The translations under genes and the position numbers were made by a program. A DNA stretch of 64,000 bases from Candidatus Thorarchaeota archaeon (GTDB lineage Archaea > Asgardarchaeota > Thorarchaeia > Thorarchaeales > Thorarchaeaceae): assembly GCA_013388835.1 (NCBI GenBank), contig JACAEL010000068.1:1-64000 (forward strand). Reading direction: 5' to 3'. Shown here in pieces: positions 1 to 64,000 of this stretch (the stretch's first letter is position 1; every line of letters begins with the position of its first letter). Below the pieces are notes generated by a model, which did no database searches, was not told the origin of the DNA, and saw only the letters and a program-made list of their open reading frames with translations.

Positions 1-23
1 CTGGAGAAGATGGCGGCAGAAGA

Positions 24-397
24 GTTCCAATCAGACTAGAAGTAGGGTTGAAACCCGTACTCAGTACGGTCCCTTCAGGCAGGCGCTCTAAGTTCCAATC
101 AGACTAGAAGTAGGGTTGAAACTTGTGATCAGTCACATCGGGGGGAGAAAAAAGAATAAGTTCCAATCAGACTAGAAGTAGGGTTGAAACGCCATCCAGT
201 CATCCAACTCACAACGAACGGTCCCGGGTTCCAATCAGACTAGAAGTAGGGTTGAAACGTCGGCGATCGCCCACGCGTGGTCGCGGAGATAGTCGCGTTC
301 CAATCACACTAGAGGTAGGGTTGAAACGAGCAGGTATGACTGGAGCATCCCGCTAGAAGTGAGTGAGTTCCAATCAGACTAGAAGTAGCGTTAAGAG
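24..397 (+). CRISPR. CRISPR array, leader-distal tail, six repeats
   Basis: Six copies of a 31-base repeat lie at 24-54, 92-122, 160-190, 228-258, 297-327 and 367-397. The repeat begins GTTCCAATCAGACTAGAAG and ends GTTGAAAC. Spacers are 37, 37, 37, 38 and 39 bases and are all different; bases 1-23 are the end of another spacer, so the array continues off the left edge. The first four repeats are identical. The fifth has two changes, and the sixth has lost its GAAAC end. Decay at the right end marks the leader-distal side, so the leader lies upstream of the window and transcription should run rightward. The GTTGAAAC end is typical of the 8-base 5' tag of type III crRNAs, which fits the Cmr operon that follows. 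No cas6, cas1 or cas2 is visible here. Confidence 0.97.
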
Positions 398-474
398 AGT
401 TGTAGGGATACCACGATGCGCACATGACCAGTGGTTCAGGTGGGGCGAGAGGTGGAGGAAGAGGTGATGGGGAG

Positions 475-619
475 GTAGCGGTCGGGACACCGTGATGAGT
501 CTAGGAGTTGGGCTGGTGTGTGAGAGGCTCGACAGTGACGAGTGGCAGACCGGACTTGGTCATCTGACTGACAAGTGAGCGAGCGTTCTTCTTCAATGAG
601 GTCTCGTAGAACAGATTGA
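475..619. repeat. left copy of direct repeat flanking the CRISPR-Cmr operon
   Basis: This stretch contains the 3' end of the membrane-protein gene and 26 bases beyond its stop codon. It aligns in the same orientation with 11802-11943 at roughly 80 percent identity judged by eye. Shared runs include AGCGGTCGGGACACC just outside the gene and GACAAGTGAGCGAGCGTT inside it. The left copy is the intact gene end and the right copy is a fragment. Confidence 0.85.
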
Positions 620-1448
620 CGATGGAGATGGGTGCGAGCACAATGAGGGGTGCGGCGAACACCACTGTGACGGGTATGAAGTATACGAAGAGCGGGTACA
701 TGAGTTCAGGGTTTGCGGATATTGCCTGATACCAGTCGACCATCTGGACTCCGAGCAGCAGGTAGCCGATGACGGTGGATAGTCCCGCGAAGCCGCGCAG
801 GTACTTTATGAAGAACTGGCCCACGCCCTCGATATCGGCGGTGACGCGGGAGCCTGTGGTCTTCTTCTCGGTGATGAGTCCGGCGTCCTCGAGGAGCCAG
901 ATTGGAGTGAATATGAGTAGTACAAAGGTGGCGACGAGTATTGAAATGAAGAGGACGGGCATGGCGGTCCTTATGGCGAAGTCATGCTCGCCGAGGGAGG
1001 TGAAGTTCTCGGTCACGAATACGAGTGACTGGACAGTGGGTGATGAGAGACTGAATGCGAATCCGAGAGCTGCGATGGCAGGTGTGAACAGTCGCCTGTG
1101 AGGAGAGATTCCTGCGTTGCCAGTCCTTCTCTGGATGTAGTAGTTTTGGTTTCCGCCCTTGGCGATTCTGTGGGCATACCAGAAGAGTCTGGCCAGAGGA
1201 GCGGAGAAGAGGACGACGACCACACCACAGACGAGTGCGATAACATAGGTCCAGACGAGGTCAATCATGATGTCGCCCGGCAATAGGCGGTAGACTCCCA
1301 GGGGGCTCTGAAAGGGGAACACACCAGAATAGGTGAAGAAGACAGCAAGCACAATCGTCACAGCGCCAATCAGGTTCACCACAACTGTGAATCTCCACGG
1401 GACCAGCGGACTGAATGAAGTATCCGGGGCCGAACTGCCGTCACCCAT
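501..1448 (-). CDS. multi-pass membrane protein of unknown function
   Basis: This 315-residue protein has about six hydrophobic segments, roughly at residues 18-45, 60-85, 125-145, 165-190, 218-240 and 255-285. They are linked by short loops; a longer basic loop follows the second segment. I recognise no catalytic or transport motif. It is on the strand opposite to the CRISPR operon and sits between the array tail and the first cas gene. Its last 33 codons are closely matched by a fragment at 11802-11943, on the far side of the operon. That makes the gene a useful marker of how the locus was assembled. Function is unknown; the ORF itself is well supported by its regular hydrophobic pattern and length. 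Confidence 0.75.
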   Translation of the reverse strand: MGDGSSAPDTSFSPLVPWRFTVVVNLIGAVTIVLAVFFTYSGVFPFQSPLGVYRLLPGDIMIDLVWTYVIALVCGVVVVLFSAPLARLFWYAHRIAKGGNQNYYIQRRTGNAGISPHRRLFTPAIAALGFAFSLSSPTVQSLVFVTENFTSLGEHDFAIRTAMPVLFISILVATFVLLIFTPIWLLEDAGLITEKKTTGSRVTADIEGVGQFFIKYLRGFAGLSTVIGYLLLGVQMVDWYQAISANPELMYPLFVYFIPVTVVFAAPLIVLAPISIVNLFYETSLKKNARSLVSQMTKSGLPLVTVEPLTHQPNS

Positions 1449-1542
1449 TTCAAGTGCACCTTCTAATCAGTTGTGCCAGAATGTGTATCCTGTTCCTCCA
1501 GACCCAGATATCAAGTTGTCGCGGACGGCCCGTCTGGAGCAT

Positions 1543-1573
1543 GTTACAATCATGCTAGAAGCGGGGTCGAAAC
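1543..1573 (+). CRISPR. isolated degenerate CRISPR repeat
   Basis: A 31-base stretch starting GTTACAATCATGCTAGAAG and ending GTCGAAAC matches the array repeat at 25 of 31 positions with no gaps, in the same orientation. It stands alone about 1.1 kb beyond the end of the array, between the membrane-protein gene and the cas operon. No second copy follows at spacer distance. It is probably a relic of a longer or second array. Confidence 0.85.
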
Positions 1574-1720
1574 TTGGGAAAACTAAGGGGCCGACAGAAC
1601 AAGACGGAGTCGGAGGTCGTTTCCTCTAGTCAAAGACCAGGACCAAACAGGACTCTCCACCGTTCAGAGACTGGTTCTGCTGGCCCACAGGACGTTCTGA
1701 GAGGCGGGCGTGGCTCACGC

Positions 1721-1731
1721 AGTATATATGC
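1721..1731 (+). promoter_or_regulatory. candidate TATA box of the CRISPR-Cmr operon
   Basis: AGTATATATGC is a good archaeal TATA box and the only strong one upstream of the first cas gene. Transcription would start near 1750, leaving a leader of 60 to 155 bases depending on the start codon used. A nearly identical TATA context, GGTATATATGCACC, occurs at 18942-18955 in the SAVED-like gene region. Confidence 0.45.
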
Positions 1732-1904
1732 ACCGTGGATGAAGACAGTATGTGTCCCACCGGGACTGTGATGAGCCGCAATGACGGAGACTACGTGGCC
1801 CGGGGGGACCTGTGGGAGACTCGGTTCACACAGAATGTATTCAAATAGGAACATACACTCGACTGAAGAGTAGCAGGGCCGAGACGGGCAGAGAGGACAC
1901 AGAC

Positions 1905-3653
1905 GTGGGCAGACCAGAACGCTTGTTGGTGACATTCCTCGGCACTGGCAACTACGATACTACTGAGTATTATCTGTACCCTAACCAGAGAAACCGCTTC
2001 GAAACCAATATGACCTGTGCAGCCATCGCACACTTGGCGCACCCGTTCGACAGGATTGTTGCAGTCACGACGGAGCAGAGCTGTACACGCTTGCCTCTGC
2101 TGAGAGAGAGCCTAGGGCAGGACGCTTCACATCTCAGTAGTCTTACCATTGGGGAGCCCAAGGAGGAGAAGGACCTGCTCGATTCCATACAGACTGTGGT
2201 CGATATTTTGAGGCCAACAGATGATAGTAGAGTAGATGTGACACTGGACATCACCCATGCTTTCCGTCACATGCCCCTTGTCTTCCTCACAGCTCTAAAC
2301 TATCTCGACTGCTTCGGGAATGCAGTGCTCGCCCGAGTACTGTATGCGCAGTTCCAGAAGGGTATTCCCCAGACGCCCATAATCGATGTGACCCCATCTC
2401 TCACTCTAGTCAGATGGTCTCAGGCTATGAGGACATTTCTCGACACAGGGAGAATGGACCATCTTGTTGAGCTCGCTCAGCATTACAAGAAAGGACTGGA
2501 GTTCTCTGACGCCGGCGCAAGGAAACTGAGTGAACTGATCAAGTATCTTCGTGCCCTTGCGCATCCCATAGGTCATGCACTTCCCATCGAGATAGGACGG
2601 TGCGTCGCCTCCCTTCTCTCCCAGATACGTGAGGTCGCCGATGACGAGATCATCGCGCCGCTCTTTGCAGAAACGCTCCGCAAGATTGGGACTGAGCTGA
2701 GTCCTCTGCAAATTGAATACTCGTCCGCAAAGAGCGATGTACAGCTGACAGAGCAGGAACTTCGACGACAGCTCTCTGTTGTTGAGTGGTTCAAGGGGAG
2801 GAACCGAATCGGTGACGCGCTGTTGTTGCTGCGCGAATACATTGTAAATGTGATGCTTCTAGACATGAGCCCAAGAGAGTGGCTCGATTTGAAGGCGCGA
2901 AGCCAGGCGGAGTATAGACTCTCAGCACTGACACGACTCCGAAGCCTAGAGGAGCTTGAAGGACTCCTCAGTGAGGACCAACGAGTGCTGGCTGACAAGT
3001 GGAACAAGCTCACACAGCTGAGAAACAGATATGCACATGCGGGGTTTGGCGTCACCAGCGTTCAGGCATCGTCTGACAGAACTGAACTCGATGAGCTTCT
3101 GGACTACTGTCACCAGTTGCACCCGATTGACTTGAGACCTGAAGCGCAGCACCACCGACTTCTTGTCAGTCCCTTGGGACTTGCCAGAGGCGTGCTATTC
3201 TCTGCCATTCGCCTGACTGAGCCGGACCATGTGATCGTGATTGCGTCTTCTGAATCGTCACCAGCTGTTGATGATGTGATGGTTCACGCGAGCTTCGATA
3301 GAAATGGCGTGCAGGTCCTAGAACTGACGGACACATACATCGGGTTCGATGAGATCCCGCGCATCGTGGAAAGGTGCCGTCCAACGGTTGCATTGTCGGA
3401 AGAAGTTGTCTGTAATGTGACTGGAGGCACCACGCTCATGGGTGAGGTCTCAAGAGCTGTGGGGAATGAGGCCTCACGGCTTGGTGTGGACACGGTATTC
3501 GTGGCGCTCGTGGACCGACGCCCGGCAGAGGTCCAGAGAAGTAATCCCTATGTTGTTGGGCAGCGGGTGGAACTGAGTAGCCATCTCCACAGACATCCGA
3601 CGGAAGCCTCCATCAACACCGCAGGAGGGTCTAGTCAGACAACAGAGGAGTGA
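1905..3653 (+). CDS. csx1: type III CRISPR CARF-HEPN ribonuclease with extra C-terminal CARF-like domain
   Basis: This is a predicted cyclic-oligoadenylate-activated RNase of the Csx1/Csm6 group. The N-terminal CARF domain shows TFLGTGNY near residue 12 and LDITHAFRHMP near 115, as in Csx1-type proteins. The middle is helical and ends with a HEPN active site, RNRYAH near residue 373 (R-N-x3-H). A further region of about 170 residues then follows. It contains CNVTGGTTLMGE near residue 503, which resembles the NVTGGT motif of Csm6/Can2-type CARF domains. At 582 residues it is clearly longer than ordinary Csx1 proteins of about 400-450. I chose GTG 1905 because the first CARF strand follows at once and AGAGG lies 8 bases upstream; an in-frame GTG at 1812 is also possible. 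It opens the cmr operon. Confidence 0.88.
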   Translation: MGRPERLLVTFLGTGNYDTTEYYLYPNQRNRFETNMTCAAIAHLAHPFDRIVAVTTEQSCTRLPLLRESLGQDASHLSSLTIGEPKEEKDLLDSIQTVVDILRPTDDSRVDVTLDITHAFRHMPLVFLTALNYLDCFGNAVLARVLYAQFQKGIPQTPIIDVTPSLTLVRWSQAMRTFLDTGRMDHLVELAQHYKKGLEFSDAGARKLSELIKYLRALAHPIGHALPIEIGRCVASLLSQIREVADDEIIAPLFAETLRKIGTELSPLQIEYSSAKSDVQLTEQELRRQLSVVEWFKGRNRIGDALLLLREYIVNVMLLDMSPREWLDLKARSQAEYRLSALTRLRSLEELEGLLSEDQRVLADKWNKLTQLRNRYAHAGFGVTSVQASSDRTELDELLDYCHQLHPIDLRPEAQHHRLLVSPLGLARGVLFSAIRLTEPDHVIVIASSESSPAVDDVMVHASFDRNGVQVLELTDTYIGFDEIPRIVERCRPTVALSEEVVCNVTGGTTLMGEVSRAVGNEASRLGVDTVFVALVDRRPAEVQRSNPYVVGQRVELSSHLHRHPTEASINTAGGSSQTTEE

Positions 3654-3716
3654 GGCAGGCGTGTGGTTGGAAGTGTACGCTAACGCTAGCAAAGAAGACA
3701 CAACGGAGAAGCAGGA

Positions 3717-4772
3717 ATGACAGCGAACAACTCGTTCAGAATCACACTCAGGACTGTGACGCCACTCTATCTGGGCGGAGCAGAACGGCAACCGGAACTG
3801 AGAACACCATCGCTCAGGGGACTTCTAAGGTTCTGGTATCGTGCCATGGACCCGGACTTCCGGAAACATGAGAGCAGTATCTTCGGTTCTGGTGGGAAAG
3901 GAGGCGCAGGTGCCCTCTCGATAAGCTTTCCGGACGTGCCGTTGAAACCCAACCTCTATAACATTCAGACGGACGAAAAAGAGTCGCCTGGAATCAAGTA
4001 TCTGGCTTATCCGTTCTATATGAAAGGAGGAGATAGGAAAGCCGTCAGGCCGGGTTCTCAATTCAGTGTGCTACACACCATACGACCCTGGGCCGACCGG
4101 GAGCTAAGTGATCTGACGAGGAAGGCAGTTGTTGCCGGCTGGTGGGCAATATGCAACCTCGGAGGAATCGGAAATCGGTCTCGAAGGGGGTTCGGCTCGG
4201 TCACGTGTGTCGGAGTCGAAACAGACTGGCCAGAAGCATCTGACACTGGTGTCAAGTTGACACCATCTTCCACCAAGGAATGGATAGACAGCCTGAAGAA
4301 TGTCCTCTCGAAAGAGAGTGGGCTGTTCAAGCGAATCACTAGCGGTGAACACTCCTGCCTCATCCAGGGATCTTGGATACTTCTGCTAGCACAGGATAAA
4401 CGCAAGGAGGGCTACAATCGGTGGCAGCAGGCATTGGAATACATTGGCCAGAAGTACCAAGAGTTTCGCAAGAACCGCAAACTCTCGGAGAATGCCGCAC
4501 TGGGACTACCAATCGAGGACAGAGACGGCACTAAAGTGAGGGGTGTCAAGCATGAACGCAGCGCATCACCGCTCATAATCAACGTCGTCTGCATCGACGG
4601 CCACTACTACCCTGTCGTGACGCTTCTCAACTGCAGAGTGCTAGCGCCAGACGAACAGGTTCACTTGGTTGAGAAACACATGGAAAAGACCATCGCTAGA
4701 CCGAGTGCCAACTTCGTGACTGCATTCCATGACCACGTCAAGGACGACTTGTTAAAGGGGGTCGAATTGTGA
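3717..4772 (+). CDS. cmr1: type III-B effector subunit Cmr1
   Basis: Cmr1 is a Cas7-like RAMP subunit near the 3' end of the crRNA in the Cmr complex, where it helps bind target RNA. The N-terminus carries the family signature: a beta strand ending TVTPLYLGG, followed by RTPSLRGLLRFWYRA around residues 28-43. A glycine-rich loop, NRSRRGFGSV, near residue 157 is the G-loop expected in RAMP folds. Length, 351 residues, is normal. ATG 3717 has a short purine-rich stretch, AGCAGGA, just before it. The stop overlaps the GTG start of cmr2 by four bases, so the two are probably translationally coupled. Confidence 0.95.
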   Translation: MTANNSFRITLRTVTPLYLGGAERQPELRTPSLRGLLRFWYRAMDPDFRKHESSIFGSGGKGGAGALSISFPDVPLKPNLYNIQTDEKESPGIKYLAYPFYMKGGDRKAVRPGSQFSVLHTIRPWADRELSDLTRKAVVAGWWAICNLGGIGNRSRRGFGSVTCVGVETDWPEASDTGVKLTPSSTKEWIDSLKNVLSKESGLFKRITSGEHSCLIQGSWILLLAQDKRKEGYNRWQQALEYIGQKYQEFRKNRKLSENAALGLPIEDRDGTKVRGVKHERSASPLIINVVCIDGHYYPVVTLLNCRVLAPDEQVHLVEKHMEKTIARPSANFVTAFHDHVKDDLLKGVEL

Positions 4773-6622
4773 GCAACGAGTCACTCTACATCTCATTTGG
4801 ACCAGTTCAGTCTTATGTGAGCGAGGCACGTACGACACGCGACCTGTGGGCAGGTTCATCATTGTTGGCATTGCTTGCGGAGAGTGCTCTGAGGGCAGCC
4901 GCCGGCGCCGGGGCCGAACCGGTATCTCCGTTATTGCCCTCGAGTTCTCCGGACTCGCCCTTGAGTGGACATGCCTCTGTTCCCAATGTCATGCAGCTGG
5001 ATTGCAAGTCTTTGGACCCACAGACAGTAGCCTCAGTAATGATTGACAGGTGGAACTCACTATGGCGAGGAGTATGTGACGAAGCCCGTCAGCTATTGGA
5101 GCGGGCATCACCTCAGTTTAACAACTATGCAAGATCCATATGGGATAGGCAGCAGAACGGACTCTGGTACTGCGTCTGGGTGACAGGGGCATATGACAAT
5201 CTAAGGGCTCGCAAGAGCATACGTCAGTTCAACACAAGTCCGGAGCAGGGTTGGAAGTGTTCAGTCTGCGGAAGTCGTCAGGCAATAGCATTGAACGAAG
5301 GCACTAGGAGAGATATGAAGGACTTTTGGCAGGGAATCAGTACAACACTGCCTAGTCGAGTGCGAGTCAGGGAGGAAGAGAGGCTGTGTGCAATCTGCTT
5401 CACGAAGAGGGCCCTCTCCGAGCTTGTCAGCAAGGGTAAACCCAAAGAACTGTCTCGTTTGCAGGCCGAATCATTCCCCTCGACGGTGGACTTCGCCGCA
5501 GTGACTTGGTTGAAGGAAGTTGTCCACTCACACGACACGGCAACCATTCATGCAGCCAAGAGAATGCTGGAGTCGCTTCGAGCATGCAAGGCAAACCGAG
5601 TGAAGGCACTGACCATATCACTTGGGTGGGGGGTTCTGGCGCCTGATCTGCAACACCTGCTAGACTTCAGCTCAGACTACTACTATTCGGCGAGCTATGC
5701 CACACGGCGCTTACAAGACCATGAGGATGCCGACAGAAAAACTCTGAGAAACTCTCAGAAAGCACTTCAAGAAGCGGCGAAGAAAGCGGGAATACTGGGC
5801 CCCTCCAGTTACTGCGCGGTACTACTCATGGATGGCGACAACATGGGGAAAATTCTCTCAGAGAATGAACGGCACAAGAGTGATATCAGCAAGGCACTGA
5901 ACGACTTCGCTGACACAACTCATAGTATTGTCGAGTCTATGAGTGGACAGGTCGTATACGCGGGTGGAGACGATCTGCTCGCGTTCTTGCCTCTTGGCAC
6001 CGTTCTTGACGCAGCACTCGAGCTGAGAATTGCATATGCTAGCGCCATGAGTAGCATCGGTTTCCAGAACATCCGACCAACGATAAGCGCTGGCATTACT
6101 CTCGCAAATACCACCGCGCCCCTCAGGCAGGTCGTCACTCATACGCATCACCTCCTTGATGATGTGGCCAAAGAGCACAGAGATGCTCAGACCAAGACGA
6201 TGAAAGACGCTTTTGCAGTTCAGGTCTGGAATCGTTCAGGACCGGGCATTCGGCTGGTAAGGAGATGGGACTCCACAGGAAACATCTCCTGCATAAAGAC
6301 ATTGAGAGGACTGATTGATGCAGCCCAAGGTAGGAGTGCACCGCCACTAACAAGCGGGTTTCTCTACAAGACTTCAGAACTCTTTGAGGAGTTTGGCGGC
6401 GGTACTGGAGTCATTGAGAGTCTCCTCTTTGCTGAGTATTTCGCGTCACGGACGGAAGGCGTGAAGAAGCTCAAAGAGACAGAACAGGGTAGGGCAGCCG
6501 TCCGCGAACTCATAGACCGCCTTCTGAAAGCATCAAGGAGAGAGGATCTAACGAATCAAGAGTACGACAAGAACACGCCACTCATGATAAGGTTCATGGC
6601 AAGCGGAGGTGTCAACGAATGA
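4769..6622 (+). CDS. cmr2: Cas10/Cmr2, cyclic oligoadenylate synthetase without HD domain
   Basis: This is the large subunit of the Cmr complex, expected to make cyclic oligoadenylate when target RNA is bound. It opens almost directly with the first Palm/Cyclase block, FGPVQSYVSEARTTRDLWAGS. A zinc finger follows, with paired CSVCG and CAICF motifs near residues 165 and 210. MDGDNMGK lies near residue 353, and the cyclase motif YAGGDD lies near residue 395. The usual N-terminal HD nuclease domain of about 200 residues is absent, which explains the short length of 617 residues against about 870 in classical Cmr2. It should therefore signal but not cut DNA. GTG 4769 overlaps the cmr1 stop, and its own TGA overlaps the cmr3 ATG. 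Confidence 0.95.
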   Translation: MSNESLYISFGPVQSYVSEARTTRDLWAGSSLLALLAESALRAAAGAGAEPVSPLLPSSSPDSPLSGHASVPNVMQLDCKSLDPQTVASVMIDRWNSLWRGVCDEARQLLERASPQFNNYARSIWDRQQNGLWYCVWVTGAYDNLRARKSIRQFNTSPEQGWKCSVCGSRQAIALNEGTRRDMKDFWQGISTTLPSRVRVREEERLCAICFTKRALSELVSKGKPKELSRLQAESFPSTVDFAAVTWLKEVVHSHDTATIHAAKRMLESLRACKANRVKALTISLGWGVLAPDLQHLLDFSSDYYYSASYATRRLQDHEDADRKTLRNSQKALQEAAKKAGILGPSSYCAVLLMDGDNMGKILSENERHKSDISKALNDFADTTHSIVESMSGQVVYAGGDDLLAFLPLGTVLDAALELRIAYASAMSSIGFQNIRPTISAGITLANTTAPLRQVVTHTHHLLDDVAKEHRDAQTKTMKDAFAVQVWNRSGPGIRLVRRWDSTGNISCIKTLRGLIDAAQGRSAPPLTSGFLYKTSELFEEFGGGTGVIESLLFAEYFASRTEGVKKLKETEQGRAAVRELIDRLLKASRREDLTNQEYDKNTPLMIRFMASGGVNE

Positions 6623-7818
6623 CACTCAGTGTATTAGTAGAGCCCACGGACCCACTGTTCTTCAGGAGTTCGATTCCCTTTGACGCGGGTGAAACCACCT
6701 ACACTGCAAGCATCTTTCCACCGAGCGCCTCATCGGGCTATGGTCTTTCCAGGGCATTTGTACTCGAGCATCTTTGTAAGAATATCAGGAAGTACGTCCA
6801 ATCAGGATGTGACAATTGCCCGAGCGCGGCCGGGTGCCATGCCAGAGAGGTGGTTGGAAACCCGTCGAAGCGTGACGGGAGTCTGCGGACAAAAGGGCCG
6901 TACATCATGCACGACAATCAATGTCGGTATCCAGTGCCCATGGACTTGACTCAGAAGGGCGAGGAAAGGGGGCTCCTGCCGGGTTTGGTGACAGACAAGC
7001 CAATACGGACAGACCTGGGGATGACACGGCTTCCGACTGCTGAGGATGGGCGATTATTCAGGGACTGGGGTCACACACACACCATATCAGAAGCAAGCCT
7101 ATCAAAGTACCTGTCAGGTGAGCCTGTTGACAGAAACGACCTAGTCCCTGTCACTTGTGACCCACTCCTCACACCAGAGTGGGACTGGAAGAAGACACCA
7201 CATCATGCCGTCTATGAGAGAAGGACGGGCATAGCTAGGGATCTCAGAACGCGGGCAACCCGGGAAGGACATCTCTACCATATTGTCTTGGCACGTATGC
7301 GTGAGAACGCACAACTAATGATAACCTTGGATGGACTGAATGAACAAGAGGCACGCATGAAAGAGAGTCTTCTTCTCAGCTTTGGTGGAGAGAACAGACT
7401 CGCCAAGGTGAAACCCGTAGACCACGGGTCGAAGATAGCAACACCTAAAGGGGATGTGATATCATCCTCAGGCAGATTCAAGCTGGTGTTGCTTCAGCAT
7501 GCGGACTTTGATGGTTCGTGGTTGCCTCCGGGTTTCAAGCCACAAGAGAATGAGGGCATAACCACTTGGACCGGAACTCTAAACGGGCTTGAACTCCGGC
7601 TCATTACTGCCAGGACTGGAAAGGCGGTTCAGGTAGGAGGATGGGATATGACCGGAAAGAGACCTAGAGAACTTAGGACACTCGTTCCGGCAGGAAGCGT
7701 GTACTACTTTGAGTCAGGCTCCAGCAAGGCTCAGGAGATAGTGCAGGCGCTTCATGACAGATGCGTCGGACTCGACACCCAGATTGGACTGGGACATGCA
7801 GTCATAGGAGTGTGGTAG
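6619..7818 (+). CDS. cmr3: type III-B effector subunit Cmr3
   Basis: Cmr3 is the Cas5-like RAMP subunit that pairs with Cas10 and holds the 5' tag of the crRNA. The protein begins with LVEPTDPLFFRSSIPFDAGE, typical of Cmr3, and has a G-loop-like IGLGHAVIG near the C-terminus. Four cysteines near residues 54-76 (CKN, CDNCP, CH) look like a metal-binding insertion. Length is 399 residues. The start codon overlaps the cmr2 stop as ATGA, and the stop is two bases before the cmr4 start, so it is an integral part of the operon. Confidence 0.92.
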   Translation: MTLSVLVEPTDPLFFRSSIPFDAGETTYTASIFPPSASSGYGLSRAFVLEHLCKNIRKYVQSGCDNCPSAAGCHAREVVGNPSKRDGSLRTKGPYIMHDNQCRYPVPMDLTQKGEERGLLPGLVTDKPIRTDLGMTRLPTAEDGRLFRDWGHTHTISEASLSKYLSGEPVDRNDLVPVTCDPLLTPEWDWKKTPHHAVYERRTGIARDLRTRATREGHLYHIVLARMRENAQLMITLDGLNEQEARMKESLLLSFGGENRLAKVKPVDHGSKIATPKGDVISSSGRFKLVLLQHADFDGSWLPPGFKPQENEGITTWTGTLNGLELRLITARTGKAVQVGGWDMTGKRPRELRTLVPAGSVYYFESGSSKAQEIVQALHDRCVGLDTQIGLGHAVIGVW

Positions 7819-7820
7819 CT

Positions 7821-8714
7821 ATGAATAGAATTGGTGCACTGTTGGGATTGATTGCTGAAACACCCGTTCACTGCGGAACGGGACAGAGTATCGGTGGAAT
7901 AGACTTGCCAGTCCAAAGAGAAGGTCACACAGGTCTGCCCACCATTCCGGGCTCAAGCTTGAAGGGAGCCCTCAGAGAGAACTGCGCGGCAGAAGATGCT
8001 AAGGTGCTATACGGCTCAGAACTTGGCACGGATGAGCACTTCGCTGGCGCCCTGACACTGACTGACTGTCGGCTCATGGCACTCCCTGTGAGATGCTCCT
8101 CGAGGCTTTTCGTGTGGGTCACATCAGCGTACATGATTCACCGATTGGAACGAGACCTCAGCATGATTGGCATCAAACTCGGGGCCAGCATCGAAGACCT
8201 CGATAGCAATACCGTGTTTGCCACCATAGAGTCAACTCTCACAGGTAAGACTCTTCTCGAGGATGTGCTCTTGGACGTGAAGAAGGACGGTCGTGTGTCC
8301 CGCCTAGCAAGCGTCATGTCGCAGCTTGTATGCAAGACGGAAGTGCATGGCAACCTGATGGCCAAACTACTCAAGGACCTGGTTGTTGTCAGCGACAGCA
8401 CAATGTCGCATCTCTCTCGCTTTGCAACCATCATTACTGCAAGAAATCAGCTGGAAGACAGGACAAAGCGGAGCAACAACCTATGGTATGCTGAGGCGGT
8501 TCCAACCGACTCCCTGTTCTATAGCATCGTGATGGCAGGAGCCAGTCGGGACGAGAGCAAGAAGGAACCGAAAGATGTCATGGGACTCTTCAGTCAGGCC
8601 ATCTCAAAGGGGTATGTTCAACTCGGCGGCAATGAAACAATCGGTGCTGGCTGGATGTCTGCAAAGCTGTTGCAGGAGCAGGACCTCTCAATCATAGCGA
8701 AGAGCGGAGTGTGA
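7821..8714 (+). CDS. cmr4: type III-B backbone subunit Cmr4, target RNA nuclease
   Basis: Cmr4 is the Cas7 backbone subunit that cuts bound target RNA at 6-base intervals. The start at ATG 7821 gives the family N-terminus, with LIAETPVHCGTGQSIGGID followed by LPVQRE. PTIPGSSLKGALRE follows near residues 39-52, and a glycine-rich loop, GGNETIGAGW, lies near the C-terminus. EDAKVLYGSE near residue 58 fits the segment that carries the catalytic aspartate in the family; the exact residue cannot be fixed without alignment. Length is 297 residues. An in-frame start 60 bases earlier would overlap cmr3 and is less likely. Confidence 0.94.
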   Translation: MNRIGALLGLIAETPVHCGTGQSIGGIDLPVQREGHTGLPTIPGSSLKGALRENCAAEDAKVLYGSELGTDEHFAGALTLTDCRLMALPVRCSSRLFVWVTSAYMIHRLERDLSMIGIKLGASIEDLDSNTVFATIESTLTGKTLLEDVLLDVKKDGRVSRLASVMSQLVCKTEVHGNLMAKLLKDLVVVSDSTMSHLSRFATIITARNQLEDRTKRSNNLWYAEAVPTDSLFYSIVMAGASRDESKKEPKDVMGLFSQAISKGYVQLGGNETIGAGWMSAKLLQEQDLSIIAKSGV

Positions 8715-8721
8715 TTGCACT

Positions 8722-9126
8722 GTGACAGACCTTGATCGCATGGAAGGTGAGTACGCTCTTGAACGCGTGACATTCGCAAACAGCAAGGATTTCCGTGACC
8801 GATATCAGACCCTCGCCAGGAGTGTTCCGTCGATGGTGCTAACAAGTGGACTCGGTCAGGCGCTAGCGTTCTTGCTTGCTGATGCCAAGCAAGCACCGAA
8901 GGATGTAGACCGCAACAGCGCACCGGGATGCCTCTTCGTGGACATATCCGAGTGGCTCACGAAGAAGATTGGAGTGTATTCCAAGGACAAGGACCTGATG
9001 ACGAGCATTCTGCAGGGAACGAAGGAGCAGTACTTGGCCGCACAGGACTACACACTGAGACTGTTGCAGTGGTTGAAGAGGCTCTCTGAGGCAATTATTC
9101 CAAAGAAGGAGGAAGGCTCCGGGTGA
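8722..9126 (+). CDS. cmr5: type III-B small subunit Cmr5
   Basis: Cmr5 is the small, all-helical Cas11-type subunit that lines the target strand in the Cmr complex. The 134-residue protein is helical and contains VPSMVLTSGLGQALAFLLA near residues 37-55, the best conserved stretch of the family. The GTG start at 8722 is seven bases after the cmr4 stop. The TGA stop overlaps the GTG start of cmr6 by four bases. Identification rests on this motif, on size and on its place between cmr4 and cmr6. Confidence 0.93.
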   Translation: MTDLDRMEGEYALERVTFANSKDFRDRYQTLARSVPSMVLTSGLGQALAFLLADAKQAPKDVDRNSAPGCLFVDISEWLTKKIGVYSKDKDLMTSILQGTKEQYLAAQDYTLRLLQWLKRLSEAIIPKKEEGSG

Positions 9127-9938
9127 CCTACAAGAACAAACCACCACCGAAGAAAGACACTCCCAAGCCTCAATCCCAGCCAAAGAAGGACACTTCCGGG
9201 ACGACAATCCCGTTCTACCAGTCAGATGTAGGTAGTATGCTCGGGAAGGACTCCAACCCGAGCCTTGTGTTCGATAGGTTTCCTGACTTCTGGACCCGTG
9301 GCGACTACCAGAGTACACCCACCCTCGAATTCCTCAAACGGATTGTGAGGCTTGTGAGCGAGAACAGAGAGATTGACAGTATGCTCCAACACACTAACGA
9401 ACGAAGGAGGCGGCTAGTTTCTGCGATGGGGGGCAGGTCGTTTTGCCTGAAGACCCAGTGGAGGTTTGTCACAGGATTGGGACTGCCTCATCCAAGTGAG
9501 ATTGGTTTTCGCTGGAACCCGCATCTCTCTGTACCGGTGATTCCGGGGTCTTCAATCAAAGGCGCACTGCGTTCGTGGATGCGCGACTTCGAGAATAGAC
9601 CAGAGGCAGCTGATACGCTTCTGGGCAAGGATGGCGTCGGACAAGTCACAATACTTGATGCACTACCCAGCAGAAAACCCAAGATGGAGGTGGACATCAT
9701 CAACCCGCACTACGCCGAGTACTACTCAGATCCCGAAAAGGCGATTCCGGGGGACTATTACTCTCCGATTCCAGTGTTCTTCTTGGCGACCGCTCCAGAG
9801 ACAGAGTTCTTGTTTCACATCATGCCCGTGACTGGCTATGCACCTAGTCTTGATGATGTGGAGAGAGAGATGCGCGATGCGTTCAGGTCCATCGGACTTG
9901 GAGCGAAAGGCAACAGTGGCTATGGCAGATTCATCTAG
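9123..9938 (+). CDS. cmr6: type III-B effector subunit Cmr6
   Basis: Cmr6 is a Cas7-like RAMP subunit near the crRNA 3' end. After a lysine- and proline-rich N-terminal tail of about 30 residues, the protein shows LGLPHPSEIGFRWNP near residue 119. PVIPGSSIKGALRSWMRD follows near residues 138-155, and a G-loop, IGLGAKGNSGYGRF, forms the extreme C-terminus; all are characteristic of Cmr6. Length is 271 residues. It is the last of the complex-forming genes. A 215-base gap separates it from the accessory CARF and PIN genes. Confidence 0.94.
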   Translation: MTYKNKPPPKKDTPKPQSQPKKDTSGTTIPFYQSDVGSMLGKDSNPSLVFDRFPDFWTRGDYQSTPTLEFLKRIVRLVSENREIDSMLQHTNERRRRLVSAMGGRSFCLKTQWRFVTGLGLPHPSEIGFRWNPHLSVPVIPGSSIKGALRSWMRDFENRPEAADTLLGKDGVGQVTILDALPSRKPKMEVDIINPHYAEYYSDPEKAIPGDYYSPIPVFFLATAPETEFLFHIMPVTGYAPSLDDVEREMRDAFRSIGLGAKGNSGYGRFI

Positions 9939-10106
9939 TCAGTGACCGCACGACTCGAACAGCAGCAGTCCCAGAAAAGACAGCATAGGACTGCCGCATC
10001 TCCATTCAGACCATAGGCTGGGGTGCGATTCTCTTGATAGTGCGGGAAACCTTGTCATCAACTCGAATAGACCAACCACTGACAATTCTAAGGAGGAAGG
10101 AATACC

Positions 10107-10157
10107 ATGACCCGGAGCATCCTGGAATCAAACTGCAGGCGCGGTGATTCAATATGA
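10107..10157 (+). CDS. candidate 16-codon leader peptide before the CARF gene
   Basis: An ATG at 10107 is preceded by AAGGAGGAAGG seven bases upstream, the strongest ribosome-binding site in this operon. The frame runs 16 codons (MTRSILESNC..., ending DSI) and stops at TGA 10155-10157. That stop overlaps the ATG of the CARF gene as ATGA. The CARF ATG itself has no good ribosome-binding site, so its translation may depend on ribosomes finishing this minigene. The peptide has no recognisable features. The arrangement could also be a chance ORF whose ribosome-binding site actually belongs to the longer gene. Confidence 0.4.
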   Translation: MTRSILESNCRRGDSI

Positions 10158-10660
10158 GAGAAGGAGTATGGTTCACGACGATTGGCACGAGCCCACACGC
10201 AATCAGCAACGGCATTCTGGCCGCGTATCTGGCAGGCGAGTGGTGCCCGACACATGTTGTCTGTTTCTCCCTGATGCCACCTGAAGACCTTGTTGACGAA
10301 AGGGTGAAGATGAATCTTGACAACTCGTTCGACGCATTCAAGTCGTGGCTCAAACGATTCAAGGAGGTCTTGAACAGAGATGTGGAGCTGATACCCATCA
10401 GTTGTGACGAGGACAACTATGAGGGCTATCGCAAAGATCTCAGGGGAATGTTGGAGCATTATCATGACAAGCCCAAGGCGATGGACATTACGCCCGGCCG
10501 GAAGTTTGCCTCGGCCATCATGATGCAGGAGGGGATAAGGGCTGGCGCCGATGCGATCTTCTATCTGCATCTTCTCGATGAAGCATACCAGCAGCAACCT
10601 CTGCTCAACATCCCAGCGGTATACCAGAGACTTGTGGACCTGAAGAGGGAAGTACAGTGA
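10154..10660 (+). CDS. stand-alone CARF-domain protein, possible ring nuclease or effector sensor
   Basis: This 168-residue protein is a single Rossmann-like domain of CARF type. It opens with the strand-loop TTIGTSPHAISNGILAAY. Near residue 110 it has MDITPGRKFASAIM, which corresponds to the D-x-T-x-G-x-K motif that lines the cyclic-oligoadenylate pocket in CARF proteins. There is no attached nuclease. CARF-only proteins of this size include the Crn1 ring nucleases, which degrade cyclic tetra-adenylate. Its stop overlaps the start of the PIN-like gene by four bases, which also suggests a two-protein effector with this protein as ligand sensor. I cannot decide between the two from sequence alone. 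Confidence 0.75.
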   Translation: MREGVWFTTIGTSPHAISNGILAAYLAGEWCPTHVVCFSLMPPEDLVDERVKMNLDNSFDAFKSWLKRFKEVLNRDVELIPISCDEDNYEGYRKDLRGMLEHYHDKPKAMDITPGRKFASAIMMQEGIRAGADAIFYLHLLDEAYQQQPLLNIPAVYQRLVDLKREVQ

Positions 10661-11724
10661 CTCATACGGTATTGAAACTGGACCAGCTGATGGCTTTCCT
10701 GAACTGGCTATACATGCAGCGCGAGGAGGTGTTTGAGTTGGAGGTGCCCTATCTTAAGAAGCCAGTCCTAAAGGTCGAGATCCCATCAGACTCCCAGCGC
10801 GGGAGAGTTCACTCAATCATTACGCAGAGTGACTTTGGAGACCTGACGCCTGGCTCATCACTCAAGTACGACGACATCCTCACATGTCTGTTGGCATCGG
10901 GTGTGGTTCAGCCTGTCAACTGGTCAGAGGCCACGCAGGAGATAGAGGGATTTGTCAGGAGGGACCTAACTGGAGGCGAGCGGTTCGGTCTCATTGCATT
11001 TGACACAAACGCGCTCATGTTTAGGTGTTATTCGCTCTTTGAGAGACACACACGCACAGGTCAGTCTAGGATGCGCTCGCCCACCTATGGCTACTTGCTT
11101 TCCAGCGGAGTGCAGCGCGAGCTGGCTCCGCTTGAGTTCAAGTACAAGCAAGAGGACATATCCAAGATGAAAGACCAGTATCAGTGCGCTTGGTTTGACT
11201 TTCGCGACTACTTGAACCAACCGGGAGATAACCAGAGAAGGTTCTGGCTTGGCAGAGTGGAAGCTGCCAACATGCAAGGCTCGAAGAATTGCGTGAAGTG
11301 TGAGTCAGAGCTCCCGACCTCACCCAAGGAGAAGGGAGGCGACAAGGACTTGGTCATTATCGATTCCCTTGTCAATCACAGCAAAAGACAGAACGTGGAT
11401 GCCATGGTGATCAGTTACGACGACCAGTTCGTTGCCACCGCACACCAGCTTGGTCTCAGAGGGATTCGGCTTGACAGACCCGCGACCGGAAGTTTGGAAC
11501 ACAGCACATACGAGACCGAATGGACTGCAATACGCGACTTGATCTATGTATTCTCCGTGTTGTTTGGAGCTGTGAGAGCAGCATGGCAGCAGGATGAATG
11601 GACACTCTTCCAAGGCATATGGCCAGGCAAGAAGGAGGAGAATTGGATGGCCGAGGAGGTATCGGTCAGCACTGATGACCCGCGACTCTCAGACATACTG
11701 ATGATGGCGAGGAGACTCGCATGA
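10657..11724 (+). CDS. PIN-like nuclease coupled to the CARF protein
   Basis: I infer a PIN-domain ribonuclease of unusual length, 355 residues. The N-terminal 110 residues look helical and carry no known motif. At residue 114 the strand-loop AFDTNAL gives the first acidic residue, D116. A long insertion with KCESELP follows. Then GDKDLVIIDSL near 228-238 and ISYDDQF near 252-258 give further aspartates in the order expected for a PIN active site. A helical tail of about 80 residues follows. The ATG overlaps the stop of the CARF gene, so the two are probably made in fixed ratio. I do not recognise it as a named Csx family. The assignment to PIN is by motif order only. Confidence 0.6.
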   Translation: MTHTVLKLDQLMAFLNWLYMQREEVFELEVPYLKKPVLKVEIPSDSQRGRVHSIITQSDFGDLTPGSSLKYDDILTCLLASGVVQPVNWSEATQEIEGFVRRDLTGGERFGLIAFDTNALMFRCYSLFERHTRTGQSRMRSPTYGYLLSSGVQRELAPLEFKYKQEDISKMKDQYQCAWFDFRDYLNQPGDNQRRFWLGRVEAANMQGSKNCVKCESELPTSPKEKGGDKDLVIIDSLVNHSKRQNVDAMVISYDDQFVATAHQLGLRGIRLDRPATGSLEHSTYETEWTAIRDLIYVFSVLFGAVRAAWQQDEWTLFQGIWPGKKEENWMAEEVSVSTDDPRLSDILMMARRLA

Positions 11725-11801
11725 CCACCCCTACGCCATTTTCCAGCACAGGGCTAGTGGTTCCGTTCAGACCAGAGGTGGCAGGAAGCAGTGAGAGGAG
11801 T

Positions 11802-11943
11802 GTAGCGGTCGGGACACCGGGATGTGTCTAGGAGTTTGGCCAAGGTGTAAGAGGCTGGACAGTGGCGAGTGGCAGACAGGACTTGGTCATTTGGCTGACA
11901 AGTGAGCGAGCGTTTTTCTCCAACGAGATTGTAGAAGACATTG
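11802..11943 (-). pseudogene. fragment of the 501-1448 membrane-protein gene
   Basis: Read on the minus strand, this stretch encodes SLEKNARSLVSQMTKS and continues to a stop in step with the end of the gene at 501-1448. The match continues through the stop codon into the 3' flank. Further upstream the similarity persists at DNA level but a one-base shift breaks the frame, and it fades out near 11943, about 50 bases before the XPB start. It is the right-hand direct repeat that brackets the CRISPR operon. Confidence 0.85.
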
Positions 11944-11992
11944 GCACACGCCTTCTCAATGAGAGGCAGCTCCTTATGCGGAAGCGGCACTC

Positions 11993-13336
11993 ATGCACCA
12001 GATGACACAGATAGCAGTAAAATATGATAGAGGAACCATAGTTGTCACCGGCATAGAGAGGGTTCCCTTTGGCAGCTGGGATGCGAGGAGCAAGTGCTTC
12101 AGGGCGGAGGGCATGCGCTATCAGGAGATAGTTGACTACCTCAAGCGTAGGGGAGTTGTGTACAGCGATGGGGTGCTCGACGTCCCTGAGGTGCCTACCA
12201 TGAGGGCAGACATCAAGCTTAGAGACTATCAACAACAGGCCCTCGAAGCGTGGGAGGAGTTGAGGCGGGGTGTTGTAGAGCTGCCGACCGGGTCTGGCAA
12301 GAGCTTTGTGGCGCTCAGGGCGATAGCCGACCTAGCGGTCCCGACTCTGATAGTGGTGCCCACAATAGACCTGATGAACCAGTGGAAAAGGTGGGGGGGA
12401 GAACACCTTGGTGTAGAGGCGGGCATGGTCGGCGGTGGCGAGCACTCGGTGATGCCGATAACGATTGCCACCTATGACTCAGCTGCCATCCATGCAGAAC
12501 ACCTGGGCAACCGCTTCTTGCTTCTTGTGTTCGACGAGGTACACCACCTGCCGGCCCCATCGTTCCAGCAGATAGCAGAGATGTTCGTCGCACCTTACCG
12601 ACTGGGACTGACAGCGACCTACGAACGTGAGGACGGTGCGCATCTGGAGTTACCGCGGCTCATTGGAGGGCTAGTGTATCGCCGGGCGGCAGACGACCTT
12701 GCAGGCAAGCATCTCTCACCATATGTTCACGAGCGAGTCCTGATTGACCTGTTGCCGGCGGAGAGAGAGACCTATGACAGGGAGTGGAACACATTCAAAG
12801 CCTATGTGAGGTCCAGTGGCATGAGCATGCGTGGCGTGGCGGACTTCAAGCGATTCATCATGCGCACGGGCACTGACCCCGCTGCACGGAAAGCGCTCAT
12901 TGCAAGGAACAGGGCCATTGACACGGCACTCAACTCGGAGGCCAAGATGCAGGTCCTTGTAGACCTGCTCGAGACCTACCCGGAGGAGAAGACCATGCTG
13001 TTCACACGCCATAACGACCTGGTGTATAGGATCAGTTCCCGGTTCCTCATCCCGGCGATAACTCACCAGACGGACAAGGAGGAACGGAATCGGATACTCG
13101 ACCGCTTTCGGTCCGGTCAGTACAGGGTGATTGTGACGAGCCAAGTCCTTGATGAGGGGATTGACGTACCCGACGCCTCAATAGCGGTCATCATCAGTGG
13201 CACGGGGAGCTCACGGGAGTACGTCCAGCGCTTGGGACGCATACTGCGCAAGCGGGAGGGGAAGACTGCGAGGATCTTCGAGCTTGTGTCCAAGGACACG
13301 CTGGAGTCAAGGATGAGTTCAAGAAGACACAGGTGA
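11993..13336 (+). CDS. xpb: DNA repair helicase XPB (Rad25 family)
   Basis: XPB is a superfamily 2 DNA helicase that opens DNA for nucleotide excision repair and, in archaea, works with Bax1. The protein has PTGSGKS (Walker A) near residues 98-104, DEVH at 181-184 and LTAT near 205. Motif V-like TSQVLDEGIDVPD lies near 383, and the arginine-finger region QRLGRILRKREG near 410. A short N-terminal domain precedes LRDYQQQAL. Length is 447 residues, normal for archaeal XPB. ATG 11993 is used here; ATG 12002 is an alternative. It lies just after the CRISPR operon on the same strand and 15 bases before bax1. Confidence 0.95.
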   Translation: MHQMTQIAVKYDRGTIVVTGIERVPFGSWDARSKCFRAEGMRYQEIVDYLKRRGVVYSDGVLDVPEVPTMRADIKLRDYQQQALEAWEELRRGVVELPTGSGKSFVALRAIADLAVPTLIVVPTIDLMNQWKRWGGEHLGVEAGMVGGGEHSVMPITIATYDSAAIHAEHLGNRFLLLVFDEVHHLPAPSFQQIAEMFVAPYRLGLTATYEREDGAHLELPRLIGGLVYRRAADDLAGKHLSPYVHERVLIDLLPAERETYDREWNTFKAYVRSSGMSMRGVADFKRFIMRTGTDPAARKALIARNRAIDTALNSEAKMQVLVDLLETYPEEKTMLFTRHNDLVYRISSRFLIPAITHQTDKEERNRILDRFRSGQYRVIVTSQVLDEGIDVPDASIAVIISGTGSSREYVQRLGRILRKREGKTARIFELVSKDTLESRMSSRRHR

Positions 13337-13350
13337 TGTGAAGAGGCACC

Positions 13351-14913
13351 ATGCTTCCGACAAGTCTCCTTCTGGTGAGGCGTTCGGCAGACCGTATCCA
13401 GCCCCTGTTTCTGGAGACCACAGCGGAGACCAGTGAGTTGGCGGAGCAGGTGAAAAAGGTCTTCGCCAGTAGCATAGGGAAGAGCAAGAGAGACATAAGA
13501 GAGCATCTTCACAGGCTGGAAGAGGACACAGACTGGGACTTTCGGGTCGTTCGGGGTCTGGGCTCAGTGTTCGAGCGCAGGTGCGTGTTTGAACAGGTCG
13601 CACCTGTAAGTCCTATGACCGCCAGAGAGACGGTCTTCATGACCTCTGCATCGCAAGGACTTCCCACGAACAGTGAGGCGCGCGCAATGGTTCTTCAACG
13701 GGCCGCGCAGGCGCTTCATGTCACGGTGGAGGACCTTGAGAGCAGTCTGTACGCCGATCTGGATGACAACTTGTACCTCAGCGCCGTCAACGCGCTGCCC
13801 GCGACCAGACTGATTGGCGACTACAATGTGAGTCTTCTTCAGACGCTGCTGTTCAGAGCCTCACGCCTCGACCTGACGACCGACAACTGGAAGGGCGTCT
13901 TCCGGGCGCTTCGCGGTCTCGGTCTGATGTACACTGCCACGAGGAGGGATGATGCATACTCTGTGACTGTGGAGGGGCCTCTATCTGTGGTCAGGCAGAC
14001 CACTAGATATGGGGCAAGGTTTGCCCGACTGGTCCCAAGTGTCATCGCCTCGGAGAAGTGGTCAATCGAGGCGGAGATCTCTGATGGACCAAGGGGAGGC
14101 CGCACACGGCATCTCAGACTTGACAGTCAGACGCACGGTCAGTACCTGCCCAGAGACATATCGGACCATGTCGAGTCATTTGACAGTGATGTGGAGCAGG
14201 ACTTTGCGAACAGGTTCAGGAGGCTGGACACTGGCTGGGAGCTGGTTCGGGAGCCCGGCCCACTGCAGGCGGGCGAAGCGGTCATGCTTCCTGACTTCGT
14301 CTTCCGAAGACACGGTGTGGAGGTCTATCTTGAGATTGTGGGTTTCTGGACGCCGGAGTACCTGGCCCGCAAGTGGGAGAAAGTGAGGCATCTGGAGGGA
14401 GTGGACATCATTCTTGCAGTCGACGAGGCAAACATCTGCGACGAGCTCGCCAGCCTTCCCCAGCATGTCAGTGTCGTGCTCTACAAGAGGGAGGTGCCGC
14501 TCGCTCCGGTCCTAGCACGCCTTCGAGAGAGGGACGAGCAGATCAGGAGAGAGCATACATCACGACTCTCAGCCATACCCATAGAGATTCGAGTCCCATC
14601 GATAACTGTGGACGCTCTGGCAAGAGAACTGGATGTGGACCCCGATGCCCTTCGCGAACACCTTCGGGGCAAGGAACTGGCAGACCATGTGCTGGCTGTG
14701 GATACTATAGTGGCAAAGAGTGTCCTGAGCTGTGTGTCTGCAAAGATGACTGAGCGTATGAGGAGAGGACCACTGACCGTGGCGGATGCGTTCGAACTCG
14801 TCAAGGAATGTGGAGGGGTGAGTCCCGAGAGAATACTCAATCACCTCGGCTACATCGCGGACTGGTCCAGCCTAGACATGAGTGAGGCGCTCATCGTGAA
14901 GGTAGACCAGTGA
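13351..14913 (+). CDS. bax1: Bax1, XPB-associated structure-specific nuclease
   Basis: Bax1 (DUF790 family) binds XPB and cuts DNA bubbles next to the unwound region. The protein is 520 residues, as in the family. The restriction-endonuclease-like core appears as VMLPDFVFRRHGVEVYLEIV followed by GFWTPEYLARKW near residues 310-345, with D316 and E328 as candidate metal ligands. The C-terminal part is helical and includes LARELDVDPDALREHL, a possible DNA-binding helix-turn-helix. It starts 15 bases after xpb and surely shares its transcript. Confidence 0.93.
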   Translation: MLPTSLLLVRRSADRIQPLFLETTAETSELAEQVKKVFASSIGKSKRDIREHLHRLEEDTDWDFRVVRGLGSVFERRCVFEQVAPVSPMTARETVFMTSASQGLPTNSEARAMVLQRAAQALHVTVEDLESSLYADLDDNLYLSAVNALPATRLIGDYNVSLLQTLLFRASRLDLTTDNWKGVFRALRGLGLMYTATRRDDAYSVTVEGPLSVVRQTTRYGARFARLVPSVIASEKWSIEAEISDGPRGGRTRHLRLDSQTHGQYLPRDISDHVESFDSDVEQDFANRFRRLDTGWELVREPGPLQAGEAVMLPDFVFRRHGVEVYLEIVGFWTPEYLARKWEKVRHLEGVDIILAVDEANICDELASLPQHVSVVLYKREVPLAPVLARLRERDEQIRREHTSRLSAIPIEIRVPSITVDALARELDVDPDALREHLRGKELADHVLAVDTIVAKSVLSCVSAKMTERMRRGPLTVADAFELVKECGGVSPERILNHLGYIADWSSLDMSEALIVKVDQ

Positions 14914-15162
14914 GTGTGTGACTTAGCCGTGCCCACATTGGAATTGGAAGATGCTCTCAGAGTAGCGTGACGCCGGACCCCCATAGGACCTGTGATGCAT
15001 CGTTGGCTGAGTCTCAGACGACATCCAGCGCAGGTGCTCCATTACACTATCGACCGCTTCGAAAGACCAGCGAGTCTCACTGACGGTGCTAAGCATCTCT
15101 TCTGATGAGTTCTTTACGAAACAGATATTTATGGACCCGCATGGTGGGAGCATGTAAGACCT

Positions 15163-15291
15163 ATGAGAGATGTTCTTGGCCAGGCGAGAGCCGTGTGGAA
15201 TTCAGCCAATGAGGTGGACGCGTCATTGGTCTCCGAGTGGCCGGACTCCATACTTGGTCGGCACCGTCTTTTCAGTATAGGGGAAGTATAG
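15163..15291 (+). CDS. possible 42-residue small protein
   Basis: An ATG at 15163 opens a 43-codon frame that ends immediately before the TTG start of the next gene. A TATA-like ATATTTAT at 15125-15132 lies about 35 bases upstream, which would suit a nearly leaderless transcript. The product, starting MRDVLGQARAVWNSANEV, shows no known domain. It may be a real small gene, a leader of the following gene, or chance. Confidence 0.3.
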   Translation: MRDVLGQARAVWNSANEVDASLVSEWPDSILGRHRLFSIGEV

Positions 15292-15292
15292 G

Positions 15293-16495
15293 TTGTCAAG
15301 ACGACTACGGAAGGAGAGAAAGATTGTCAAGTTCGAGCCAGTGTCGGTCAGAGAGCTGCTCACTAACATGAAGACCTACTCAGACCTCATGCTGGACCTC
15401 TCCTACTCAGCACTCCTGTTCTCGGATGAGGAACTGATAGAGTGGGTCATGGAGCTAGAGGAACAGGTGGACAGGTTCGGGTATCAGCTGCTGATGACAC
15501 TGTCTCTTGCTGTTCGCGACAAGGACGATGCAGAGGCTGCGGTCGGGCTGTTTCGCGTCGCATCATCGGCCAACAGGATCTCTGATGCGGCAGCTGACAT
15601 AGCAGAGCTGGTACACAAGGGCAGGCCTGTCGACCCTCTCATCAAGGGCGTGTTCAACTACGTCGAGGAGCATCTTGTCAGGGCAAAGGTGGCACCGGAG
15701 TCGGTCCTGCAGTGTCGCACGATTGACTACGTGTGGGAAGAGCTGGGTGCCAACGTAGACGTCATTGCACTCAGAAGGGGAACTGAGTGGACAGTCAATC
15801 CGAGAGCAGACATCACGATATGCCCGGGAGACATCGTCTTCGTGAGAGGCTCAGACAAAGAGACCTCGATGTTCTTGGAGATTGCAACAGGTGGTCCCAC
15901 CCTTCCGTCAACTTACAGTGGAGAGAAGCCTGAGACAGGCCTCGCGAGAGCGCTGCTAGAACTGAAGGAGAGGTCTGAGTTCATGATATCTCTTGCATAT
16001 GCCTCGGTCACGTATCAGGACTCGGAACTGGCCCAAGAGGTCGAAGAGCTCGAGCAGAGAGTCGACGAGGACTGTGACAGAGTCTTGAAAGAGGTCATGT
16101 CACTTCCTGATGTCGATATCAACCGCAAGTGGGGGCTTGTGGGAGTGGTGTTTGCAGCGGAAGAGATAGCTGATGCGGCATGGGAGATGGCACAGGTTCA
16201 GCTCAGAGGACTGCCAACACACGAGATCATGACGTCAGTGATGCGAGATGCTGAGGACATTGTGGCAAGACTAGTAGTCGAGCCAGGGTCGGTACTTGAC
16301 GGAAAGACACTTGACGAACTCGCCCTCGATGACACACATGGTATCTACGTCCAGTCCGTAAAGAGAGAGGGCATGTGGTTCCACAGACCGCGGGGTGAGA
16401 TGCTTTTGAAGGCTGGGGACATTCTCGTCGTAGACGGGTATAAGAGAGGACTTGAAGAGTTACGAGCAATAATGGGCGGCGCACAGAACGAGTAG
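15293..16495 (+). CDS. tandem PhoU / TrkA-C domain protein, likely ion-transport regulator
   Basis: The 400-residue protein is an internal duplication of a helical PhoU-like domain plus a TrkA-C (RCK_C) domain. The first PhoU-like part covers about 18-125 and its TrkA-C about 130-205. The second pair covers about 225-315 and 318-395. Signature parts are VFNYVEEHLVRAKVAPESVL with CPGDIVFVRG in the first unit, and DIVARLVVEPGSVLDGKTL with KAGDILVVDG in the second. Such proteins are thought to gate cation channels or transporters from the cytoplasm. The MgtE-like transporter converges on it immediately downstream. The start is a TTG with GGGGAAG upstream. Confidence 0.85.
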   Translation: MSRRLRKERKIVKFEPVSVRELLTNMKTYSDLMLDLSYSALLFSDEELIEWVMELEEQVDRFGYQLLMTLSLAVRDKDDAEAAVGLFRVASSANRISDAAADIAELVHKGRPVDPLIKGVFNYVEEHLVRAKVAPESVLQCRTIDYVWEELGANVDVIALRRGTEWTVNPRADITICPGDIVFVRGSDKETSMFLEIATGGPTLPSTYSGEKPETGLARALLELKERSEFMISLAYASVTYQDSELAQEVEELEQRVDEDCDRVLKEVMSLPDVDINRKWGLVGVVFAAEEIADAAWEMAQVQLRGLPTHEIMTSVMRDAEDIVARLVVEPGSVLDGKTLDELALDDTHGIYVQSVKREGMWFHRPRGEMLLKAGDILVVDGYKRGLEELRAIMGGAQNE

Positions 16496-16567
16496 AGAGG
16501 CAATACACGGACCACGACCGGGCCCGGAGGCCTCACGAACGCTGGTAGTCAGCGGGAGTCAGACTGC

Positions 16568-17779
16568 CTACAACCAGACTAGGAGGGTCGCGGCAAACAG
16601 GGACAGTGAGGTGACTGCATCAGCAAATGTGCTCTCAACTGGTATCACGAAGTTATCCGGGTCCCAACCCCTTCGAAACGTCCCGAGTGCCATCAGGAGA
16701 GAAATGACGACCCCTATACCGACTGCCATTAGATTCGTCAATGAGATTCGCATGATCAAGACTGACAAAGAGGTCCCAGTGTTCAATCCAACAGCGGAGA
16801 AGGAGATGAGAGCATAGGCGACGAATAGTGTAAGTGATGCACTCCATGTGCCTGCTATCTCTGACAGCTGGTCCTTGAACAGTCTCAGCGACGAGTGCGC
16901 TGTGCCCAAGTTTAGCTTCGTGGTCGCGGTGGAGCCGACCACCGACCCAACATCACCAACAGTATCGATTATGGCGGGATATATCATGTAGATGGCGGGC
17001 TCATTTGTGATGACCGTTCCAATGCGGTCCAGTGTTGAGCCGGAGATGTTGACAAAGAATGCGATGAGTGGCAGTACCATGAGGCTTTCGCGAAGCGTGG
17101 TGATCATGTCTGGTTCATCACGGTCAATCCATAAGAGTACCACACAGGACAGCACGAACAGCACGGAGATGACAGTGAATACACCGAGGGACCATGAGAA
17201 CCTCAGTGCAGACACTACGAGAATGTACGTCATCGTCACAAGAATGTCGGCGACAGTGGAGATGATGGGATAGGTGGAGACGTCGGGGTCCGCGCCCCGC
17301 TTCATCGACTCAATGGAGACAAGTGCAGTGGCGGGTGACACGAATAGCACCGATATGGCAAGTGTCGTCAGAATCGCGAGCAGCATATAGAGAAGGTCTA
17401 TCATGGTGAGTTCTGCGAATAGCACACCGAATGCGCACCCGAACGCCCACAGCACCAGACCCATTATGAGCGAGAGGACGGTTGTCGAGTCGTAGAGGAT
17501 CCAGAGATGCTTTGTGTTGCCCCTCATCGAAGGCCGGATTGTACCGATATGAAGGGCTGTAGATATCCGCCCGGAGAAGAGCCCGCCGATTGCACCCCTG
17601 ACACTGATTATGGAGGGGAACAGCAGAACGCCCCAGCGTACAGAGGCCATGACATCAAGAGATGTGGCGAGCATGATGCCGGCTACAAGACCACCGAAGT
17701 TGAACGACAGTGAGGCCAGTGAACTAGCATACGAGCCTGCAACCTTCCGTACTGCCCTCATCCGACCCATCGTCATCAC
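16568..17779 (-). CDS. MgtE/SLC41-type divalent cation transporter, membrane domains only
   Basis: This 403-residue protein is almost entirely transmembrane and consists of two similar halves. Each half contains the MgtE-type core with conserved acidic positions: VSTYPIISTVADILVTMTY near residue 170 in the first, and WDPDNFVIPVESTFADAVTS near the C-terminus in the second. The cytoplasmic N and CBS domains of bacterial MgtE are missing, as in SLC41-type and many archaeal members. Magnesium or another divalent cation is the likely substrate. It faces the PhoU/TrkA-C gene tail to tail, and such pairs are seen in other archaea, so that protein may regulate it. Confidence 0.85.
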   Translation of the reverse strand: MMTMGRMRAVRKVAGSYASSLASLSFNFGGLVAGIMLATSLDVMASVRWGVLLFPSIISVRGAIGGLFSGRISTALHIGTIRPSMRGNTKHLWILYDSTTVLSLIMGLVLWAFGCAFGVLFAELTMIDLLYMLLAILTTLAISVLFVSPATALVSIESMKRGADPDVSTYPIISTVADILVTMTYILVVSALRFSWSLGVFTVISVLFVLSCVVLLWIDRDEPDMITTLRESLMVLPLIAFFVNISGSTLDRIGTVITNEPAIYMIYPAIIDTVGDVGSVVGSTATTKLNLGTAHSSLRLFKDQLSEIAGTWSASLTLFVAYALISFSAVGLNTGTSLSVLIMRISLTNLMAVGIGVVISLLMALGTFRRGWDPDNFVIPVESTFADAVTSLSLFAATLLVWL

Positions 17780-18237
17780 ATCCCATCTCTGTCGTTCACC
17801 TCACAATACATAGCTCGTTTATGTGATAGAGATCTACAACCGAAACAGCAACGCGGTTCGGACCTACACATGTGCTGGGCAGACAGGACGACGGCTGCTC
17901 AAGTCATCGTTCTGATATCCGACACAGCTGGGATGACACGGGATGCAACCCGATGCCGAGTGCCATGTCGTGCATCCGTCGCGCCTTGCGCGCCGCATAT
18001 ATGTCTATCTGTATTGGGCAGTACCTTGGCAGACGGTTCATGTCGTACAGACAGTGTCAGCATGTTGGACCGCAGCACAGACTTCATCATGTCTTGGGCA
18101 CAGGTTCGGTGTCGGTGTCAGCCTCATAGCGCACCGGACGAACACGCCATAATGTCGTCGGAGGTCTTGCAGACATAGTCTAGGCTGTTCCGCGACCGTC
18201 TGGCGTTTTCCTGTGACTCTCGCGACAGCCTCAGTGA
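17780..18237. other. 458-base intergenic region with no supported gene
   Basis: Several overlapping frames are open here, but their translations are rich in Cys, Arg and Ser without hydrophobic or domain pattern, and none has a convincing start. A TATA-like CATATATG lies near 17996-18003. I see no RNA gene. Confidence 0.4.
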
Positions 18238-18903
18238 CTAAGAGGGCTTCTTGAGTGACTCCTTGAACCGACTCGGCTTGTAGTCGGGGAGTGCTGTATA
18301 CTTGCCGTTCTCGTAGTGGAGAATCCTAAAGTGACGCGTACTACCAATAAGACTCGCAATCATGAATGCTACCACTGTGGGACATGACAGAGCAACGTAG
18401 ACATCGCGCCGCCCTACTAACGCCGTTACTCTCAAGACGACTGCTGCAATCTCCTCTGCGGTCTGCGGGAAGTTCTCTGGTGGCATCTGGCTGGGCTTGC
18501 CAATCTCCGCGAGGAGAAAGTAGCCTTGTGCTTGAAGCTCACTTCCCGTGGGACGAGACAGACTGATTCCGATTGCCACCGGACGGCCCTGTTGTATGAC
18601 TAGACTTGGTCTCTTGCGTCGCTCACTAAGATGGTCTACTATTTCAGATGGGGCGTAGACAGGCTGACCATTAATGGTTGTCCACTTGTACGACAGTTCC
18701 ACTTGTTCGTTCATATTCTGCAGCGTGAGTGTTTTGTCCAATGTAATAAATGAGTCGTACGATTGGCCGCGCGAAACCTGATGTGACGAAAGGAACGTCC
18801 GTATGCTGGCGACAGTACCGTTCATTTTCAGTTGGACAGAGTTGGACACAGGAGTCTTGTCACTCCCAGGAAGCGGCACTGGGGTCACGTCTCGGGGTCT
18901 CAT
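18238..18903 (-). CDS. SAVED-like protein, first of a divergent paralogous pair
   Basis: The C-terminal 110 residues resemble a SAVED domain, the cyclic-oligonucleotide sensor found in CBASS and some CRISPR effectors. A strand, AIGISLSRPTGSELQAQGYF, is followed by a helix and by VYVALSCPTVVAFMIASLIG, then HFRILHYENGKYTAL. This is the pattern of a polar strand, a small-residue helix and a Tyr-containing end typical of SAVED. The N-terminal half shows no effector domain I know. ATG 18903 lies about 45 bases after a TATA box at 18944-18954; ATG 18825 is an alternative. It is paralogous to the divergent gene at 19065. The first part overlaps a dispersed repeat also present at 53352-53556. Confidence 0.55.
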   Translation of the reverse strand: MRPRDVTPVPLPGSDKTPVSNSVQLKMNGTVASIRTFLSSHQVSRGQSYDSFITLDKTLTLQNMNEQVELSYKWTTINGQPVYAPSEIVDHLSERRKRPSLVIQQGRPVAIGISLSRPTGSELQAQGYFLLAEIGKPSQMPPENFPQTAEEIAAVVLRVTALVGRRDVYVALSCPTVVAFMIASLIGSTRHFRILHYENGKYTALPDYKPSRFKESLKKPS

Positions 18904-19012
18904 GAGGTGTCGAGCTGACCTTGAGCTCTCCGTTCCTGCACGGAGGTATATATGCACCATGCAGCGATGTCCAAGATCGTCCAACTTCTGGGCAGCTGCT
19001 GCTCACCCATGA
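18810..19012. repeat. dispersed repeat, copy 1
   Basis: About 200 bases align with 53352-53556 in the same orientation without gaps over most of the length. Shared runs include ATGAGGTGTCGAGC (ATGAGGTGTCGAGCTGACC here, ATGAGGTGTCGAGCCGACC there). In this copy the repeat covers the promoter and first codons of the SAVED-like gene. Confidence 0.75.
18926..18955 (-). promoter_or_regulatory. TATA box with adjacent inverted repeat
   Basis: On the minus strand GCATATATACC is followed at once by CTCCGT-N6-ACGGAG, a perfect 6-base inverted repeat. It lies where transcription would begin. The inverted repeat is kept, with one mismatch, in the second copy of the dispersed repeat near 53477-53494. This looks like a TATA box with an operator for a dimeric repressor. 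Confidence 0.4.
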
Positions 19013-19064
19013 CACAATAACTCTAATCAGTCAGTTTGTGTGACTGCTTTTGCGGGCACGGAAC

Positions 19065-19544
19065 ATGGCTGAAGCGGTGATTATGTCCGTCGTCGCGGGC
19101 ACTCTCGTACAGGTAGTCACAAGACACCGGGAGGTGAGCGAGTTCCTTGACAAGCACATCCGGAAGAAGATGCCCTTGAAACTGAACAAGGACCCAGACG
19201 ACAGACCCCCTGCAATTGTGCTGAGCATGAGCCGGAGTGCACAGCACGACGTGAACATCTCCGGATACTGTGTCATCGCCGAAGTGGGAGCAGTCAGAGA
19301 ACTGTCGCCCAAAGAGATGACGAGCTGGGCAGAACAGGCCGCATCTGTGATTGAGAAGCTTAACAGGAGCGGCATCATCCAGCATAGACCTCTGACTCTC
19401 GCGTTCGCATGCCCTGTTGCAGTGGCGTTCGTAGTAGGTACACTTCTGGGGCACGGCACTGATTACAGGACACTGCACTGGACGGGCACCGGATACGTTC
19501 CTCTGGACCTTCCCGACATGGACCGATTTCGACGAGCCCTCTAG
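19065..19544 (+). CDS. SAVED-like protein, second of a divergent paralogous pair
   Basis: This 159-residue protein aligns along most of its length with the C-terminal part of the divergent neighbour. Shared blocks are IVLSMSRSAQHDVNISGY, then LTLAFACPVAVAFVVGTLLG, then YRTLHWTGTGYVPLDLPD. They match the general SAVED pattern: a polar strand, a helix, a strand ending in xxCPxAVAF, and a final Tyr-rich strand. The N-terminus has a short hydrophobic stretch, AVIMSVVAGTLVQVV, which may touch the membrane. No nuclease or protease domain is attached, and no nucleotide cyclase gene lies nearby apart from Cas10 in the CRISPR operon. ATG 19065 was chosen over an in-frame TTG at 19050. Confidence 0.55.
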   Translation: MAEAVIMSVVAGTLVQVVTRHREVSEFLDKHIRKKMPLKLNKDPDDRPPAIVLSMSRSAQHDVNISGYCVIAEVGAVRELSPKEMTSWAEQAASVIEKLNRSGIIQHRPLTLAFACPVAVAFVVGTLLGHGTDYRTLHWTGTGYVPLDLPDMDRFRRAL

Positions 19545-20079
19545 TCAGACTGGCGCACACCACAAGTGTAGCGAGTCAATCAACCAGCTTCAAGTTTCGA
19601 CTGTCAATAGCACGGAGTTGTCAGGCACATCCGAAACTGCGAACACCGACTGACGGTCACATTGCAATGGGCGGCTTGGCACATCTCCGCTGTTCTTGTA
19701 CGAGACGTCAATAGACAGACACGGCAGACAATGTCTTGAACTCGAGTCCTTTCATCTTATATGATATCGCGCGGAAGCGGTATGAGCGAGTCTAATGCTG
19801 TTTGCGAATTGCTTCCTTGCAACTGTAGCATGAGCTAGTCCCAAGTTCGGATGACAGATGAGTCCTCTGTGCATGTCTGCGGGACAAGCGGACCGTGCAG
19901 ACAGGGAGGTAAGGAGGAGTGAGCTGACACTTCAGACGCTCATTTCCACTTCGGTAGATGCTCAATGACCACGAGGCAAGCAGGAGAAGTAGACGAGGAC
20001 AGGCCAACCCAGCCGAGGCCGGAGAGGGCCTGTGCCTCAAGAGCGGCCTGTGTGCATGGCCGCTCCAGTGGTGCTGAGA
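19545..20079. other. 535-base intergenic region with no supported gene
   Basis: A frame of 82 codons on the minus strand (19792-20040) has a composition unlike the confident genes and no recognisable start signal. A TATA-like CTTATATGATATC occurs near 19757. I see no RNA gene or repeat here. Confidence 0.4.
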
Positions 20080-21105
20080 CTAGATCAGTTGGCTGGCCTG
20101 TATGAGACCGTAGCCGAAGCTTGCGTCCCAACCAGACGTGCCTAGATCAAGTGCGGTGCTGTGCAGGTAACCACGGATAGTGGATGTACCAGTGTCACTG
20201 AATGTGCCCACTGGCATCTTGCCCTTGACTGCAATTATCAGAGCTACAAGCCCAGCAACGTGAGGACAGGCCATCGACGTTCCGGAGAGCGTCTTGTATA
20301 TGCCGCCCTTGTAGGTGCTGTAGATGCTGACACCGGGGGCTGCAACCTCCACGTACGGGCCCGAGTTCGAGAATGAGGCAATCGCATCATTCATGTCCGT
20401 CGCGCCAACCGCAATCACCTCTGGGTATGCTGCAGGATAGGAGATCTCTGTTGTGGAGGGATTCCCATCTCCGGAGTTACCGGCTGCTGCAACGATCACA
20501 ATGCCCATGTTGTAGGCGTGGATGATTGCGTTGTGTAGCTCAGCACTGTCCGACGTGCCTCCTAGGCTCATGCTAATCACATCAGCGTCGTCAGCAGTGC
20601 CTTCCTTACCATCGGGACCTTTGCATGCAGCGTAGACGCCTTCTGCAATGTCGGTGAAGGTGCCCGAGCCGCTGGGACCTAGGACCTTTATTGCATAGAG
20701 GTCAACGTTGGAATAGACACCAACAACACCCATAGCATTCCGAATGGCTCCAGCAATTCCTGCACAGTGAGTTCCATGTCCGTTTCCGTCGTCAGCTGTT
20801 CTGCCACGGACGGCATCGTAACCCCAGACTATGTTTGCCATGAGGTCGGGATGATCGAGGTCAATTCCGGTGTCGACGATGGCTAGGTCGACATCCGCTG
20901 TCGGGATGTAACCATCATAGACGCCATTGAAAATGCGTTCGATACCCCACTGGGTCTCAGCATCCGAGTCATTCCATACGTACATGGCGGAAGCTGTGTT
21001 GCGACCGTCGAAGCCGGTCTGCGCGTAGGCGACAACTGTCGTGGCCATGGAGAATGTGGTCAGCATGATTGCAAGAACAACCAATGCCGAGAACTTCTTA
21101 CTCAT
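20080..21105 (-). CDS. secreted subtilisin-like serine protease (S8)
   Basis: This is a subtilase expected outside the cell. A signal peptide with hydrophobic core ALVVLAIMLTTFSMATTVV is followed by the mature catalytic domain. The triad is complete: VDTGIDLDHPD near residue 80, GNGHGTHCAGIAG near 112 and SGTSMACPHVAG near 280. The oxyanion Asn lies in AAAGNSGDG near 215. Length, 341 residues, allows only a short pro-region, with no C-terminal extension. ATG 21105 is preceded by AAGGTGA at good spacing. A TATA-like CTTATTAGC lies near 21163-21171. Confidence 0.95.
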   Translation of the reverse strand: MSKKFSALVVLAIMLTTFSMATTVVAYAQTGFDGRNTASAMYVWNDSDAETQWGIERIFNGVYDGYIPTADVDLAIVDTGIDLDHPDLMANIVWGYDAVRGRTADDGNGHGTHCAGIAGAIRNAMGVVGVYSNVDLYAIKVLGPSGSGTFTDIAEGVYAACKGPDGKEGTADDADVISMSLGGTSDSAELHNAIIHAYNMGIVIVAAAGNSGDGNPSTTEISYPAAYPEVIAVGATDMNDAIASFSNSGPYVEVAAPGVSIYSTYKGGIYKTLSGTSMACPHVAGLVALIIAVKGKMPVGTFSDTGTSTIRGYLHSTALDLGTSGWDASFGYGLIQASQLI

Positions 21106-21250
21106 TGTGTTCACCTTTTCGCCGGATTGGAAATCACAGCGCGTATGGCGATTACAAACGTGCTAATAAGCGTTGGGTAGATTTGATACTACTGTACAAT
21201 CTAGTACATAATTCATGCACAGGTCAATTGTAAAGTCTGTGGCCGCAGCA

Positions 21251-21261
21251 TTAATATATCA
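21251..21261 (+). promoter_or_regulatory. TATA box for a leaderless transcript
   Basis: ATTAATATATC is centred about 33 bases before ATG 21289 and there is no ribosome-binding site between them. This fits a leaderless or nearly leaderless mRNA for the secreted protein downstream. Confidence 0.5.
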
Positions 21262-21288
21262 TTCATGGATGGTGTGACGTGACCAGAC

Positions 21289-21774
21289 ATGCGGATTGAC
21301 AATACCGCCCCAACCCTGATGGTGCTTGCCTTCTTGATTCTAGCCGCCTCGTCTGTGGTGTTGCCGGTTGCAGCTGCGAAGACTGTTCAGTACACTGAAC
21401 CGACGCCAATTGTGCTAGTCATTACCGGTGCCACATACGCTGACGCTGATGGAGACCTGCTTGAAGACGATGTGATTGGATGGTTCGACATACAGCTCAG
21501 TGGCTCTCAGAGATACACGATGGATCTCCGCATATCGTTGAAGCTTCCATCAGGAACCGAGTATGCGTATCTCTACTTTGTGAGTACACGGCTTCAGACG
21601 CTGCACTGCACGATGTACTTCTACAACCATGCGACAGAGACGGGCTACTATGTGTTCTCGGCCGAAGCGTTGCTGTACAGTTCGGGTGGCTACTACGACG
21701 TGGCTGAGTACACGTTTGACCCACCGGGAGGGTCGGGAAATGCCGATCCATGTGGACTGCTCGTGGTTGCCTGA
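21289..21774 (+). CDS. secreted or surface protein of unknown function
   Basis: A clear signal peptide, with core LMVLAFLILAASSVVLPV and a VAAAK cleavage region near residue 30, leads into about 130 residues of beta-rich sequence. The mature part has alternating hydrophobics and many Tyr residues, as in DLRISLKLPSGTEYAYLYF. I find no enzyme motif and no C-terminal membrane anchor. It is divergent from the subtilase and could be its substrate or inhibitor, but that is only suggested by position. Confidence 0.7.
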   Translation: MRIDNTAPTLMVLAFLILAASSVVLPVAAAKTVQYTEPTPIVLVITGATYADADGDLLEDDVIGWFDIQLSGSQRYTMDLRISLKLPSGTEYAYLYFVSTRLQTLHCTMYFYNHATETGYYVFSAEALLYSSGGYYDVAEYTFDPPGGSGNADPCGLLVVA

Positions 21775-21838
21775 GAAGTGCGCAGAGACGTATGATTCAG
21801 GGGACTTGATTCACCTCAGAAGCATGGGGGAGTAGGAA

Positions 21839-22945
21839 GTGGTCCTATCGGATACAGACCTCAAGCTCCTACATCTGTTGGAGACAAGCCCGACAATCTC
21901 AGTGAGGGAGCTTGCTCATAGGGCAGGCATCAGCTGGATTACGGCCGACAGACACCTGAGAGAGCTGAGGGAGAACGGGGTCATTTCTGACTCTGTAGCG
22001 GTCTTTGGACCGTCAAGGCTCGGTCTCGACAGGCTCTCGGTGCTTCTCAAGGCGGGCAGGGAGTCACAAGTGAGACAGCTCGAGTCTGCTTGTGACGCCC
22101 ATCCATACACACACTACAGGTCGCGGGTCTACGGACCATACGCTGGGCTGTTCGCCCAGTTTGACATTCCGCACGAAGGCGTGGCCATGCTGAAGCGGTT
22201 TCTCACAGAACTGCAGGATGGTGGTGTCTGCGAGAGGGTCACATATCTCAGGAGCATGGACTACCGAAGGTCGACGAAGACCAACCCTGAGCTGTTCGAC
22301 CCCACGACTCTCTCGTGGACGTATAGTTGGGACAAGTGGGAGAGAGACATCACTGCTGCACGGACCGAACTGCCACAGGGCTCACCGAGGAGAAGACTGC
22401 ATGAACTCGGGCTCACAAGGGTAGATCTTAGCCTTCTGGAGGAACTGACAAAGAACGCCAGTGTCAGCCAGAGCGTACTTGAGAAGAAGTACGGGCTGTC
22501 TCAGAGCACCGTGAGTCGCAAGCTGATATTCCTTAGAGAGAATGTCATCGAGTCGGTTCGGGCTCAGATTGACAGGTCACGTTTTGACATAACGTCCACG
22601 AAGCTATTCTACAGCCCCCGAGTCCCAGATGATGATAGAGCAAAGGTCTACAATGCCTTCTCAGCTCCGTCTGCCCCACCGTTCCCTCTGTCCATAGACC
22701 TGCTAGAGGGTGGCGGCGTGATTCTGTGGGGCAGGATGCCGCCCTCGTACGAACATGGTCTGTTCTATCTGCTCTGGTCAAGATTACCAGAGATTCAGGT
22801 TTTCACAATGGACACTGTTGGAAGCCACAGCAGAATGTACTGGTTCTATCCGGACAATGTCGACTTCGAGCGCAACACATGGAAGTACGACGAAGACTGG
22901 ATGTTCAAGAAACCTCTGAGTGAACTTCAGCAAGGCATGGCCTGA
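21839..22945 (+). CDS. transcription regulator with two winged helix-turn-helix domains
   Basis: The 368-residue protein begins with an Lrp/AsnC-like winged HTH, DLKLLHLLETSPTISVRELA then HRAGISWITADRHLRELREN, at residues 6-45. A second HTH lies near residues 200-240, with LLEELTKNASVSQSVLEKKY and GLSQSTVSRKLIFLREN. Between and after them are alpha/beta segments that may sense a ligand. The architecture is known for archaeal regulators annotated as Lrp-like or HTH domain proteins. The start is a GTG with AGGAA just upstream. Targets are unknown; the convergent and neighbouring genes give no clear hint. Confidence 0.8.
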   Translation: MVLSDTDLKLLHLLETSPTISVRELAHRAGISWITADRHLRELRENGVISDSVAVFGPSRLGLDRLSVLLKAGRESQVRQLESACDAHPYTHYRSRVYGPYAGLFAQFDIPHEGVAMLKRFLTELQDGGVCERVTYLRSMDYRRSTKTNPELFDPTTLSWTYSWDKWERDITAARTELPQGSPRRRLHELGLTRVDLSLLEELTKNASVSQSVLEKKYGLSQSTVSRKLIFLRENVIESVRAQIDRSRFDITSTKLFYSPRVPDDDRAKVYNAFSAPSAPPFPLSIDLLEGGGVILWGRMPPSYEHGLFYLLWSRLPEIQVFTMDTVGSHSRMYWFYPDNVDFERNTWKYDEDWMFKKPLSELQQGMA

Positions 22946-22996
22946 CTACGGTGCCACTAACGACTCGTCACAAGGACGTGAGTTGCTCGCTGGCCT

Positions 22997-23365
22997 TCAA
23001 GCGACCTGTGCGACGCCCAGGACAGACCGGATCTGCTGCAACGATGTGGAACGCAGTTGATACTGAAGAGTCGCCTCGTCAAGCTGAGACTCGATGAATC
23101 TCTCGAGGTCTCCGCGAGGGGTGATACTGCCCTTCTCGAAGTAACCGCTCCGGGTCAGGCCAAGGATACGCTGGTCGAGGAAGTCTGCAAGCGTTCTCAG
23201 TTGACGTGCTGTGCTGTCCATGCCGCCCCTGCGCTCTTCAGCCTCGAAAGACTCCTGCTGCAGAAGTACGGAGACTCGCTCGAGCACGTCGGTGTCAAAG
23301 CCGTGCTCAATGATATAGTCGATTATGTCATTGATGGTGTAGATTGTCTTGGCTGGAGAGTACAT
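22997..23365 (-). CDS. small helical protein of unknown function
   Basis: The 122-residue product is acidic, helical and soluble (TINDIIDYIIEHGFDTDVLE at the N-terminus). It shows no domain I recognise. ATG 23365 has an excellent ribosome-binding site, AGGAGG, at good spacing, which supports both the gene and this start over a codon seven residues upstream. It diverges from the dihydroorotate dehydrogenase-like gene. Confidence 0.65.
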   Translation of the reverse strand: MYSPAKTIYTINDIIDYIIEHGFDTDVLERVSVLLQQESFEAEERRGGMDSTARQLRTLADFLDQRILGLTRSGYFEKGSITPRGDLERFIESQLDEATLQYQLRSTSLQQIRSVLGVAQVA

Positions 23366-23474
23366 CTCAATTCCTCCTGGTCGCAAAACGGTCGCACCTT
23401 ACGAAGATAAGGATTGCGACGACGAGTTTGGAATTCAGCTAGGCTTATTTTCAAGATTGTCGATGTAGAGAGAT

Positions 23475-24575
23475 ATGCGAGAGCTCGCTGTTGAACTCAT
23501 GGGTATCGAATTCACAAACCCTGTGCTGACAGCAGCAGGCCCGACTTCAAGAGACGGGAGTGCGCTTCTGGAGGCTGCTCGTGGAGGTGCCGGCGGCCTG
23601 GTGGCGAAGACCGTGAGTGTGCGGCCTGCGGATGTCCCAAGACCCAACATGACATCCATGGGCGCAGGCAGGATTGAGTCAAGACGAGGGATACTCAATG
23701 CTGAGCTCTGGAGCGAGCTGAGTGTCGAGCAGTGGTTAGACAATGAGTACCGAGTCGCACTCAGCTCCGGACTTCCTGTGATAGCCAGCATTGGTTATTC
23801 GCCCGAGGAAGTCGCCGACCTCGGACCAAAGGTACAGAGAGCTGGTGTCCGCGCCATCGAGTTCAGCACGCACTACGTCGAGGACCATGTGGAGATTGCA
23901 AGAGCGCTCAGAGAAGCAGTTGAGATTCCCATCTTTGCAAAGCTCAGTCCCAAGACGGACGTTGTCAAGGTGGCTAAGGCACTGGAGCCCCATGTGGATG
24001 GTTTTGTGGCCATCAACACATTTGGACCGTGCCTGCGAATCGACATAGAGACCGCGCGTCCACTGCTTGGTAGTGAGGGAGGCCTCGGATGGCTCAGCGG
24101 TCCTGCTCTCAGGCCAATCGCACTTCGCTGCGTGGCCGATGTCGCCTCCGCGGTCAGGAAGCCAGTGATAGGAGTGGGCGGAGTCACCACGGGTGATGAT
24201 GCCATTGAGTTCATGATGGCCGGGGCATCGCTGGTTCAGGTCTGTACAGCAGCCATCCTGGATGGACCGAGTGTCTACGGGCGCATAGCCAAGGAGATCT
24301 ACGAGTGGCTCTTAGCTCACGGCAAGGACTCGGTGGAGGACGTGAGAGGGGCGGCCCTGCCGCATCTCCGGGTAGCGGCGAGGAAGAAGCCGCCGGCCGT
24401 TGTGGACATGGACAAGTGCGTACTGTGCGGTCTCTGTCCAAGGTCGTGCGTGTACGACGCCATCACGCTCAACAAGGCGGCAAAGCAACTCATCATTGAT
24501 ACGGCCAGGTGTGAGGGCTGTGGCATGTGCATCTCCGTCTGCCCATACCACGCAATCGACATGGAGTTGACATGA
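23475..24575 (+). CDS. dihydroorotate dehydrogenase / PreA-like flavoprotein with two 4Fe-4S clusters
   Basis: The first 290 residues form an FMN-binding TIM barrel of the dihydroorotate dehydrogenase family. They start with ELMGIEFTNPVLTAAGPTSR, and the phosphate-binding loop is in VIGVGGVTTGDDAIEFMMAGAS near residue 240. A C-terminal ferredoxin domain with CVLCGLCPRSC and CEGCGMCISVC follows at about 315-362. This layout matches PreA, the NAD-dependent dihydropyrimidine dehydrogenase subunit, rather than the pyrimidine-biosynthesis enzyme. The cyclic amidohydrolase at 27307 could act on the same class of compounds. No PreT partner is seen. Confidence 0.85.
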   Translation: MRELAVELMGIEFTNPVLTAAGPTSRDGSALLEAARGGAGGLVAKTVSVRPADVPRPNMTSMGAGRIESRRGILNAELWSELSVEQWLDNEYRVALSSGLPVIASIGYSPEEVADLGPKVQRAGVRAIEFSTHYVEDHVEIARALREAVEIPIFAKLSPKTDVVKVAKALEPHVDGFVAINTFGPCLRIDIETARPLLGSEGGLGWLSGPALRPIALRCVADVASAVRKPVIGVGGVTTGDDAIEFMMAGASLVQVCTAAILDGPSVYGRIAKEIYEWLLAHGKDSVEDVRGAALPHLRVAARKKPPAVVDMDKCVLCGLCPRSCVYDAITLNKAAKQLIIDTARCEGCGMCISVCPYHAIDMELT

Positions 24576-24580
24576 GGTTC

Positions 24581-25765
24581 TCAGACGAAGATGACATCCT
24601 CAAGTCCCTGCGTGAGACGCTTGGCGCGACCCTTGGTCACTAGGTAGTCGTTCTCTATACGCACACCGCCCACAGACCTGAGATAGACACCCGGCTCGAT
24701 GGCCATGACGTGCCCTTCTTGAAAGCGCTTCTCCCCCTCGTACATGCTGGGGTTCTCATGGACCTCCAGACCAATGCCATGACCGAGGCCGTGTGTCATT
24801 CCCTCCTCTGCCTTGGGATTCAGGAACTTCGAGTCAAAACCATGCGAGGAGAGAACGTCGTAGCATTCCTTGTTGACATCATCAACCCGTGCACCCCCAG
24901 TCAGCGCGTCCACAGAGGCGTCTCCGGCCTCTTTGACGGCATCGAACATCTCCCTTACTCTCTTGCTCACAGTCCCTTTGACAACAGTGCGTGTGACGTC
25001 TGCGATGTACCGTTCCTCTTTGAGTCGTGGGAACACATCTATGATTAGCGGCTCACCCTCCTTGATGACGTCCTTCGTTGCACCCAAGTAGTGCCAGTCG
25101 AAGGCCTTCTTGCCCACAGCGACTATCGAGTCCTCCGCAGCCTCTGCTCTCTTCTCGATGAGGGCCGTGTCGAGCACCACCTTGATGTCGCCGACAGTCA
25201 GAGCACGACCTTGGTGCACCAGCTGGTGATTGGGACCGATGTCACAGTCTTTGATCAGCTCAACAGCACGACCAACCGCATACATTGTGGCGTCGGCAGC
25301 CTTCTGGATTGCCTTCACCTCACGGGGCTCCTTTCTGGCCCGTGCATCCTTGAGCAGATACGGCACGACCCGCACATCATACCCCAGTCCCCTGATCGCC
25401 AGCACGGATGAGACCGGCAGGTGGTCAGGGACCCCAAGGACCTTACCACTGAAGTGGGCCTGAAGAAAAGGCTCATAGAGGAGGTCTTGGTTCTCAAGTA
25501 CTCTCTTCTTCTCGGCTCTCAGACGGTCGTACACCTCGGTGAGGTCGAACGTCCTCTTCACGAAGCTCTCTCGCTGGACCCGTGTGACGGTGTGGTAGCC
25601 AGCCGCGACCACAGTCTCTTCGTCCACAGGATGAAGTGCAATGACCGAGTCAGTGGACCGGAATCCGGTCATCCAGTACACGTCCGGTTTCTCAAAGCCA
25701 TTACCTTCAACCACAATCGCATCGACGCCCTCTTCGTGGAGGCATCTGTCAAGGTCTTCAATCAT
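24581..25765 (-). CDS. pepQ: Xaa-Pro dipeptidase/aminopeptidase (M24 family)
   Basis: This 394-residue metallopeptidase has an N-terminal creatinase-type domain and a C-terminal pita-bread domain. Metal ligands can be placed in LIIDVFPRL and IADVTRTVV (two Asp), GLGHGIGLEVHE (His), AIEPGVYL (Glu) and VRIENDYLV (Glu). It would remove residues adjacent to proline from short peptides in the cytoplasm. Its stop is only six bases from the stop of the convergent PreA-like gene. The symbol is assigned by family; the exact specificity, dipeptidase or aminopeptidase, is not determined. Confidence 0.9.
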   Translation of the reverse strand: MIEDLDRCLHEEGVDAIVVEGNGFEKPDVYWMTGFRSTDSVIALHPVDEETVVAAGYHTVTRVQRESFVKRTFDLTEVYDRLRAEKKRVLENQDLLYEPFLQAHFSGKVLGVPDHLPVSSVLAIRGLGYDVRVVPYLLKDARARKEPREVKAIQKAADATMYAVGRAVELIKDCDIGPNHQLVHQGRALTVGDIKVVLDTALIEKRAEAAEDSIVAVGKKAFDWHYLGATKDVIKEGEPLIIDVFPRLKEERYIADVTRTVVKGTVSKRVREMFDAVKEAGDASVDALTGGARVDDVNKECYDVLSSHGFDSKFLNPKAEEGMTHGLGHGIGLEVHENPSMYEGEKRFQEGHVMAIEPGVYLRSVGGVRIENDYLVTKGRAKRLTQGLEDVIFV

Positions 25766-25849
25766 GATTCAACCCCACTGGGTCTGCTGCTTGGATATAC
25801 ACTTGCACTAGTAGCCGGAGAGTCGTTTAGCGCTGCGTTAAAACCTTCC

Positions 25850-26827
25850 TCATAGATACGCCTGCATTCTCCTCTCCACGTCAGCCCTGCTCGGCATGCC
25901 ATATGGGCCAATGGTCTCGATATTGAAGGAGGCACAGGTCGCTGCGAATAGCCCTGCTCGTCTGATGTCCCCGCACCGCACGTACTCCAGCAGGAAGCTC
26001 ATCGCGTATGTGTCACCACAACCGGTCGTGTCCATATAGCGAGAGGGCAGCACCACCGGGATGTCAATCCGGGAGTGCTGTGTGTAGATGGTGGAGCCTC
26101 TGCGCTCTCTCGTCACCAATAGGATCCTGGGGCCCTGAGAGAGGACCTTCCTCACGGCCTCGTACTCAGTCTTGCCCGGCACGCTCATCAGCAGCTCGAC
26201 ATCGTCTGCCTTGACAACGTCCACGAGTCGGAGGACCTCATCGCGCTCGGTCCACTCCCTATTCTGCACAGGACCTGTCTTGGACTCCCGCAGGTACCCC
26301 TGTACATCAAGAGAGACAAGCGCACCACTGCCTCTTGCTGCCTCTATGCAAGATATGTGGACCTCGTTGGCGGTCAGAGGACAGAAGTGAACAATGCTGG
26401 CCCGCATGTGCTGCGGGAGATAGTCCTCCGCGCGCAGTGGTGGGGCCAGTGCGTCGATCGACTGCGTTCTCCGCCCATCCGCGTCATAACGGTTCACAAA
26501 CCTCGTGGAACGAGGGCCACTTGTGCGAATACCAGTGATGTTGATGCCAGACTCCTTCAGCGCACGCAGATACTCAGCCTCGAAGTCGGTACCCACTCGT
26601 GACATCACACCGACACCGAGCGCACCTAGCGGAGGACCAAGCATCGCATAGGCAACACCGCCTCCGAGAGCCTCACGAGTCAATTCTGGAGTGACCAGCA
26701 GGTCTCTGCTGAAGTGACCGACAACCAGTAGCTCCATTCCCTGATGCTCTTGTGTCATTGAACTCGTGTCCCGGCGCAGACTATGTACGGAATGCCTGAT
26801 AACTTCACTGCAGTCCGACACATCCAT
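25850..26827 (-). CDS. PfkB-family sugar or nucleoside kinase
   Basis: The protein has the ribokinase/PfkB fold. LLVVGHFSRDLLVTP near the N-terminus is followed by EALGGGVAYAMLGPPLGALG and near the end by DTTGCGDTYAMSFLLEY, which holds the anion hole and catalytic Asp. The substrate cannot be read from sequence; PfkB kinases in archaea act on inositol, ribose, nucleosides or keto-sugars. The longest frame gives 325 residues. Internal ATGs at 26758 and 26737 would give a more usual N-terminus, and the start is therefore uncertain. Confidence 0.85.
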   Translation of the reverse strand: MDVSDCSEVIRHSVHSLRRDTSSMTQEHQGMELLVVGHFSRDLLVTPELTREALGGGVAYAMLGPPLGALGVGVMSRVGTDFEAEYLRALKESGINITGIRTSGPRSTRFVNRYDADGRRTQSIDALAPPLRAEDYLPQHMRASIVHFCPLTANEVHISCIEAARGSGALVSLDVQGYLRESKTGPVQNREWTERDEVLRLVDVVKADDVELLMSVPGKTEYEAVRKVLSQGPRILLVTRERRGSTIYTQHSRIDIPVVLPSRYMDTTGCGDTYAMSFLLEYVRCGDIRRAGLFAATCASFNIETIGPYGMPSRADVERRMQAYL

Positions 26828-27024
26828 CTCGTAAGCGTCACCACCTCATGTGCGCATGAGATGCAGGTGCCACCGAACCACCTTGTTCAAGACTCTACAT
26901 CGGACTCCGCTTCTTGAGGGCTGGGCTCATGAACACCATGTCTCTGTGGGACCAGTAGCACGACTCTCCCCTACACAACCATTAAAACGCACCAGTACGT
27001 CCTGTATTGAGCCGAGTGGTCTTC

Positions 27025-27306
27025 ATGCCCAGAGTGACTGTCAGGTTCTTCGCAACGGTCCGGGAGGTCACAGGAGAGCGAAGCGTCGAGGTTGAAGCGA
27101 GTACGGTCAGGGAGATGCTCGCTGTCCTTGGTGACAGGTTCGGAAGAAGATTCACGGACACGGTGATGGACACAGCGACAGGGGAGATGAAGCGCTTCTA
27201 CTCGTGCATGGTCAACGGAAAGAGGATAGAACTGCTGAACGGCCTCGACACCACCTTGCAGGATGGCGATGCTGTTGCAGTCTTCCCACCTGTAGGAGGT
27301 GGATGA
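27025..27306 (+). CDS. moaD: MoaD/ThiS-like sulfur carrier protein
   Basis: The 93-residue ubiquitin-like protein starts PRVTVRFFATVREVTGERSV and ends VFPPVGGG. The C-terminal Gly-Gly is needed for adenylation and thiocarboxylation in molybdopterin or tungstopterin synthesis. It is directly upstream of the amidohydrolase, ferredoxin and tungsten oxidoreductase genes, which points to a role in pterin-cofactor supply for that enzyme. ATG 27025 is preferred to an in-frame TTG at 27007. A TATA-like TTAAAA lies about 40 bases before it. Confidence 0.9.
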   Translation: MPRVTVRFFATVREVTGERSVEVEASTVREMLAVLGDRFGRRFTDTVMDTATGEMKRFYSCMVNGKRIELLNGLDTTLQDGDAVAVFPPVGGG

Positions 27307-28677
27307 TTGACACCTGTGGACCTTGTGCTTCGGAACGGCCAGCTCGTTCTGGAGTCAGGAGTTGTGGCTGCAGGTCTGGCTGTGGAACAGGGCAAGGTCA
27401 TTGCCATAGCGAAGGACAGTCACCTGCCGAGAGGTGAGAAGGTCATCGACCTGAAGGGAATGATAGTACTTCCAGGTCTCATCGATGGTCATGCACACTT
27501 TCACGACCCTGCAAGACTTGAACACGAGGACTTTGCCACTGGCTCACGTGCAGCAGCCGCTGGCGGGGTCACCACCGTGATTGAGATGCCCCTCACCAGT
27601 CAGGTGGACACATTAGCGGCTGTTGAGGACAAGATCAAACAGGGTGAGTCTATGTCAGTGATAGACTTCTCTCTGTACACGGGCATGATTCATGCTGGCA
27701 ATATCGGAATGGTACGAGGCATGATTGACCGGGGAGTCGCCGCATTCAAGGCATTCACATGCCAGCCCTATCATGCCAACACGGGAGTCATCGTCAAGGC
27801 GCTCAGCGAGGTCTCGGAGCACGGAGGGCATCTGACCATACACTGCGAGTCACAGGGGGTGCTGGACGAGTTCGCCAAGGAGCACGAGGACGACTGGGAC
27901 GCGCCTGTCGCCCACTCGCTGTCCAGACCGAATCTGGCGGAAGAGGTTGCAGTGAGGGAGGTATTGGGACTGGCAGAGAAGACGGGGGGTCACGTTCACA
28001 TCGCTCATGTCAGTACGCGAGAGGCCCTGACAGAGATAGAGCGCGCCCGCACAAGGGGAGTGCAAGTGACTGGCGAAGTGTGCCCCCATCATCTGCTGTT
28101 CAACAGGGACGACATGAACCGGCTCGGTCCGAAGAGCAAGATGAATCCGCCGCTCAGGACAAAGGAAGACAGAGCGGCCCTCTGGTCAGGTCTATTGCGG
28201 GGGACCATCAACGCAGTTGTCAGTGACCATGCCCCTTGTCCCGAACCAGAGAAGAGTGCAGGCACCGAAGACATACGAAAGGCGTGGGCTGGCGTGGACG
28301 GCACTCAGATGATACTCAGGGTGTTGTTGTCCGAGGGCTTGAACCGGGGCAGAATGTCACTTGACGGGCTGTTGAGGGTGACCTCAAGGAATCCCGCCAA
28401 GATATTCGGTCTGTATCCACGTAAGGGGACGATAATGGTGGGGTCTGACGCCGACATTGTAGTGATCGACCCCCTGCTGGATTACAAGGTCAGCTCAGAC
28501 ATGATGTTCTCAAAGGCAGGTTGGACACTGTACGAGGGAATGAAGTTCAAGGGCGCTCCCGTGATGACCTTCGTGCGAGGAGAAGTGGTATATGACAGAG
28601 GGGAGATAGTAGTGCCGCCGGGGCATGGAGAGTTCATACCCATGGGTGGCGAGCATGGGCAGGTTGAGGAGAGATGA
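27307..28677 (+). CDS. cyclic amidohydrolase (dihydroorotase / allantoinase / dihydropyrimidinase group)
   Basis: This 456-residue TIM-barrel amidohydrolase has the metal site of the group. LIDGHAHFHDPARLEHED sits near residue 60, the carbamylated lysine in AAFKAFTCQ near 147, His in ITIHCES-like LTIHCES near 178, VHIAHVST near 233 and VVSDHAPC near 305. It would hydrolyse a cyclic amide such as dihydroorotate, allantoin, hydantoin or dihydropyrimidine. The start is a TTG immediately after the moaD stop, and the TGA stop overlaps the ferredoxin ATG. Linkage to an aldehyde oxidoreductase suggests catabolism rather than pyrimidine synthesis, but that is inference. Confidence 0.88.
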   Translation: MTPVDLVLRNGQLVLESGVVAAGLAVEQGKVIAIAKDSHLPRGEKVIDLKGMIVLPGLIDGHAHFHDPARLEHEDFATGSRAAAAGGVTTVIEMPLTSQVDTLAAVEDKIKQGESMSVIDFSLYTGMIHAGNIGMVRGMIDRGVAAFKAFTCQPYHANTGVIVKALSEVSEHGGHLTIHCESQGVLDEFAKEHEDDWDAPVAHSLSRPNLAEEVAVREVLGLAEKTGGHVHIAHVSTREALTEIERARTRGVQVTGEVCPHHLLFNRDDMNRLGPKSKMNPPLRTKEDRAALWSGLLRGTINAVVSDHAPCPEPEKSAGTEDIRKAWAGVDGTQMILRVLLSEGLNRGRMSLDGLLRVTSRNPAKIFGLYPRKGTIMVGSDADIVVIDPLLDYKVSSDMMFSKAGWTLYEGMKFKGAPVMTFVRGEVVYDRGEIVVPPGHGEFIPMGGEHGQVEER

Positions 28678-29165
28678 CCGAGCTGAGTCATGTATTGGGC
28701 GACCCAGAGGTGTGTACCGGCTGCATGATCTGCGTGAATGTCTGCAGTATGTTCTACTTCAAGGTCATCGGCCCCGAGTGGGCAAGAGCGAGAGTCATCA
28801 GACTGGAGAACGGACTGGACTTCCCACTGTTCTGCCGCAACTGCGAGGACGCACCCTGCATGGCAGCCTGTCCAGTAGGAGCAATCACTCGCACATCAAA
28901 GGGGATACTCGTTGTAAACAACAGGAAGTGCGACTCGTGCGGTGCATGCGTCACGGCATGCCCGTATGATGCAATCCACCTGACACCTGACACACGGAAA
29001 GCAGTGAAGTGTATTCAGTGCGGCGAGTGCGTGAAACGATGTCCCGTCCATGCGATATTCCTGACCAGCGCTGCAGACCTCTCCAAGAGAGACCCTGAGG
29101 GCAGATTGATGAGGCTGCATGACAGGCACAGCGCGGAGCTCTACGATGGAGGTGAGAGACTCTGA
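28674..29165 (+). CDS. polyferredoxin electron carrier for the aldehyde oxidoreductase
   Basis: The 163-residue protein has four cysteine clusters of [4Fe-4S] type: CTGCMICVNVC near residue 15, CRNCEDAPCMAACP near 57, CDSCGACVTACP near 83 and CIQCGECVKRCP near 113. It resembles AOR-associated and HycB/DmsB-type electron-transfer subunits. The ATG overlaps the amidohydrolase stop and the TGA overlaps or abuts the AOR start. Co-translation with the oxidoreductase is therefore very likely, and it probably carries the electrons that enzyme releases. Confidence 0.92.
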   Translation: MTELSHVLGDPEVCTGCMICVNVCSMFYFKVIGPEWARARVIRLENGLDFPLFCRNCEDAPCMAACPVGAITRTSKGILVVNNRKCDSCGACVTACPYDAIHLTPDTRKAVKCIQCGECVKRCPVHAIFLTSAADLSKRDPEGRLMRLHDRHSAELYDGGERL

Positions 29166-31036
29166 TGCACGGTGTGGGTGGGCAAGTCATCTGGGTCGAC
29201 CTGACAAAGGGACAGGTAGAGAAGAGGCCACTCGAAGAAGAGATTGTGAGGGACTACCTTCTCGGGGTGGGCTATCTGTCAAGGGTGCTCACGGACGAGA
29301 TAGGTGCAGAGAGAGACCCGTTCTCACCAGGGAACGTCCTCGGCATCGCCACCGGGCTGTTGACAGGGTCGATGTTCCCCCAGTCATCAAGGTTCACCAT
29401 CGCAGCGCTCTCCCCTCTCACGGACATCTGGGGAGAGAGTCATGCAGCAGGCTTCTGGGGACCGGAGCTGAAGCTGGCCGGCTATGACGCGGTGTTCTTT
29501 CGAGGGGCATCAGCCAGCCCGGTCTACCTCCATATCGAGGACTCGGAAGTGAACCTGCATGATGCGGAGCAGGTCTGGGGAATGGGCGTCTTTCAGACAG
29601 ACGACATCCTCCGCAAGAGGCACGGCAGAATGACAAGGGTCCTCTCCATCGGTCAGGCTGGTGAGAATCTTGTCAGGTTTGCGGCAATCATGAACGACAG
29701 AGACAGGGCCTCTGCAAGGTCGGGACTTGGTGCCGTGATGGGTGCAAAGAAGCTAAAGGCGGTGTCGGTGAGAGGACACGGAAAGATCACAGTGGCCCAC
29801 CCGGAGGTCTATCTCACGGAGATGGACGAGTTCTATCGTCGAATGCTGGCCAACCCCTTTACGCCGGGCAGAGCGAAGTATGGCACGACTCACCTGATAG
29901 AACTCATGCAACACATAGGCAGACTGCCCAGTTACAACATGAGGCAGGGTGTGTTCGAGGGCTACGACAGGATCGGGGGCGATGCAATAAACGAGTGCTA
30001 TCTTGTCAAGCCCCGAGCAGACTGGAGCTGCCTGCAGCGATGCGGACGGTTCACTGCAGTCAGGACGGGACCTTATGCCTATCAGGGCGGCTCACCTGAG
30101 TTCGAGTCGCAGTCCTCGCTGGGCTCCCGATGTGGAAATGCCAACTTGGAGTCGATACTCTACGCCCACCATCTGTCCAACATGTATGGACTGGACACAA
30201 TATCACTCGGTGGGACAATCTCATGGGCGATGGAGGCATGGGAACAGGGGCTCATCACGTCAGAAGACACGGGGGGCATCGACCTCACATGGGGCAATCA
30301 CGAGTCGATAGTCAAGCTGACAAGGATGATTGCGCTGCGAGAGGGATTTGGTGACCTGCTCGCAGAGGGGAGCGCAAGGGCTGCAGTGAGAATCGGAAGA
30401 GGCAGTGACAGGTTCGTGATGGCAGTCAAGAAGCAGGAGATGGCGGGACAGGAACCAAGAGCTCAGAAGTCGATGGGACTCGCTGCAGCGACTGCGGCGC
30501 GGGGAGCAGACCACCTGTATGGCTTTCCAGTCCTCGATGAGGTCGGCTTTGATGATGACATCCGAGAGCGCTTCGGTGAGAAGTACCTACCAGAGATGGC
30601 AGACCGACTGAACCCAAAGTACAAGGGAATCATGGTCAAAGAGTGTGAGGACTTCATGGTGATGATAGAGAGTGTTGGTCTCTGCAAGTACGGCACCCAG
30701 ATACCTCCTGAGTTCTACTATGACGATGTCGCAAAGGCATTACGCCTTCACAACGGGCTCGAGGTGACTCCAGCACAGATACAGCTCATTGGAGAGAGAA
30801 TCGTCAACCTGAATCGGCTCTTCAATGCGAGGCGGGGCATCACGAGGAGGGACGACTCCCTTCCGAGAAGACTGACCGATGAGCCTGCTCCGAACGGTCC
30901 GTCGGCAGGACAGACAGTGGAACTCGAACAGATGCTGGATGAGTACTATGCATGCAGAGGCTGGGACTTGGTCTCCGGACTGCCTCTCAAGAGCACTCTC
31001 GAAAGACTCGGACTATCGAAGGACGCACTGAACTAG
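29165..31036 (+). CDS. aor: tungsten-containing aldehyde ferredoxin oxidoreductase family enzyme
   Basis: This 623-residue protein belongs to the AOR family, which uses tungsten bis-pterin and one [4Fe-4S] cluster to oxidise aldehydes to acids. It starts with a domain-1 strand, VIWVDLTKGQVEKRPL. The pterin-binding segment includes GPELKLAGYDAVFFRGAS and GRARSGLGAVMG-like DRASARSGLGAVMGAKKLKA. The cluster cysteines appear in WSCLQRCGRF near residue 285 and the last one in ESVGLCKYG near 507. Substrate cannot be told from sequence. The operon with MoaD, an amidohydrolase and a polyferredoxin is unusual among AOR loci I know. Confidence 0.93.
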   Translation: MHGVGGQVIWVDLTKGQVEKRPLEEEIVRDYLLGVGYLSRVLTDEIGAERDPFSPGNVLGIATGLLTGSMFPQSSRFTIAALSPLTDIWGESHAAGFWGPELKLAGYDAVFFRGASASPVYLHIEDSEVNLHDAEQVWGMGVFQTDDILRKRHGRMTRVLSIGQAGENLVRFAAIMNDRDRASARSGLGAVMGAKKLKAVSVRGHGKITVAHPEVYLTEMDEFYRRMLANPFTPGRAKYGTTHLIELMQHIGRLPSYNMRQGVFEGYDRIGGDAINECYLVKPRADWSCLQRCGRFTAVRTGPYAYQGGSPEFESQSSLGSRCGNANLESILYAHHLSNMYGLDTISLGGTISWAMEAWEQGLITSEDTGGIDLTWGNHESIVKLTRMIALREGFGDLLAEGSARAAVRIGRGSDRFVMAVKKQEMAGQEPRAQKSMGLAAATAARGADHLYGFPVLDEVGFDDDIRERFGEKYLPEMADRLNPKYKGIMVKECEDFMVMIESVGLCKYGTQIPPEFYYDDVAKALRLHNGLEVTPAQIQLIGERIVNLNRLFNARRGITRRDDSLPRRLTDEPAPNGPSAGQTVELEQMLDEYYACRGWDLVSGLPLKSTLERLGLSKDALN

Positions 31037-31106
31037 ACCAGTGCCTGGACGCACCACTCTACAATCACACGGGGGGCCATATGAACCATCTCGAAGAGGC
31101 TGCGTT

Positions 31107-31352
31107 CTAGTCACAAGAGGCACAGACATTCGTCACAGTGTCCTTGATCCCGTCAGTCTTGCGTAGCTTGTCTACAACGAAGCTGGAGAGGGCCTCGGGC
31201 GTGTTGAATACACCCTTGATGAGGAGGTCATAGGCGCCGTATATGAGATAGGTCTCTTGGACTTGGTCCATTTTGCGGACAGCCTCAAGGACTTCGCGTG
31301 CCTTCGCAGACTCTACCTTTGCCATGATGAAAGCCATGATCACAGTAGACAT
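31107..31352 (-). CDS. stand-alone Lrp/AsnC ligand-binding (RAM) domain protein
   Basis: The 81-residue product is a single RAM domain without DNA-binding HTH. It reads STVIMAFIMAKVESAKAREV then VQETYLIYGAYDLLIKGVF, the usual beta-alpha-beta pattern of Lrp effector domains. Such small proteins bind amino acids and may pair with full-length Lrp regulators. ATG 31352 directly follows GAGGT. A two-cysteine end, NVCASCD, is a little unusual. It lies between the AOR operon and the hydrogenase operon, converging with the former. Confidence 0.85.
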   Translation of the reverse strand: MSTVIMAFIMAKVESAKAREVLEAVRKMDQVQETYLIYGAYDLLIKGVFNTPEALSSFVVDKLRKTDGIKDTVTNVCASCD

Positions 31353-31605
31353 ACCTCGATGACAGGATACACTTAGAGTTGCCCAAGCTTGAATAAAACT
31401 GTTCCCTTGGACAATGCTGCTCTCAGGAACCATTCTCACAGTTCACGTGACGGGCACCACATCACGCGGCCTGTAAGAGTACCAGCACCAAGAGCACATG
31501 GTGGTGTCGGCTTCAATATGCTGCTAGAGGCCACGATGACTCATGCAGAGGTTCTTGGACAAAGGGAACGTTTTAAAGAGCTGCTGAAGGAGCTTCGACT
31601 GACCG

Positions 31606-32088
31606 ATGGAGGTCACTGTGTTGACGGCTGCGGCTCACGAAGACGGAGCAACTGGCAAGGCATCCAAGGCCAAAAAGAGAGAATTCGAGCCGAGGATCAT
31701 CAGCTTCTGCTGCAATTGGTGCTCTTATGCTGGAGCCGACTTGGCCGGCACAAGCAGGATGCAGATGCCGCCCAATGTACGGATAATCCGTGTGAACTGC
31801 ACGGGTCGTATCGACCCCAGCTTCATTCTTGACGCGCTCAGCCAGGGTGCAGACGGCGTGCTCATATCGGGCTGCCACCCCGGCGACTGTCACTACACAA
31901 CGGGTAATATCAAGATGCGTGCAAGGTTCGCCATGCTCCGGGCGCTCGTTGAGCAAGCGGGCATTGAGCCGGAGAGGATACGTCTGCAGTGGGCGAGTGC
32001 TGCAGAGGGAGATGTCTTTGCGAGAGGAGTGACCGACATGGTAGAGACGGTGAGGAAACTGGGTCCGAACCGGAGGACTGGACAATGA
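31606..32088 (+). CDS. vhuD: F420-non-reducing hydrogenase electron-transfer subunit MvhD/VhuD
   Basis: This 160-residue protein carries a [2Fe-2S] cluster that passes electrons from the hydrogenase to heterodisulfide reductase HdrA. The family pattern is clear: ISFCCNWCSYAGADLAG near residue 32, VNCTGRIDPSFI near 65 and SGCHPGDCHYTTGN near 90. The position that is selenocysteine in some VhuD proteins is cysteine here (CNWC). TTTTAAAG near 31570-31577 lies about 30 bases before the ATG and may be its TATA box. Its stop overlaps the start of the small subunit gene as ATGA. Confidence 0.93.
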   Translation: MEVTVLTAAAHEDGATGKASKAKKREFEPRIISFCCNWCSYAGADLAGTSRMQMPPNVRIIRVNCTGRIDPSFILDALSQGADGVLISGCHPGDCHYTTGNIKMRARFAMLRALVEQAGIEPERIRLQWASAAEGDVFARGVTDMVETVRKLGPNRRTGQ

Positions 32089-32993
32089 CAAAACGTGTTG
32101 CCTTTGCGCAGCTGTCCTCTTGCTGGGGATGCGACCAGTCGCTTGTAGACCTTCACTTCAGTCTCCTAGAGGTGTTGCCTCAGCTGGAGATACTCTATTG
32201 GCCAGCTGTAGTGGACTTCAAGCTCAAAGACCTAGAGGGTCTACCGGACAAGTCTGTTCATGTCGGCTTTGTAGAGGGAAGCTGCCGAACCGAGAACGAC
32301 CTGCACCTGCTGAAGGTCATGAGAGAGAAGAGCAAACTGCTGGTCGCATGGGGATCCTGTTCGTGCTTTGGTGGAGTGCAGGGGCTTGGTAACCAGTGGA
32401 CGTTGAGCCAGCTCACTGATACCAAGTTCTTCAAGCCGGAGACAGTAGTCAATCCGCGATTGCCTACGGAGAACGTCCCAGCGTTCCTTGACAAGGTCGC
32501 GCCAAATCCCCAGCATGTGCCCTTTGACATCATACTCCCCGGGTGTCCGCCATCCAGCAAGAACACATTTGACGCAGTGACTGCCCTGCTCACAGGTGCG
32601 CCTTTTGACCTCCCACAGAAGACCGTGTGCGACCAGTGTACTCGCACACGAGAGGAGAAGAGAATCAAGAAGTTCCGCAGGACTCACGAGGGCAAGATAG
32701 ACCCGAAGAAGTGCATTCTTGACCAAGGCTACCTCTGCCTCGGTTTCGCCACCATCGGGTTCTGTGGCGCACAGTGTCCCGCAGCTAACGCTCCATGTAA
32801 GGGATGCTTTGGACCCCCGCCCGGTGTGAAGGACCACGGTGCAAAGATAATCTCGGCGTTGGGCGGAATTGTGGAGATGGAACCGGAAGAGCTCAGGGCT
32901 GCATTCCCAGACCCGATTGGTTCCTTTTACTTCGTTGACTACGCAGCATCATACCTGTCAAGGATAACCTCGAAGGAGGACTCGAAGAAATGA
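32085..32993 (+). CDS. vhuG: [NiFe] hydrogenase small subunit MvhG/VhuG
   Basis: The 302-residue small subunit brings electrons from the NiFe site through iron-sulfur clusters. The proximal cluster is shown by SSCWGCDQSLVD near residue 11, GSCRTENDL and WGSCSCFGG near 65-100, and PGCPPSS near 150. Further cysteines in CDQCTRTREEK, LDQGYLCLGFATIGFCGAQC and APCKGC provide the distal clusters. There is no export signal, as expected for cytoplasmic group 3c enzymes. ATG 32085 overlaps the vhuD stop and the gene overlaps vhuA by four bases. Confidence 0.93.
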   Translation: MTKRVAFAQLSSCWGCDQSLVDLHFSLLEVLPQLEILYWPAVVDFKLKDLEGLPDKSVHVGFVEGSCRTENDLHLLKVMREKSKLLVAWGSCSCFGGVQGLGNQWTLSQLTDTKFFKPETVVNPRLPTENVPAFLDKVAPNPQHVPFDIILPGCPPSSKNTFDAVTALLTGAPFDLPQKTVCDQCTRTREEKRIKKFRRTHEGKIDPKKCILDQGYLCLGFATIGFCGAQCPAANAPCKGCFGPPPGVKDHGAKIISALGGIVEMEPEELRAAFPDPIGSFYFVDYAASYLSRITSKEDSKK

Positions 32994-34306
32994 CCGACGG
33001 GGAAAGGACCATCAAGATAGAGCCGGTCACAAGACTGGAGGGCCACGGCGACCTGACAATCAGACTGACGAAGACCGGCAAGGTCAAGGATGTCCAGTTC
33101 AACGTGACAAGCACACGGTTCTTCGAGAAGTTCCTTGAGGGACGGTTTGCAGAAGAGGCCCCAATCCTCGCACCCAGGATATGTGGTATATGTCCGGTCC
33201 CACACCATCTGGCTTCCGTCAAGGCCGTCGAAGCTGCATGGGACGTCACACCCCCTCCGGCGGCAGTCAAGGTGAGAAGACTCCACATCAACGCGAAGCA
33301 GTTGTCTTCTCACGGGCTACATTTCTTTGCCCTTGCGGCTCCGGACTTTCTTGCAGGTCCGTTTGGAGACCCTGCCAAGAGAAACGTGGCGGAGATAATC
33401 AAAGCTCTGCCGGACGTTGGAAAGCTCGCGCTGCACGTCATGCAGTTCGGTCAAGACCTCTCAGGGTCAGTGGGAGGTAGGCCAGTTCATCCAGTCACTT
33501 CAGTACCTGGTGGACTGCTCAGCCCATTCTCAGAGGAGAAGCGAGATGCGTTCCTGAAGCAGCTTGACTCACTCAAGGAGTGGACCACTGCAACTGTGGA
33601 ACTGGCCAAGAAGGTGATTGAAGACTACTGGGACCCTATCACAAAACTCGCGGTTGTACCAACATACTATCTCGGAACTCACAAGAGCGGAAACCTCGAG
33701 ATCTACGACGGCCAGATTCGTGTGATGGACCCCGAGGGCAAGATAGTCGCTGACTTCAAGCCAAAGGACTATAGAAAGCACCTGGGAGAGCATATCCCCG
33801 ACCACTCCTACGCCACACACACCTTCTACCTTCCAGCGGGATATCCGGAGGGGGTCTGGAGGGCCAACACACTGGCAAGATGCAATATCGCCGACCGGAT
33901 GGCCACACCTCTTGCTCAGGAGGCACTTGAGGAGATGCGTGCGAAACTCGGCAGGCCGATACATGCCACCTTCGCTTACCACTGGGCAAGAGTCATAGAG
34001 ATGGTCCAGGCCGTAGAGGAGATCGAAATGCTCCTCAAAGACCCAGACATAGTGAGCACCGATGTCAAGCTCTCGGATGTGCAACCGAAAAAGGGCAATG
34101 GTGTGGGTTGTGTGGAGGCACCGCGAGGCACGCTCATTCATCACTACTGGACTGACGAGAAAGGAGTCATCACAGCCGCTAACCTTATAGTCGCGACTAA
34201 CAACAACATAGCAGGAATCGAGAAGAGCCTCCTCGAAGCGGCAAAGCAGATCTTCGAGAAGCGAGCTCACGAGTCACTTAAACTGCCAGAACCAAAAATC
34301 AGGTGA
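32990..34306 (+). CDS. vhuA: [NiFe] hydrogenase large subunit VhuA, lacking the C-terminal ligand segment
   Basis: The 438-residue protein is a group 3 [NiFe] hydrogenase large subunit. The N-terminal nickel ligands are in RICGICPVPHHLA near residue 62, and EPVTRLEGHGDL gives the conserved acidic motif. The second ligand pair, normally DPCxxCxxH near the C-terminus, is missing. The protein ends in LKLPEPKIR, and the missing piece is encoded by the next small gene, which overlaps it by four bases. This split is the same as in VhuA/VhuU of methanogens, where no C-terminal peptide is cleaved during maturation. Confidence 0.92.
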   Translation: MTDGERTIKIEPVTRLEGHGDLTIRLTKTGKVKDVQFNVTSTRFFEKFLEGRFAEEAPILAPRICGICPVPHHLASVKAVEAAWDVTPPPAAVKVRRLHINAKQLSSHGLHFFALAAPDFLAGPFGDPAKRNVAEIIKALPDVGKLALHVMQFGQDLSGSVGGRPVHPVTSVPGGLLSPFSEEKRDAFLKQLDSLKEWTTATVELAKKVIEDYWDPITKLAVVPTYYLGTHKSGNLEIYDGQIRVMDPEGKIVADFKPKDYRKHLGEHIPDHSYATHTFYLPAGYPEGVWRANTLARCNIADRMATPLAQEALEEMRAKLGRPIHATFAYHWARVIEMVQAVEEIEMLLKDPDIVSTDVKLSDVQPKKGNGVGCVEAPRGTLIHHYWTDEKGVITAANLIVATNNNIAGIEKSLLEAAKQIFEKRAHESLKLPEPKIR

Positions 34307-34464
34307 ATACTGTGGAAGAGAAAACACCCGAAGCCGTTCTTAACCTCTTGGAGATGGTTGTCCGCTGCTATGACTGCTGTCTGTCATGTAGTGCGTTCAT
34401 GGTGGTGGTTGATGAGGACGATAAGGTCATTGCCAAGAGGGACTTCGTCCTTGGAGCGGCTTGA
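34303..34464 (+). CDS. vhuU: VhuU-like C-terminal hydrogenase peptide with altered ligand motif
   Basis: A 53-residue gene starts at a GTG that overlaps the vhuA stop. Its product has LNLLEMVVRCYDCCLSCSAF near residues 13-32, at the place where VhuU proteins have RxYDPUxSCxxH. The first nickel-bridging residue would be the second Cys of DCC, so selenocysteine is replaced by cysteine. The usual Pro is also Cys, and the usual His after the second ligand is Phe. The tail, MVVVDEDDKVIAKRDF, matches the expected C-terminal strand. The gene is short and easily missed, but gene order D-G-A-U and overlap make it secure. Confidence 0.88.
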   Translation: MNTVEEKTPEAVLNLLEMVVRCYDCCLSCSAFMVVVDEDDKVIAKRDFVLGAA

Positions 34465-34503
34465 GCCAACTACAGCAACCAACCAGACCGCACTGCGTCT
34501 AGG

Positions 34504-34521
34504 CTCCCCCATCAGGGGGAG
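34504..34521. terminator. stem-loop between convergent operons
   Basis: CTCCCCC-ATCA-GGGGGAG forms a perfect 7-base stem with a 4-base loop, 40 bases after the hydrogenase operon and 60 bases before the end of the convergent flavoprotein gene. There is no clear T-run, so its role as terminator or mRNA-end stabiliser is only likely. Confidence 0.4.
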
Positions 34522-34580
34522 TCAGTCATACTGAGAATGCGACCGCAGCGGACACGAGAACGTACATACCTATCCGTCGT

Positions 34581-35777
34581 CTAGTTCTTGACCTTCTCTG
34601 CGAAATCCCTTCCAAATGCCTTTGCGGCCTTGAGTTCATCCCCTGTCGGGACCCACTTCACAGTGAAGGGTTCCATGACCACCTGCATCTTACCGCGCTC
34701 CATGGCCTCCTGTATCTTCTTCGCTGCTCCGCCAGCCCAACCGAACGACCCGAAGGCGGCTCCCTTCTTGCCCTCAGGCTTGAGGACCTCAATGTCAGAG
34801 AGTATCGGAGCAACGGTGGGCAGGATGTCGTTATGCAGTGTGGAGCTACCCACGAGGACACCCTTGGCTTCGAGAAGCTCTGCCATGATGTCACTCCTGT
34901 CACTATGTGGAATGAGCATGAGCAACGGAGTGAGACCTGCCTCGCGTATTCCCTCGGCCATGGCCCGCGCGAGCTTGGTAGTACTCTGCCACATGGTGTC
35001 CCAAGTTATCACGACTTTGTCAGTGGTCCTCTCACCCTTCGCCCACTCCAAGTATCTGGTGACTATCTGCAGCGGGTCCTTCCTCCAGATGAGACCGTGG
35101 GACGGTGCAATCATCTTGATTGGCAGACCCAACTTGACTACCTCCTCGATCTTCCTCTGCACCATCCTGCTGAGGGGCCATAGAATGTTGGCGTAGTACT
35201 TGGCTGCTTCTCGCCACAGCACGTATTGATCCACCTCGTCAGCAAACCGCTCCTGAGTAGCATAGTGCTGACCGAAGGCATCATTCGGCATGAGTATCTG
35301 GTCCTCTACCATGTAGGTGAACATACTCTCTGGCCAGTGGAGCATGGGGGCCTCGTAGAACCTCAGAGTCCTCCCGCCGAGGTCCAGCTCATCCCCTGTC
35401 TTGACCGTCTGTATCTTCCAGCCATCGGCGTAGTGCTTCTTCAGCGGGTCCACTGCCCTTGCTGTGCATACAAGGGTCGCATTCGGCACCCGTCTGAGGA
35501 CCTCTGGCACAGCACCGGAGTGATCCATCTCCGCATGGTTCGACACCATGTAGTCAATCTTCTCAGGGGCCACTATGTTGGAGATGCGACTGAACATGTC
35601 ATCCGCAAAGGGCCCGTAGACAGCATCGACAAGGACGGTCTTCTTCTCGCCCCTGATGAGGTACGCATTGTAGGTCGTTCCATGGTGCACAGTGTATGAA
35701 TAGCCATGAAAGTTCCGCACGTCATAATCAATGGCACCAACCCAGAACACGTTCCTTGCAATCTCAACAGGCATCAT
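34581..35777 (-). CDS. fprA: A-type flavoprotein (F420H2 oxidase / flavodiiron protein)
   Basis: The 398-residue protein combines a metallo-beta-lactamase-like diiron domain with a flavodoxin domain. Diiron ligands appear in SNHAEMDHSGAVPE near residues 80-95, as HxExD followed by a later His in APMLHWPESM and SHGLIW. The FMN-binding part starts near VVITWDTMWQSTTKLARAM. Such proteins reduce oxygen to water, often with coenzyme F420H2, and protect anaerobes. It lies tail to tail with the oxygen-sensitive hydrogenase operon. ATG 35777 is chosen as the first of two adjacent ATGs. Confidence 0.92.
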   Translation of the reverse strand: MMPVEIARNVFWVGAIDYDVRNFHGYSYTVHHGTTYNAYLIRGEKKTVLVDAVYGPFADDMFSRISNIVAPEKIDYMVSNHAEMDHSGAVPEVLRRVPNATLVCTARAVDPLKKHYADGWKIQTVKTGDELDLGGRTLRFYEAPMLHWPESMFTYMVEDQILMPNDAFGQHYATQERFADEVDQYVLWREAAKYYANILWPLSRMVQRKIEEVVKLGLPIKMIAPSHGLIWRKDPLQIVTRYLEWAKGERTTDKVVITWDTMWQSTTKLARAMAEGIREAGLTPLLMLIPHSDRSDIMAELLEAKGVLVGSSTLHNDILPTVAPILSDIEVLKPEGKKGAAFGSFGWAGGAAKKIQEAMERGKMQVVMEPFTVKWVPTGDELKAAKAFGRDFAEKVKN

Positions 35778-36054
35778 GTGAATCACTTCGAGTTGACTAT
35801 GGTTAAGCACCTAATAAAGCCTCCGGACGAGTGCAGAAGACTCTCTGATGTCCACACAGATGGTGCAGATTGGAAGTGCGAGTCGAGTGGTCATTCGACT
35901 CCTTCTGACAGATGCGTAGCACAGGTTTGCTGGTGCAGGGAACAGAGTCGAGGCAAGTGTCAACACCGGACATGGGATGGTGAACGAGATTCGTCATACC
36001 ATGTCTCTGCTGGAGACGACTGAGAGGGCCATTATCCGCCTCAGTGCCGAGTCG

Positions 36055-38958
36055 CTACTCCAGATAGATCGATACTCGTCCGGGCAGCGCGAACCTCGCC
36101 TTGCTCTGAGGGTCGTAGTCGGCGTGTTCGGCCGAATGGACGACCACCTTGATGCCAAGCTCTGTAGACATGTAGCCAGCTGACTGTTCTAGCGTAGTCT
36201 TCTCAGACTTGGCGCTGTCCGAGTGGTTCCACAGGCCATTCTCCTTGGCAATGCGGTCGACAAGCATCTTGATCTCCTTGCCGTAGGCCCGATAAGCGTC
36301 CTGACTCATCAGGTGCTTCATCAAGTTGCCCACTATCAGTGGCATGTCTGCCGTTCTGATGCTCTCCATCGCATCGAACATCCACTGAGGTGCCACATAC
36401 AGATGTGCAGTAGAGATCGGTCTGCCCCTCAAGAGACCAACAATCTCCCTGACGTCGTGGATGGTCGCTTCCACTACCTGCTGCGCCGCCTCTGCCTTCG
36501 AGTCAATCAGCTTCTTGTCGCCCATCGGCCAAGGTGCCACAGACACGTAACCTTCGCGTCTCATCTTTGACCACAGCTCCTCTGAGATGTGCGGCGTGAT
36601 TGGGGCCATCAGGCGGACCCAGATGTCGGAGATGTAGGCCATTGTGCCCTCACGCTCCTCCTTGGGGACCTCCTGTCGCCTCAGGTACTGGTTGACTACC
36701 CGCGTCATCTCTGAGATGGCGGAGATTGCGTAGTCGCGTATGCGGAGAGCATCTAGGAACTCGGTGCACTCTCTGGCCAGAGAGTTCACGCGCGACACAA
36801 CCCACAGTGTGGCAGCAGTGGGATGGTCCTTCCGAGTATAGACCCGTGGGGTCTTGGCCGAGTATCTGCGGACCGTTTCCACGAACTGGTTGAGCCGTGT
36901 TCGGACTGCAGGCACGTCACTCTCGCGCCAGTCCATCACGCTGCCTGATTCCGCCGCAGAGACCACGTAGGTCCGGTAGACATCCGCGCCGTACTTCTTG
37001 GGAATCTCGACCAGCGGGATGACACGTCCCTTGCTCTTGCTCATCTTGCTGCCTTCCATTATCAGGTGCTCGTTGAGACTGATGCACTTCAACCAGTGTC
37101 TCTTGGGGAATATGGCGACATGATGGAATATTGCAAAGCTGAGGTGGTTGGATATGTGAGAGGGAGCAGTGTGGCGCTGGTCATTGGGATACCAGTAGAG
37201 GAACTCCTCGTGCATCTCTTTCAACAGGGTCGCATCGATACCGGTCTCTGCGGACACCTTCTCCGGAGTGCTCTTCCCGAGAAAGACATAGTCGAAGAAG
37301 CTCAGAGTGAGCTGCTCCGGCTTCAGACGGTTCGCAGTTATCCTGTGGGCGATTGTGTAGTACGCCATGTAGATTGTGGAGTCGGATAGGGACTCGATTA
37401 TCCACTCCGAGTCGAAGGGCAGTCGCGTACCAATTCCTCGCTTTCTGGCACAAGGCCTCTGACCCAACCAGTCAAATGTCGCCTCGAACAGGTTCCTGAA
37501 GGTCTCAGGGACAATCGCCATGTTGTTCAGAGCAGTCCATGCCTGCTCCTTCCAGCCGGGACTCGTGTAGTCCAAGAACCACTGTCCAGCAAACACACCC
37601 ACTTCCACATCTGTACCGCACTTGCATATCACCGGTCTCAGGTCAGGCTCATAGAAGACATCACAACGACTGTTGGAGCGCATCCATGCCACGACCTCTT
37701 CCTTCACATCCTTTATGGCACGACCTGAGAACTGACCGCAGTTGTCCTTCATCACGCCCTCGTAGAACTCCGCCTTGTAAATCTCCTGAGTGGCTTCTTC
37801 TAGCGCAACAGACTCCTTCTGACTCTTGATTCCTCGCTTCTCCACAGCGTCCTTTGCAGGGAACTCGCCATAGCCCTTGATATCAATCATGCTGATGATC
37901 TGAATCGACCTGACGGACTCTGCGGTGATACCGAACCTCTCAAGTCCGGAGGGGTCATTCCACAGGTCTCTCAGGGCAATGTAGTCGAATGGAGCATGAC
38001 CGGGTACCGAGTAGACGACACCCGTCGCATTGTTCGGGTCGACAAAGTCCGCAGGAAGAATGGGCATCTCATGCTCATTATGAACAGCCCGGAAGCTCTT
38101 GCCCACTATCTTTGAGCCGGGGAACGTCTCCAGTACTTCTACGTCCTTGGCCTGCAGCTTCATCTTCCTCACTGCCGCTTCTGAGACAACCCACTTCTCG
38201 TCGCCCACTCGCACCCATGCATACGTGGCTACAGGATTAATCCATATGTTCGTCACACCGAAGATGGTCTCAGGACGCAGAGTGGCTGGCACAATGAAGC
38301 CGTCCTCAAAGCCGAACTTGATGGCTGTGAACTCCTTGATCTTTGCATCGGCGCCCTCCAGCAGGTCGTCTTCGCCCACAGGGTTGCCGCACTTGGGGCA
38401 GTACAGCAGCGGGTAGTTGCCCCGAGTTATGTAGCCCTTCTCCATGAACTTATGGTACTGCCACTCAATGAACTTGTTGTAGGTCTTGTCCCCGGTGGTG
38501 AACCTACGCCGCCAGTCGATGCTGTAGCCCAGTGCGTTGAAGTCGGCGGCGATGGCTTCCGCGAAGAACTTGGCCACAACCCACGGGTCGGTGAACTTCG
38601 CCAGCTGGGCCTCCACAGCATCCTCAGTGGGCAGATAGACCCGGAGGTCACGCTTGTACTGCTCGATTGCGACTCTGTCGCCCGCCTTGACACGCTCAAC
38701 CATTCCTAGGATTGGGGTACCGGTCATGTGAGAGGCCATGGGAAACAGCACATTGAAGCCACGCATCCTCTTGTACCGGGCAACCACATCACCAATCGTG
38801 TACGTCCGCCCATGACCAATGTGCAGCGCGCCGTTCGTGTACGGGTATGGTACGGTCAGGTAGAACTTCGGTCTCTTCGGGTCCGGGTCGGCCTCAAAGA
38901 CCCGGTCCTTCTTCCAACGCTTCTGCCACTTGGACTCAATCTCGGCGAATTCACTCAT
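36055..38958 (-). CDS. leuS: leucyl-tRNA synthetase, archaeal/eukaryal type
   Basis: This 967-residue class I synthetase charges tRNA-Leu. The HIGH motif is in GALHIGHGRTYTIGDVVARY near residue 50 and KMSKS in GSKMSKSKGRVIPL near 640. A zinc-binding knuckle, CPKCGNPVG, precedes the editing domain, whose core includes TLRPETIFGVTNIWINP and NNATGVVYSVPGHAP. The domain order and the C-terminal extension match the archaeal/eukaryal group. ATG 38958 has GGAGG nine bases upstream and is preferred to a start seven codons earlier. Confidence 0.96.
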   Translation of the reverse strand: MSEFAEIESKWQKRWKKDRVFEADPDPKRPKFYLTVPYPYTNGALHIGHGRTYTIGDVVARYKRMRGFNVLFPMASHMTGTPILGMVERVKAGDRVAIEQYKRDLRVYLPTEDAVEAQLAKFTDPWVVAKFFAEAIAADFNALGYSIDWRRRFTTGDKTYNKFIEWQYHKFMEKGYITRGNYPLLYCPKCGNPVGEDDLLEGADAKIKEFTAIKFGFEDGFIVPATLRPETIFGVTNIWINPVATYAWVRVGDEKWVVSEAAVRKMKLQAKDVEVLETFPGSKIVGKSFRAVHNEHEMPILPADFVDPNNATGVVYSVPGHAPFDYIALRDLWNDPSGLERFGITAESVRSIQIISMIDIKGYGEFPAKDAVEKRGIKSQKESVALEEATQEIYKAEFYEGVMKDNCGQFSGRAIKDVKEEVVAWMRSNSRCDVFYEPDLRPVICKCGTDVEVGVFAGQWFLDYTSPGWKEQAWTALNNMAIVPETFRNLFEATFDWLGQRPCARKRGIGTRLPFDSEWIIESLSDSTIYMAYYTIAHRITANRLKPEQLTLSFFDYVFLGKSTPEKVSAETGIDATLLKEMHEEFLYWYPNDQRHTAPSHISNHLSFAIFHHVAIFPKRHWLKCISLNEHLIMEGSKMSKSKGRVIPLVEIPKKYGADVYRTYVVSAAESGSVMDWRESDVPAVRTRLNQFVETVRRYSAKTPRVYTRKDHPTAATLWVVSRVNSLARECTEFLDALRIRDYAISAISEMTRVVNQYLRRQEVPKEEREGTMAYISDIWVRLMAPITPHISEELWSKMRREGYVSVAPWPMGDKKLIDSKAEAAQQVVEATIHDVREIVGLLRGRPISTAHLYVAPQWMFDAMESIRTADMPLIVGNLMKHLMSQDAYRAYGKEIKMLVDRIAKENGLWNHSDSAKSEKTTLEQSAGYMSTELGIKVVVHSAEHADYDPQSKARFALPGRVSIYLE

Positions 38959-39377
38959 CACTGAGAACCTCCACAGCATGAGCGACCGGCGAGCAGGGAA
39001 ACATGCGCTCTATAAAGCAGTCGGAAAAGACGCACACACTATGAGATGAGAACGCAATCCATCCTTGCTCACTCTGTCAGTGCGACACCATCTCTCCTTA
39101 TTAGAGCTATGGTCAACAGGTCTCAGCCTTCCGGATTACCGCACTAGTGAGAGGGGAGGGACATACAGACCATTTTGCGGCGGGCAGGCCAGTTGGCGCC
39201 AATGTTATCGTCCTTATAAGGAGCCAGTAGTGCATGGGAATAGGCTCTGGACCCTGTCACCAGGAGACACGAGGAATCGCCGTTGACATCAGGTCTACAG
39301 AGTCTGTTGACATGCCTGTAGGTGCGGAGGCAGTGTGTATTGCTCGCACTTATAGACGACCGGGAGCGCGTCAACTC
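38959..39377. other. intergenic region with AT-rich palindrome
   Basis: No gene is well supported. CCTTATAAGG at 39212-39221 is a perfect 10-base palindrome. CACTTATAGACG at 39347-39358 is a likely TATA box for the zinc-ribbon gene that follows. A frame upstream and continuous with that gene is open from 39234 but lacks signals. Confidence 0.4.
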
Positions 39378-39665
39378 ATGAGCGAGCGAATGAGAGGAAA
39401 GAAGGAGCAGGGTCTAGGCACAGATCACGAGACCCATACCCGTCTGTATAGCACAACCAGTCTCGAGGACTTGGGATTCCTGTCGACCACGAGGGAGGTC
39501 CTAGAGCTATCCAAGAACAGGATGTTGTTCTGTTCTCACTGTGGAAAGTCCATGGACCTCAATGGTGTAGAGTGGTTCGGCCCATCGGACTTCACATGTA
39601 ACCACTGCAGGGCACTGAACAACATCCGTACGCTGACACGCACACTCTATCTCAGCCGGACCTGA
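39378..39665 (+). CDS. small zinc-ribbon protein of unknown function
   Basis: The 95-residue protein ends in a zinc ribbon, MLFCSHCGKSMDL with FTCNHCRALNN about 25 residues later. The N-terminal half is basic and polar. ATG 39378 lies about 26 bases after the centre of a TATA-like CTTATA, so the mRNA would be leaderless. The frame is open for another 48 codons upstream. Function is unknown; a nucleic-acid-binding role is possible from the ribbon alone. Confidence 0.55.
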   Translation: MSERMRGKKEQGLGTDHETHTRLYSTTSLEDLGFLSTTREVLELSKNRMLFCSHCGKSMDLNGVEWFGPSDFTCNHCRALNNIRTLTRTLYLSRT

Positions 39666-39679
39666 GTGATGCTCAAGGC

Positions 39680-40174
39680 CTAGGTCTTCACTCCGTAGTA
39701 GGTCATCATGGTGACCGGAAGACCTTGAAGTCTCAGGTACATCCACAGTTGCATCTTGTGCATGGCAATATGGCGGGTCATCTCGGACAGGTAGAAGGCC
39801 CAGTCCTTCGGTGGTCCCTGGTCATAGAACGGCTTCTTGTTCCGCTCAAAGAGCTCCTTGTCAGTCATCCTGCTGAACCGGCGCCTCACTTCCTCCACGC
39901 CCGCATCGAACACTTCGAGTAGTCCGGAGACAGTGTCGCGTCTGAGTCGCTCTTCCATCTCGTGCGCCCTTTCCGAGCAGTCGAGCTCCATGCAATAGAT
40001 AGCCGGGTCCATGCTAGGTATCTGAGCCAAGTGGTTGGCCACTGTGATGAGGTCCCTCATTCCCTTTGCAGGTATGAAGTCCATCTTCGCCTTCTGAATC
40101 GACTCAATCACAACTCTTGCCTGTTCGCATTCATGAAGAAGTCCGTCGAGTAGTGCTTCTGTTGCAGTCTTCAT
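39680..40174 (-). CDS. DinB-superfamily four-helix bundle protein
   Basis: The 164-residue helical protein resembles the DinB/YfiT family, metal-binding bundles that act as thiol-dependent transferases. RDLITVANHLAQIPSMD near residue 40 and MTRHIAMHKMQLWMYLRL near 130 provide histidines at the places expected for the metal site. The ATG is preceded by GGAGGAG. Its substrate is unknown. The product is fairly well supported by helix pattern and His spacing, but not by a strong signature. Confidence 0.7.
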   Translation of the reverse strand: MKTATEALLDGLLHECEQARVVIESIQKAKMDFIPAKGMRDLITVANHLAQIPSMDPAIYCMELDCSERAHEMEERLRRDTVSGLLEVFDAGVEEVRRRFSRMTDKELFERNKKPFYDQGPPKDWAFYLSEMTRHIAMHKMQLWMYLRLQGLPVTMMTYYGVKT

Positions 40175-40317
40175 CTGGTACTCCTCCGGAGTCTGGCCAC
40201 AGACTCCACTTGCGCTCCTAATTAGGAGTGGCCTCGGTCTTGCCGAGTCTGAAGGTGGCAGAGGTCAGCAACACCGTTTTTATCCTAGTGTTGACACAGT
40301 CAGCTCTTGATGTAAGA

Positions 40318-40749
40318 ATGGTCCTGTTCGGCACTTCGGCAAGCATCTTTGCGGATCTAAACCTGATAGCACAGATTGTTCTTCTGACGCTTCTGGTGTT
40401 AGGCATTGTCAAGCGAAAGCCGCTTCAGATACATGGCAAAGTGATGATGAGTGCCACAGTTGTCAACATAGTGGCCACACTTCTGTTCATGGCGCCCTCA
40501 CTGCTGCTCAACTGGGGTTCATTCACGGCCCTGCCCTTCCCTCCAGGACCAGCGATTGTGGTTGTGCATGGCATAGTTGGAACGCTGGCAATTCTCTTGG
40601 GAGCTCTGTGGACATACCGTTTCATTGTCGCCACCAGAAGGTCTGCCCCTCTTGCCTGCGGCAAGAAAAAGATGATGTGGCTCACGGCAGGACTCTGGCT
40701 GTACGCTACTGGTGGAGGCATCGTATTCTACATACTGCTCTATCTCTGA
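40318..40749 (+). CDS. four-helix membrane protein (DUF420-like)
   Basis: The 143-residue protein has four hydrophobic helices, about residues 14-30, 42-62, 74-98 and 118-140. Histidines in IHGKVMMSATVVN and VVVHGIVGTLAI lie inside helices two and three. This pattern resembles DUF420 and cytochrome-b561-like small membrane proteins that can bind haem. ATG 40318 sits about 36 bases after a TATA-like CGTTTTTATCC, which argues against an in-frame start 30 codons upstream. Confidence 0.65.
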   Translation: MVLFGTSASIFADLNLIAQIVLLTLLVLGIVKRKPLQIHGKVMMSATVVNIVATLLFMAPSLLLNWGSFTALPFPPGPAIVVVHGIVGTLAILLGALWTYRFIVATRRSAPLACGKKKMMWLTAGLWLYATGGGIVFYILLYL

Positions 40750-40792
40750 CAACTAGCGACAATGTCCGCGCGATTGGCGGACTACCGGGAAG

Positions 40793-40805
40793 CCCGCAAC
40801 GCGGG
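40793..40805 (+). terminator. small GC hairpin after the membrane-protein gene
   Basis: CCCGC-AAC-GCGGG forms a 5-base stem with a 3-base loop about 44 bases after the stop of the preceding gene. It may help end or stabilise that transcript. No T-run follows at once. Confidence 0.3.
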
Positions 40806-40983
40806 TCCTATCGGCTGCCACGATTGAACCGGTCTCAAGCAAGCGTTTGGCTTCTGGGAACGAGCAGTGAAGACCGCAGTCCTTCACATTGACTAGATTC
40901 AGTGTGGCCACTAATGATTCCATGACCGATGCTCAACTCCGGCTCAGAGATACGGCCTTAAGCGGCATGACTCCGGCCCGCAT

Positions 40984-41628
40984 ATGTGCTCAGAGCAGAC
41001 CAGATGCACCGGTGAGTTCATCGACGTACATGATCAGCTCCGGTCCTACTGCGAAGTCCTGGACCTCCTGAGGCGTGTGGAGAGCAGTGGCTGCCTCAAG
41101 GACTACTTCAATGGAGGCAACACAAGTGGAAGACTGCTCTTTCAGGTCTTTAGTAGTGAGTTCGTATCACAGCTGGCCCATCTCATCAACGATGCGTTGT
41201 CCGTGTTCTGCATGAATGGTCCTGTGCTGGAGGTCATGAGCGGAGACGGGACACTCACTGAGATGCTCCGGCCTCTGCTGAAGAGAGACATCATAGCAAC
41301 AGATGCAAAGTCCTCGGGATACAGGATAGAGTACCCGAAGTGGGTGCGTACCATGGATGCGTTAGACGCTGTCGAGACGTACTCGCCATCCTTTGTTGTC
41401 GCCTGCTGGGAACCGTATCTGTGCGCAGCAGGACTGAGGATTGCGGAGAGGGGACTTCCACTGGCGTGGATTGGCGAGAGACCCATGTGCGGTCATCCGG
41501 AACTGTTCGATATCGAGCACATTCGTGCCGGCTCGCCCTACGCAATAGGAAGACATGACAGCATTCTTAGATGCGAATTCAGAACAGACATCTATCTGTT
41601 CAATGTGGACAAGCCAACAGATGCGTAG
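40984..41628 (+). CDS. SAM-binding methyltransferase-like protein
   Basis: The 214-residue protein has a Rossmann start of methyltransferase type, GPVLEVMSGDGTLTEML near residue 78, followed by DIIATDAKS, where the Asp would bind the SAM ribose. FVVACWEPYLCAAGLRIAE near 135 fits the fourth strand. I cannot name a substrate. The N-terminal 60 residues are helical and may contact a partner. A TATA-like CCTTAAG lies about 30 bases upstream of ATG 40984. Confidence 0.6.
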   Translation: MCSEQTRCTGEFIDVHDQLRSYCEVLDLLRRVESSGCLKDYFNGGNTSGRLLFQVFSSEFVSQLAHLINDALSVFCMNGPVLEVMSGDGTLTEMLRPLLKRDIIATDAKSSGYRIEYPKWVRTMDALDAVETYSPSFVVACWEPYLCAAGLRIAERGLPLAWIGERPMCGHPELFDIEHIRAGSPYAIGRHDSILRCEFRTDIYLFNVDKPTDA

Positions 41629-41690
41629 CTGGTGATACACCGCTTCTTATTGCGTCATCGGGAGGTGACACCGTAGGCTGACAGAAGGCG

Positions 41691-42641
41691 GTGAATCACA
41701 TGATCAGACCTCAGGTAGAAGCCGTCGACATAGACCTCAAGACAGGAAGCACCCTGGGCTTCTACACATATGGTGAAGACCGACCGAATCTGCTGATTGT
41801 GTCAGGAACAACGGGCCGTTCAGCCACAGACGTCTATGCCAGCTATCTCATCATGAAGCATCTTGAGAGTCTTGACAGAGTAGACGGTTCTGTGACGATT
41901 GTACCCGTAGCAAATCCACTGGTCTTCAGACTGGGAGCAGCGGTCTCACCTCTGGACATGCGAGACCTGGAGACGGTCTTTCCGGGAGACAAGAGAGGCA
42001 CGGTCACTGAGAAGACGGCGAGGGAACTCTGGCGCCATGCGACACAGGCAGACGCAATAGTCGTGTTGAAGACGAACTGGCCATCTTGTATCAGCCACAC
42101 GGTCGCACTCTACAAGGAGTACATTCATGTCAGGAACCTGGCATCGCAAATCGCACTGCCATTGGTTGTCCAGAGCCTGGGTCAACAGGGATCGCTGTCG
42201 GCAGAGGCAGCTCATGAAGGCATACCCGCAGTGGACATCGAGCTTCGTGGGGGAAGGGACCAAGTGGACTCGCAGGCAGCGGTAGAGGTGCGCGAGGCGA
42301 TTCTGAACTATATGCGCATAAGAGACATGATACCGGGTGAGAGAATCGAGTCGTCGCCAGTCTTCACCGGGCGAATGCAGCAGCTGAATGCAGAGAGTGA
42401 GGGGTTCTTCATACCGCGAATGAACGTCGGCGAACCTGTGCAGGCAGATGATGTGATAGGCACCGTTCAAGACAAGGGAGATTTACTCTCACCACACGCC
42501 GGCGTCGTAGTGATGCTTTCCACTCTGAGCTATGTGTTCGAAGGTGATGTCGTCGCGAGGATAGCACCGCCGGCGAGTGAACAGAAGAACCACACTGAAC
42601 CAGTGTTTGAGCGAACACCGACGGTAAGGAGGAAGTGGTGA
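41691..42641 (+). CDS. AstE/aspartoacylase-like protein without zinc ligands
   Basis: The 316-residue protein resembles the succinylglutamate desuccinylase/aspartoacylase family. PNLLIVSGTTGRSATDVYAS corresponds to the strand and loop that normally carry the HxxE zinc motif, and VPVANPLVFRLG, EGIPAVDIELRGG and the C-terminal beta barrel (ESEGFFIPRMNVGEPVQADD) also match. The HGNE motif is replaced by TGRSAT, and no later histidine takes the third ligand position. It is therefore unlikely to be a normal zinc hydrolase. It is followed one base later by the gene at 42643. Confidence 0.7.
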   Translation: MNHMIRPQVEAVDIDLKTGSTLGFYTYGEDRPNLLIVSGTTGRSATDVYASYLIMKHLESLDRVDGSVTIVPVANPLVFRLGAAVSPLDMRDLETVFPGDKRGTVTEKTARELWRHATQADAIVVLKTNWPSCISHTVALYKEYIHVRNLASQIALPLVVQSLGQQGSLSAEAAHEGIPAVDIELRGGRDQVDSQAAVEVREAILNYMRIRDMIPGERIESSPVFTGRMQQLNAESEGFFIPRMNVGEPVQADDVIGTVQDKGDLLSPHAGVVVMLSTLSYVFEGDVVARIAPPASEQKNHTEPVFERTPTVRRKW

Positions 42642-42642
42642 G

Positions 42643-43086
42643 GTGAGCTGTCGAGACTGTATGCATCTGATGAGCACGAATGTGGGTGACAAGACACTCC
42701 GGTCGGCAGGGCATCTGCTTGTCCTTGGCAGCTGCTTGACCAGTCGCTTTCCCGAGATAGTTGAGGGGTTCTTGAGTGGTGACCATTCACCCGTGCCGGT
42801 GGAGGTCTGTCTCGAGGAGACACACATGAACATGGCAGGGTACAAGCTGGCCTCGATTGTGAGCTACGCAGGTATCGACAAGCTGACAGCCCTGACCATA
42901 GATGGGTCCCCACACTGTGTCCAGCTGCATTACCTCATCGAGGACATCAAGCGGCACTTCGCCCCTCAGGTCCAGACAGCGCACTTTGTTGTTGAGAAGG
43001 GTGAGACACACAGTGTGTCTCCTGAGGCAGTGAAACAGTCAAGACATCTGCACAGAGTGGAGAGAACACTGTCGGATAGTCACTAG
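42643..43086 (+). CDS. conserved-looking cysteine protein of unknown function
   Basis: The 147-residue product starts SCRDCMHLM, a CxxC pair, and later has GSCLTSRFPEIVEG and DGSPHCVQLHYLIEDIKRHF. These cysteines and the alternating alpha/beta pattern suggest an iron-sulfur or redox role, but I recognise no family. GTG 42643 starts one base after the stop of the AstE-like gene, so the two are surely co-expressed. Confidence 0.65.
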   Translation: MSCRDCMHLMSTNVGDKTLRSAGHLLVLGSCLTSRFPEIVEGFLSGDHSPVPVEVCLEETHMNMAGYKLASIVSYAGIDKLTALTIDGSPHCVQLHYLIEDIKRHFAPQVQTAHFVVEKGETHSVSPEAVKQSRHLHRVERTLSDSH

Positions 43087-43151
43087 TCTTCATCTGCGGG
43101 ACTCGACCCCTTCTGGCCCCCACATGGTCGCCTCGACAATCCCCTGAGGAC

Positions 43152-43742
43152 CTAGTCACGACGCCTCAGTCTTGGTAACATAAAGCCCGCCTGCTTCCGA
43201 TAGTCAATGTACTCCTGACCATAGTGAAGGACAAGCTTTCGCTCTTCGAGATAGGCGCCAATCAGGACATACACACCTAGGGAAATCGAAAATGCTGCGA
43301 CATTGGCGAATGGATAGATCAGCACAAGCGCTGCAAGCAGTATGATTGTGGCAAGGTACAGAGGATGGCGCATCCGCGAGTAGACTCCAGTTGTCACTAG
43401 CTCTGGCATTCGGTCGGTACGCATGTCAGCCACTGTGCTCACCGAGAGCACTCTTGATGCTGCTGCGGATAGGAGTATCCCAGTGACGACAAGGGCAATC
43501 CCGCCCAGCATGAGTATGTAGTTGACGCTGCTCGGGACAGAGATGAAATAGAACCAGTCCCAGAAGTCCATCAGGAGGAATGCAAAGAGAAGAGCAGCCA
43601 CACTGGTCAGATTGAATAGTCGTGCGTAGACGCTCTTGCCCCATCTGTCAATTATGCGACTCTTGACCCGGAGAGCGGAGACCCCACTGTGCTGGAGTCC
43701 GAAGACGAGGACTCCGAAGACGGTCAGAAGAAGATCTGCCAT
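43152..43742 (-). CDS. isoprenylcysteine carboxyl methyltransferase-like membrane enzyme
   Basis: The 196-residue protein has about five transmembrane helices and the C-terminal signature of the ICMT/phospholipid methyltransferase group. LVTTGVYSRMRHPLYLATII near residue 122 and EERKLVLHYGQEYIDYRKQ near 170 are the SAM-binding and active-site parts. The substrate may be a lipid or a protein thiol; this cannot be told. ATG 43742 gives a first helix directly at the N-terminus and is preferred to an in-frame start 29 codons upstream. Confidence 0.85.
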   Translation of the reverse strand: MADLLLTVFGVLVFGLQHSGVSALRVKSRIIDRWGKSVYARLFNLTSVAALLFAFLLMDFWDWFYFISVPSSVNYILMLGGIALVVTGILLSAAASRVLSVSTVADMRTDRMPELVTTGVYSRMRHPLYLATIILLAALVLIYPFANVAAFSISLGVYVLIGAYLEERKLVLHYGQEYIDYRKQAGFMLPRLRRRD

Positions 43743-43885
43743 GGTGCTCTCACTCCAGCGTAGGTCAATAAGCATTGGCGTATGGCACCATAGAGGGCCT
43801 ACCGGAGTGCTGCCATATGGAGTCGACATGTGCTCCGTTCTCGGGACTTACTAGCCGGTGACGCAATGTTTATATGCCGCAGTTC

Positions 43886-43912
43886 ACTATAGTTGAGAAA
43901 TAAACTATAGTT
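43886..43912 (+). promoter_or_regulatory. twin ACTATAGTT operator-like repeats
   Basis: ACTATAGTT occurs at 43886-43894 and again at 43904-43912. Each contains the perfect palindrome ACTATAGT and the copies start 18 bases apart. They lie between a TATA-like TTTATATGCC (43869-43878) and ATG 43928, on the likely transcription start. Two palindromes on one face of the helix here suggest repressor binding. Confidence 0.5.
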
Positions 43913-43927
43913 AACGAGGATGCGAGA

Positions 43928-44500
43928 ATGACAGAGACAACCATGAATCCATTCAAGCCCGTAGAGATATGGGATGAAATTGTTGTGAAGGTGAGGGAAG
44001 GCGAAGAAGAGAAGCCTGTGGATGCCAAGCACTACCATGTCAGATACATGGTGGGTGAGAGTGAAGACAAGCGATTTGTCGACTCGGGCAGAGACAGCGT
44101 GGAGCCCGTCCATGGGAAGACTTTGTTCATAGCGCCCTCAGTACACAAGGTTCACGGAGAGCCATTCCACTATGACGTGTCTGCAGTGCAGAGAATCGCC
44201 CTGGAGAGCAATCTCGATGGGAGGGTGAGGGAACTGAACAGAGCGGGACAATGTCAGGACCATCCACTAGTAGAGGTGGCATATCAGAGCGCCCAAGTGG
44301 AGTGCTGCGCGATGACCAAGGAGGATGCGGACAAGCAGACAGTGCCAATGCAGTACCTAGCAGGCTATGTCCTTGGTCGGAAAGACGGCACGGTAAAGAT
44401 CGCGCTTGCCAAGACAGTCCTTGAGTCGGGCGTCGAGTACTACGAGAACATACACATAATTCCCGAGGCAATAGTACAGAGCTGGACCTGTCTCGAGTGA
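43928..44500 (+). CDS. protein of unknown function under apparent repressor control
   Basis: The 190-residue protein is soluble and mixed alpha/beta. It begins TETTMNPFKPVEIWDEIVVK and includes HYHVRYMVGESEDKRFVDSG and a double-Cys VECCAMTKED near residue 122. I do not recognise a family. GAGG lies about 10 bases before the ATG. Twin palindromes upstream suggest tight regulation. A GC-rich hairpin follows the stop by 36 bases. Confidence 0.65.
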   Translation: MTETTMNPFKPVEIWDEIVVKVREGEEEKPVDAKHYHVRYMVGESEDKRFVDSGRDSVEPVHGKTLFIAPSVHKVHGEPFHYDVSAVQRIALESNLDGRVRELNRAGQCQDHPLVEVAYQSAQVECCAMTKEDADKQTVPMQYLAGYVLGRKDGTVKIALAKTVLESGVEYYENIHIIPEAIVQSWTCLE

Positions 44501-44536
44501 GCACAGACAGGACACCGTGATGCGAAGACAGTTTCC

Positions 44537-44557
44537 GGGGCGGTTCGAGTCCGCCCC
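44537..44557 (+). other. GC hairpin with tRNA T-arm sequence
   Basis: GGGGCGG-TTCGAGT-CCGCCCC is a perfect 7-base stem with a 7-base loop. The sequence GGTTCGAGTCC matches the tRNA B-box/T-arm consensus exactly. I find no matching acceptor, D or anticodon arms upstream, so it is not a whole tRNA. It could be a tRNA 3' remnant or simply a strong terminator hairpin for the gene ending at 44500. Confidence 0.5.
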
Positions 44558-44594
44558 ACATTCATACTTCTACGTCCGTACAATAGTTCGCAAA

Positions 44595-44612
44595 TGCTTA
44601 AATTTTTAAGCA
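44595..44612 (+). promoter_or_regulatory. palindromic TATA region of the TFB gene
   Basis: TGCTTAAATTTTTAAGCA is an 18-base palindrome with only the two central T residues unpaired. It contains the likely TATA box of the TFB gene, whose ATG is about 120 bases downstream. A regulator, or TFB/TBP themselves, could bind symmetrically here. Confidence 0.45.
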
Positions 44613-44728
44613 CCTTTGTTTGCGGTTCGAGAGCAACTCTGCTCGGAGTGGCATTTTGTTTGCTAATTGTGCCCTTCGATACTGAGGGTCAAGTTCCGAG
44701 TCAGAGCTGAGCAAGAAAGGTGAGCACT

Positions 44729-45673
44729 ATGGCAAGACCAGCGAAGGCCATGATTGACACTCAATATGGCATGGCATTGTGTTCGATCTGCGGCGGTAGT
44801 GACTTCTATGAAGACCACACGCGTGGTGAGACTATCTGCACAACGTGTGGCTGCGTTATCAGTGACAAGATACTCGATGCAGGCCCAGAGTGGAGGGCAT
44901 TCACAGCCGAAGAGAGAAACGCAAGGGCCAGGACTGGTTCACCCATGACGCTCACAATGGCAGACAAGGGCCTTGCCACGACGATAGGCTGGAGCGACAG
45001 AGACGCAAATGGACGGTCTATCGCCGCAAACAGTCGTGCTGCAATCTACCGAATGCGCAAGTGGCAGATTCGCACTCTTGTCCATAGTTCACAGCACAGG
45101 AACCTGAGCATTGCCATGAGTGAGATGGACCGGCTCACCTCACAACTGGGCATTCCCAGCGAGACCAAGGAGACCGCTGCTCTCATCTACCGAAAGGCTC
45201 TTGGAAAGAGACTCGTGCGTGGCAGAAGCATTGAAGGCATGGTTGCAGCGACCATCTACCTCTCATGCCGCATCCACCGCATTCCAAGGCAACTCGATGA
45301 GATAGTCACCGAAGCCCGCGTGAACAGAAAGGAGCTGGGACAGTGCGTCCGACTCGTACTCAGGAATGTGCCAATCAAGGTGCCAATCCCGTCTGCAAAC
45401 GACCTTATGCCCAGAATCTCTGCAGACTTGGCACTGGAAGGCAGGACACTGCGATGCGCCATGGAGATAATCAACCAGGCTCGTCGTAGAGGCATCACAG
45501 CTGGAAAGGACCCCGGTGGTCTGGCCGCAGCTGCACTGTACATTGCAGGGATTATCGAGGATGACAGACGCACGCAGAGAGAGATAGCAGAAGCGTCTAA
45601 CGTGACTGAGGTGACTGTGAGGAACCGCTACAAGGACCTTGCGAACAGCCTCCAGATCACTATCAAGCCATAG
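44729..45673 (+). CDS. tfb: transcription initiation factor B (TFB), copy 1
   Basis: TFB recruits RNA polymerase to the TBP-bound promoter. The 314-residue protein has an N-terminal zinc ribbon, CSICGGSDFYEDHTRGETIC with TTCG, then the B-finger region EWRAFTAEERNARARTGSP. Two cyclin-like repeats follow from about residue 110; their signature parts are RSIEGMVAATIYLSCR and DPGGLAAAALYIAG. The C-terminal HTH, TQREIAEASNVTEVTVRNRY, contacts the BRE. It is a close paralogue of the gene at 62070. ATG 44729 is preceded by AGGTGA. Confidence 0.96.
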   Translation: MARPAKAMIDTQYGMALCSICGGSDFYEDHTRGETICTTCGCVISDKILDAGPEWRAFTAEERNARARTGSPMTLTMADKGLATTIGWSDRDANGRSIAANSRAAIYRMRKWQIRTLVHSSQHRNLSIAMSEMDRLTSQLGIPSETKETAALIYRKALGKRLVRGRSIEGMVAATIYLSCRIHRIPRQLDEIVTEARVNRKELGQCVRLVLRNVPIKVPIPSANDLMPRISADLALEGRTLRCAMEIINQARRRGITAGKDPGGLAAAALYIAGIIEDDRRTQREIAEASNVTEVTVRNRYKDLANSLQITIKP

Positions 45674-45747
45674 AGTGGAGCCACAGACTCCACTCATGAC
45701 GAGTGAACACAAACTCCTTCTGCATGTTCAGTATACTGTCTGCTGAC

Positions 45748-46500
45748 ATGAAGCAGTTCCTACTTGCAGTCTGTGGAATACCTGCCTCAGGCAAGTCAAC
45801 CCTTGCGAAAGCCATAGCTGCAAGACCGGAGATACCTAGAGCCGCAGTAGTCAGTACTGATAGATGGAGAGACAGCGAGTACTACAGAGAATTCAGACCA
45901 GAGAATGAAACAGGGGTCAGGATGGCGGCATTCCAGCAGTCAGCTCGACTGCTCGAAGAGGGAATCTCAGTTGTCCATGATGACACTAACTACTATGTGA
46001 GCATGCGCCACGAACTCAGGACCCTAGCGCTAGAGAACGGGTGCCTCTACGCCGTCGTGTATGTGAGCACGCCACTGGACGTGGCTCTGGACTGGAACAG
46101 ACAGAGGGAACAACCGCTGCCTCCAGACGTGATATCAAGGATATCTCGAAGACTGGACATCCCCGGGGAGAAGTACGCTTGGGATACCCCTCTAGTGACT
46201 GTGAACCTCTCCGAGGAGAATGCTGAGGCAGCATCTGTCCGGGTGGTCGAAGCACTGAGAGAGTTGAGGCCAGCAGACCGACCTCCGTCATCAACTCGCG
46301 TTTCGACTCACATGGAACTGGACTTGGCCATGCGGTCGCTGATGACAGAGATGCTCTCTGCCAACAGAGCCCTCAGGACTGACACGCGAGTGCACGCCAT
46401 ACGAAAGAGGGTTCTCAAGTGGGCGGTCAGGGAAGATGTCGATGCATCTGACGCCGTCCGGGTTCTCGAGTCAGAACTGAGAAGAGTGTTGGAAGGATAG
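45748..46500 (+). CDS. pstK: O-phosphoseryl-tRNA(Sec) kinase
   Basis: PSTK phosphorylates Ser-tRNA-Sec, the second step of archaeal/eukaryal selenocysteine synthesis. The 250-residue protein starts with a P-loop strand, LLAVCGIPASGKSTLAKAIA. It has the Walker-B-like region VVHDDTNYYVSMRHELRTLA near residue 72 and RISRRLDIPGEKYAWDTP near 130. The C-terminal helical domain, LRTDTRVHAIRKRVLKWA, would bind the tRNA. Identification is strengthened by tRNA-Sec, SepSecS and EFSec within 4 kb. It converges on tRNA-Sec, 24 bases away. ATG 45748 is chosen; an ATG eight codons upstream is possible. Confidence 0.9.
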   Translation: MKQFLLAVCGIPASGKSTLAKAIAARPEIPRAAVVSTDRWRDSEYYREFRPENETGVRMAAFQQSARLLEEGISVVHDDTNYYVSMRHELRTLALENGCLYAVVYVSTPLDVALDWNRQREQPLPPDVISRISRRLDIPGEKYAWDTPLVTVNLSEENAEAASVRVVEALRELRPADRPPSSTRVSTHMELDLAMRSLMTEMLSANRALRTDTRVHAIRKRVLKWAVREDVDASDAVRVLESELRRVLEG

Positions 46501-46524
46501 GCCGTTACAGAGGACTCACCTCGA

Positions 46525-46615
46525 TGGCGGCCCCCCAAGAGAATCGAACTCTCATCGCTTGCGCGATCATGGGTTTGAAGCCCACGGGACTCGACCACGA
46601 GTCCTTTGGGGGGCC
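46525..46615 (-). tRNA. selC: selenocysteine tRNA (anticodon UCA)
   Basis: Read on the minus strand the gene folds as a typical archaeal/eukaryal tRNA-Sec. The acceptor stem is 9 bases (GGCCCCCCA with TGGGGGGCC). The D stem is 7 bases (GGACTCG/CGAGTCC) with a TGGT loop. The anticodon loop CTTCAAA carries UCA. The extra arm is long (ATCGC-GCAA-GCGAT). The T stem is 4 bases (AGAG/CTCT) with loop TTCGATT. This 9+4 form distinguishes it from bacterial 8+5 tRNA-Sec. The discriminator is G and CCA is encoded at 46525-46527. It lies 27 bases after the 218-residue ORF and may share its transcript. Confidence 0.97.
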
Positions 46616-46642
46616 TCTGATGAGACATACCACTGCGCCATG

Positions 46643-47299
46643 CTATAGGTACTTTGAGAGCACTGAGAGTGTGTCCTTCTTCCATTCCACTGACTTCTTG
46701 GCAAGCTCGGTCGCGAGTCCACCGGGGAGAGGATCGGACCTTGGCAGTGGCTCGAGCTGCCTGAGCCAGCCGCTGGTGGTGAGGGCCAGCGGATGAAGTT
46801 CCTCGCCCTCAGTGGCTTTGATGAACATCTCTCTGCCATGAGCAATCTGCATGTACACATCGTCCAGGGGGGCCTTGTTAAGAATAGCAAACACAAGGCG
46901 ATCCCAGCAGATCTTGGCCAGCAGTGCGCGCTTGACACGCTGCTTGCTGTCATCAGGAAGCTCATTGTACTTGGACACCTGAGACGAGACTTGCGTCATC
47001 AGCTCCCCGAGGAGCGACTCTGCATCGGACTTGTCCCGCGACCAGACCACAAACTCAACCTCTTTCTTAGACTCATCCACCCAGACATTCACTGCAAAGG
47101 GCTTGTCACCAATCTTCAGTGAGAAGTGAGCCTTGCCCTTGAACACCTGGCTCTCAGCCTCGCTGTACTCCTCAAGGAGAACCCCCGGCCGAGAGGCTAC
47201 GGCATTCCACGCTATCTTGAATATGACCGCAGACTCCGGGTGCGAGTAGCTCAGCGTACGAGCGGCTTTTGAGTACTGTGTCAAGTCTTCCACGGGCAT
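46643..47299 (-). CDS. unknown protein inside the selenocysteine operon
   Basis: This 218-residue soluble protein sits between SepSecS (12 bases upstream) and tRNA-Sec (27 bases downstream) on the same strand. The N-terminal half is alpha/beta with SQVFKGKAHFSLKIGDKPFA then VNVWVDESKKEVEFVVWSRD. The C-terminal half is helical and polar, for example KYNELPDDSKQRVKRALLAK. I recognise no domain; the pattern of charged strands and helices could bind RNA. The ATG has CGAGGG before it. Position makes a role in selenocysteine metabolism plausible, for instance in tRNA-Sec handling, SECIS recognition or selenium supply. This is inference from gene order only. Confidence 0.75.
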   Translation of the reverse strand: MPVEDLTQYSKAARTLSYSHPESAVIFKIAWNAVASRPGVLLEEYSEAESQVFKGKAHFSLKIGDKPFAVNVWVDESKKEVEFVVWSRDKSDAESLLGELMTQVSSQVSKYNELPDDSKQRVKRALLAKICWDRLVFAILNKAPLDDVYMQIAHGREMFIKATEGEELHPLALTTSGWLRQLEPLPRSDPLPGGLATELAKKSVEWKKDTLSVLSKYL

Positions 47300-47311
47300 C
47301 CCTCGTGCTCT

Positions 47312-48643
47312 CTAGCTCCCTTCTGGGAGGGATGTGAGCCCTTTAAGAAGTTTCGTGGATGCACTCTCAACGTCCACGCGTCTTGCTCCAATGGCAGAGT
47401 TGACCACCACGTAGCTCTCAGGGTAGTTGTCCACGCAGGCACCGAACTCACCCCGGACCACAACACGAGGACCAGTGACCCTTCGTTCATATAGATAGGC
47501 CCCGAGTCTCCGAGCGTCATCAAGACCCACAGTCATTGCACAGGCGATTGGACTCACCACATCGAGTACCCTCTGACCCGTCGTCGAGGCAATCTCCTCA
47601 ATGCGCGACTGGAGGAACGCTCGGTTCTCAGTCTGTTCCTGCCGCAGCTTAACATAGCCCTCTTCTCCCAACACCAGCATGGCTGCAAGCGTCTGGACTA
47701 CAGGCGCCGCTGACGCACGTCCCGCATAGGTGGCAGCCGTCCATTCGATGACTTGGCTGTGTGGTGATACAACTATGGAGGCGCCCACTGGTGCAAGGAA
47801 GTTCTTGTCGCTGCTCTGAACAATGGCGTCCACCCGTCCGGCGTCTACTGCGGCCCGGATGAGCGCCATGACCTGAGCCGACTGGACCCCATATGCATTG
47901 TTGATTACAAGGGGAGTGTTTCTCTCGGCACAGAGTCGTGCTATCTCCTTTACCGGGTCGGGTTCTCGCGGCGGAAAGAAGGTGGTCGTGGCAAGTACGG
48001 CTTGGCCACTGTCCGGCCGCATGAGCCTCTCAAGAGCACTCAGATCGGTTTGCACTGCATCCCCTTCAATCAGATTCGGGATGGACACTTCTTCAAGGCC
48101 AGCCATGGCAATGGCCCTCTTCGGAGACAGGTGGTCCAGTCGTGGATAGAGCACCTGACGCACCCCGAACTCACGTCGCAGAGCGGCGAGGACAAGGGCA
48201 ATGGTCATACCGGTCGACAGCGGCACCACGAACCCATGTCGGACGTTACTGAGACCGAGTTTGCGTATGGCGTCGACTGCCACTGTGTTGGCGATGTTCT
48301 GCATCAGTGAAGCACCAACCGCCTTGGGTTGAGGATTGGTCACATGTCCGCTGCGTCCAATGCCATGATTGAACCCCAGAGACAGACGACCGATGAGTGG
48401 AGAGGCAGCTCGACCCTCCCGCTCTCCCACTCGAGCAGCTTCAGGGTCCTTGTCCGAGTCCAGAGATGAAAGGATGCGAATCAGCCACTCGACTTGGACG
48501 TCGTCCAGTGCCTTCTTTGGAAAGTGCCTCCTGTTGATGACATCCTTCACAGGGTTCAACAGTGCACCTAGAGTAGTCAGTCCACGGACTGCCATGTGAG
48601 GCGGCAAGACCTCGCTGATTCGCTTCTCAATCTCGTCTTCCAA
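47312..48643 (-). CDS. spcS: O-phosphoseryl-tRNA(Sec):selenocysteinyl-tRNA synthase
   Basis: SepSecS converts phosphoseryl-tRNA-Sec to selenocysteinyl-tRNA-Sec with selenophosphate and PLP. The 443-residue protein has the family segments ERAASPLIGRLSLGFNHGIG-like SPLIGRLSLGFNHGIGRSG near residue 83 and QPKAVGASLMQNIANTVAVD near 105. VPLSTGMTIALVLAALR lies near 140 and VINNAYGVQS near 245. The PLP lysine is in QSSDKNFLAPVG near 280. I chose the TTG at 48643 because AGGAGG lies 8 bases before it; it overlaps the end of the EFSec gene by 17 bases. A longer frame upstream lacks such a signal. Confidence 0.93.
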   Translation of the reverse strand: MEDEIEKRISEVLPPHMAVRGLTTLGALLNPVKDVINRRHFPKKALDDVQVEWLIRILSSLDSDKDPEAARVGEREGRAASPLIGRLSLGFNHGIGRSGHVTNPQPKAVGASLMQNIANTVAVDAIRKLGLSNVRHGFVVPLSTGMTIALVLAALRREFGVRQVLYPRLDHLSPKRAIAMAGLEEVSIPNLIEGDAVQTDLSALERLMRPDSGQAVLATTTFFPPREPDPVKEIARLCAERNTPLVINNAYGVQSAQVMALIRAAVDAGRVDAIVQSSDKNFLAPVGASIVVSPHSQVIEWTAATYAGRASAAPVVQTLAAMLVLGEEGYVKLRQEQTENRAFLQSRIEEIASTTGQRVLDVVSPIACAMTVGLDDARRLGAYLYERRVTGPRVVVRGEFGACVDNYPESYVVVNSAIGARRVDVESASTKLLKGLTSLPEGS

Positions 48644-50027
48644 AGCGGTATTCCTCCTCGGTATATGTTTCGTACAGTACATCAGTGCCCGTGGTGGGCA
48701 TCGAGTCGAAGACAGCCACCATGACGCCCTTCGTACCAAAGGCCTCGACGAGTCGCCCTTGAACTCCAGCTGGAGTGTGAACGACTCGGTTGATCAGGAG
48801 TTCTGCAGACTCACGCCGGGTGGCCAGGCCTTCAACCAGCACGTCAGTCGCTCTAACGCGCTGTACTCGCCCGACTCGGACGTGTTTTTGCAGGAGACGG
48901 AGTGTGTCATGAGTCGCCGTTACTTGTCCGGACCCAACCACTCGCATCTGCGTGGGAGGGAGGTCGGACCTCATGAGCAGCACCCTGGACCCTACAGGGA
49001 CCGGGAGTCTCTCGGCGAGCAGCAGTGCGGCCGTGATGTTTGGGCCCTCGGCCCGGTCGAGCACAACCCAGCCTCTCTCCGTCGCTTCCAGCGGCACCAG
49101 CTCCGCTGTGACTGTCGGAATGCCGACTGTCGCGGTCAGGACCATTCTCTTGGTGATGCTGCCTCTGTACAGTGGACTGACATACAGATCCACTGTCAGA
49201 CTGTCGGACAGACTCATGCTGCCTGGAGAGCAGAGATAGTCCCCACGATGGACGGTCTCGTGGTGTATCTCTGGGACGTTCACTCCCACCCGGTCGCCAG
49301 CTGAGGCCTCCTCTCTCTCCGTGCCGAATGTCTGTATGGAACGTACTCTTGCGACAGCCCCCTGAGGCATCAGCTCTACAGTGTCCCCTGTGCGTAACCG
49401 CCCCTGAAGGACTGTACCAGTCATCACAGTACCGTGACCTCTGACCAGGAAGGCATGGTCAATGGGAATCAGAAGTGGTGCTGCCGGATCACGTCTCTTG
49501 GGCCGGAGGATGGTCAGCAGCTTGGCCTTTAGCGAGTCGATACCATCACCTGTGACTGCAGACACACGGGCGTACTCCACAGTCTTGAAAGATGTCTCAG
49601 CCATGATGGCCCTCATACGGTTCTCGACCGCGTGGACAGCTGCGGCTGTCGCGGAGTCAGTCTTTGTTATGGCTACAAGAACACTCTCGACACCCATTGC
49701 CTCAAGCACGATGATGTGCTCACCCGTCTGCACTTTCGGTCCCTCGTCTGCAGCGACGACAAGAATAGCCGCATCAATTATGCCGGCGCCCGCGACAACA
49801 CTGCGGATGAGGTCGGCATGCCCCGGTGCGTCCACCAGAGTGACAAGATAGTCCTCCATGGTGAACATGGTGAAGCCAAGGTCAATGGTTATTCCTCGCT
49901 CTTGGGCCTGTGGATGCTTGTCCAGTCCTGCTGTGGACACCTTTGTGCTGAGGACGCGGGCCAGAGAGGTCTTGCCATGGTCTATGTGGCCCACCAGACC
50001 GACATGAACTGGAGTCAGACCTGTCAT
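48627..50027 (-). CDS. selB: selenocysteine-specific elongation factor EFSec/SelB
   Basis: EFSec is a GTPase that delivers Sec-tRNA-Sec to the ribosome at UGA codons. The 466-residue protein begins GLTPVHVGLVGHIDHGKTSL (G1). It shows AQERGITIDLGF (G2), TLVDAPGHADLI (G3) and VAITKTDS (G4), followed by EF-Tu-like domains 2 and 3 and a short C-terminal domain ending FGRRD. The G2 region RGITIDLGF is characteristic of SelB/EFSec rather than EF1A. The short fourth domain is archaeal/eukaryal-like. ATG 50027 was preferred to a GTG 17 codons upstream. It heads the operon with SepSecS and the 218-residue gene. Confidence 0.93.
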   Translation of the reverse strand: MTGLTPVHVGLVGHIDHGKTSLARVLSTKVSTAGLDKHPQAQERGITIDLGFTMFTMEDYLVTLVDAPGHADLIRSVVAGAGIIDAAILVVAADEGPKVQTGEHIIVLEAMGVESVLVAITKTDSATAAAVHAVENRMRAIMAETSFKTVEYARVSAVTGDGIDSLKAKLLTILRPKRRDPAAPLLIPIDHAFLVRGHGTVMTGTVLQGRLRTGDTVELMPQGAVARVRSIQTFGTEREEASAGDRVGVNVPEIHHETVHRGDYLCSPGSMSLSDSLTVDLYVSPLYRGSITKRMVLTATVGIPTVTAELVPLEATERGWVVLDRAEGPNITAALLLAERLPVPVGSRVLLMRSDLPPTQMRVVGSGQVTATHDTLRLLQKHVRVGRVQRVRATDVLVEGLATRRESAELLINRVVHTPAGVQGRLVEAFGTKGVMVAVFDSMPTTGTDVLYETYTEEEYRFGRRD

Positions 50028-50108
50028 GGTAGTATGAGGGGGGATGATACAGGTCTGTGTTAAACCTTTGTTAGACACGACGGGTTTATTGGGTGACTGG
50101 GACCACTC

Positions 50109-50522
50109 ATGGCTATGGTCTCAAGGTCCCTCGAGAAGATGATGCTTATTGCTGTGGGTCTGACCACGGTGATAGTTGTGGGTGTACCGATACTGCTACA
50201 TACTGTGGACATGCTGAACGGCGCAACACAACTTGAGATGGCCTCCGCCTTTGCAGGCCGGGTCCATGACGCCACGCTTCGGGTGGACAATGGCAGTGCC
50301 GCCTCATACTCGATACAAGTGTCTGTACCAGCAGGAGTGACCGTGACGGCCCTTGGCCACACGCTTAGCATAACCTACTCAAGAGATGGAGGCACACCCG
50401 TGGTGTGGTCAAAGGAGTATGACCACGAGGTGGCCCTGATAGCACCGACGGCAGAGGGCCCCCATGTCTTGTCTGTCACTCTCTCGGGGGTCTATGTCCA
50501 TGTGGAGTTCACCAGACTCTGA
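50109..50522 (+). CDS. membrane-anchored beta-rich surface protein
   Basis: The 137-residue protein has one N-terminal hydrophobic helix, MLIAVGLTTVIVVGVPILL, after a short basic segment with Glu (RSLEKM). About 100 residues of beta-strand-like sequence follow outside. The layout recalls archaeal pilin or archaellin-like small surface proteins, but no clear class III signal cleavage site is present. GGTTTATTGGG near 50081-50091 lies about 24 bases before the ATG, fitting a leaderless mRNA. Confidence 0.6.
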   Translation: MAMVSRSLEKMMLIAVGLTTVIVVGVPILLHTVDMLNGATQLEMASAFAGRVHDATLRVDNGSAASYSIQVSVPAGVTVTALGHTLSITYSRDGGTPVVWSKEYDHEVALIAPTAEGPHVLSVTLSGVYVHVEFTRL

Positions 50523-50686
50523 AACGACTCTCTTGCCAACATTACGGGCACAGGTCGCCAATTCAAATACGGACTGGCTGCTGTTCAGCAAGGTGACCTG
50601 TGACACAACTGCCTCTAAGACACAACGTTTTTAATGACGGCTCAGGTCTTCGCCTTCCAACGCCGTAGGGCGAGGTCTGAACACCC

Positions 50687-51736
50687 ATGGCAGACGATGC
50701 CGACAAGCTCGACAAGACTGAGGAAGAACGTGACCTCGAACAGGACGAGAAGGTCAAGAAACCCACAACCGAGCCTCCAAAGGAGACCAAGTCTCGAAGG
50801 GGCAATCTTGTGGGGATATTCTTCAACGTCAGAATGCTCAGGAGGCTTGTTCAAATCTTCTTCTTCGTAGGCATAAACGCGTACATCCTCGCCTCTTGGA
50901 CAGGTGGAGAGGCACTACTCGCCTTCTGGCAAGCCGTAAGGACGGCCCTTCCAACACTGCCCATAATTGCTCCTCTCGAGGCCCCCTTTGCAGCAATTGC
51001 TGGTTCGTTCGACACACTCCAGAGAGAGCTGACTGCAGGGGCGTTCCCATTCTTCACATTGGGAGCAATGATCATAATCCTCACAGTCTTGGGCAGAGCA
51101 CCCTGCGCATGGATATGCCCGATTGGTACCATCCAAGACTTCTGTACGCTTCCAAAACGGACTAAGGTCAGACCCTCTCCGAACACTGAGGCGGAACTCA
51201 GACGAGTGAAAGGATACCTCTTCTTCCTCGTCATCTTGTTTGCGATCTGGATGGGGGTGAGCAGAATCACGGGCAATGCTGCAAACCTCGAGAAGATACT
51301 TGGTATCTTTGCACAGGCCCCATTCGACCCGTTCAACCCTGCATACATACTCTTCTTCAGGATGACTGAGCTGAACTGGCCCAACAGCGTCAACACCCTC
51401 TGGTACCTGATGACCTTTGGTCCCATCGCATGGCTGCAGATCATCTTTGTGTTCTTGGTATTCGCAGTGTCCTTCTGGGTGCCAAGGTGGTTCTGCCGCT
51501 GGCTGTGTCCAGCTGGCTGGTTCTATGGGGTCTTCTCAAGAGACTCTCTGATCGGCATAGGACGCAATCCCGCAAGATGTACTCCTGACACCTGCAATGT
51601 GTGCGAAGTTGTGTGCCCCATGAACATCAGGATACGAAGGTTCCCCTATCAGCACATGTACTCTCCGGACTGCATCATGTGTCTTGAATGCAAGAGCCAC
51701 TGCCCCAACAAGGCGATTCAGATAAGGTTCTCATGA
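50687..51736 (+). CDS. NapH/CcoG-like membrane ferredoxin
   Basis: The 349-residue protein has a charged N-terminal tail of about 40 residues, then about five transmembrane helices. Polyferredoxin motifs on the inner side are CAWICPIGTIQDFC near residue 138 and CRWLCPAGWFYGVFS near 268, and two further clusters near the end are CNVCEVVCPMNIRI and CIMCLECKSHCPN. Such proteins pass electrons between quinones or ferredoxin and membrane redox enzymes. No nap or nos genes are nearby. GTTTTTAATGAC near 50626-50637 is a likely TATA box. Confidence 0.88.
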   Translation: MADDADKLDKTEEERDLEQDEKVKKPTTEPPKETKSRRGNLVGIFFNVRMLRRLVQIFFFVGINAYILASWTGGEALLAFWQAVRTALPTLPIIAPLEAPFAAIAGSFDTLQRELTAGAFPFFTLGAMIIILTVLGRAPCAWICPIGTIQDFCTLPKRTKVRPSPNTEAELRRVKGYLFFLVILFAIWMGVSRITGNAANLEKILGIFAQAPFDPFNPAYILFFRMTELNWPNSVNTLWYLMTFGPIAWLQIIFVFLVFAVSFWVPRWFCRWLCPAGWFYGVFSRDSLIGIGRNPARCTPDTCNVCEVVCPMNIRIRRFPYQHMYSPDCIMCLECKSHCPNKAIQIRFS

Positions 51737-52078
51737 GAGATTGTCCATAGCCTTCTCAAACGCCTCGCTAACACGGGCGTACAGCTCCATCAGTGCGATG
51801 CCTGCCTCTGTGACTCTGGCACCACCACCACCAGTGAGTCCACCAGTCGTACTGCCACCTCGATGGGTCTCCACAACCCTGGTACCAAGCCGTGCCTCCA
51901 CATTTCGGATTAGGCCCCATGCGTACCTGTACGACATGCCGAGGCTCTCTGCACTCTTTGCGATGCTTCCGGTCGTCTGAACAGCCCTCAGAAGCTTGAA
52001 TGTACCAGCTCCGAAGACATATTCGCCGTCCTTCTCAATCCACAACTTCCAGACCGGTTGCAGTCTTCCGAGATCCAA
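51731..52078 (-). CDS. ModE-type winged helix-turn-helix regulator
   Basis: The 115-residue protein is the DNA-binding half of ModE-like molybdate regulators. FGAGTFKLLRAVQTTGSIAK then SAESLGMSYRYAWGLIRNVE is followed by a GGSTTGGLTGGGGARVTEAG wing and a dimerising helix. The MOP ligand-binding domains are absent. In archaea such short ModE proteins often control molybdate/tungstate transport, and this genome has a tungsten enzyme at 29165. Its 3' end overlaps the end of the convergent NapH-like gene by six bases. Confidence 0.88.
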   Translation of the reverse strand: MDLGRLQPVWKLWIEKDGEYVFGAGTFKLLRAVQTTGSIAKSAESLGMSYRYAWGLIRNVEARLGTRVVETHRGGSTTGGLTGGGGARVTEAGIALMELYARVSEAFEKAMDNLS

Positions 52079-52103
52079 TACGAGTACCTGCCAGCAAGAC
52101 CAG

Positions 52104-52337
52104 TCAGTGACCCCATCTCATTCTTTCGGGCTTCGTGTCCTCTTTGTAGGCCTTCTTTATCTTCTTGTAGTGGTCCGCACAGAGATACACTCTCCGTGCA
52201 CGGGGGTCCTTTGTCTTGAGCCCTGAACGAGAGAGGGTCTCACCAATACGCGTTGTTGAAAAAGACTTCTTGGAGGGCTTGTCACAGCCCTGGACGCTGC
52301 AGATTTTCTCAGACTTCTCCAAGGTATGCCACTTCAT
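52104..52337 (-). CDS. small basic zinc-binding protein
   Basis: The 77-residue product is rich in Lys and Arg. ICSVQGCDKPSKKSF near residue 12 and RRVYLCADHYKKIKKAYKE near 50 provide Cys, Cys, Cys and His for one zinc. ATG 52337 lies about 30 bases after a TATA-like GTTATAATTG, so the transcript would be leaderless. The basic character suggests binding to rRNA or another nucleic acid. I do not know a named family. Confidence 0.7.
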   Translation of the reverse strand: MKWHTLEKSEKICSVQGCDKPSKKSFSTTRIGETLSRSGLKTKDPRARRVYLCADHYKKIKKAYKEDTKPERMRWGH

Positions 52338-52370
52338 GTGTGGGACTGGGAGCACAATTATAACATTATC

Positions 52371-53351
52371 TCATCTGGGAGTGAGAACGGGTCCCCTCTC
52401 AAAGTCGAAGACAACACGTTCCTCTCCTTGGTAGCTGACGCGGAGTGACGATGAGTCATCCACTGACCCAATACATACTGCACGCATCCCATGCTTGTTG
52501 ACGCACTTGGTGACCTGTTCAATTCTTCCCTGACTTACCGAGACAAGAAAACCCAAAGACAGGTACATTCGAATCCAGTCAATGAGTGGGATGGGAATCG
52601 GTCGGCTTGCATTTACACTGTCAAGGTCGACCAGCCCGCCTACACCTGAGTACTCAAGCATCATGCCGGAAGTCCCTATCAGACCTGCAACTGAGACATC
52701 CTTTGATGCACTCAGAAGGTGCGCCTTGGCCAGTGCATTCATGGTGGAGAGGCGGAGACCTATGACATCGGCACTACGACCAGTGACCGAGTCCCAGCCT
52801 AAGCGATAGTGGACGCCCCGCTGACCCGCAGGGTCGAAGATCAGGACCAGTGAGTCACCGGGACGGGCGCCGCCTGCGGTGAGCAAGTCCTTCTTGCGAA
52901 CTCTCCCGGTGGCAGAACCGACCACATATGTCGAGCGGGACTGGGGGTTGGTGTGTCCTCTCACGATGGGTACTCGAAAGGTATGTGATGCCTCGATGAG
53001 GCCACGCAGCATCTCCTCTCCAATGGAGGGGGAGGAGTACGACAGAGCAACAGCGAACGAGGTGGGGATGCCACCTGCCGCATAGATGTCCATGACACAA
53101 GCGAGGACGACGTTGAAGCCTGCGGCTCGGGGATGTGCGACACAGAGTTCCTCCACAATGGAGTCAGTTGTCAGGAGGACGGTGTCTGCAGAGCCTCCCT
53201 CAATGGCCGCCGAGTCCTCGCCTAGAGTGTGCTCGGAGACCCCCGCGTAGGACTCTTTACGAAGACGCCCTATTATGGCTGGGAGGACGTACTTCCGGGT
53301 GATTCCATCAAACCTGTGAAGAACACCCACTATCTCGTCAATGTCACTCAA
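52371..53351 (-). CDS. AIR synthase / SelD / HypE superfamily protein
   Basis: The 326-residue protein has the PurM-like ATP-binding fold: GEDSAAI near residue 45, LLTTDSIVEEL near 60, CVMDIYAAGGIPTSFAVALS near 85 and RGHTNPQSRSTYVVGSATGR near 130. This order matches AIR-synthase-related proteins such as the sll0787 group and methanogenesis marker 2. It is not a typical selenophosphate synthetase because the N-terminal Gly-Cys/Sec-Gly loop is missing. It is nevertheless the only relative of SelD in the window, 2.3 kb from the EFSec gene. The TTG at 53351 is the first usable start. An ATG at 53372 is in frame but is separated from it by a TGA codon. Confidence 0.8.
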   Translation of the reverse strand: MSDIDEIVGVLHRFDGITRKYVLPAIIGRLRKESYAGVSEHTLGEDSAAIEGGSADTVLLTTDSIVEELCVAHPRAAGFNVVLACVMDIYAAGGIPTSFAVALSYSSPSIGEEMLRGLIEASHTFRVPIVRGHTNPQSRSTYVVGSATGRVRKKDLLTAGGARPGDSLVLIFDPAGQRGVHYRLGWDSVTGRSADVIGLRLSTMNALAKAHLLSASKDVSVAGLIGTSGMMLEYSGVGGLVDLDSVNASRPIPIPLIDWIRMYLSLGFLVSVSQGRIEQVTKCVNKHGMRAVCIGSVDDSSSLRVSYQGEERVVFDFERGPVLTPR

Positions 53352-53556
53352 CAGCCATCACTTGCCGTTCATCTCTGATTGGACCGTGCTGGACATAGGA
53401 GTCATGTCGCCCTCGTGCAACGAGTCTGCGGTCACTCCTGGAGGCCTTATGAGGTGTCGAGCCGACCTCAGGCGCTCCGTTTCCGCAAGGAGACACATAG
53501 GCACCACTCAGCGATTTCCAAGACCGTCCGACTATTGGCGCCTGTTGCATACCCGA
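53352..53556. repeat. dispersed repeat, copy 2
   Basis: About 200 bases match 18810-19012 in the same orientation. Read on the minus strand, this copy keeps the spacing of the SAVED-like gene start but has stop codons (TGA near 53513 and 53358-53360), so it is not coding in that frame. It ends exactly at the start of the AIR-synthase-like gene and may supply its promoter. Confidence 0.75.
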
Positions 53557-53561
53557 GTCGT

Positions 53562-53684
53562 TCACGACCCGAACATCCTAAGGACAGCGGCAATCTGGTC
53601 CAGCAAGATGCCAATTCCCAGTAGGGACAGTCCAACCATGAAGAAGATCAGAGCCCGCATCTCAGGACGGACTTCTTCGAACAT
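53562..53684 (-). CDS. 40-residue single-pass membrane protein
   Basis: ATG 53684 opens a 40-codon frame, FEEVRPEMRALIFFMVGLSL then LGIGILLDQIAAVLRMFGS. One good transmembrane helix is preceded by charged residues. GTGCTGAG lies just before the ATG. The hydrophobic pattern is convincing for a small protein, but there is no family evidence. It lies immediately beside copy 2 of the dispersed repeat. Confidence 0.5.
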   Translation of the reverse strand: MFEEVRPEMRALIFFMVGLSLLGIGILLDQIAAVLRMFGS

Positions 53685-53849
53685 CTCAGCACATTCTCCG
53701 TGTGGAAGCCGATGTGTGAGCCTTATAGAGGTTGCGGACTCTTGCGCGGCACCTGACGCCCCAACAGGTATTCTTCACCAGCAAGACAAATAAGCAGAAA
53801 CTGCATCCTAGCCGTAATCTCATCTAGCCTGTCTTTCGGTGAGTCTTAA

Positions 53850-54167
53850 ATGTCGAACAAGGCTGAGAATGCAAAAGCCTTCGGTGCTCTACTGGCACAA
53901 GCATGGGAGAACACTCCCTCGTTCATCTGCAGCAATGACGACTACATCTATTGCCTGTTTCCAGCGGACAGCACGAAGGAGAAATGGGTGGAAGCATCCA
54001 TCACATTCCCGGATGGTTCACTGGAGAAGAAGGAGATTGACCCAACGAAGGCGATTGCACTTCTCGTAGAGGAACTTAAGGTCCTGCCAGACTATGGTGC
54101 CGACTCGATTGTCAACTCAAAGGCCAAGCTTGACGAGGCAGCAGCCCGTCTTGCCAAACTAGTCTAG
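53850..54167 (+). CDS. small soluble protein of unknown function
   Basis: The 105-residue acidic protein reads NKAENAKAFGALLAQAWENT then a beta region with DDYIYCLFPADSTKEKWVEA and a helical C-terminus. GGTGAG lies nine bases before the ATG. I recognise no domain. It is followed by the zinc-ribbon coiled-coil gene on the same strand. Confidence 0.65.
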   Translation: MSNKAENAKAFGALLAQAWENTPSFICSNDDYIYCLFPADSTKEKWVEASITFPDGSLEKKEIDPTKAIALLVEELKVLPDYGADSIVNSKAKLDEAAARLAKLV

Positions 54168-54227
54168 TCCAGATGCGAGAGTGACCTGTGGGGTCCACAC
54201 ACACGGCCCGAGTGGCGAGATTGTCTG

Positions 54228-55046
54228 ATGCCAAAACCGAGTGTTCTCTGCCCAGCATGCGGTCTTGAGGTCCCGATGGGCCGTTTCTGCAAGAACTGCG
54301 GCAGCCCACTTCCCACCGAACTGCTTCCTGCAGAGGAGACCTCGCAACAGGAACTTGTGGCTGATGGACAGGTGGAACCTGAGCCTTCAGAAGACCAGAC
54401 GAAAAGTGACCTCGATGAGGTCGCATTGCCGGACTTTGGTGTCCAGATTGACGGCATAGACTCAATGACCCTTGCGCTGCTGCTCTCACGCTCTGAACTT
54501 GAGCTGATAGATGCTGAACTTGACCACATGATTGGTGTCATTCAGGCAACCAGACAGGCTCTAAAGCTGACACAGGCCGACAAGGCGGTGCTGACGCGAA
54601 GAGCCGAGGAGCTGAAGGAGTCATTTGAGAGCCTAAAGTCGCGCAGAGAGGAACTCGGGAGGGTGTCCGGTGAGGTCATCCTGGAGAGCATACTGAAGGA
54701 CATCCATTCCCAGCGCAAGAAACTTGAGAAGCTGGAAGCAGCAGCAGAGACTCTGGATGCGTCAGTGGTCCGGGAGCAAAAGACGCAGCTCACTTCGCGG
54801 CTGAAAGAACTTGACAGCGACCGCAAGACGGCACTGAAGGTGGCCAAGGGTTGGCTCAAGGCCTTTGAACAACGACTTAAGGAGATGGACCGAGAAATGA
54901 GCCGACTAGATGCCAGACACAAGATTGGCGAGGTGGCCGATGACTCATACGAGGAGTTGAGAAGGAGAGGCGACCGGCTGATCAGAGTGGTTCAAGGCGG
55001 CCAGAAGCGGCTGGATGAGATGATAAGACAAGCTGAGAAGATATGA
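54228..55046 (+). CDS. zinc-ribbon protein with long coiled coil
   Basis: The 272-residue protein starts with a zinc ribbon, CPACGLEVPMGRFCKNCGS, near residues 6-24. An acidic linker follows to about residue 85. Heptad-rich helices then run to the end, interrupted near residues 145-150, for example LILESILKDIHSQRKKLEKL-like segments. The layout suggests a scaffold or adaptor that binds a partner through the ribbon and dimerises through the coil. No specific function is known. It precedes a Cys-rich small protein gene by 34 bases. Confidence 0.75.
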   Translation: MPKPSVLCPACGLEVPMGRFCKNCGSPLPTELLPAEETSQQELVADGQVEPEPSEDQTKSDLDEVALPDFGVQIDGIDSMTLALLLSRSELELIDAELDHMIGVIQATRQALKLTQADKAVLTRRAEELKESFESLKSRREELGRVSGEVILESILKDIHSQRKKLEKLEAAAETLDASVVREQKTQLTSRLKELDSDRKTALKVAKGWLKAFEQRLKEMDREMSRLDARHKIGEVADDSYEELRRRGDRLIRVVQGGQKRLDEMIRQAEKI

Positions 55047-55080
55047 ACGGAATTGATGGCCGAAAGGAGGCCAGACTACG

Positions 55081-55389
55081 ATGACAGACCTGCCTGACTG
55101 TTCTCCCTCATGCAAGAGCTTCAAATGTGAGGCAAGACCGCCTGCACTCAAGGTGGTACAGGAGAGGGGGAAGAAACGACTCTGGTGCGTGATGGTGGAC
55201 GATACATGCGACGGGGCGTGGTGCCAATACAGCTACTGTGCTGAGAGAAAGATGACACCTGAAGGCAAGTGCAAGCGCAACTCGACAAGATTGGACTTGG
55301 AATCAGTGGTCCTACCTGAGGACCTAGAAGACCCGTCGGCAATACCGCGAAAGTACGTGAAGAAGCTCCGCGAGAAGAAGATTACATAG
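55081..55389 (+). CDS. small cysteine-rich protein
   Basis: The 102-residue protein has eight cysteines in its first 70 residues: CSPSCKSFKC near the start, then LWCVMVDDTCDGAWCQYSYC and GKCKR. The spacing suggests one or two zinc sites. The C-terminal third is charged and lacks Cys. ATG 55081 has AAAGGAGG ten bases upstream, a strong ribosome-binding site. Function is unknown; co-directional spacing suggests expression with the zinc-ribbon coiled-coil gene. Confidence 0.75.
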   Translation: MTDLPDCSPSCKSFKCEARPPALKVVQERGKKRLWCVMVDDTCDGAWCQYSYCAERKMTPEGKCKRNSTRLDLESVVLPEDLEDPSAIPRKYVKKLREKKIT

Positions 55390-55535
55390 GCACGCGCCAG
55401 TCGCTGTGAGAAGCGAGTTGCTCAGAGGGGCTAATCGAACCAGACGTCATACTTGGTTTGCACTTCGATCAGCTGCTGCTCCGTAGGCTTGCACGACAGG
55501 AACTAGCGCTCACGCGAGGAGCGGAGTCATCTCAT

Positions 55536-56102
55536 CTATGGCTTGTGCCAGACGAAGGAGTAGTAGGCAATCTCACCAGTCTCTTTGACTGTCGCAACTA
55601 TGAACTTCTTGCGGACGCTGGTGGCGAGGCGACCAGCTCTCACGATGTCCAGTGGCAAGACACCTCTCTTCTGGGGAATGACGTGGACTAGGAAGGGGGC
55701 ATGGTCAAGCCCGGGGCCCTTCTCGTAGACTGCAAAGTCAGTCCCGAACTTAAGACCCGGCCGAATCACGTAACCTCTCTCCCTGAGCTCGTTGTAGACT
55801 AGTGCCCTGTCCCGAAACTCATCCCATCGTCTAAGACCCAGACTGATGAGTTCCTCTTCGCTCAAGTATCGGTCAACACTAGAGTCATGTACTGCAAGCA
55901 GTCCCTTCTTGACAAGGTACACACACTCAAGGAGTGACAGCTCCAAGGGCTTGTCAAAGACGTTTGACTTCGGCTTTCTGATGCCCACCGGCTGACCGAA
56001 GTATCCTAGTGCGTACAACCACATGCCCTGACTAGGATTCCAGACGATGGCACGTTCTCCGACCAGCTCTGCTTCGGCTGGTCCCTCTGTGCCGTCGGAC
56101 AT
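55536..56102 (-). CDS. endA: tRNA-splicing endonuclease
   Basis: EndA cuts introns out of pre-tRNA at the bulge-helix-bulge. The 188-residue protein is the size of homodimer- or homotetramer-forming archaeal subunits. The catalytic domain shows YNELRERGYVIRPGLKFGTD followed by FAVYEKGPGLDHAPFLVHV and RLATSVRKKFIVA. This supplies the Tyr, His and Lys triad near residues 124, 135 and 166. The N-terminal domain is complete. ATG 56102 is used; a GTG eight codons upstream overlaps the next gene. Confidence 0.93.
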   Translation of the reverse strand: MSDGTEGPAEAELVGERAIVWNPSQGMWLYALGYFGQPVGIRKPKSNVFDKPLELSLLECVYLVKKGLLAVHDSSVDRYLSEEELISLGLRRWDEFRDRALVYNELRERGYVIRPGLKFGTDFAVYEKGPGLDHAPFLVHVIPQKRGVLPLDIVRAGRLATSVRKKFIVATVKETGEIAYYSFVWHKP

Positions 56103-56122
56103 CAATGGACACACTCCGGCAG

Positions 56123-56785
56123 TCACGTGTTGAGCGTCAGAGAGATGCCACGGATTGTGTTGGCAGCATCCTCACTGAAGTTGGCAATCTCCTCAAGCAC
56201 GTTGACAAAGTCGCGCATATGAAGGATCTGTTCCAGCGGCACTTTACTCGGGTACAGAAGGGCCCAGACATCCCTCATTACCGCATCTATCGCTTTCTCA
56301 GTCCTGCATATGTCGTCAGTCTTGGCAATGGAGGTCTCGATGTTGATTGAGAGGAAACGGATGGCTTCTCTCTGATGGGACACAATCTCAAGAATCATCG
56401 TGCTGAGTTCGGACACCTTCTCTCTGAGCTTGCCTTCAGGGCGCCACACATGTGTTATGGCCGCAAGGTGATAGCAGGCTATCTCTGCACCGTCAATCAG
56501 CTTGTCGTTGTAGTGTACCAGTCTGAGAAGGTCCTCGCGTTGCATCAGTGTGTTTGCGGAGGCAAGGTTGTTGAGAATGGTCCGTTTGAGTTCGTCGCCC
56601 TTGACTTCCATCTCGGTCATCTTCGCCAGGTCTTCTGGACTGACCGTCTTTCCATCGTCCAGCCAATTCGCAATTGCACTGCTTAGCACCTTTATTGCAG
56701 ACGACGCAATCCTGAAGTGCTCGTCAAGGACCTGCGTCATCTTCGCAAGCTCACTACTGATATATCGCCCATTGTCGAGAACCAT
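56123..56785 (-). CDS. PhoU-like/DUF47 phosphate transport regulator
   Basis: The 220-residue all-helical protein fits the DUF47 (PhoU-like) family: FRIASSAIKVLSSAIANWLD, MTEMEVKGDELKRTILNNL and MRDFVNVLEEIANFSEDAAN near the end, with acidic residues that bind metal clusters. DUF47 proteins usually sit beside Pit-type phosphate transporters; none is present here, and the neighbours are EndA and UppP. It shares a short divergent promoter region, with TGTTAAAAAAC, with the uppP gene. Confidence 0.85.
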   Translation of the reverse strand: MVLDNGRYISSELAKMTQVLDEHFRIASSAIKVLSSAIANWLDDGKTVSPEDLAKMTEMEVKGDELKRTILNNLASANTLMQREDLLRLVHYNDKLIDGAEIACYHLAAITHVWRPEGKLREKVSELSTMILEIVSHQREAIRFLSINIETSIAKTDDICRTEKAIDAVMRDVWALLYPSKVPLEQILHMRDFVNVLEEIANFSEDAANTIRGISLTLNT

Positions 56786-56868
56786 TTGCTGCCATCCTCA
56801 CAGAACGGGACCCTCTAGAACATGTTAAAAAACATTGTCAACGCTCGACAAGAGCGGAGAAATAGAAC

Positions 56869-57663
56869 ATGGAACTGTGGCAGCTGCTTGTGGCAGTGAT
56901 TCAAGGGCTCGTTGAATGGCTCCCCATCAGCAGTGAAGGTCAGGTAGTGCTCTTCTTATACAGCACGGGAGCCGTGAACTACGAGGATGTGATCTCACTA
57001 GCAATCTGGCTACACTTGGGAACCACAATGGCCGTTGTGGCTCGCTATCCTCGGGACATTGTGAGTCTGGTGACTTTGAGAGACCGGAGACTACTACGAC
57101 AACTGCTCATTGCCACCGCTGCCACAGCCGCCGTAGCTATCCCGCTATACTTCACACTCCGAACGGTTGTGACTGCAGCCACAGGAGATTTACTGAACAT
57201 GTTGGTGGGCGGCTTGTTGATTGTTACCGCGCTCATGTTGTACCTTCCAGGGAAGAGGGGCGTGGACATGACCACTCAGACAAGCGAGCACGAGGCCTCA
57301 GACAAGAACATGCTGCTTGCCGGACTGGCGCAGGGCTTCTCCGTGCTACCGGGACTGAGCAGGTCTGGTCTGACCATCTCAGCGCTTCTCATGCAGCGAA
57401 TCGACAAGAATACTGCGTTCCGACTCAGCTTCATCATGAGCGTGCCTGCAGTACTGGGGATACTCGGTCTAGAGGTGCTGCTCGGACACGGAGTGACCAG
57501 CATCTCGCCGCCAGACCTAATGCTCATAATTGCGGTGGTCTTCTTCTTCGGACTACTGTCCATGGAGGCGCTAATTAGACTTGCTGCCCGAGTCAACTTC
57601 TGGCGCCTGTGCCTCATACTGGGAGCCATAACTGTCGCCTTTGGACTGCCAGCGCTTCTATAG
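56869..57663 (+). CDS. uppP: undecaprenyl-diphosphatase-like lipid phosphatase (UppP/BacA)
   Basis: The 264-residue membrane protein has about eight helices and both conserved loops. QGLVEWLPISSEGQVVL near residue 13 and PGLSRSGLTISALLMQRID near 162 hold the Glu, Ser and Arg of the active site. In archaea the substrate is probably a polyprenyl or dolichyl diphosphate used as sugar carrier. TGTTAAAAAAC about 40 bases upstream is a likely TATA box. Confidence 0.93.
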   Translation: MELWQLLVAVIQGLVEWLPISSEGQVVLFLYSTGAVNYEDVISLAIWLHLGTTMAVVARYPRDIVSLVTLRDRRLLRQLLIATAATAAVAIPLYFTLRTVVTAATGDLLNMLVGGLLIVTALMLYLPGKRGVDMTTQTSEHEASDKNMLLAGLAQGFSVLPGLSRSGLTISALLMQRIDKNTAFRLSFIMSVPAVLGILGLEVLLGHGVTSISPPDLMLIIAVVFFFGLLSMEALIRLAARVNFWRLCLILGAITVAFGLPALL

Positions 57664-57681
57664 ACACCTCTCATTGACAGC

Positions 57682-58401
57682 TCAGATGCTGCCTCGCTTC
57701 TGCAGCATTATGGCAATCGGTGCGTTCGCCTTGCGCCACTCGGCCAGCTTTCCCTCGTAGTCCAGCGGGATTGGATGGCGTCCGTGGTTGCCCAGAATGA
57801 TGAACAGCGTGTCCTGACGCGCTTGCCTGAGAAGGACCTTGATCCAGTTGTCAGTCCTCCGCACAATCTTCTCCAGCAGGGTGGTGGGAGGCGTCTTCTG
57901 ACCGTACTGAGCGTAGAGACTCTCAAAGTCGAGGAAGTGAAGAAACAGCAGGTCACTCTTTGCAATCAACTTGGTCGACTCGATGTATGTGGTCATGTCG
58001 TCACGGGTCTTCACGGTATATGCAGGATTGAAACCGAATGTCTCCATGTCGTCCTCCCGACATATTATGCGTACAATCTTGCCATACTCACGGATACGGT
58101 CCAGTAGATGACTGGTCTGCGACCCTCTGAAGACCGTGTTGAGCAAAGGGACTGCGTACGGGTCGTCGGTCTCGATGAGAGCAAGAGCCTCCATATACTT
58201 GATCAGTGCCTCAGGTTTGTGAACAACGGCCTCGAAGAGACCGAAGTTGTCGATAGCAATGAGTACAATGGCCTTGGGACTGAACCGCTGCGTCAGCTCT
58301 TCACACGGAGACGGCATACCGTCAGGTATGGCCATACCCATTAGACTAAGAAGCGTCGACGGAAACTCCCATGCAGTGGTTCGTACCTGAGGGAAGGACA
58401 T
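57682..58401 (-). CDS. alkaline phosphatase-superfamily-like protein
   Basis: The 239-residue protein resembles the phosphatase/phosphopentomutase/sulfatase fold in outline. AIVLIAIDNFGLFEAVV near residue 48 is a strand ending in Asp. LLFLHFLDFESLYAQYG near 150 and DTLFIILGNHGRHPIP near 200 are the later metal-ligand segments with Asp and His. The usual catalytic Ser/Thr is not obvious, and the protein is short, so it may be an inactive or specialised member. It is convergent with uppP. TATA-like CCTTTAAACG lies about 40 bases upstream. Confidence 0.6.
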   Translation of the reverse strand: MSFPQVRTTAWEFPSTLLSLMGMAIPDGMPSPCEELTQRFSPKAIVLIAIDNFGLFEAVVHKPEALIKYMEALALIETDDPYAVPLLNTVFRGSQTSHLLDRIREYGKIVRIICREDDMETFGFNPAYTVKTRDDMTTYIESTKLIAKSDLLFLHFLDFESLYAQYGQKTPPTTLLEKIVRRTDNWIKVLLRQARQDTLFIILGNHGRHPIPLDYEGKLAEWRKANAPIAIMLQKRGSI

Positions 58402-58658
58402 GTCGGACCTCTCGCAGAGTGGTCGTCAGAGGTGCTGCGTTTAAAGGTATTCTTGACTTCACAGCTCGTGCGGTGTCACGCATCTGCCGCAGAGACCGAC
58501 CAGTCTGGCGCAGATGCAGTCCCATTCCAGACATGTAATCAGTAGCAGCATGGCCGCATCGTTCACTCCATCCGTGAGCCAGTTCATTCTCTGTGCGTGA
58601 GCTGACCTGATGAAAGAGTTATTACGGATTCAGCAGGTGGTTCAGAAGAGGCATAGAA

Positions 58659-59621
58659 GTGACCATCCGGGACATCGTCTTCAATCCAAACGTCCGTTTC
58701 ATCCTAAGTGGAGGAAAGGGGGGTGTCGGCAAGACGTCTTGTGCAGGCGCGATTGCAGTCCTGTCAGCCAGACACGGTCTCAGAACACTTGTGATATCTA
58801 CCGACCCTGCCCACAGCCTGAGCGACAGCTTTGACCAGAACCTGTCGGGCGGAGAGATAATACCTATCGAGGGGTTCAACAACCTGTGGGGTATGGAGAT
58901 CAATACTGAGAAGGGAATGAAGGAGTTCCAAGACAGTCTGAGTGGAGCTTCACCGGGACCTGAGATGGAGATGGCCACCCAGTTTCTGGGCGGGATGGAG
59001 GGGATGACACCACCCGGTTCAGACGAAGCAATGGCCTTTGGCAAGATGCTCGAGTTCATCGGCGATAACAGCTATGACAGAGTCGTGTTCGACACGGCAC
59101 CCACTGGTCACACACTCAAGCTACTGGAGCTGCCAGACCTCTTGGACACATGGCTTGGCAAGATACTGACCCTCAGACAGAGGCTAAGCGGCATGTTCTC
59201 GGGACTCCGCGCAATGATGGGCGGCGAACCTCAGGAGGACAACTCATGGGAGATGCTTCAGCAGACCAAGGAGAAGATACGTGCTGCGAGGGTTGAGCTC
59301 TCAGACCCAGAGGTGACGCAGTTCGTAGTAGTGATGATTCCGGAAGCAATGGCACTGTTTGAGACCCAGAGGCTGATTGCAAGCCTGAACACATGGCACA
59401 TCCCAGTGAGCAACCTGATTGTCAACCAGCTTGTGCCACCCAATCCGACCTGTGCGTTCTGTAGCAGAAGGCATGAGATGCAGAAGACGAACATGGCCGA
59501 CATAAGGGAGATATATCATGACCTGGACATCGTCGAAGTGCCACTATTTGACAGGGAGATACGAGGCACGGATGGTCTCATGGAATTGGGAAGGATACTA
59601 GTGGGAGAGGAGGACATCTAG
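58659..59621 (+). CDS. get3: Get3/ArsA-type ATPase for membrane-protein targeting
   Basis: The 320-residue ATPase has the deviant Walker A GGKGGVGKTS at residues 19-28, the switch I region STDPAHSLSDSFDQ and the switch II region FDTAPTGHTLKLLELP. It has a methionine-rich helical domain (SGMFSGLRAMMGG). A CxxC, NPTCAFCSRRHEMQ, near residue 266 binds the zinc that joins the Get3 dimer. The CxxC and helical domain favour Get3, which delivers tail-anchored proteins, over arsenite transport. The GTG start has AGAGG upstream. A tiny membrane-protein gene follows directly. Confidence 0.92.
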   Translation: MTIRDIVFNPNVRFILSGGKGGVGKTSCAGAIAVLSARHGLRTLVISTDPAHSLSDSFDQNLSGGEIIPIEGFNNLWGMEINTEKGMKEFQDSLSGASPGPEMEMATQFLGGMEGMTPPGSDEAMAFGKMLEFIGDNSYDRVVFDTAPTGHTLKLLELPDLLDTWLGKILTLRQRLSGMFSGLRAMMGGEPQEDNSWEMLQQTKEKIRAARVELSDPEVTQFVVVMIPEAMALFETQRLIASLNTWHIPVSNLIVNQLVPPNPTCAFCSRRHEMQKTNMADIREIYHDLDIVEVPLFDREIRGTDGLMELGRILVGEEDI

Positions 59622-59720
59622 ATGCGACATGCAACAAGGAAGAAGGTCCTGTCACTCCTGCTGTTGACCCTGTTCTTGCTCTCCGCAGTGGCCGCAGTGT
59701 ATCTGCTCTACAGACCTTGA
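59622..59720 (+). CDS. 32-residue membrane protein directly after get3
   Basis: ATG 59622 follows the get3 stop without any gap, and GGAGAGGAGG lies about nine bases upstream, so translation is well supported. The product has a short basic start, RHATRKK, one hydrophobic helix, LSLLLLTLFLLSAVAAVYLL, and ends two residues later. A helix at the very C-terminus is the form recognised by Get3. The protein may be a client or a membrane anchor of Get3. Confidence 0.7.
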   Translation: MRHATRKKVLSLLLLTLFLLSAVAAVYLLYRP

Positions 59721-59753
59721 TAGACAGTCGGACCGTGACGAGAACACTGACGA

Positions 59754-59897
59754 CTAGATGCCAGTCACACGCTTGACAACTGGCGGTCGGATCTTGTAGA
59801 GAATCCTGCCTCCACAGTAGGGACACTTCACACCAGGTAGTGTCTGAAGCCCTTCCCTGGTCACTTCCTTGTGGCAACTATGACAGACATAGACCAT
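59754..59897 (-). CDS. rpoP: DNA-directed RNA polymerase subunit P (Rpo12)
   Basis: The 47-residue protein has the single zinc ribbon of archaeal RpoP and eukaryal Rpb12. YVCHSCHKEV is followed by LPGVKCPYCGGRILYKIRPP and VVKRV at the end, which is the invariant tail of the family. It is a structural subunit of RNA polymerase. The gene is convergent with get3 and precedes the radical SAM gene region. It is too short to be found by length filters but the signature is unmistakable. Confidence 0.96.
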   Translation of the reverse strand: MVYVCHSCHKEVTREGLQTLPGVKCPYCGGRILYKIRPPVVKRVTGI

Positions 59898-59945
59898 GCG
59901 TGATTCCCAAGACCGCACAACTGGTTGACAATATGAAGGTTTGCT

Positions 59946-61553
59946 TCAGTGCCTGCCAGCAGTGTCAGCTTCTGGTATGACCTCACCGGCTAGAAGACTT
60001 GGGCTGACTACAGAGGTCACTCTCACGGTGACGACAGTGCCGGGCGAGAAGCCTCCGGTCACCGTCATCATTGGACCGTTTTCAAGACCGTACACGATTG
60101 TCTGGCCGAAATGTTCCCAGGAGGGCTCGGCCGCAATCCCTCGAACAAGCCGCCCCACGTAGTCCTCCTTCTTGGACAGGTTGATGCGGTTTGCCTCCTT
60201 CCGCAGGGCACTGGCGACTGGGTCGTTCCTGTTCGAGTCTGGGAAGCCATCAAAGGCGGTACATGGAAGAGACTGAAAGCCGTAGAGGATTATCCTTCCG
60301 GCCCCTGCCTCACTGAGCTGTCTCATGAGAGCGACAGACTCTGCTACCGACTCGGGGGATTCCTCCGGCAGTCCGTAGATGAAGTAGACGAAGGGGCTCA
60401 TCCCGTGTGCGTGGGCGGTCCTGACGGCCCGTATGACGTCATCTGGCGAGCCGCACTTTCCTATGCGCTTCATGTGACTGGCAGAACCGGTCTCCACACC
60501 AATGTTTGGACGACTACCGGGGAGCAGCTCGGAGAGAAGTTCGGCTACTCGGTCATCAAGAAGACAGGCCTTAATGTTCTCGATTGAGAGGTGGCAGCTG
60601 CCATTCCGGAACTCCTCAATGTGCGTCACAGTGGACAGAAGACTGCGAATAGCATCAAGGTTTGCTCGTGGGTGGCATGGGTCAGTCAACGGATAGGGAG
60701 CCCTGAAGTAGTCCAAGAAGTCCGGCGCCTCGAGGACGACACGATGAACACCAAGCTGAACCAGCTCACGAATCTCGCGGGCAATCGACTCTACGCTTCG
60801 AGACCTGGGTGGCCCCCAGGTGCCAGGCACACTGCAGAAACCACAGCCGGGTGGAATGCCCTGTGGACAGTCGAGACGAGTCATCGGATCCTCCGACTCG
60901 CAGTTGCCACACTCATTGCACAGACGGCCGTTTGGCAGTCTCATCGACGGTCTGCGATAGTTGGAACACCCTCTCAAGACCTCCACATACACCTTGCTTG
61001 CCTGATAGGTCGCGTAGTCAACGATTCTCGTCGTGGAGGGCGTGACAGTGTCAGACAGCCGGTCAGGGGGAACCAGAGGTCTTGGGGCCGTGATCTTAGG
61101 CCCATGCGGACTCAGATACGCAATCCCTCTCACGTCCTCAAGATTGCATTGTGATGCCAGCGCATCTGCATCAAGTAGTTCCCTCAGTGTCAGCTCTGCC
61201 TCCCCAATCACTACCAGGTCAGGACGAACCTCCCTGAGCAGGGTGAGTGGGTCTGACGCGATGGGACCCCCCACCAGTACCGGGCCATGTCTGGACTGCC
61301 TCCGCCACGTCCGGACCAGCTGCTCAACAGCAGCCAGGTCCATGGTCATTGCACTGACTGCAAGTACATCGTACCCAGTCATCTTTCGATTGTTGGAGAG
61401 CAGGTCCTCTACTCGATGTATCCTGCAGCTGACCCCTCGCTTTTCTAGGACTCCGGCCACAGTCCTAGGCCCACTGCCAATCGAGTCACGAGATGTGGCA
61501 CGCTGCCCTCGTCCAGCGCTCAGAGCGTCAACCACCAAGACTCTGTCATTCAA
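59946..61553 (-). CDS. radical SAM enzyme with B12-binding-like and TRAM domains
   Basis: The 535-residue protein has an N-terminal B12-binding-like domain (GYDVLAVSAMTMDLAAVEQL, then VLVGGPIASDP). A radical SAM core follows with LRGCSNYRRP, CNECGNC and CPQGIPPGCGFCSV near residues 200-245, then VETGSASHMKRIGKCGSPDD. A C-terminal TRAM-like domain ends the protein (GQTIVYGLENGPMMTVTGGF then PGTVVTVRVTSV). The cluster-binding cysteines lie in the expanded form C-x7-C-x2-C known in one archaeal family. TRAM suggests an RNA substrate, perhaps a tRNA methylthio-type modification. Confidence 0.85.
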   Translation of the reverse strand: MNDRVLVVDALSAGRGQRATSRDSIGSGPRTVAGVLEKRGVSCRIHRVEDLLSNNRKMTGYDVLAVSAMTMDLAAVEQLVRTWRRQSRHGPVLVGGPIASDPLTLLREVRPDLVVIGEAELTLRELLDADALASQCNLEDVRGIAYLSPHGPKITAPRPLVPPDRLSDTVTPSTTRIVDYATYQASKVYVEVLRGCSNYRRPSMRLPNGRLCNECGNCESEDPMTRLDCPQGIPPGCGFCSVPGTWGPPRSRSVESIAREIRELVQLGVHRVVLEAPDFLDYFRAPYPLTDPCHPRANLDAIRSLLSTVTHIEEFRNGSCHLSIENIKACLLDDRVAELLSELLPGSRPNIGVETGSASHMKRIGKCGSPDDVIRAVRTAHAHGMSPFVYFIYGLPEESPESVAESVALMRQLSEAGAGRIILYGFQSLPCTAFDGFPDSNRNDPVASALRKEANRINLSKKEDYVGRLVRGIAAEPSWEHFGQTIVYGLENGPMMTVTGGFSPGTVVTVRVTSVVSPSLLAGEVIPEADTAGRH

Positions 61554-61616
61554 TGGAACAACTCAGCTCACTTACGGGCGGGTCGAACTCATCGCGTGGT
61601 CAAGCTCAGTTGAACT

Positions 61617-61624
61617 TATATGTA
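61617..61624 (+). promoter_or_regulatory. candidate TATA box of the aIF1 gene
   Basis: CTTATATG lies about 60 bases before the aIF1 start region and just beyond the start of the divergent radical SAM gene. It leaves a leader of roughly 30-40 bases containing AGGAG at 61671-61675. Confidence 0.35.
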
Positions 61625-61685
61625 CGACTGACGACAAAGAGGCACGCCAAAATCCAAGTCAACAAAACTCAGGAGAAAATGAACT

Positions 61686-62027
61686 CTGTCAGAACGACGC
61701 GGCATATGTCCGAACTGTGGTCTCCCGGTGGATCTATGCGTCTGTGAGACGATAGCCCAAGAGGAGGCAAGAATCACGGTGACTGTGGAACGCAGGAAGT
61801 GGGGGCGCCTCACTACCATTGTCACAGGCTTCGACAAGAGCATCGACCTAGGTGAGATGGCGGGCAAACTCAAGAGCAAACTTGCATGCGGTGGAGCAGC
61901 GAAACACGGTCATGTAGAGCTTCAGGGCGACCACAGAGGTGTGATCCAAGACATTCTTGTCAACCTAGGATTCCCCCAAGATATAATCCACATTGACTGG
62001 TCATTTACGGAAGATGGCAGACGATAA
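61686..62027 (+). CDS. translation initiation factor aIF1 (SUI1) with unusual start
   Basis: aIF1 guards start-codon selection on the small ribosomal subunit. The SUI1 domain is clear, ARITVTVERRKWGRLTTIVT then LKSKLACGGAAKHGHVELQG and LVNLGFPQDIIHIDW. Upstream in the same frame is the archaeal zinc-knuckle start ICPNCGLPVDLCVCE, which is normal for the family. No ATG, GTG or TTG lies before that knuckle, and a TGA at 61680-61682 closes the frame. The only near-start is CTG 61686, ten bases after AGGAG, giving 113 residues. An ATG at 61679 is in another frame and would need a frameshift. GTG 61728 would lose the first CxxC. Confidence 0.85.
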   Translation: MSERRGICPNCGLPVDLCVCETIAQEEARITVTVERRKWGRLTTIVTGFDKSIDLGEMAGKLKSKLACGGAAKHGHVELQGDHRGVIQDILVNLGFPQDIIHIDWSFTEDGRR

Positions 62028-62069
62028 TCATGCTTCGTGTGCTTTTCCTTGAGAGAGCCGGACGCGGTT

Positions 62070-62987
62070 CTATTTGTCAACAGACTCATCCATAGAGATG
62101 TCCAACACACGGACGATCTCCTTGTAACGATTGCGTACCGTCACTTCCGTGACACGTGCCACCTCAGCAATCTCCCGCTGGGTACGCCGCTCGTCAAGCA
62201 TGATTGACGCCACATAGATAGCAGCTGCTGCTAGCCCCAGAGGGTCTCGACCAATCGTCAGTCCCTTGTCTCTGCTCTGGTGCAGTATCTCCACAGTCCT
62301 CAGCTGCACTGGGCTTGAGAGTGAGAGTTCTGTGGCGAAACGCGAGATGTAGTCGATGGGATTGGAGAGCGGAATCTTGATGCTCAGACTGCGAAGGAGA
62401 AGCCGGTAACACTGTCCTAGCTTCTTTCGGTCCACTCGCGACACATCCGCAATCTCATCGATAGGGCGCGGCTTGAGCCGTATCCGACACGCTGCATAGA
62501 GAGTAGCAGCCACCATGGCCTCAATTGAGCGACCGCGGACCAACTTTTGGACTATTGACTTCCGATAGAGCAGGGCGGAGAGCTCCTGTATGGGTTTGGG
62601 AATCCCCAGCTGAGAAGCGAGTCGTTCCAGCTCGGACATCGCCTGAGCAAGGTTTCGGTCTATGGATGAGTGGACCCTGCTGCGTATCTGCCACTTGCGT
62701 AGACGGTAGATCTCAGACCTGCGTGTGGGAGACAGTTTTCTCCCAGCAGTGTCACGGTCGCGCCAGTCTATGACAGTAGACAGACCCTTGTCATGCACGG
62801 TGTAACGCATGGGTGCTCCAACACGACTTCGTACATCCGACTCTTCAGAACTGAAAGCCCTCCACTCGGCGCCCGTGTCGATTCGGTGGTCAGAGAGGAC
62901 CAGTCCGCATCCTGAGCATACGCGCTCTCCACGTGTGGTGTCCTCAACCACATTTGAAGACCCGCACTCTGGACAGGTGACCTTCAT
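62070..62987 (-). CDS. tfb: transcription initiation factor B (TFB), copy 2
   Basis: The 305-residue protein has the full TFB layout. The zinc ribbon is CPECGSSNVVEDTTRGERVC with SGCG, and the B-finger/linker EWRAFSSEESDVRSRVGAP. The cyclin repeats include RSIEAMVAATLYAACRI and DPLGLAAAAIYVAS, and the C-terminal HTH is TQREIAEVARVTEVTVRNRY. It is closely related to copy 1 at 44729, most strongly in the linker and HTH. ATG 62987 has AGGTGG upstream; a TTG 19 codons earlier is possible. Convergent with aIF1. Confidence 0.96.
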   Translation of the reverse strand: MKVTCPECGSSNVVEDTTRGERVCSGCGLVLSDHRIDTGAEWRAFSSEESDVRSRVGAPMRYTVHDKGLSTVIDWRDRDTAGRKLSPTRRSEIYRLRKWQIRSRVHSSIDRNLAQAMSELERLASQLGIPKPIQELSALLYRKSIVQKLVRGRSIEAMVAATLYAACRIRLKPRPIDEIADVSRVDRKKLGQCYRLLLRSLSIKIPLSNPIDYISRFATELSLSSPVQLRTVEILHQSRDKGLTIGRDPLGLAAAAIYVASIMLDERRTQREIAEVARVTEVTVRNRYKEIVRVLDISMDESVDK

Positions 62988-63232
62988 GGAACTGTAGCCA
63001 CCTAGTTCTTTGCCGTTGCCGGCCTGTGCTCGTGAGTTGTTCAAATGCAGTTTCCCCTAGAGAACTGTGTTCAGTCGGAACTCTACGTCCTTGCAGCCAA
63101 CCAAAGGGGTCAATGACCTAGCATGAAGAATTGTAAAACTGCGCTTTTAATGATTGTGGGACTTGACCCGGTGTTATGCTTGTGAGGTCAGGAGACCAGA
63201 CAACGGCCATGTGCAGACCAATACGATGTGCT

Positions 63233-64000
63233 CTAGGTGGTTATCTCGTGACCATCCTCAGTTATTATCACCGTGTGCTCGTTCTGCGATACGAACGTAC
63301 CTTTCTCCTCAGCAAGCACATGATGTGCATACAAGGCGCCATTTGAGCGGAGTTCTCTGATTGCCATCTTGAGCGCGGTATGGTTCATCCTTTCGGCAAG
63401 CCAGCGCTCTGCAAAGGGGAACTCACGGTATTCCTTTCGGACAATCCCCAAGAACTGCTTCGTGCCCTTGAAGCGCACGGGCACACGAATGGGCAACAAC
63501 TGGTAGATCAGAGGATTTGGCAGGTCGGTCACATTTCCCGACCCGGTGCTTGCAAAGGTCTCCACTGCATAGACCTCTCCAACCTCGACAGTGACCTCCG
63601 ACTTTCCGGACACGCAGGGAATCTGCTTGTCAGAGTGCAACTCGTACGCCTTGAGCTGATGCCCGGACAACTGACGTATGGGTTGGAAGCCAGCGCTCTT
63701 TATCGTGTCTTCTATGAGTGCGCCAATGGTGTTCAGCTTGGCTCCCGGGCGAAGAAGCTCGATTGCGACTCTCGTAGCATCTTCAGAGGCCTTCACAAGC
63801 GACTGATGCTCAGGGTTGAGCGCCACCGTGAACGCACTGTCAGAGATACACCCATCAACGTGTGCACCCACATCAATAGTCACGAGGTCACCCTCCTCGA
63901 TTACGGATGCGTCATTCACGGGACATGTGTAGTGGGCAGCAACGTTGTTGAGTGAGATGTTACACGGGAAGGCAGTACCAGTCGCATGCTGTCTGATGTA
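63233..64000 (-). CDS. map: methionine aminopeptidase, 5' end outside the window
   Basis: The visible 255 residues cover most of a type 2-like archaeal methionine aminopeptidase, which removes the initiator Met. The frame is open to the right edge and starts mid-protein at YIRQHATGTAFPCNIS. Conserved parts are LNNVAAHYTCP (His), VTIDVGAHVDGCISDSAFTV (two Asp), QLSGHQLKAYELH (His), YAVETFASTG (Glu) and SQNEHTVIIT (Glu). About 40 N-terminal residues should lie beyond the edge. The stop is at 63233-63235. Confidence 0.94.
   Translation of the reverse strand, partial: YIRQHATGTAFPCNISLNNVAAHYTCPVNDASVIEEGDLVTIDVGAHVDGCISDSAFTVALNPEHQSLVKASEDATRVAIELLRPGAKLNTIGALIEDTIKSAGFQPIRQLSGHQLKAYELHSDKQIPCVSGKSEVTVEVGEVYAVETFASTGSGNVTDLPNPLIYQLLPIRVPVRFKGTKQFLGIVRKEYREFPFAERWLAERMNHTALKMAIRELRSNGALYAHHVLAEEKGTFVSQNEHTVIITEDGHEITT

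Follow-up and report, generated by a model that had tools for sequence, protein, structure and literature searches.

The window, a 64,000-nucleotide stretch of contig JACAEL010000068.1 from a Candidatus Thorarchaeota archaeon (genome of 3.0 Mb in 125 contigs, completeness 97.6%), contains a compact selenocysteine (Sec) locus in which EFSec, SepSecS, a gene for a 218-residue protein (hereafter SEL), and tRNA-Sec lie on one strand, with PSTK facing them. This layout, proposed in an earlier note, was borne out by profile matches and ARAGORN. The features at and around the locus are as follows:

44720–45673, plus strand: TFB (transcription factor B), a conserved neighbour within the window's family (context)
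45703–46500, plus strand, convergent to the cluster: PSTK (L-seryl-tRNA(Sec) kinase), best NCBIfam match TIGR03574
46525–46615, minus strand: tRNA-Sec, anticodon UCA (ARAGORN; RF01852 67.5 bits, gathering score 47)
46643–47299, minus strand: SEL, 218 aa (212.5 bits against NCBIfam NF045535, Sel_Asgard; cut-off 132)
47312 to ~48682, minus strand: SepSecS (O-phosphoseryl-tRNA(Sec) selenium transferase; TIGR03531 430 bits)
48627–50027, minus strand: EFSec (aSelB), ATG start, with a GTPase domain, domain 2, aSelB_III, and a C-terminal RIFT-like domain (aSelB domain III 37.9 bits, TIGR00475 279 bits)
50687–51736, plus strand: NapH-like 4Fe-4S membrane protein (context), which adjoins SEL in Sec-less Hermodarchaeota too
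52104–52355, minus strand: c1, a small Cys/His protein of 83 aa (context), ~5 kb or less from the Sec cluster

EFSec and SepSecS overlap by ~56 bases, while gaps of 12 and 27 bases separate SepSecS from SEL and SEL from tRNA-Sec, respectively. The PSTK match to TIGR03574 scored 122 bits, under its cut-off of 290. A longer GTG open reading frame for EFSec extends to 50078, and a longer TTG frame for SepSecS extends to 48739.

SEL scores over the curated cut-off of NF045535, a family named Sel_Asgard, 'putative selenocysteine system protein'. It also appears, matched on description and context, to be the protein mentioned in the Discussion of Huang et al. 2024 (PMC11227280), where a hypothetical protein (e.g., MBD3157761.1) is described as found in Asgard archaea only and as often lying close to secS, efSec, and pstk, the same context as that of SEL. 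Beyond that paper, we found no mention of MBD3157761.1 in the literature searched. Neither the NF045535 record nor the passages of Huang et al. 2024 that concern this protein give a fold, a domain ancestry, or a function. The earlier note had suggested that the gene may be a new Sec factor; the Sec link is strongly supported by position and co-occurrence (odds ratio of 32, see below), but the novelty is not, given that the family was named and the link between gene and Sec previously published. What is new here is the trafficking-module ancestry of SEL and its presence without Sec, along with the great strength of its linkage to SepSecS.

To place the locus in a wider context, NF045535 and SepSecS were scored over cut-off in 228 Asgard genomes, and were found in 126 and 130 of them, respectively (both genes in 111, SEL alone in 15, SepSecS alone in 19, and neither in 83). 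The two genes co-occur well beyond expectation (Fisher p ~1e-27, OR 32), although the 228 genomes are non-independent and the co-occurrence is owed in part to shared descent. In several genomes with SepSecS and no SEL (e.g., G019, G175, and G192), the locus sits at a contig edge, and these were not read as real absences. Of the 111 genomes with both genes, 109, spanning several families, have SEL downstream of SepSecS on the same contig and in the same orientation, and in 106 genomes fewer than 500 bases separate the matched parts of the two genes. Among the genera of the window's family with a fully read locus, almost all show the complete order EFSec-SepSecS-SEL-tRNA-Sec, and this recurrence, together with the position of SEL behind SepSecS in 109/111 genomes, argues that the cluster is not due to chance.

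Neighbourhood maps showed the order EFSec-SepSecS-SEL in four further families (f11, f16, f23, and f5) and a divergent neighbour in family f4, while the SepSecS-SEL pair is retained in the Loki-type families f2, f27, and f28, which no longer have EFSec and tRNA-Sec beside it. The family-level relatives of the window and the Asgard-only NF045535 point to an Asgard archaeon, probably of the Thorarchaeia, and we use 'Thor-type' for the type of the window's family and 'Loki-type' for the Lokiarchaeal type as lineage labels in this sense. Given that Thor-type and Loki-type SELs share just ~15% identity, the SepSecS-SEL arrangement is old. The clustering of EFSec-SepSecS-SEL or SepSecS-SEL is the usual layout in the Sec-using Asgard families examined, and the remark that these genes are scattered in most archaea fails for Asgard archaea. 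No SEL was found in 14 control genomes, including that of the Sec-using M. jannaschii.

SEL is neither exclusive nor indispensable to Sec use, since Sec-less lineages keep relatives of SEL and one Sec-using family lacks it. SEL scored over cut-off in all eight genomes of the Hermodarchaeota (family f9), none of which contained SepSecS, aSelB domain III, or tRNA-Sec over the respective cut-off or gathering score. An Odinarchaeum-like 1.4-Mb genome (lineage inferred) likewise encodes SEL (143 bits), and none of SepSecS, EFSec domain III, and tRNA-Sec reaches its cut-off there; family f12 has weaker SEL relatives (82 bits), with none of the same three features over cut-off. Huang et al. (PMC11227280) likewise report no Sec use outside the Loki/Hel-, Thor-, and Sif/Borr-type clades. 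Conversely, the Sec-using family f13 has SepSecS and EFSec and lacks SEL, and families f24 and f25 gave only short or weak Vps28-C-like matches. Homologues in archaea that lack Sec genes, named in the earlier note as refuting evidence, were thus found in part: NF045535 members accompany Sec machinery in the window and in 111 genomes, but occur over cut-off without it in the eight Hermodarchaeota and the one Odinarchaeum-like genome, with weaker relatives in f12. As NF045535 members also occur in these Sec-less Asgard genomes, contrary to its 'equivalog' naming, the current database name of the family over-reaches.

In the Sec-less genomes with SEL, the gene adjoins c1, and its other neighbours include genes for an SPFH protein (f9 and f12), a zinc-ribbon coiled-coil protein (f9 and f3), and the NapH-like protein (f9). 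The c1, zinc-ribbon coiled-coil, and NapH-like genes also lie close to the window's Sec cluster. In tree tests, the placement of all Sec-linked SELs in one clade gave an AU p of 0.10, and that of all Sec-less SELs in one clade an AU p of 0.12, so that the tree fits retention after Sec loss as well as an older paralogue. The persistence of SEL without Sec suggests either that an older role has been kept in these lineages or that a Sec-specific branch arose from a general adaptor.

By sequence, SEL alone gave nothing significant in Pfam (including no match to PF03997) or PDB searches, matched no enzyme family at useful strength, and has no family-wide conserved Cys or metal motif; residues D133, Y149, R156, and E157 show almost no variation among family members. 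An AlphaFold2 model built from 58 aligned sequences (pLDDT 94.5, pTM 0.90) consists of a strand (residues 10–17), a helix (23–35), four strands within residues 41–87, a helix (90–113), and four further helices (116–215). Residues ~10–113 are thus predicted to form a beta-alpha-4beta-alpha helix-grip/TBP-like domain of the adaptin-appendage platform type, and residues ~116–215 a four-helix bundle of the Vps28-C type. Foldseek of SEL alone returned no PDB match at E<1e-3, and nothing useful among viral structures. At ranks 45–49, its top 50 PDB matches do contain 2j9w, a structure of the Vps28 C-terminal domain (TM 0.72 on target, rmsd 2.6), along with 2vj0, that of the AP2 alpha appendage (prob 0.98, E 0.08). 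By our reading of the aligned lengths, the former covers the SEL bundle and the latter the helix-grip domain.

A clearer connection is provided by a set of ~790-aa Lokiarchaeal-type proteins, the C-terminus of which is the same ~195-residue unit as SEL (profile comparison E 3.6e-17 over 191 columns). In these proteins, matches of the UFL1, DDRGK, and PCI types occur alongside a weak one of the GAE type (Ig-like), and the last ~100 residues match Pfam VPS28. Their C-terminal module in turn matches Asgard Vps28 (E 2.3e-8, scores of 61–65, compared to at most 19 for column-shuffled controls), whereas the direct comparison of SEL with Asgard Vps28 was weak (score 31.6, controls at most 21, prob 17%). 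When the Ig-like domain and C-terminal unit of the ~790-aa proteins were modelled together (AlphaFold2, pLDDT 85), the top Foldseek matches were the AP2 beta2, COPI, and AP2 alpha appendages (best E 3e-10). Given the weak direct similarity to Vps28 and the lack of a Foldseek match at E<1e-3, the fold assignment of SEL rests on this ~790-aa intermediate. The combined profile, model, and Foldseek evidence indicates that SEL is best described as a stand-alone platform plus Vps28-C module.

Compared to the adaptin and COPI appendages (2vj0, AP2 beta2 1e42, and gamma-COP 1pzd), SEL shares the beta-alpha-4beta-alpha helix-grip platform subdomain but lacks the N-terminal Ig-like sandwich and the rest of the adaptor subunit; just a short helix precedes the platform in SEL, while the sandwich is present in the ~790-aa relatives. 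With Vps28 of ESCRT-I (2j9w), SEL shares the C-terminal four-helix bundle, homologous via the ~790-aa proteins, but in place of the N-terminal ESCRT-I core or steadiness box it carries the helix-grip domain. Makarova et al. 2024 (PMC10936438) described Asgard proteins in which appendage regions and Vps28-C occur together, and both types of module serve in protein docking in eukaryotes (PMC10936438). SEL has the same order, platform then Vps28-C, and differs from these proteins in being stand-alone and in lying within a Sec operon. We found no prior paper linking SEL to the appendage/Vps28-C module in the literature searched, the coverage of which was incomplete.

We consider it an evenly balanced proposition that SEL is a small, non-enzymatic adaptor of the Asgard Sec machinery, built from a trafficking-type appendage/Vps28-C module. 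SEL would have been recruited from trafficking-type proteins ending in this module, would be co-produced with SepSecS and EFSec, and would most likely bind one of these two putative partners, docking through the platform face, the helix bundle, or both. As a bridge between SepSecS, charged tRNA-Sec, EFSec, or the ribosome, it could link Sec-tRNA synthesis to delivery. SepSecS, as the most conserved neighbour, is the first candidate partner. A narrower version, in which SEL is a dedicated scaffold that was exapted from the adaptin-appendage/Vps28-C trafficking toolkit and ties SepSecS or EFSec to tRNA-Sec, SECIS, or the ribosome, is put forward more tentatively and short of even confidence. If true, SEL would be a missing Sec factor in the archaea nearest to eukaryotes, and a ribosome-side role would echo the UFL1/DDRGK-like paralogues. 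The tie to the appendage/Vps28-C module provides a concrete, testable adaptor hypothesis with named candidate partners, and it addresses, in the nearest lineage to eukaryotes, a step of archaeal Sec decoding that is still undefined.

The tightness of the SepSecS-SEL pair, the most conserved gene pair at the locus and the one that survives in f2, f27, and f28, would also suit a SepSecS subunit or regulator confined to selenium delivery or the synthesis of Sec-tRNA, e.g., in selenophosphate channelling or tRNA-Sec holding. We regard this as unlikely, given the lack of a family-wide conserved Cys or metal motif and the persistence of SEL in Hermodarchaeota devoid of SepSecS. That same persistence, extending to the Odinarchaeum-like and f12 genomes, would instead suit a general role (ESCRT/SPFH-like sorting or ribosome-linked) unrelated to Sec, with SEL merely co-expressed with SepSecS. 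The nearby SPFH and zinc-ribbon coiled-coil genes and the occurrence of the SEL-type module in UFL1/PCI/appendage proteins are consistent with such a role; however, the adjacency to SepSecS is kept in several families despite rearranged neighbourhoods, and 83 genomes lack both genes, leaving this reading distinctly unlikely.

It is quite improbable that SEL serves as the SECIS-recognition factor of Asgard archaea, in the manner of eukaryotic SBP2, by binding SECIS and recruiting EFSec: its linkage to EFSec and SepSecS, its confinement to Asgard archaea in the searches run (with M. jannaschii negative), the eukaryote-like Asgard SECIS with no SBP2 found (as described in PMC11227280), and the mildly basic Loki-type SEL (median pI 8.7) are outweighed by a protein-interaction rather than known RNA-binding fold, a median pI of 5.4 in the window's family, the occurrence of SEL in Sec-less lineages and of SepSecS and EFSec without SEL in f13, and a nearest neighbour in synthesis (SepSecS) rather than EFSec. 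No sequence or fold resemblance to eukaryotic SBP2 was detected, such that the analogy is functional and hypothetical only, and neither Pfam nor fold comparison revealed an L7Ae-type RNA-binding domain in SEL. Direct SECIS or tRNA binding would be possible but is not favoured in the adaptor reading, in view of the same fold and the pI in the window's lineage.

Several other associations were considered and dropped. SEL presence was tested for correlation with a divergent EFSec domain III, an idea given up because f11 and f23 combine SEL with a canonical domain III (81–86 bits). An AIR-synthase-like neighbour (methanogenesis-marker-2-like) was considered as a second Sec-specific factor and is also present in Sec-less Hermodarchaeota. 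A full ESCRT cluster beside the Lokiarchaeia SEL was likewise rejected; a Vps28 gene there lies ~7 kb away, amid what appear, by our reading of the sequences, to be ribosomal, secY, adk, and cmk genes.

The NCBIfam 'equivalog' model NF045535, to which SEL belongs, scores over its cut-off at L065-L068 and L069 (loci from Hermodarchaeota and Odinarchaeum-like genomes), which lack Sec machinery, and the automatic label "selenocysteine system protein" for its matches may therefore be misleading.

Proteins of ~790 a.a. with a multidomain organization are encoded at two loci in Lokiarchaeia-type genomes:

L061:1680-4061, + strand, ~790-a.a. multidomain protein
L062:3902-6268, - strand, ~790-a.a. multidomain protein

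Both combine UFL1/DDRGK/PCI-like repeats with an Ig-like domain, an appendage platform, and Vps28-C; these Asgard proteins look like portions of the UFMylation E3 joined to an ESCRT/adaptin module. A full-length Vps28 gene shares one conserved block with SepSecS-SEL in four Lokiarchaeia-type genomes (L164, L165, L166, and L167), at a distance of ~7 kb as measured in L164 only:

L164:12103-12756, - strand, full-length Vps28

Several further genes were noted around the Sec cluster or SEL:

window 45703-46500, + strand, PSTK
window 50687-51736, + strand, NapH-like 4Fe-4S membrane protein
L065:6731-7924, - strand, NapH-like 4Fe-4S membrane protein
window 52104-52355, - strand, conserved small Cys/His protein
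window 52371-53351, - strand, AIR-synthase-like (methanogenesis marker 2-like)
window 54228-55043, + strand, zinc-ribbon coiled-coil protein

Despite scoring 122 bits, well under the NCBIfam PSTK cut-off of 290, PSTK holds a conserved position across loci of the window's family. The NapH-like gene neighbours the Sec cluster in this family and SEL in Hermodarchaeota. The AIR-synthase-like gene lies close to the Sec cluster in several families and is also found in Sec-less families. The small Cys/His gene, whose window product displayed no match in Pfam, sits beside SEL in Sec-less families and close to the Sec cluster in others. The zinc-ribbon coiled-coil gene, whose window product matches CdvA weakly (E 0.002), is kept close to SEL in several families.
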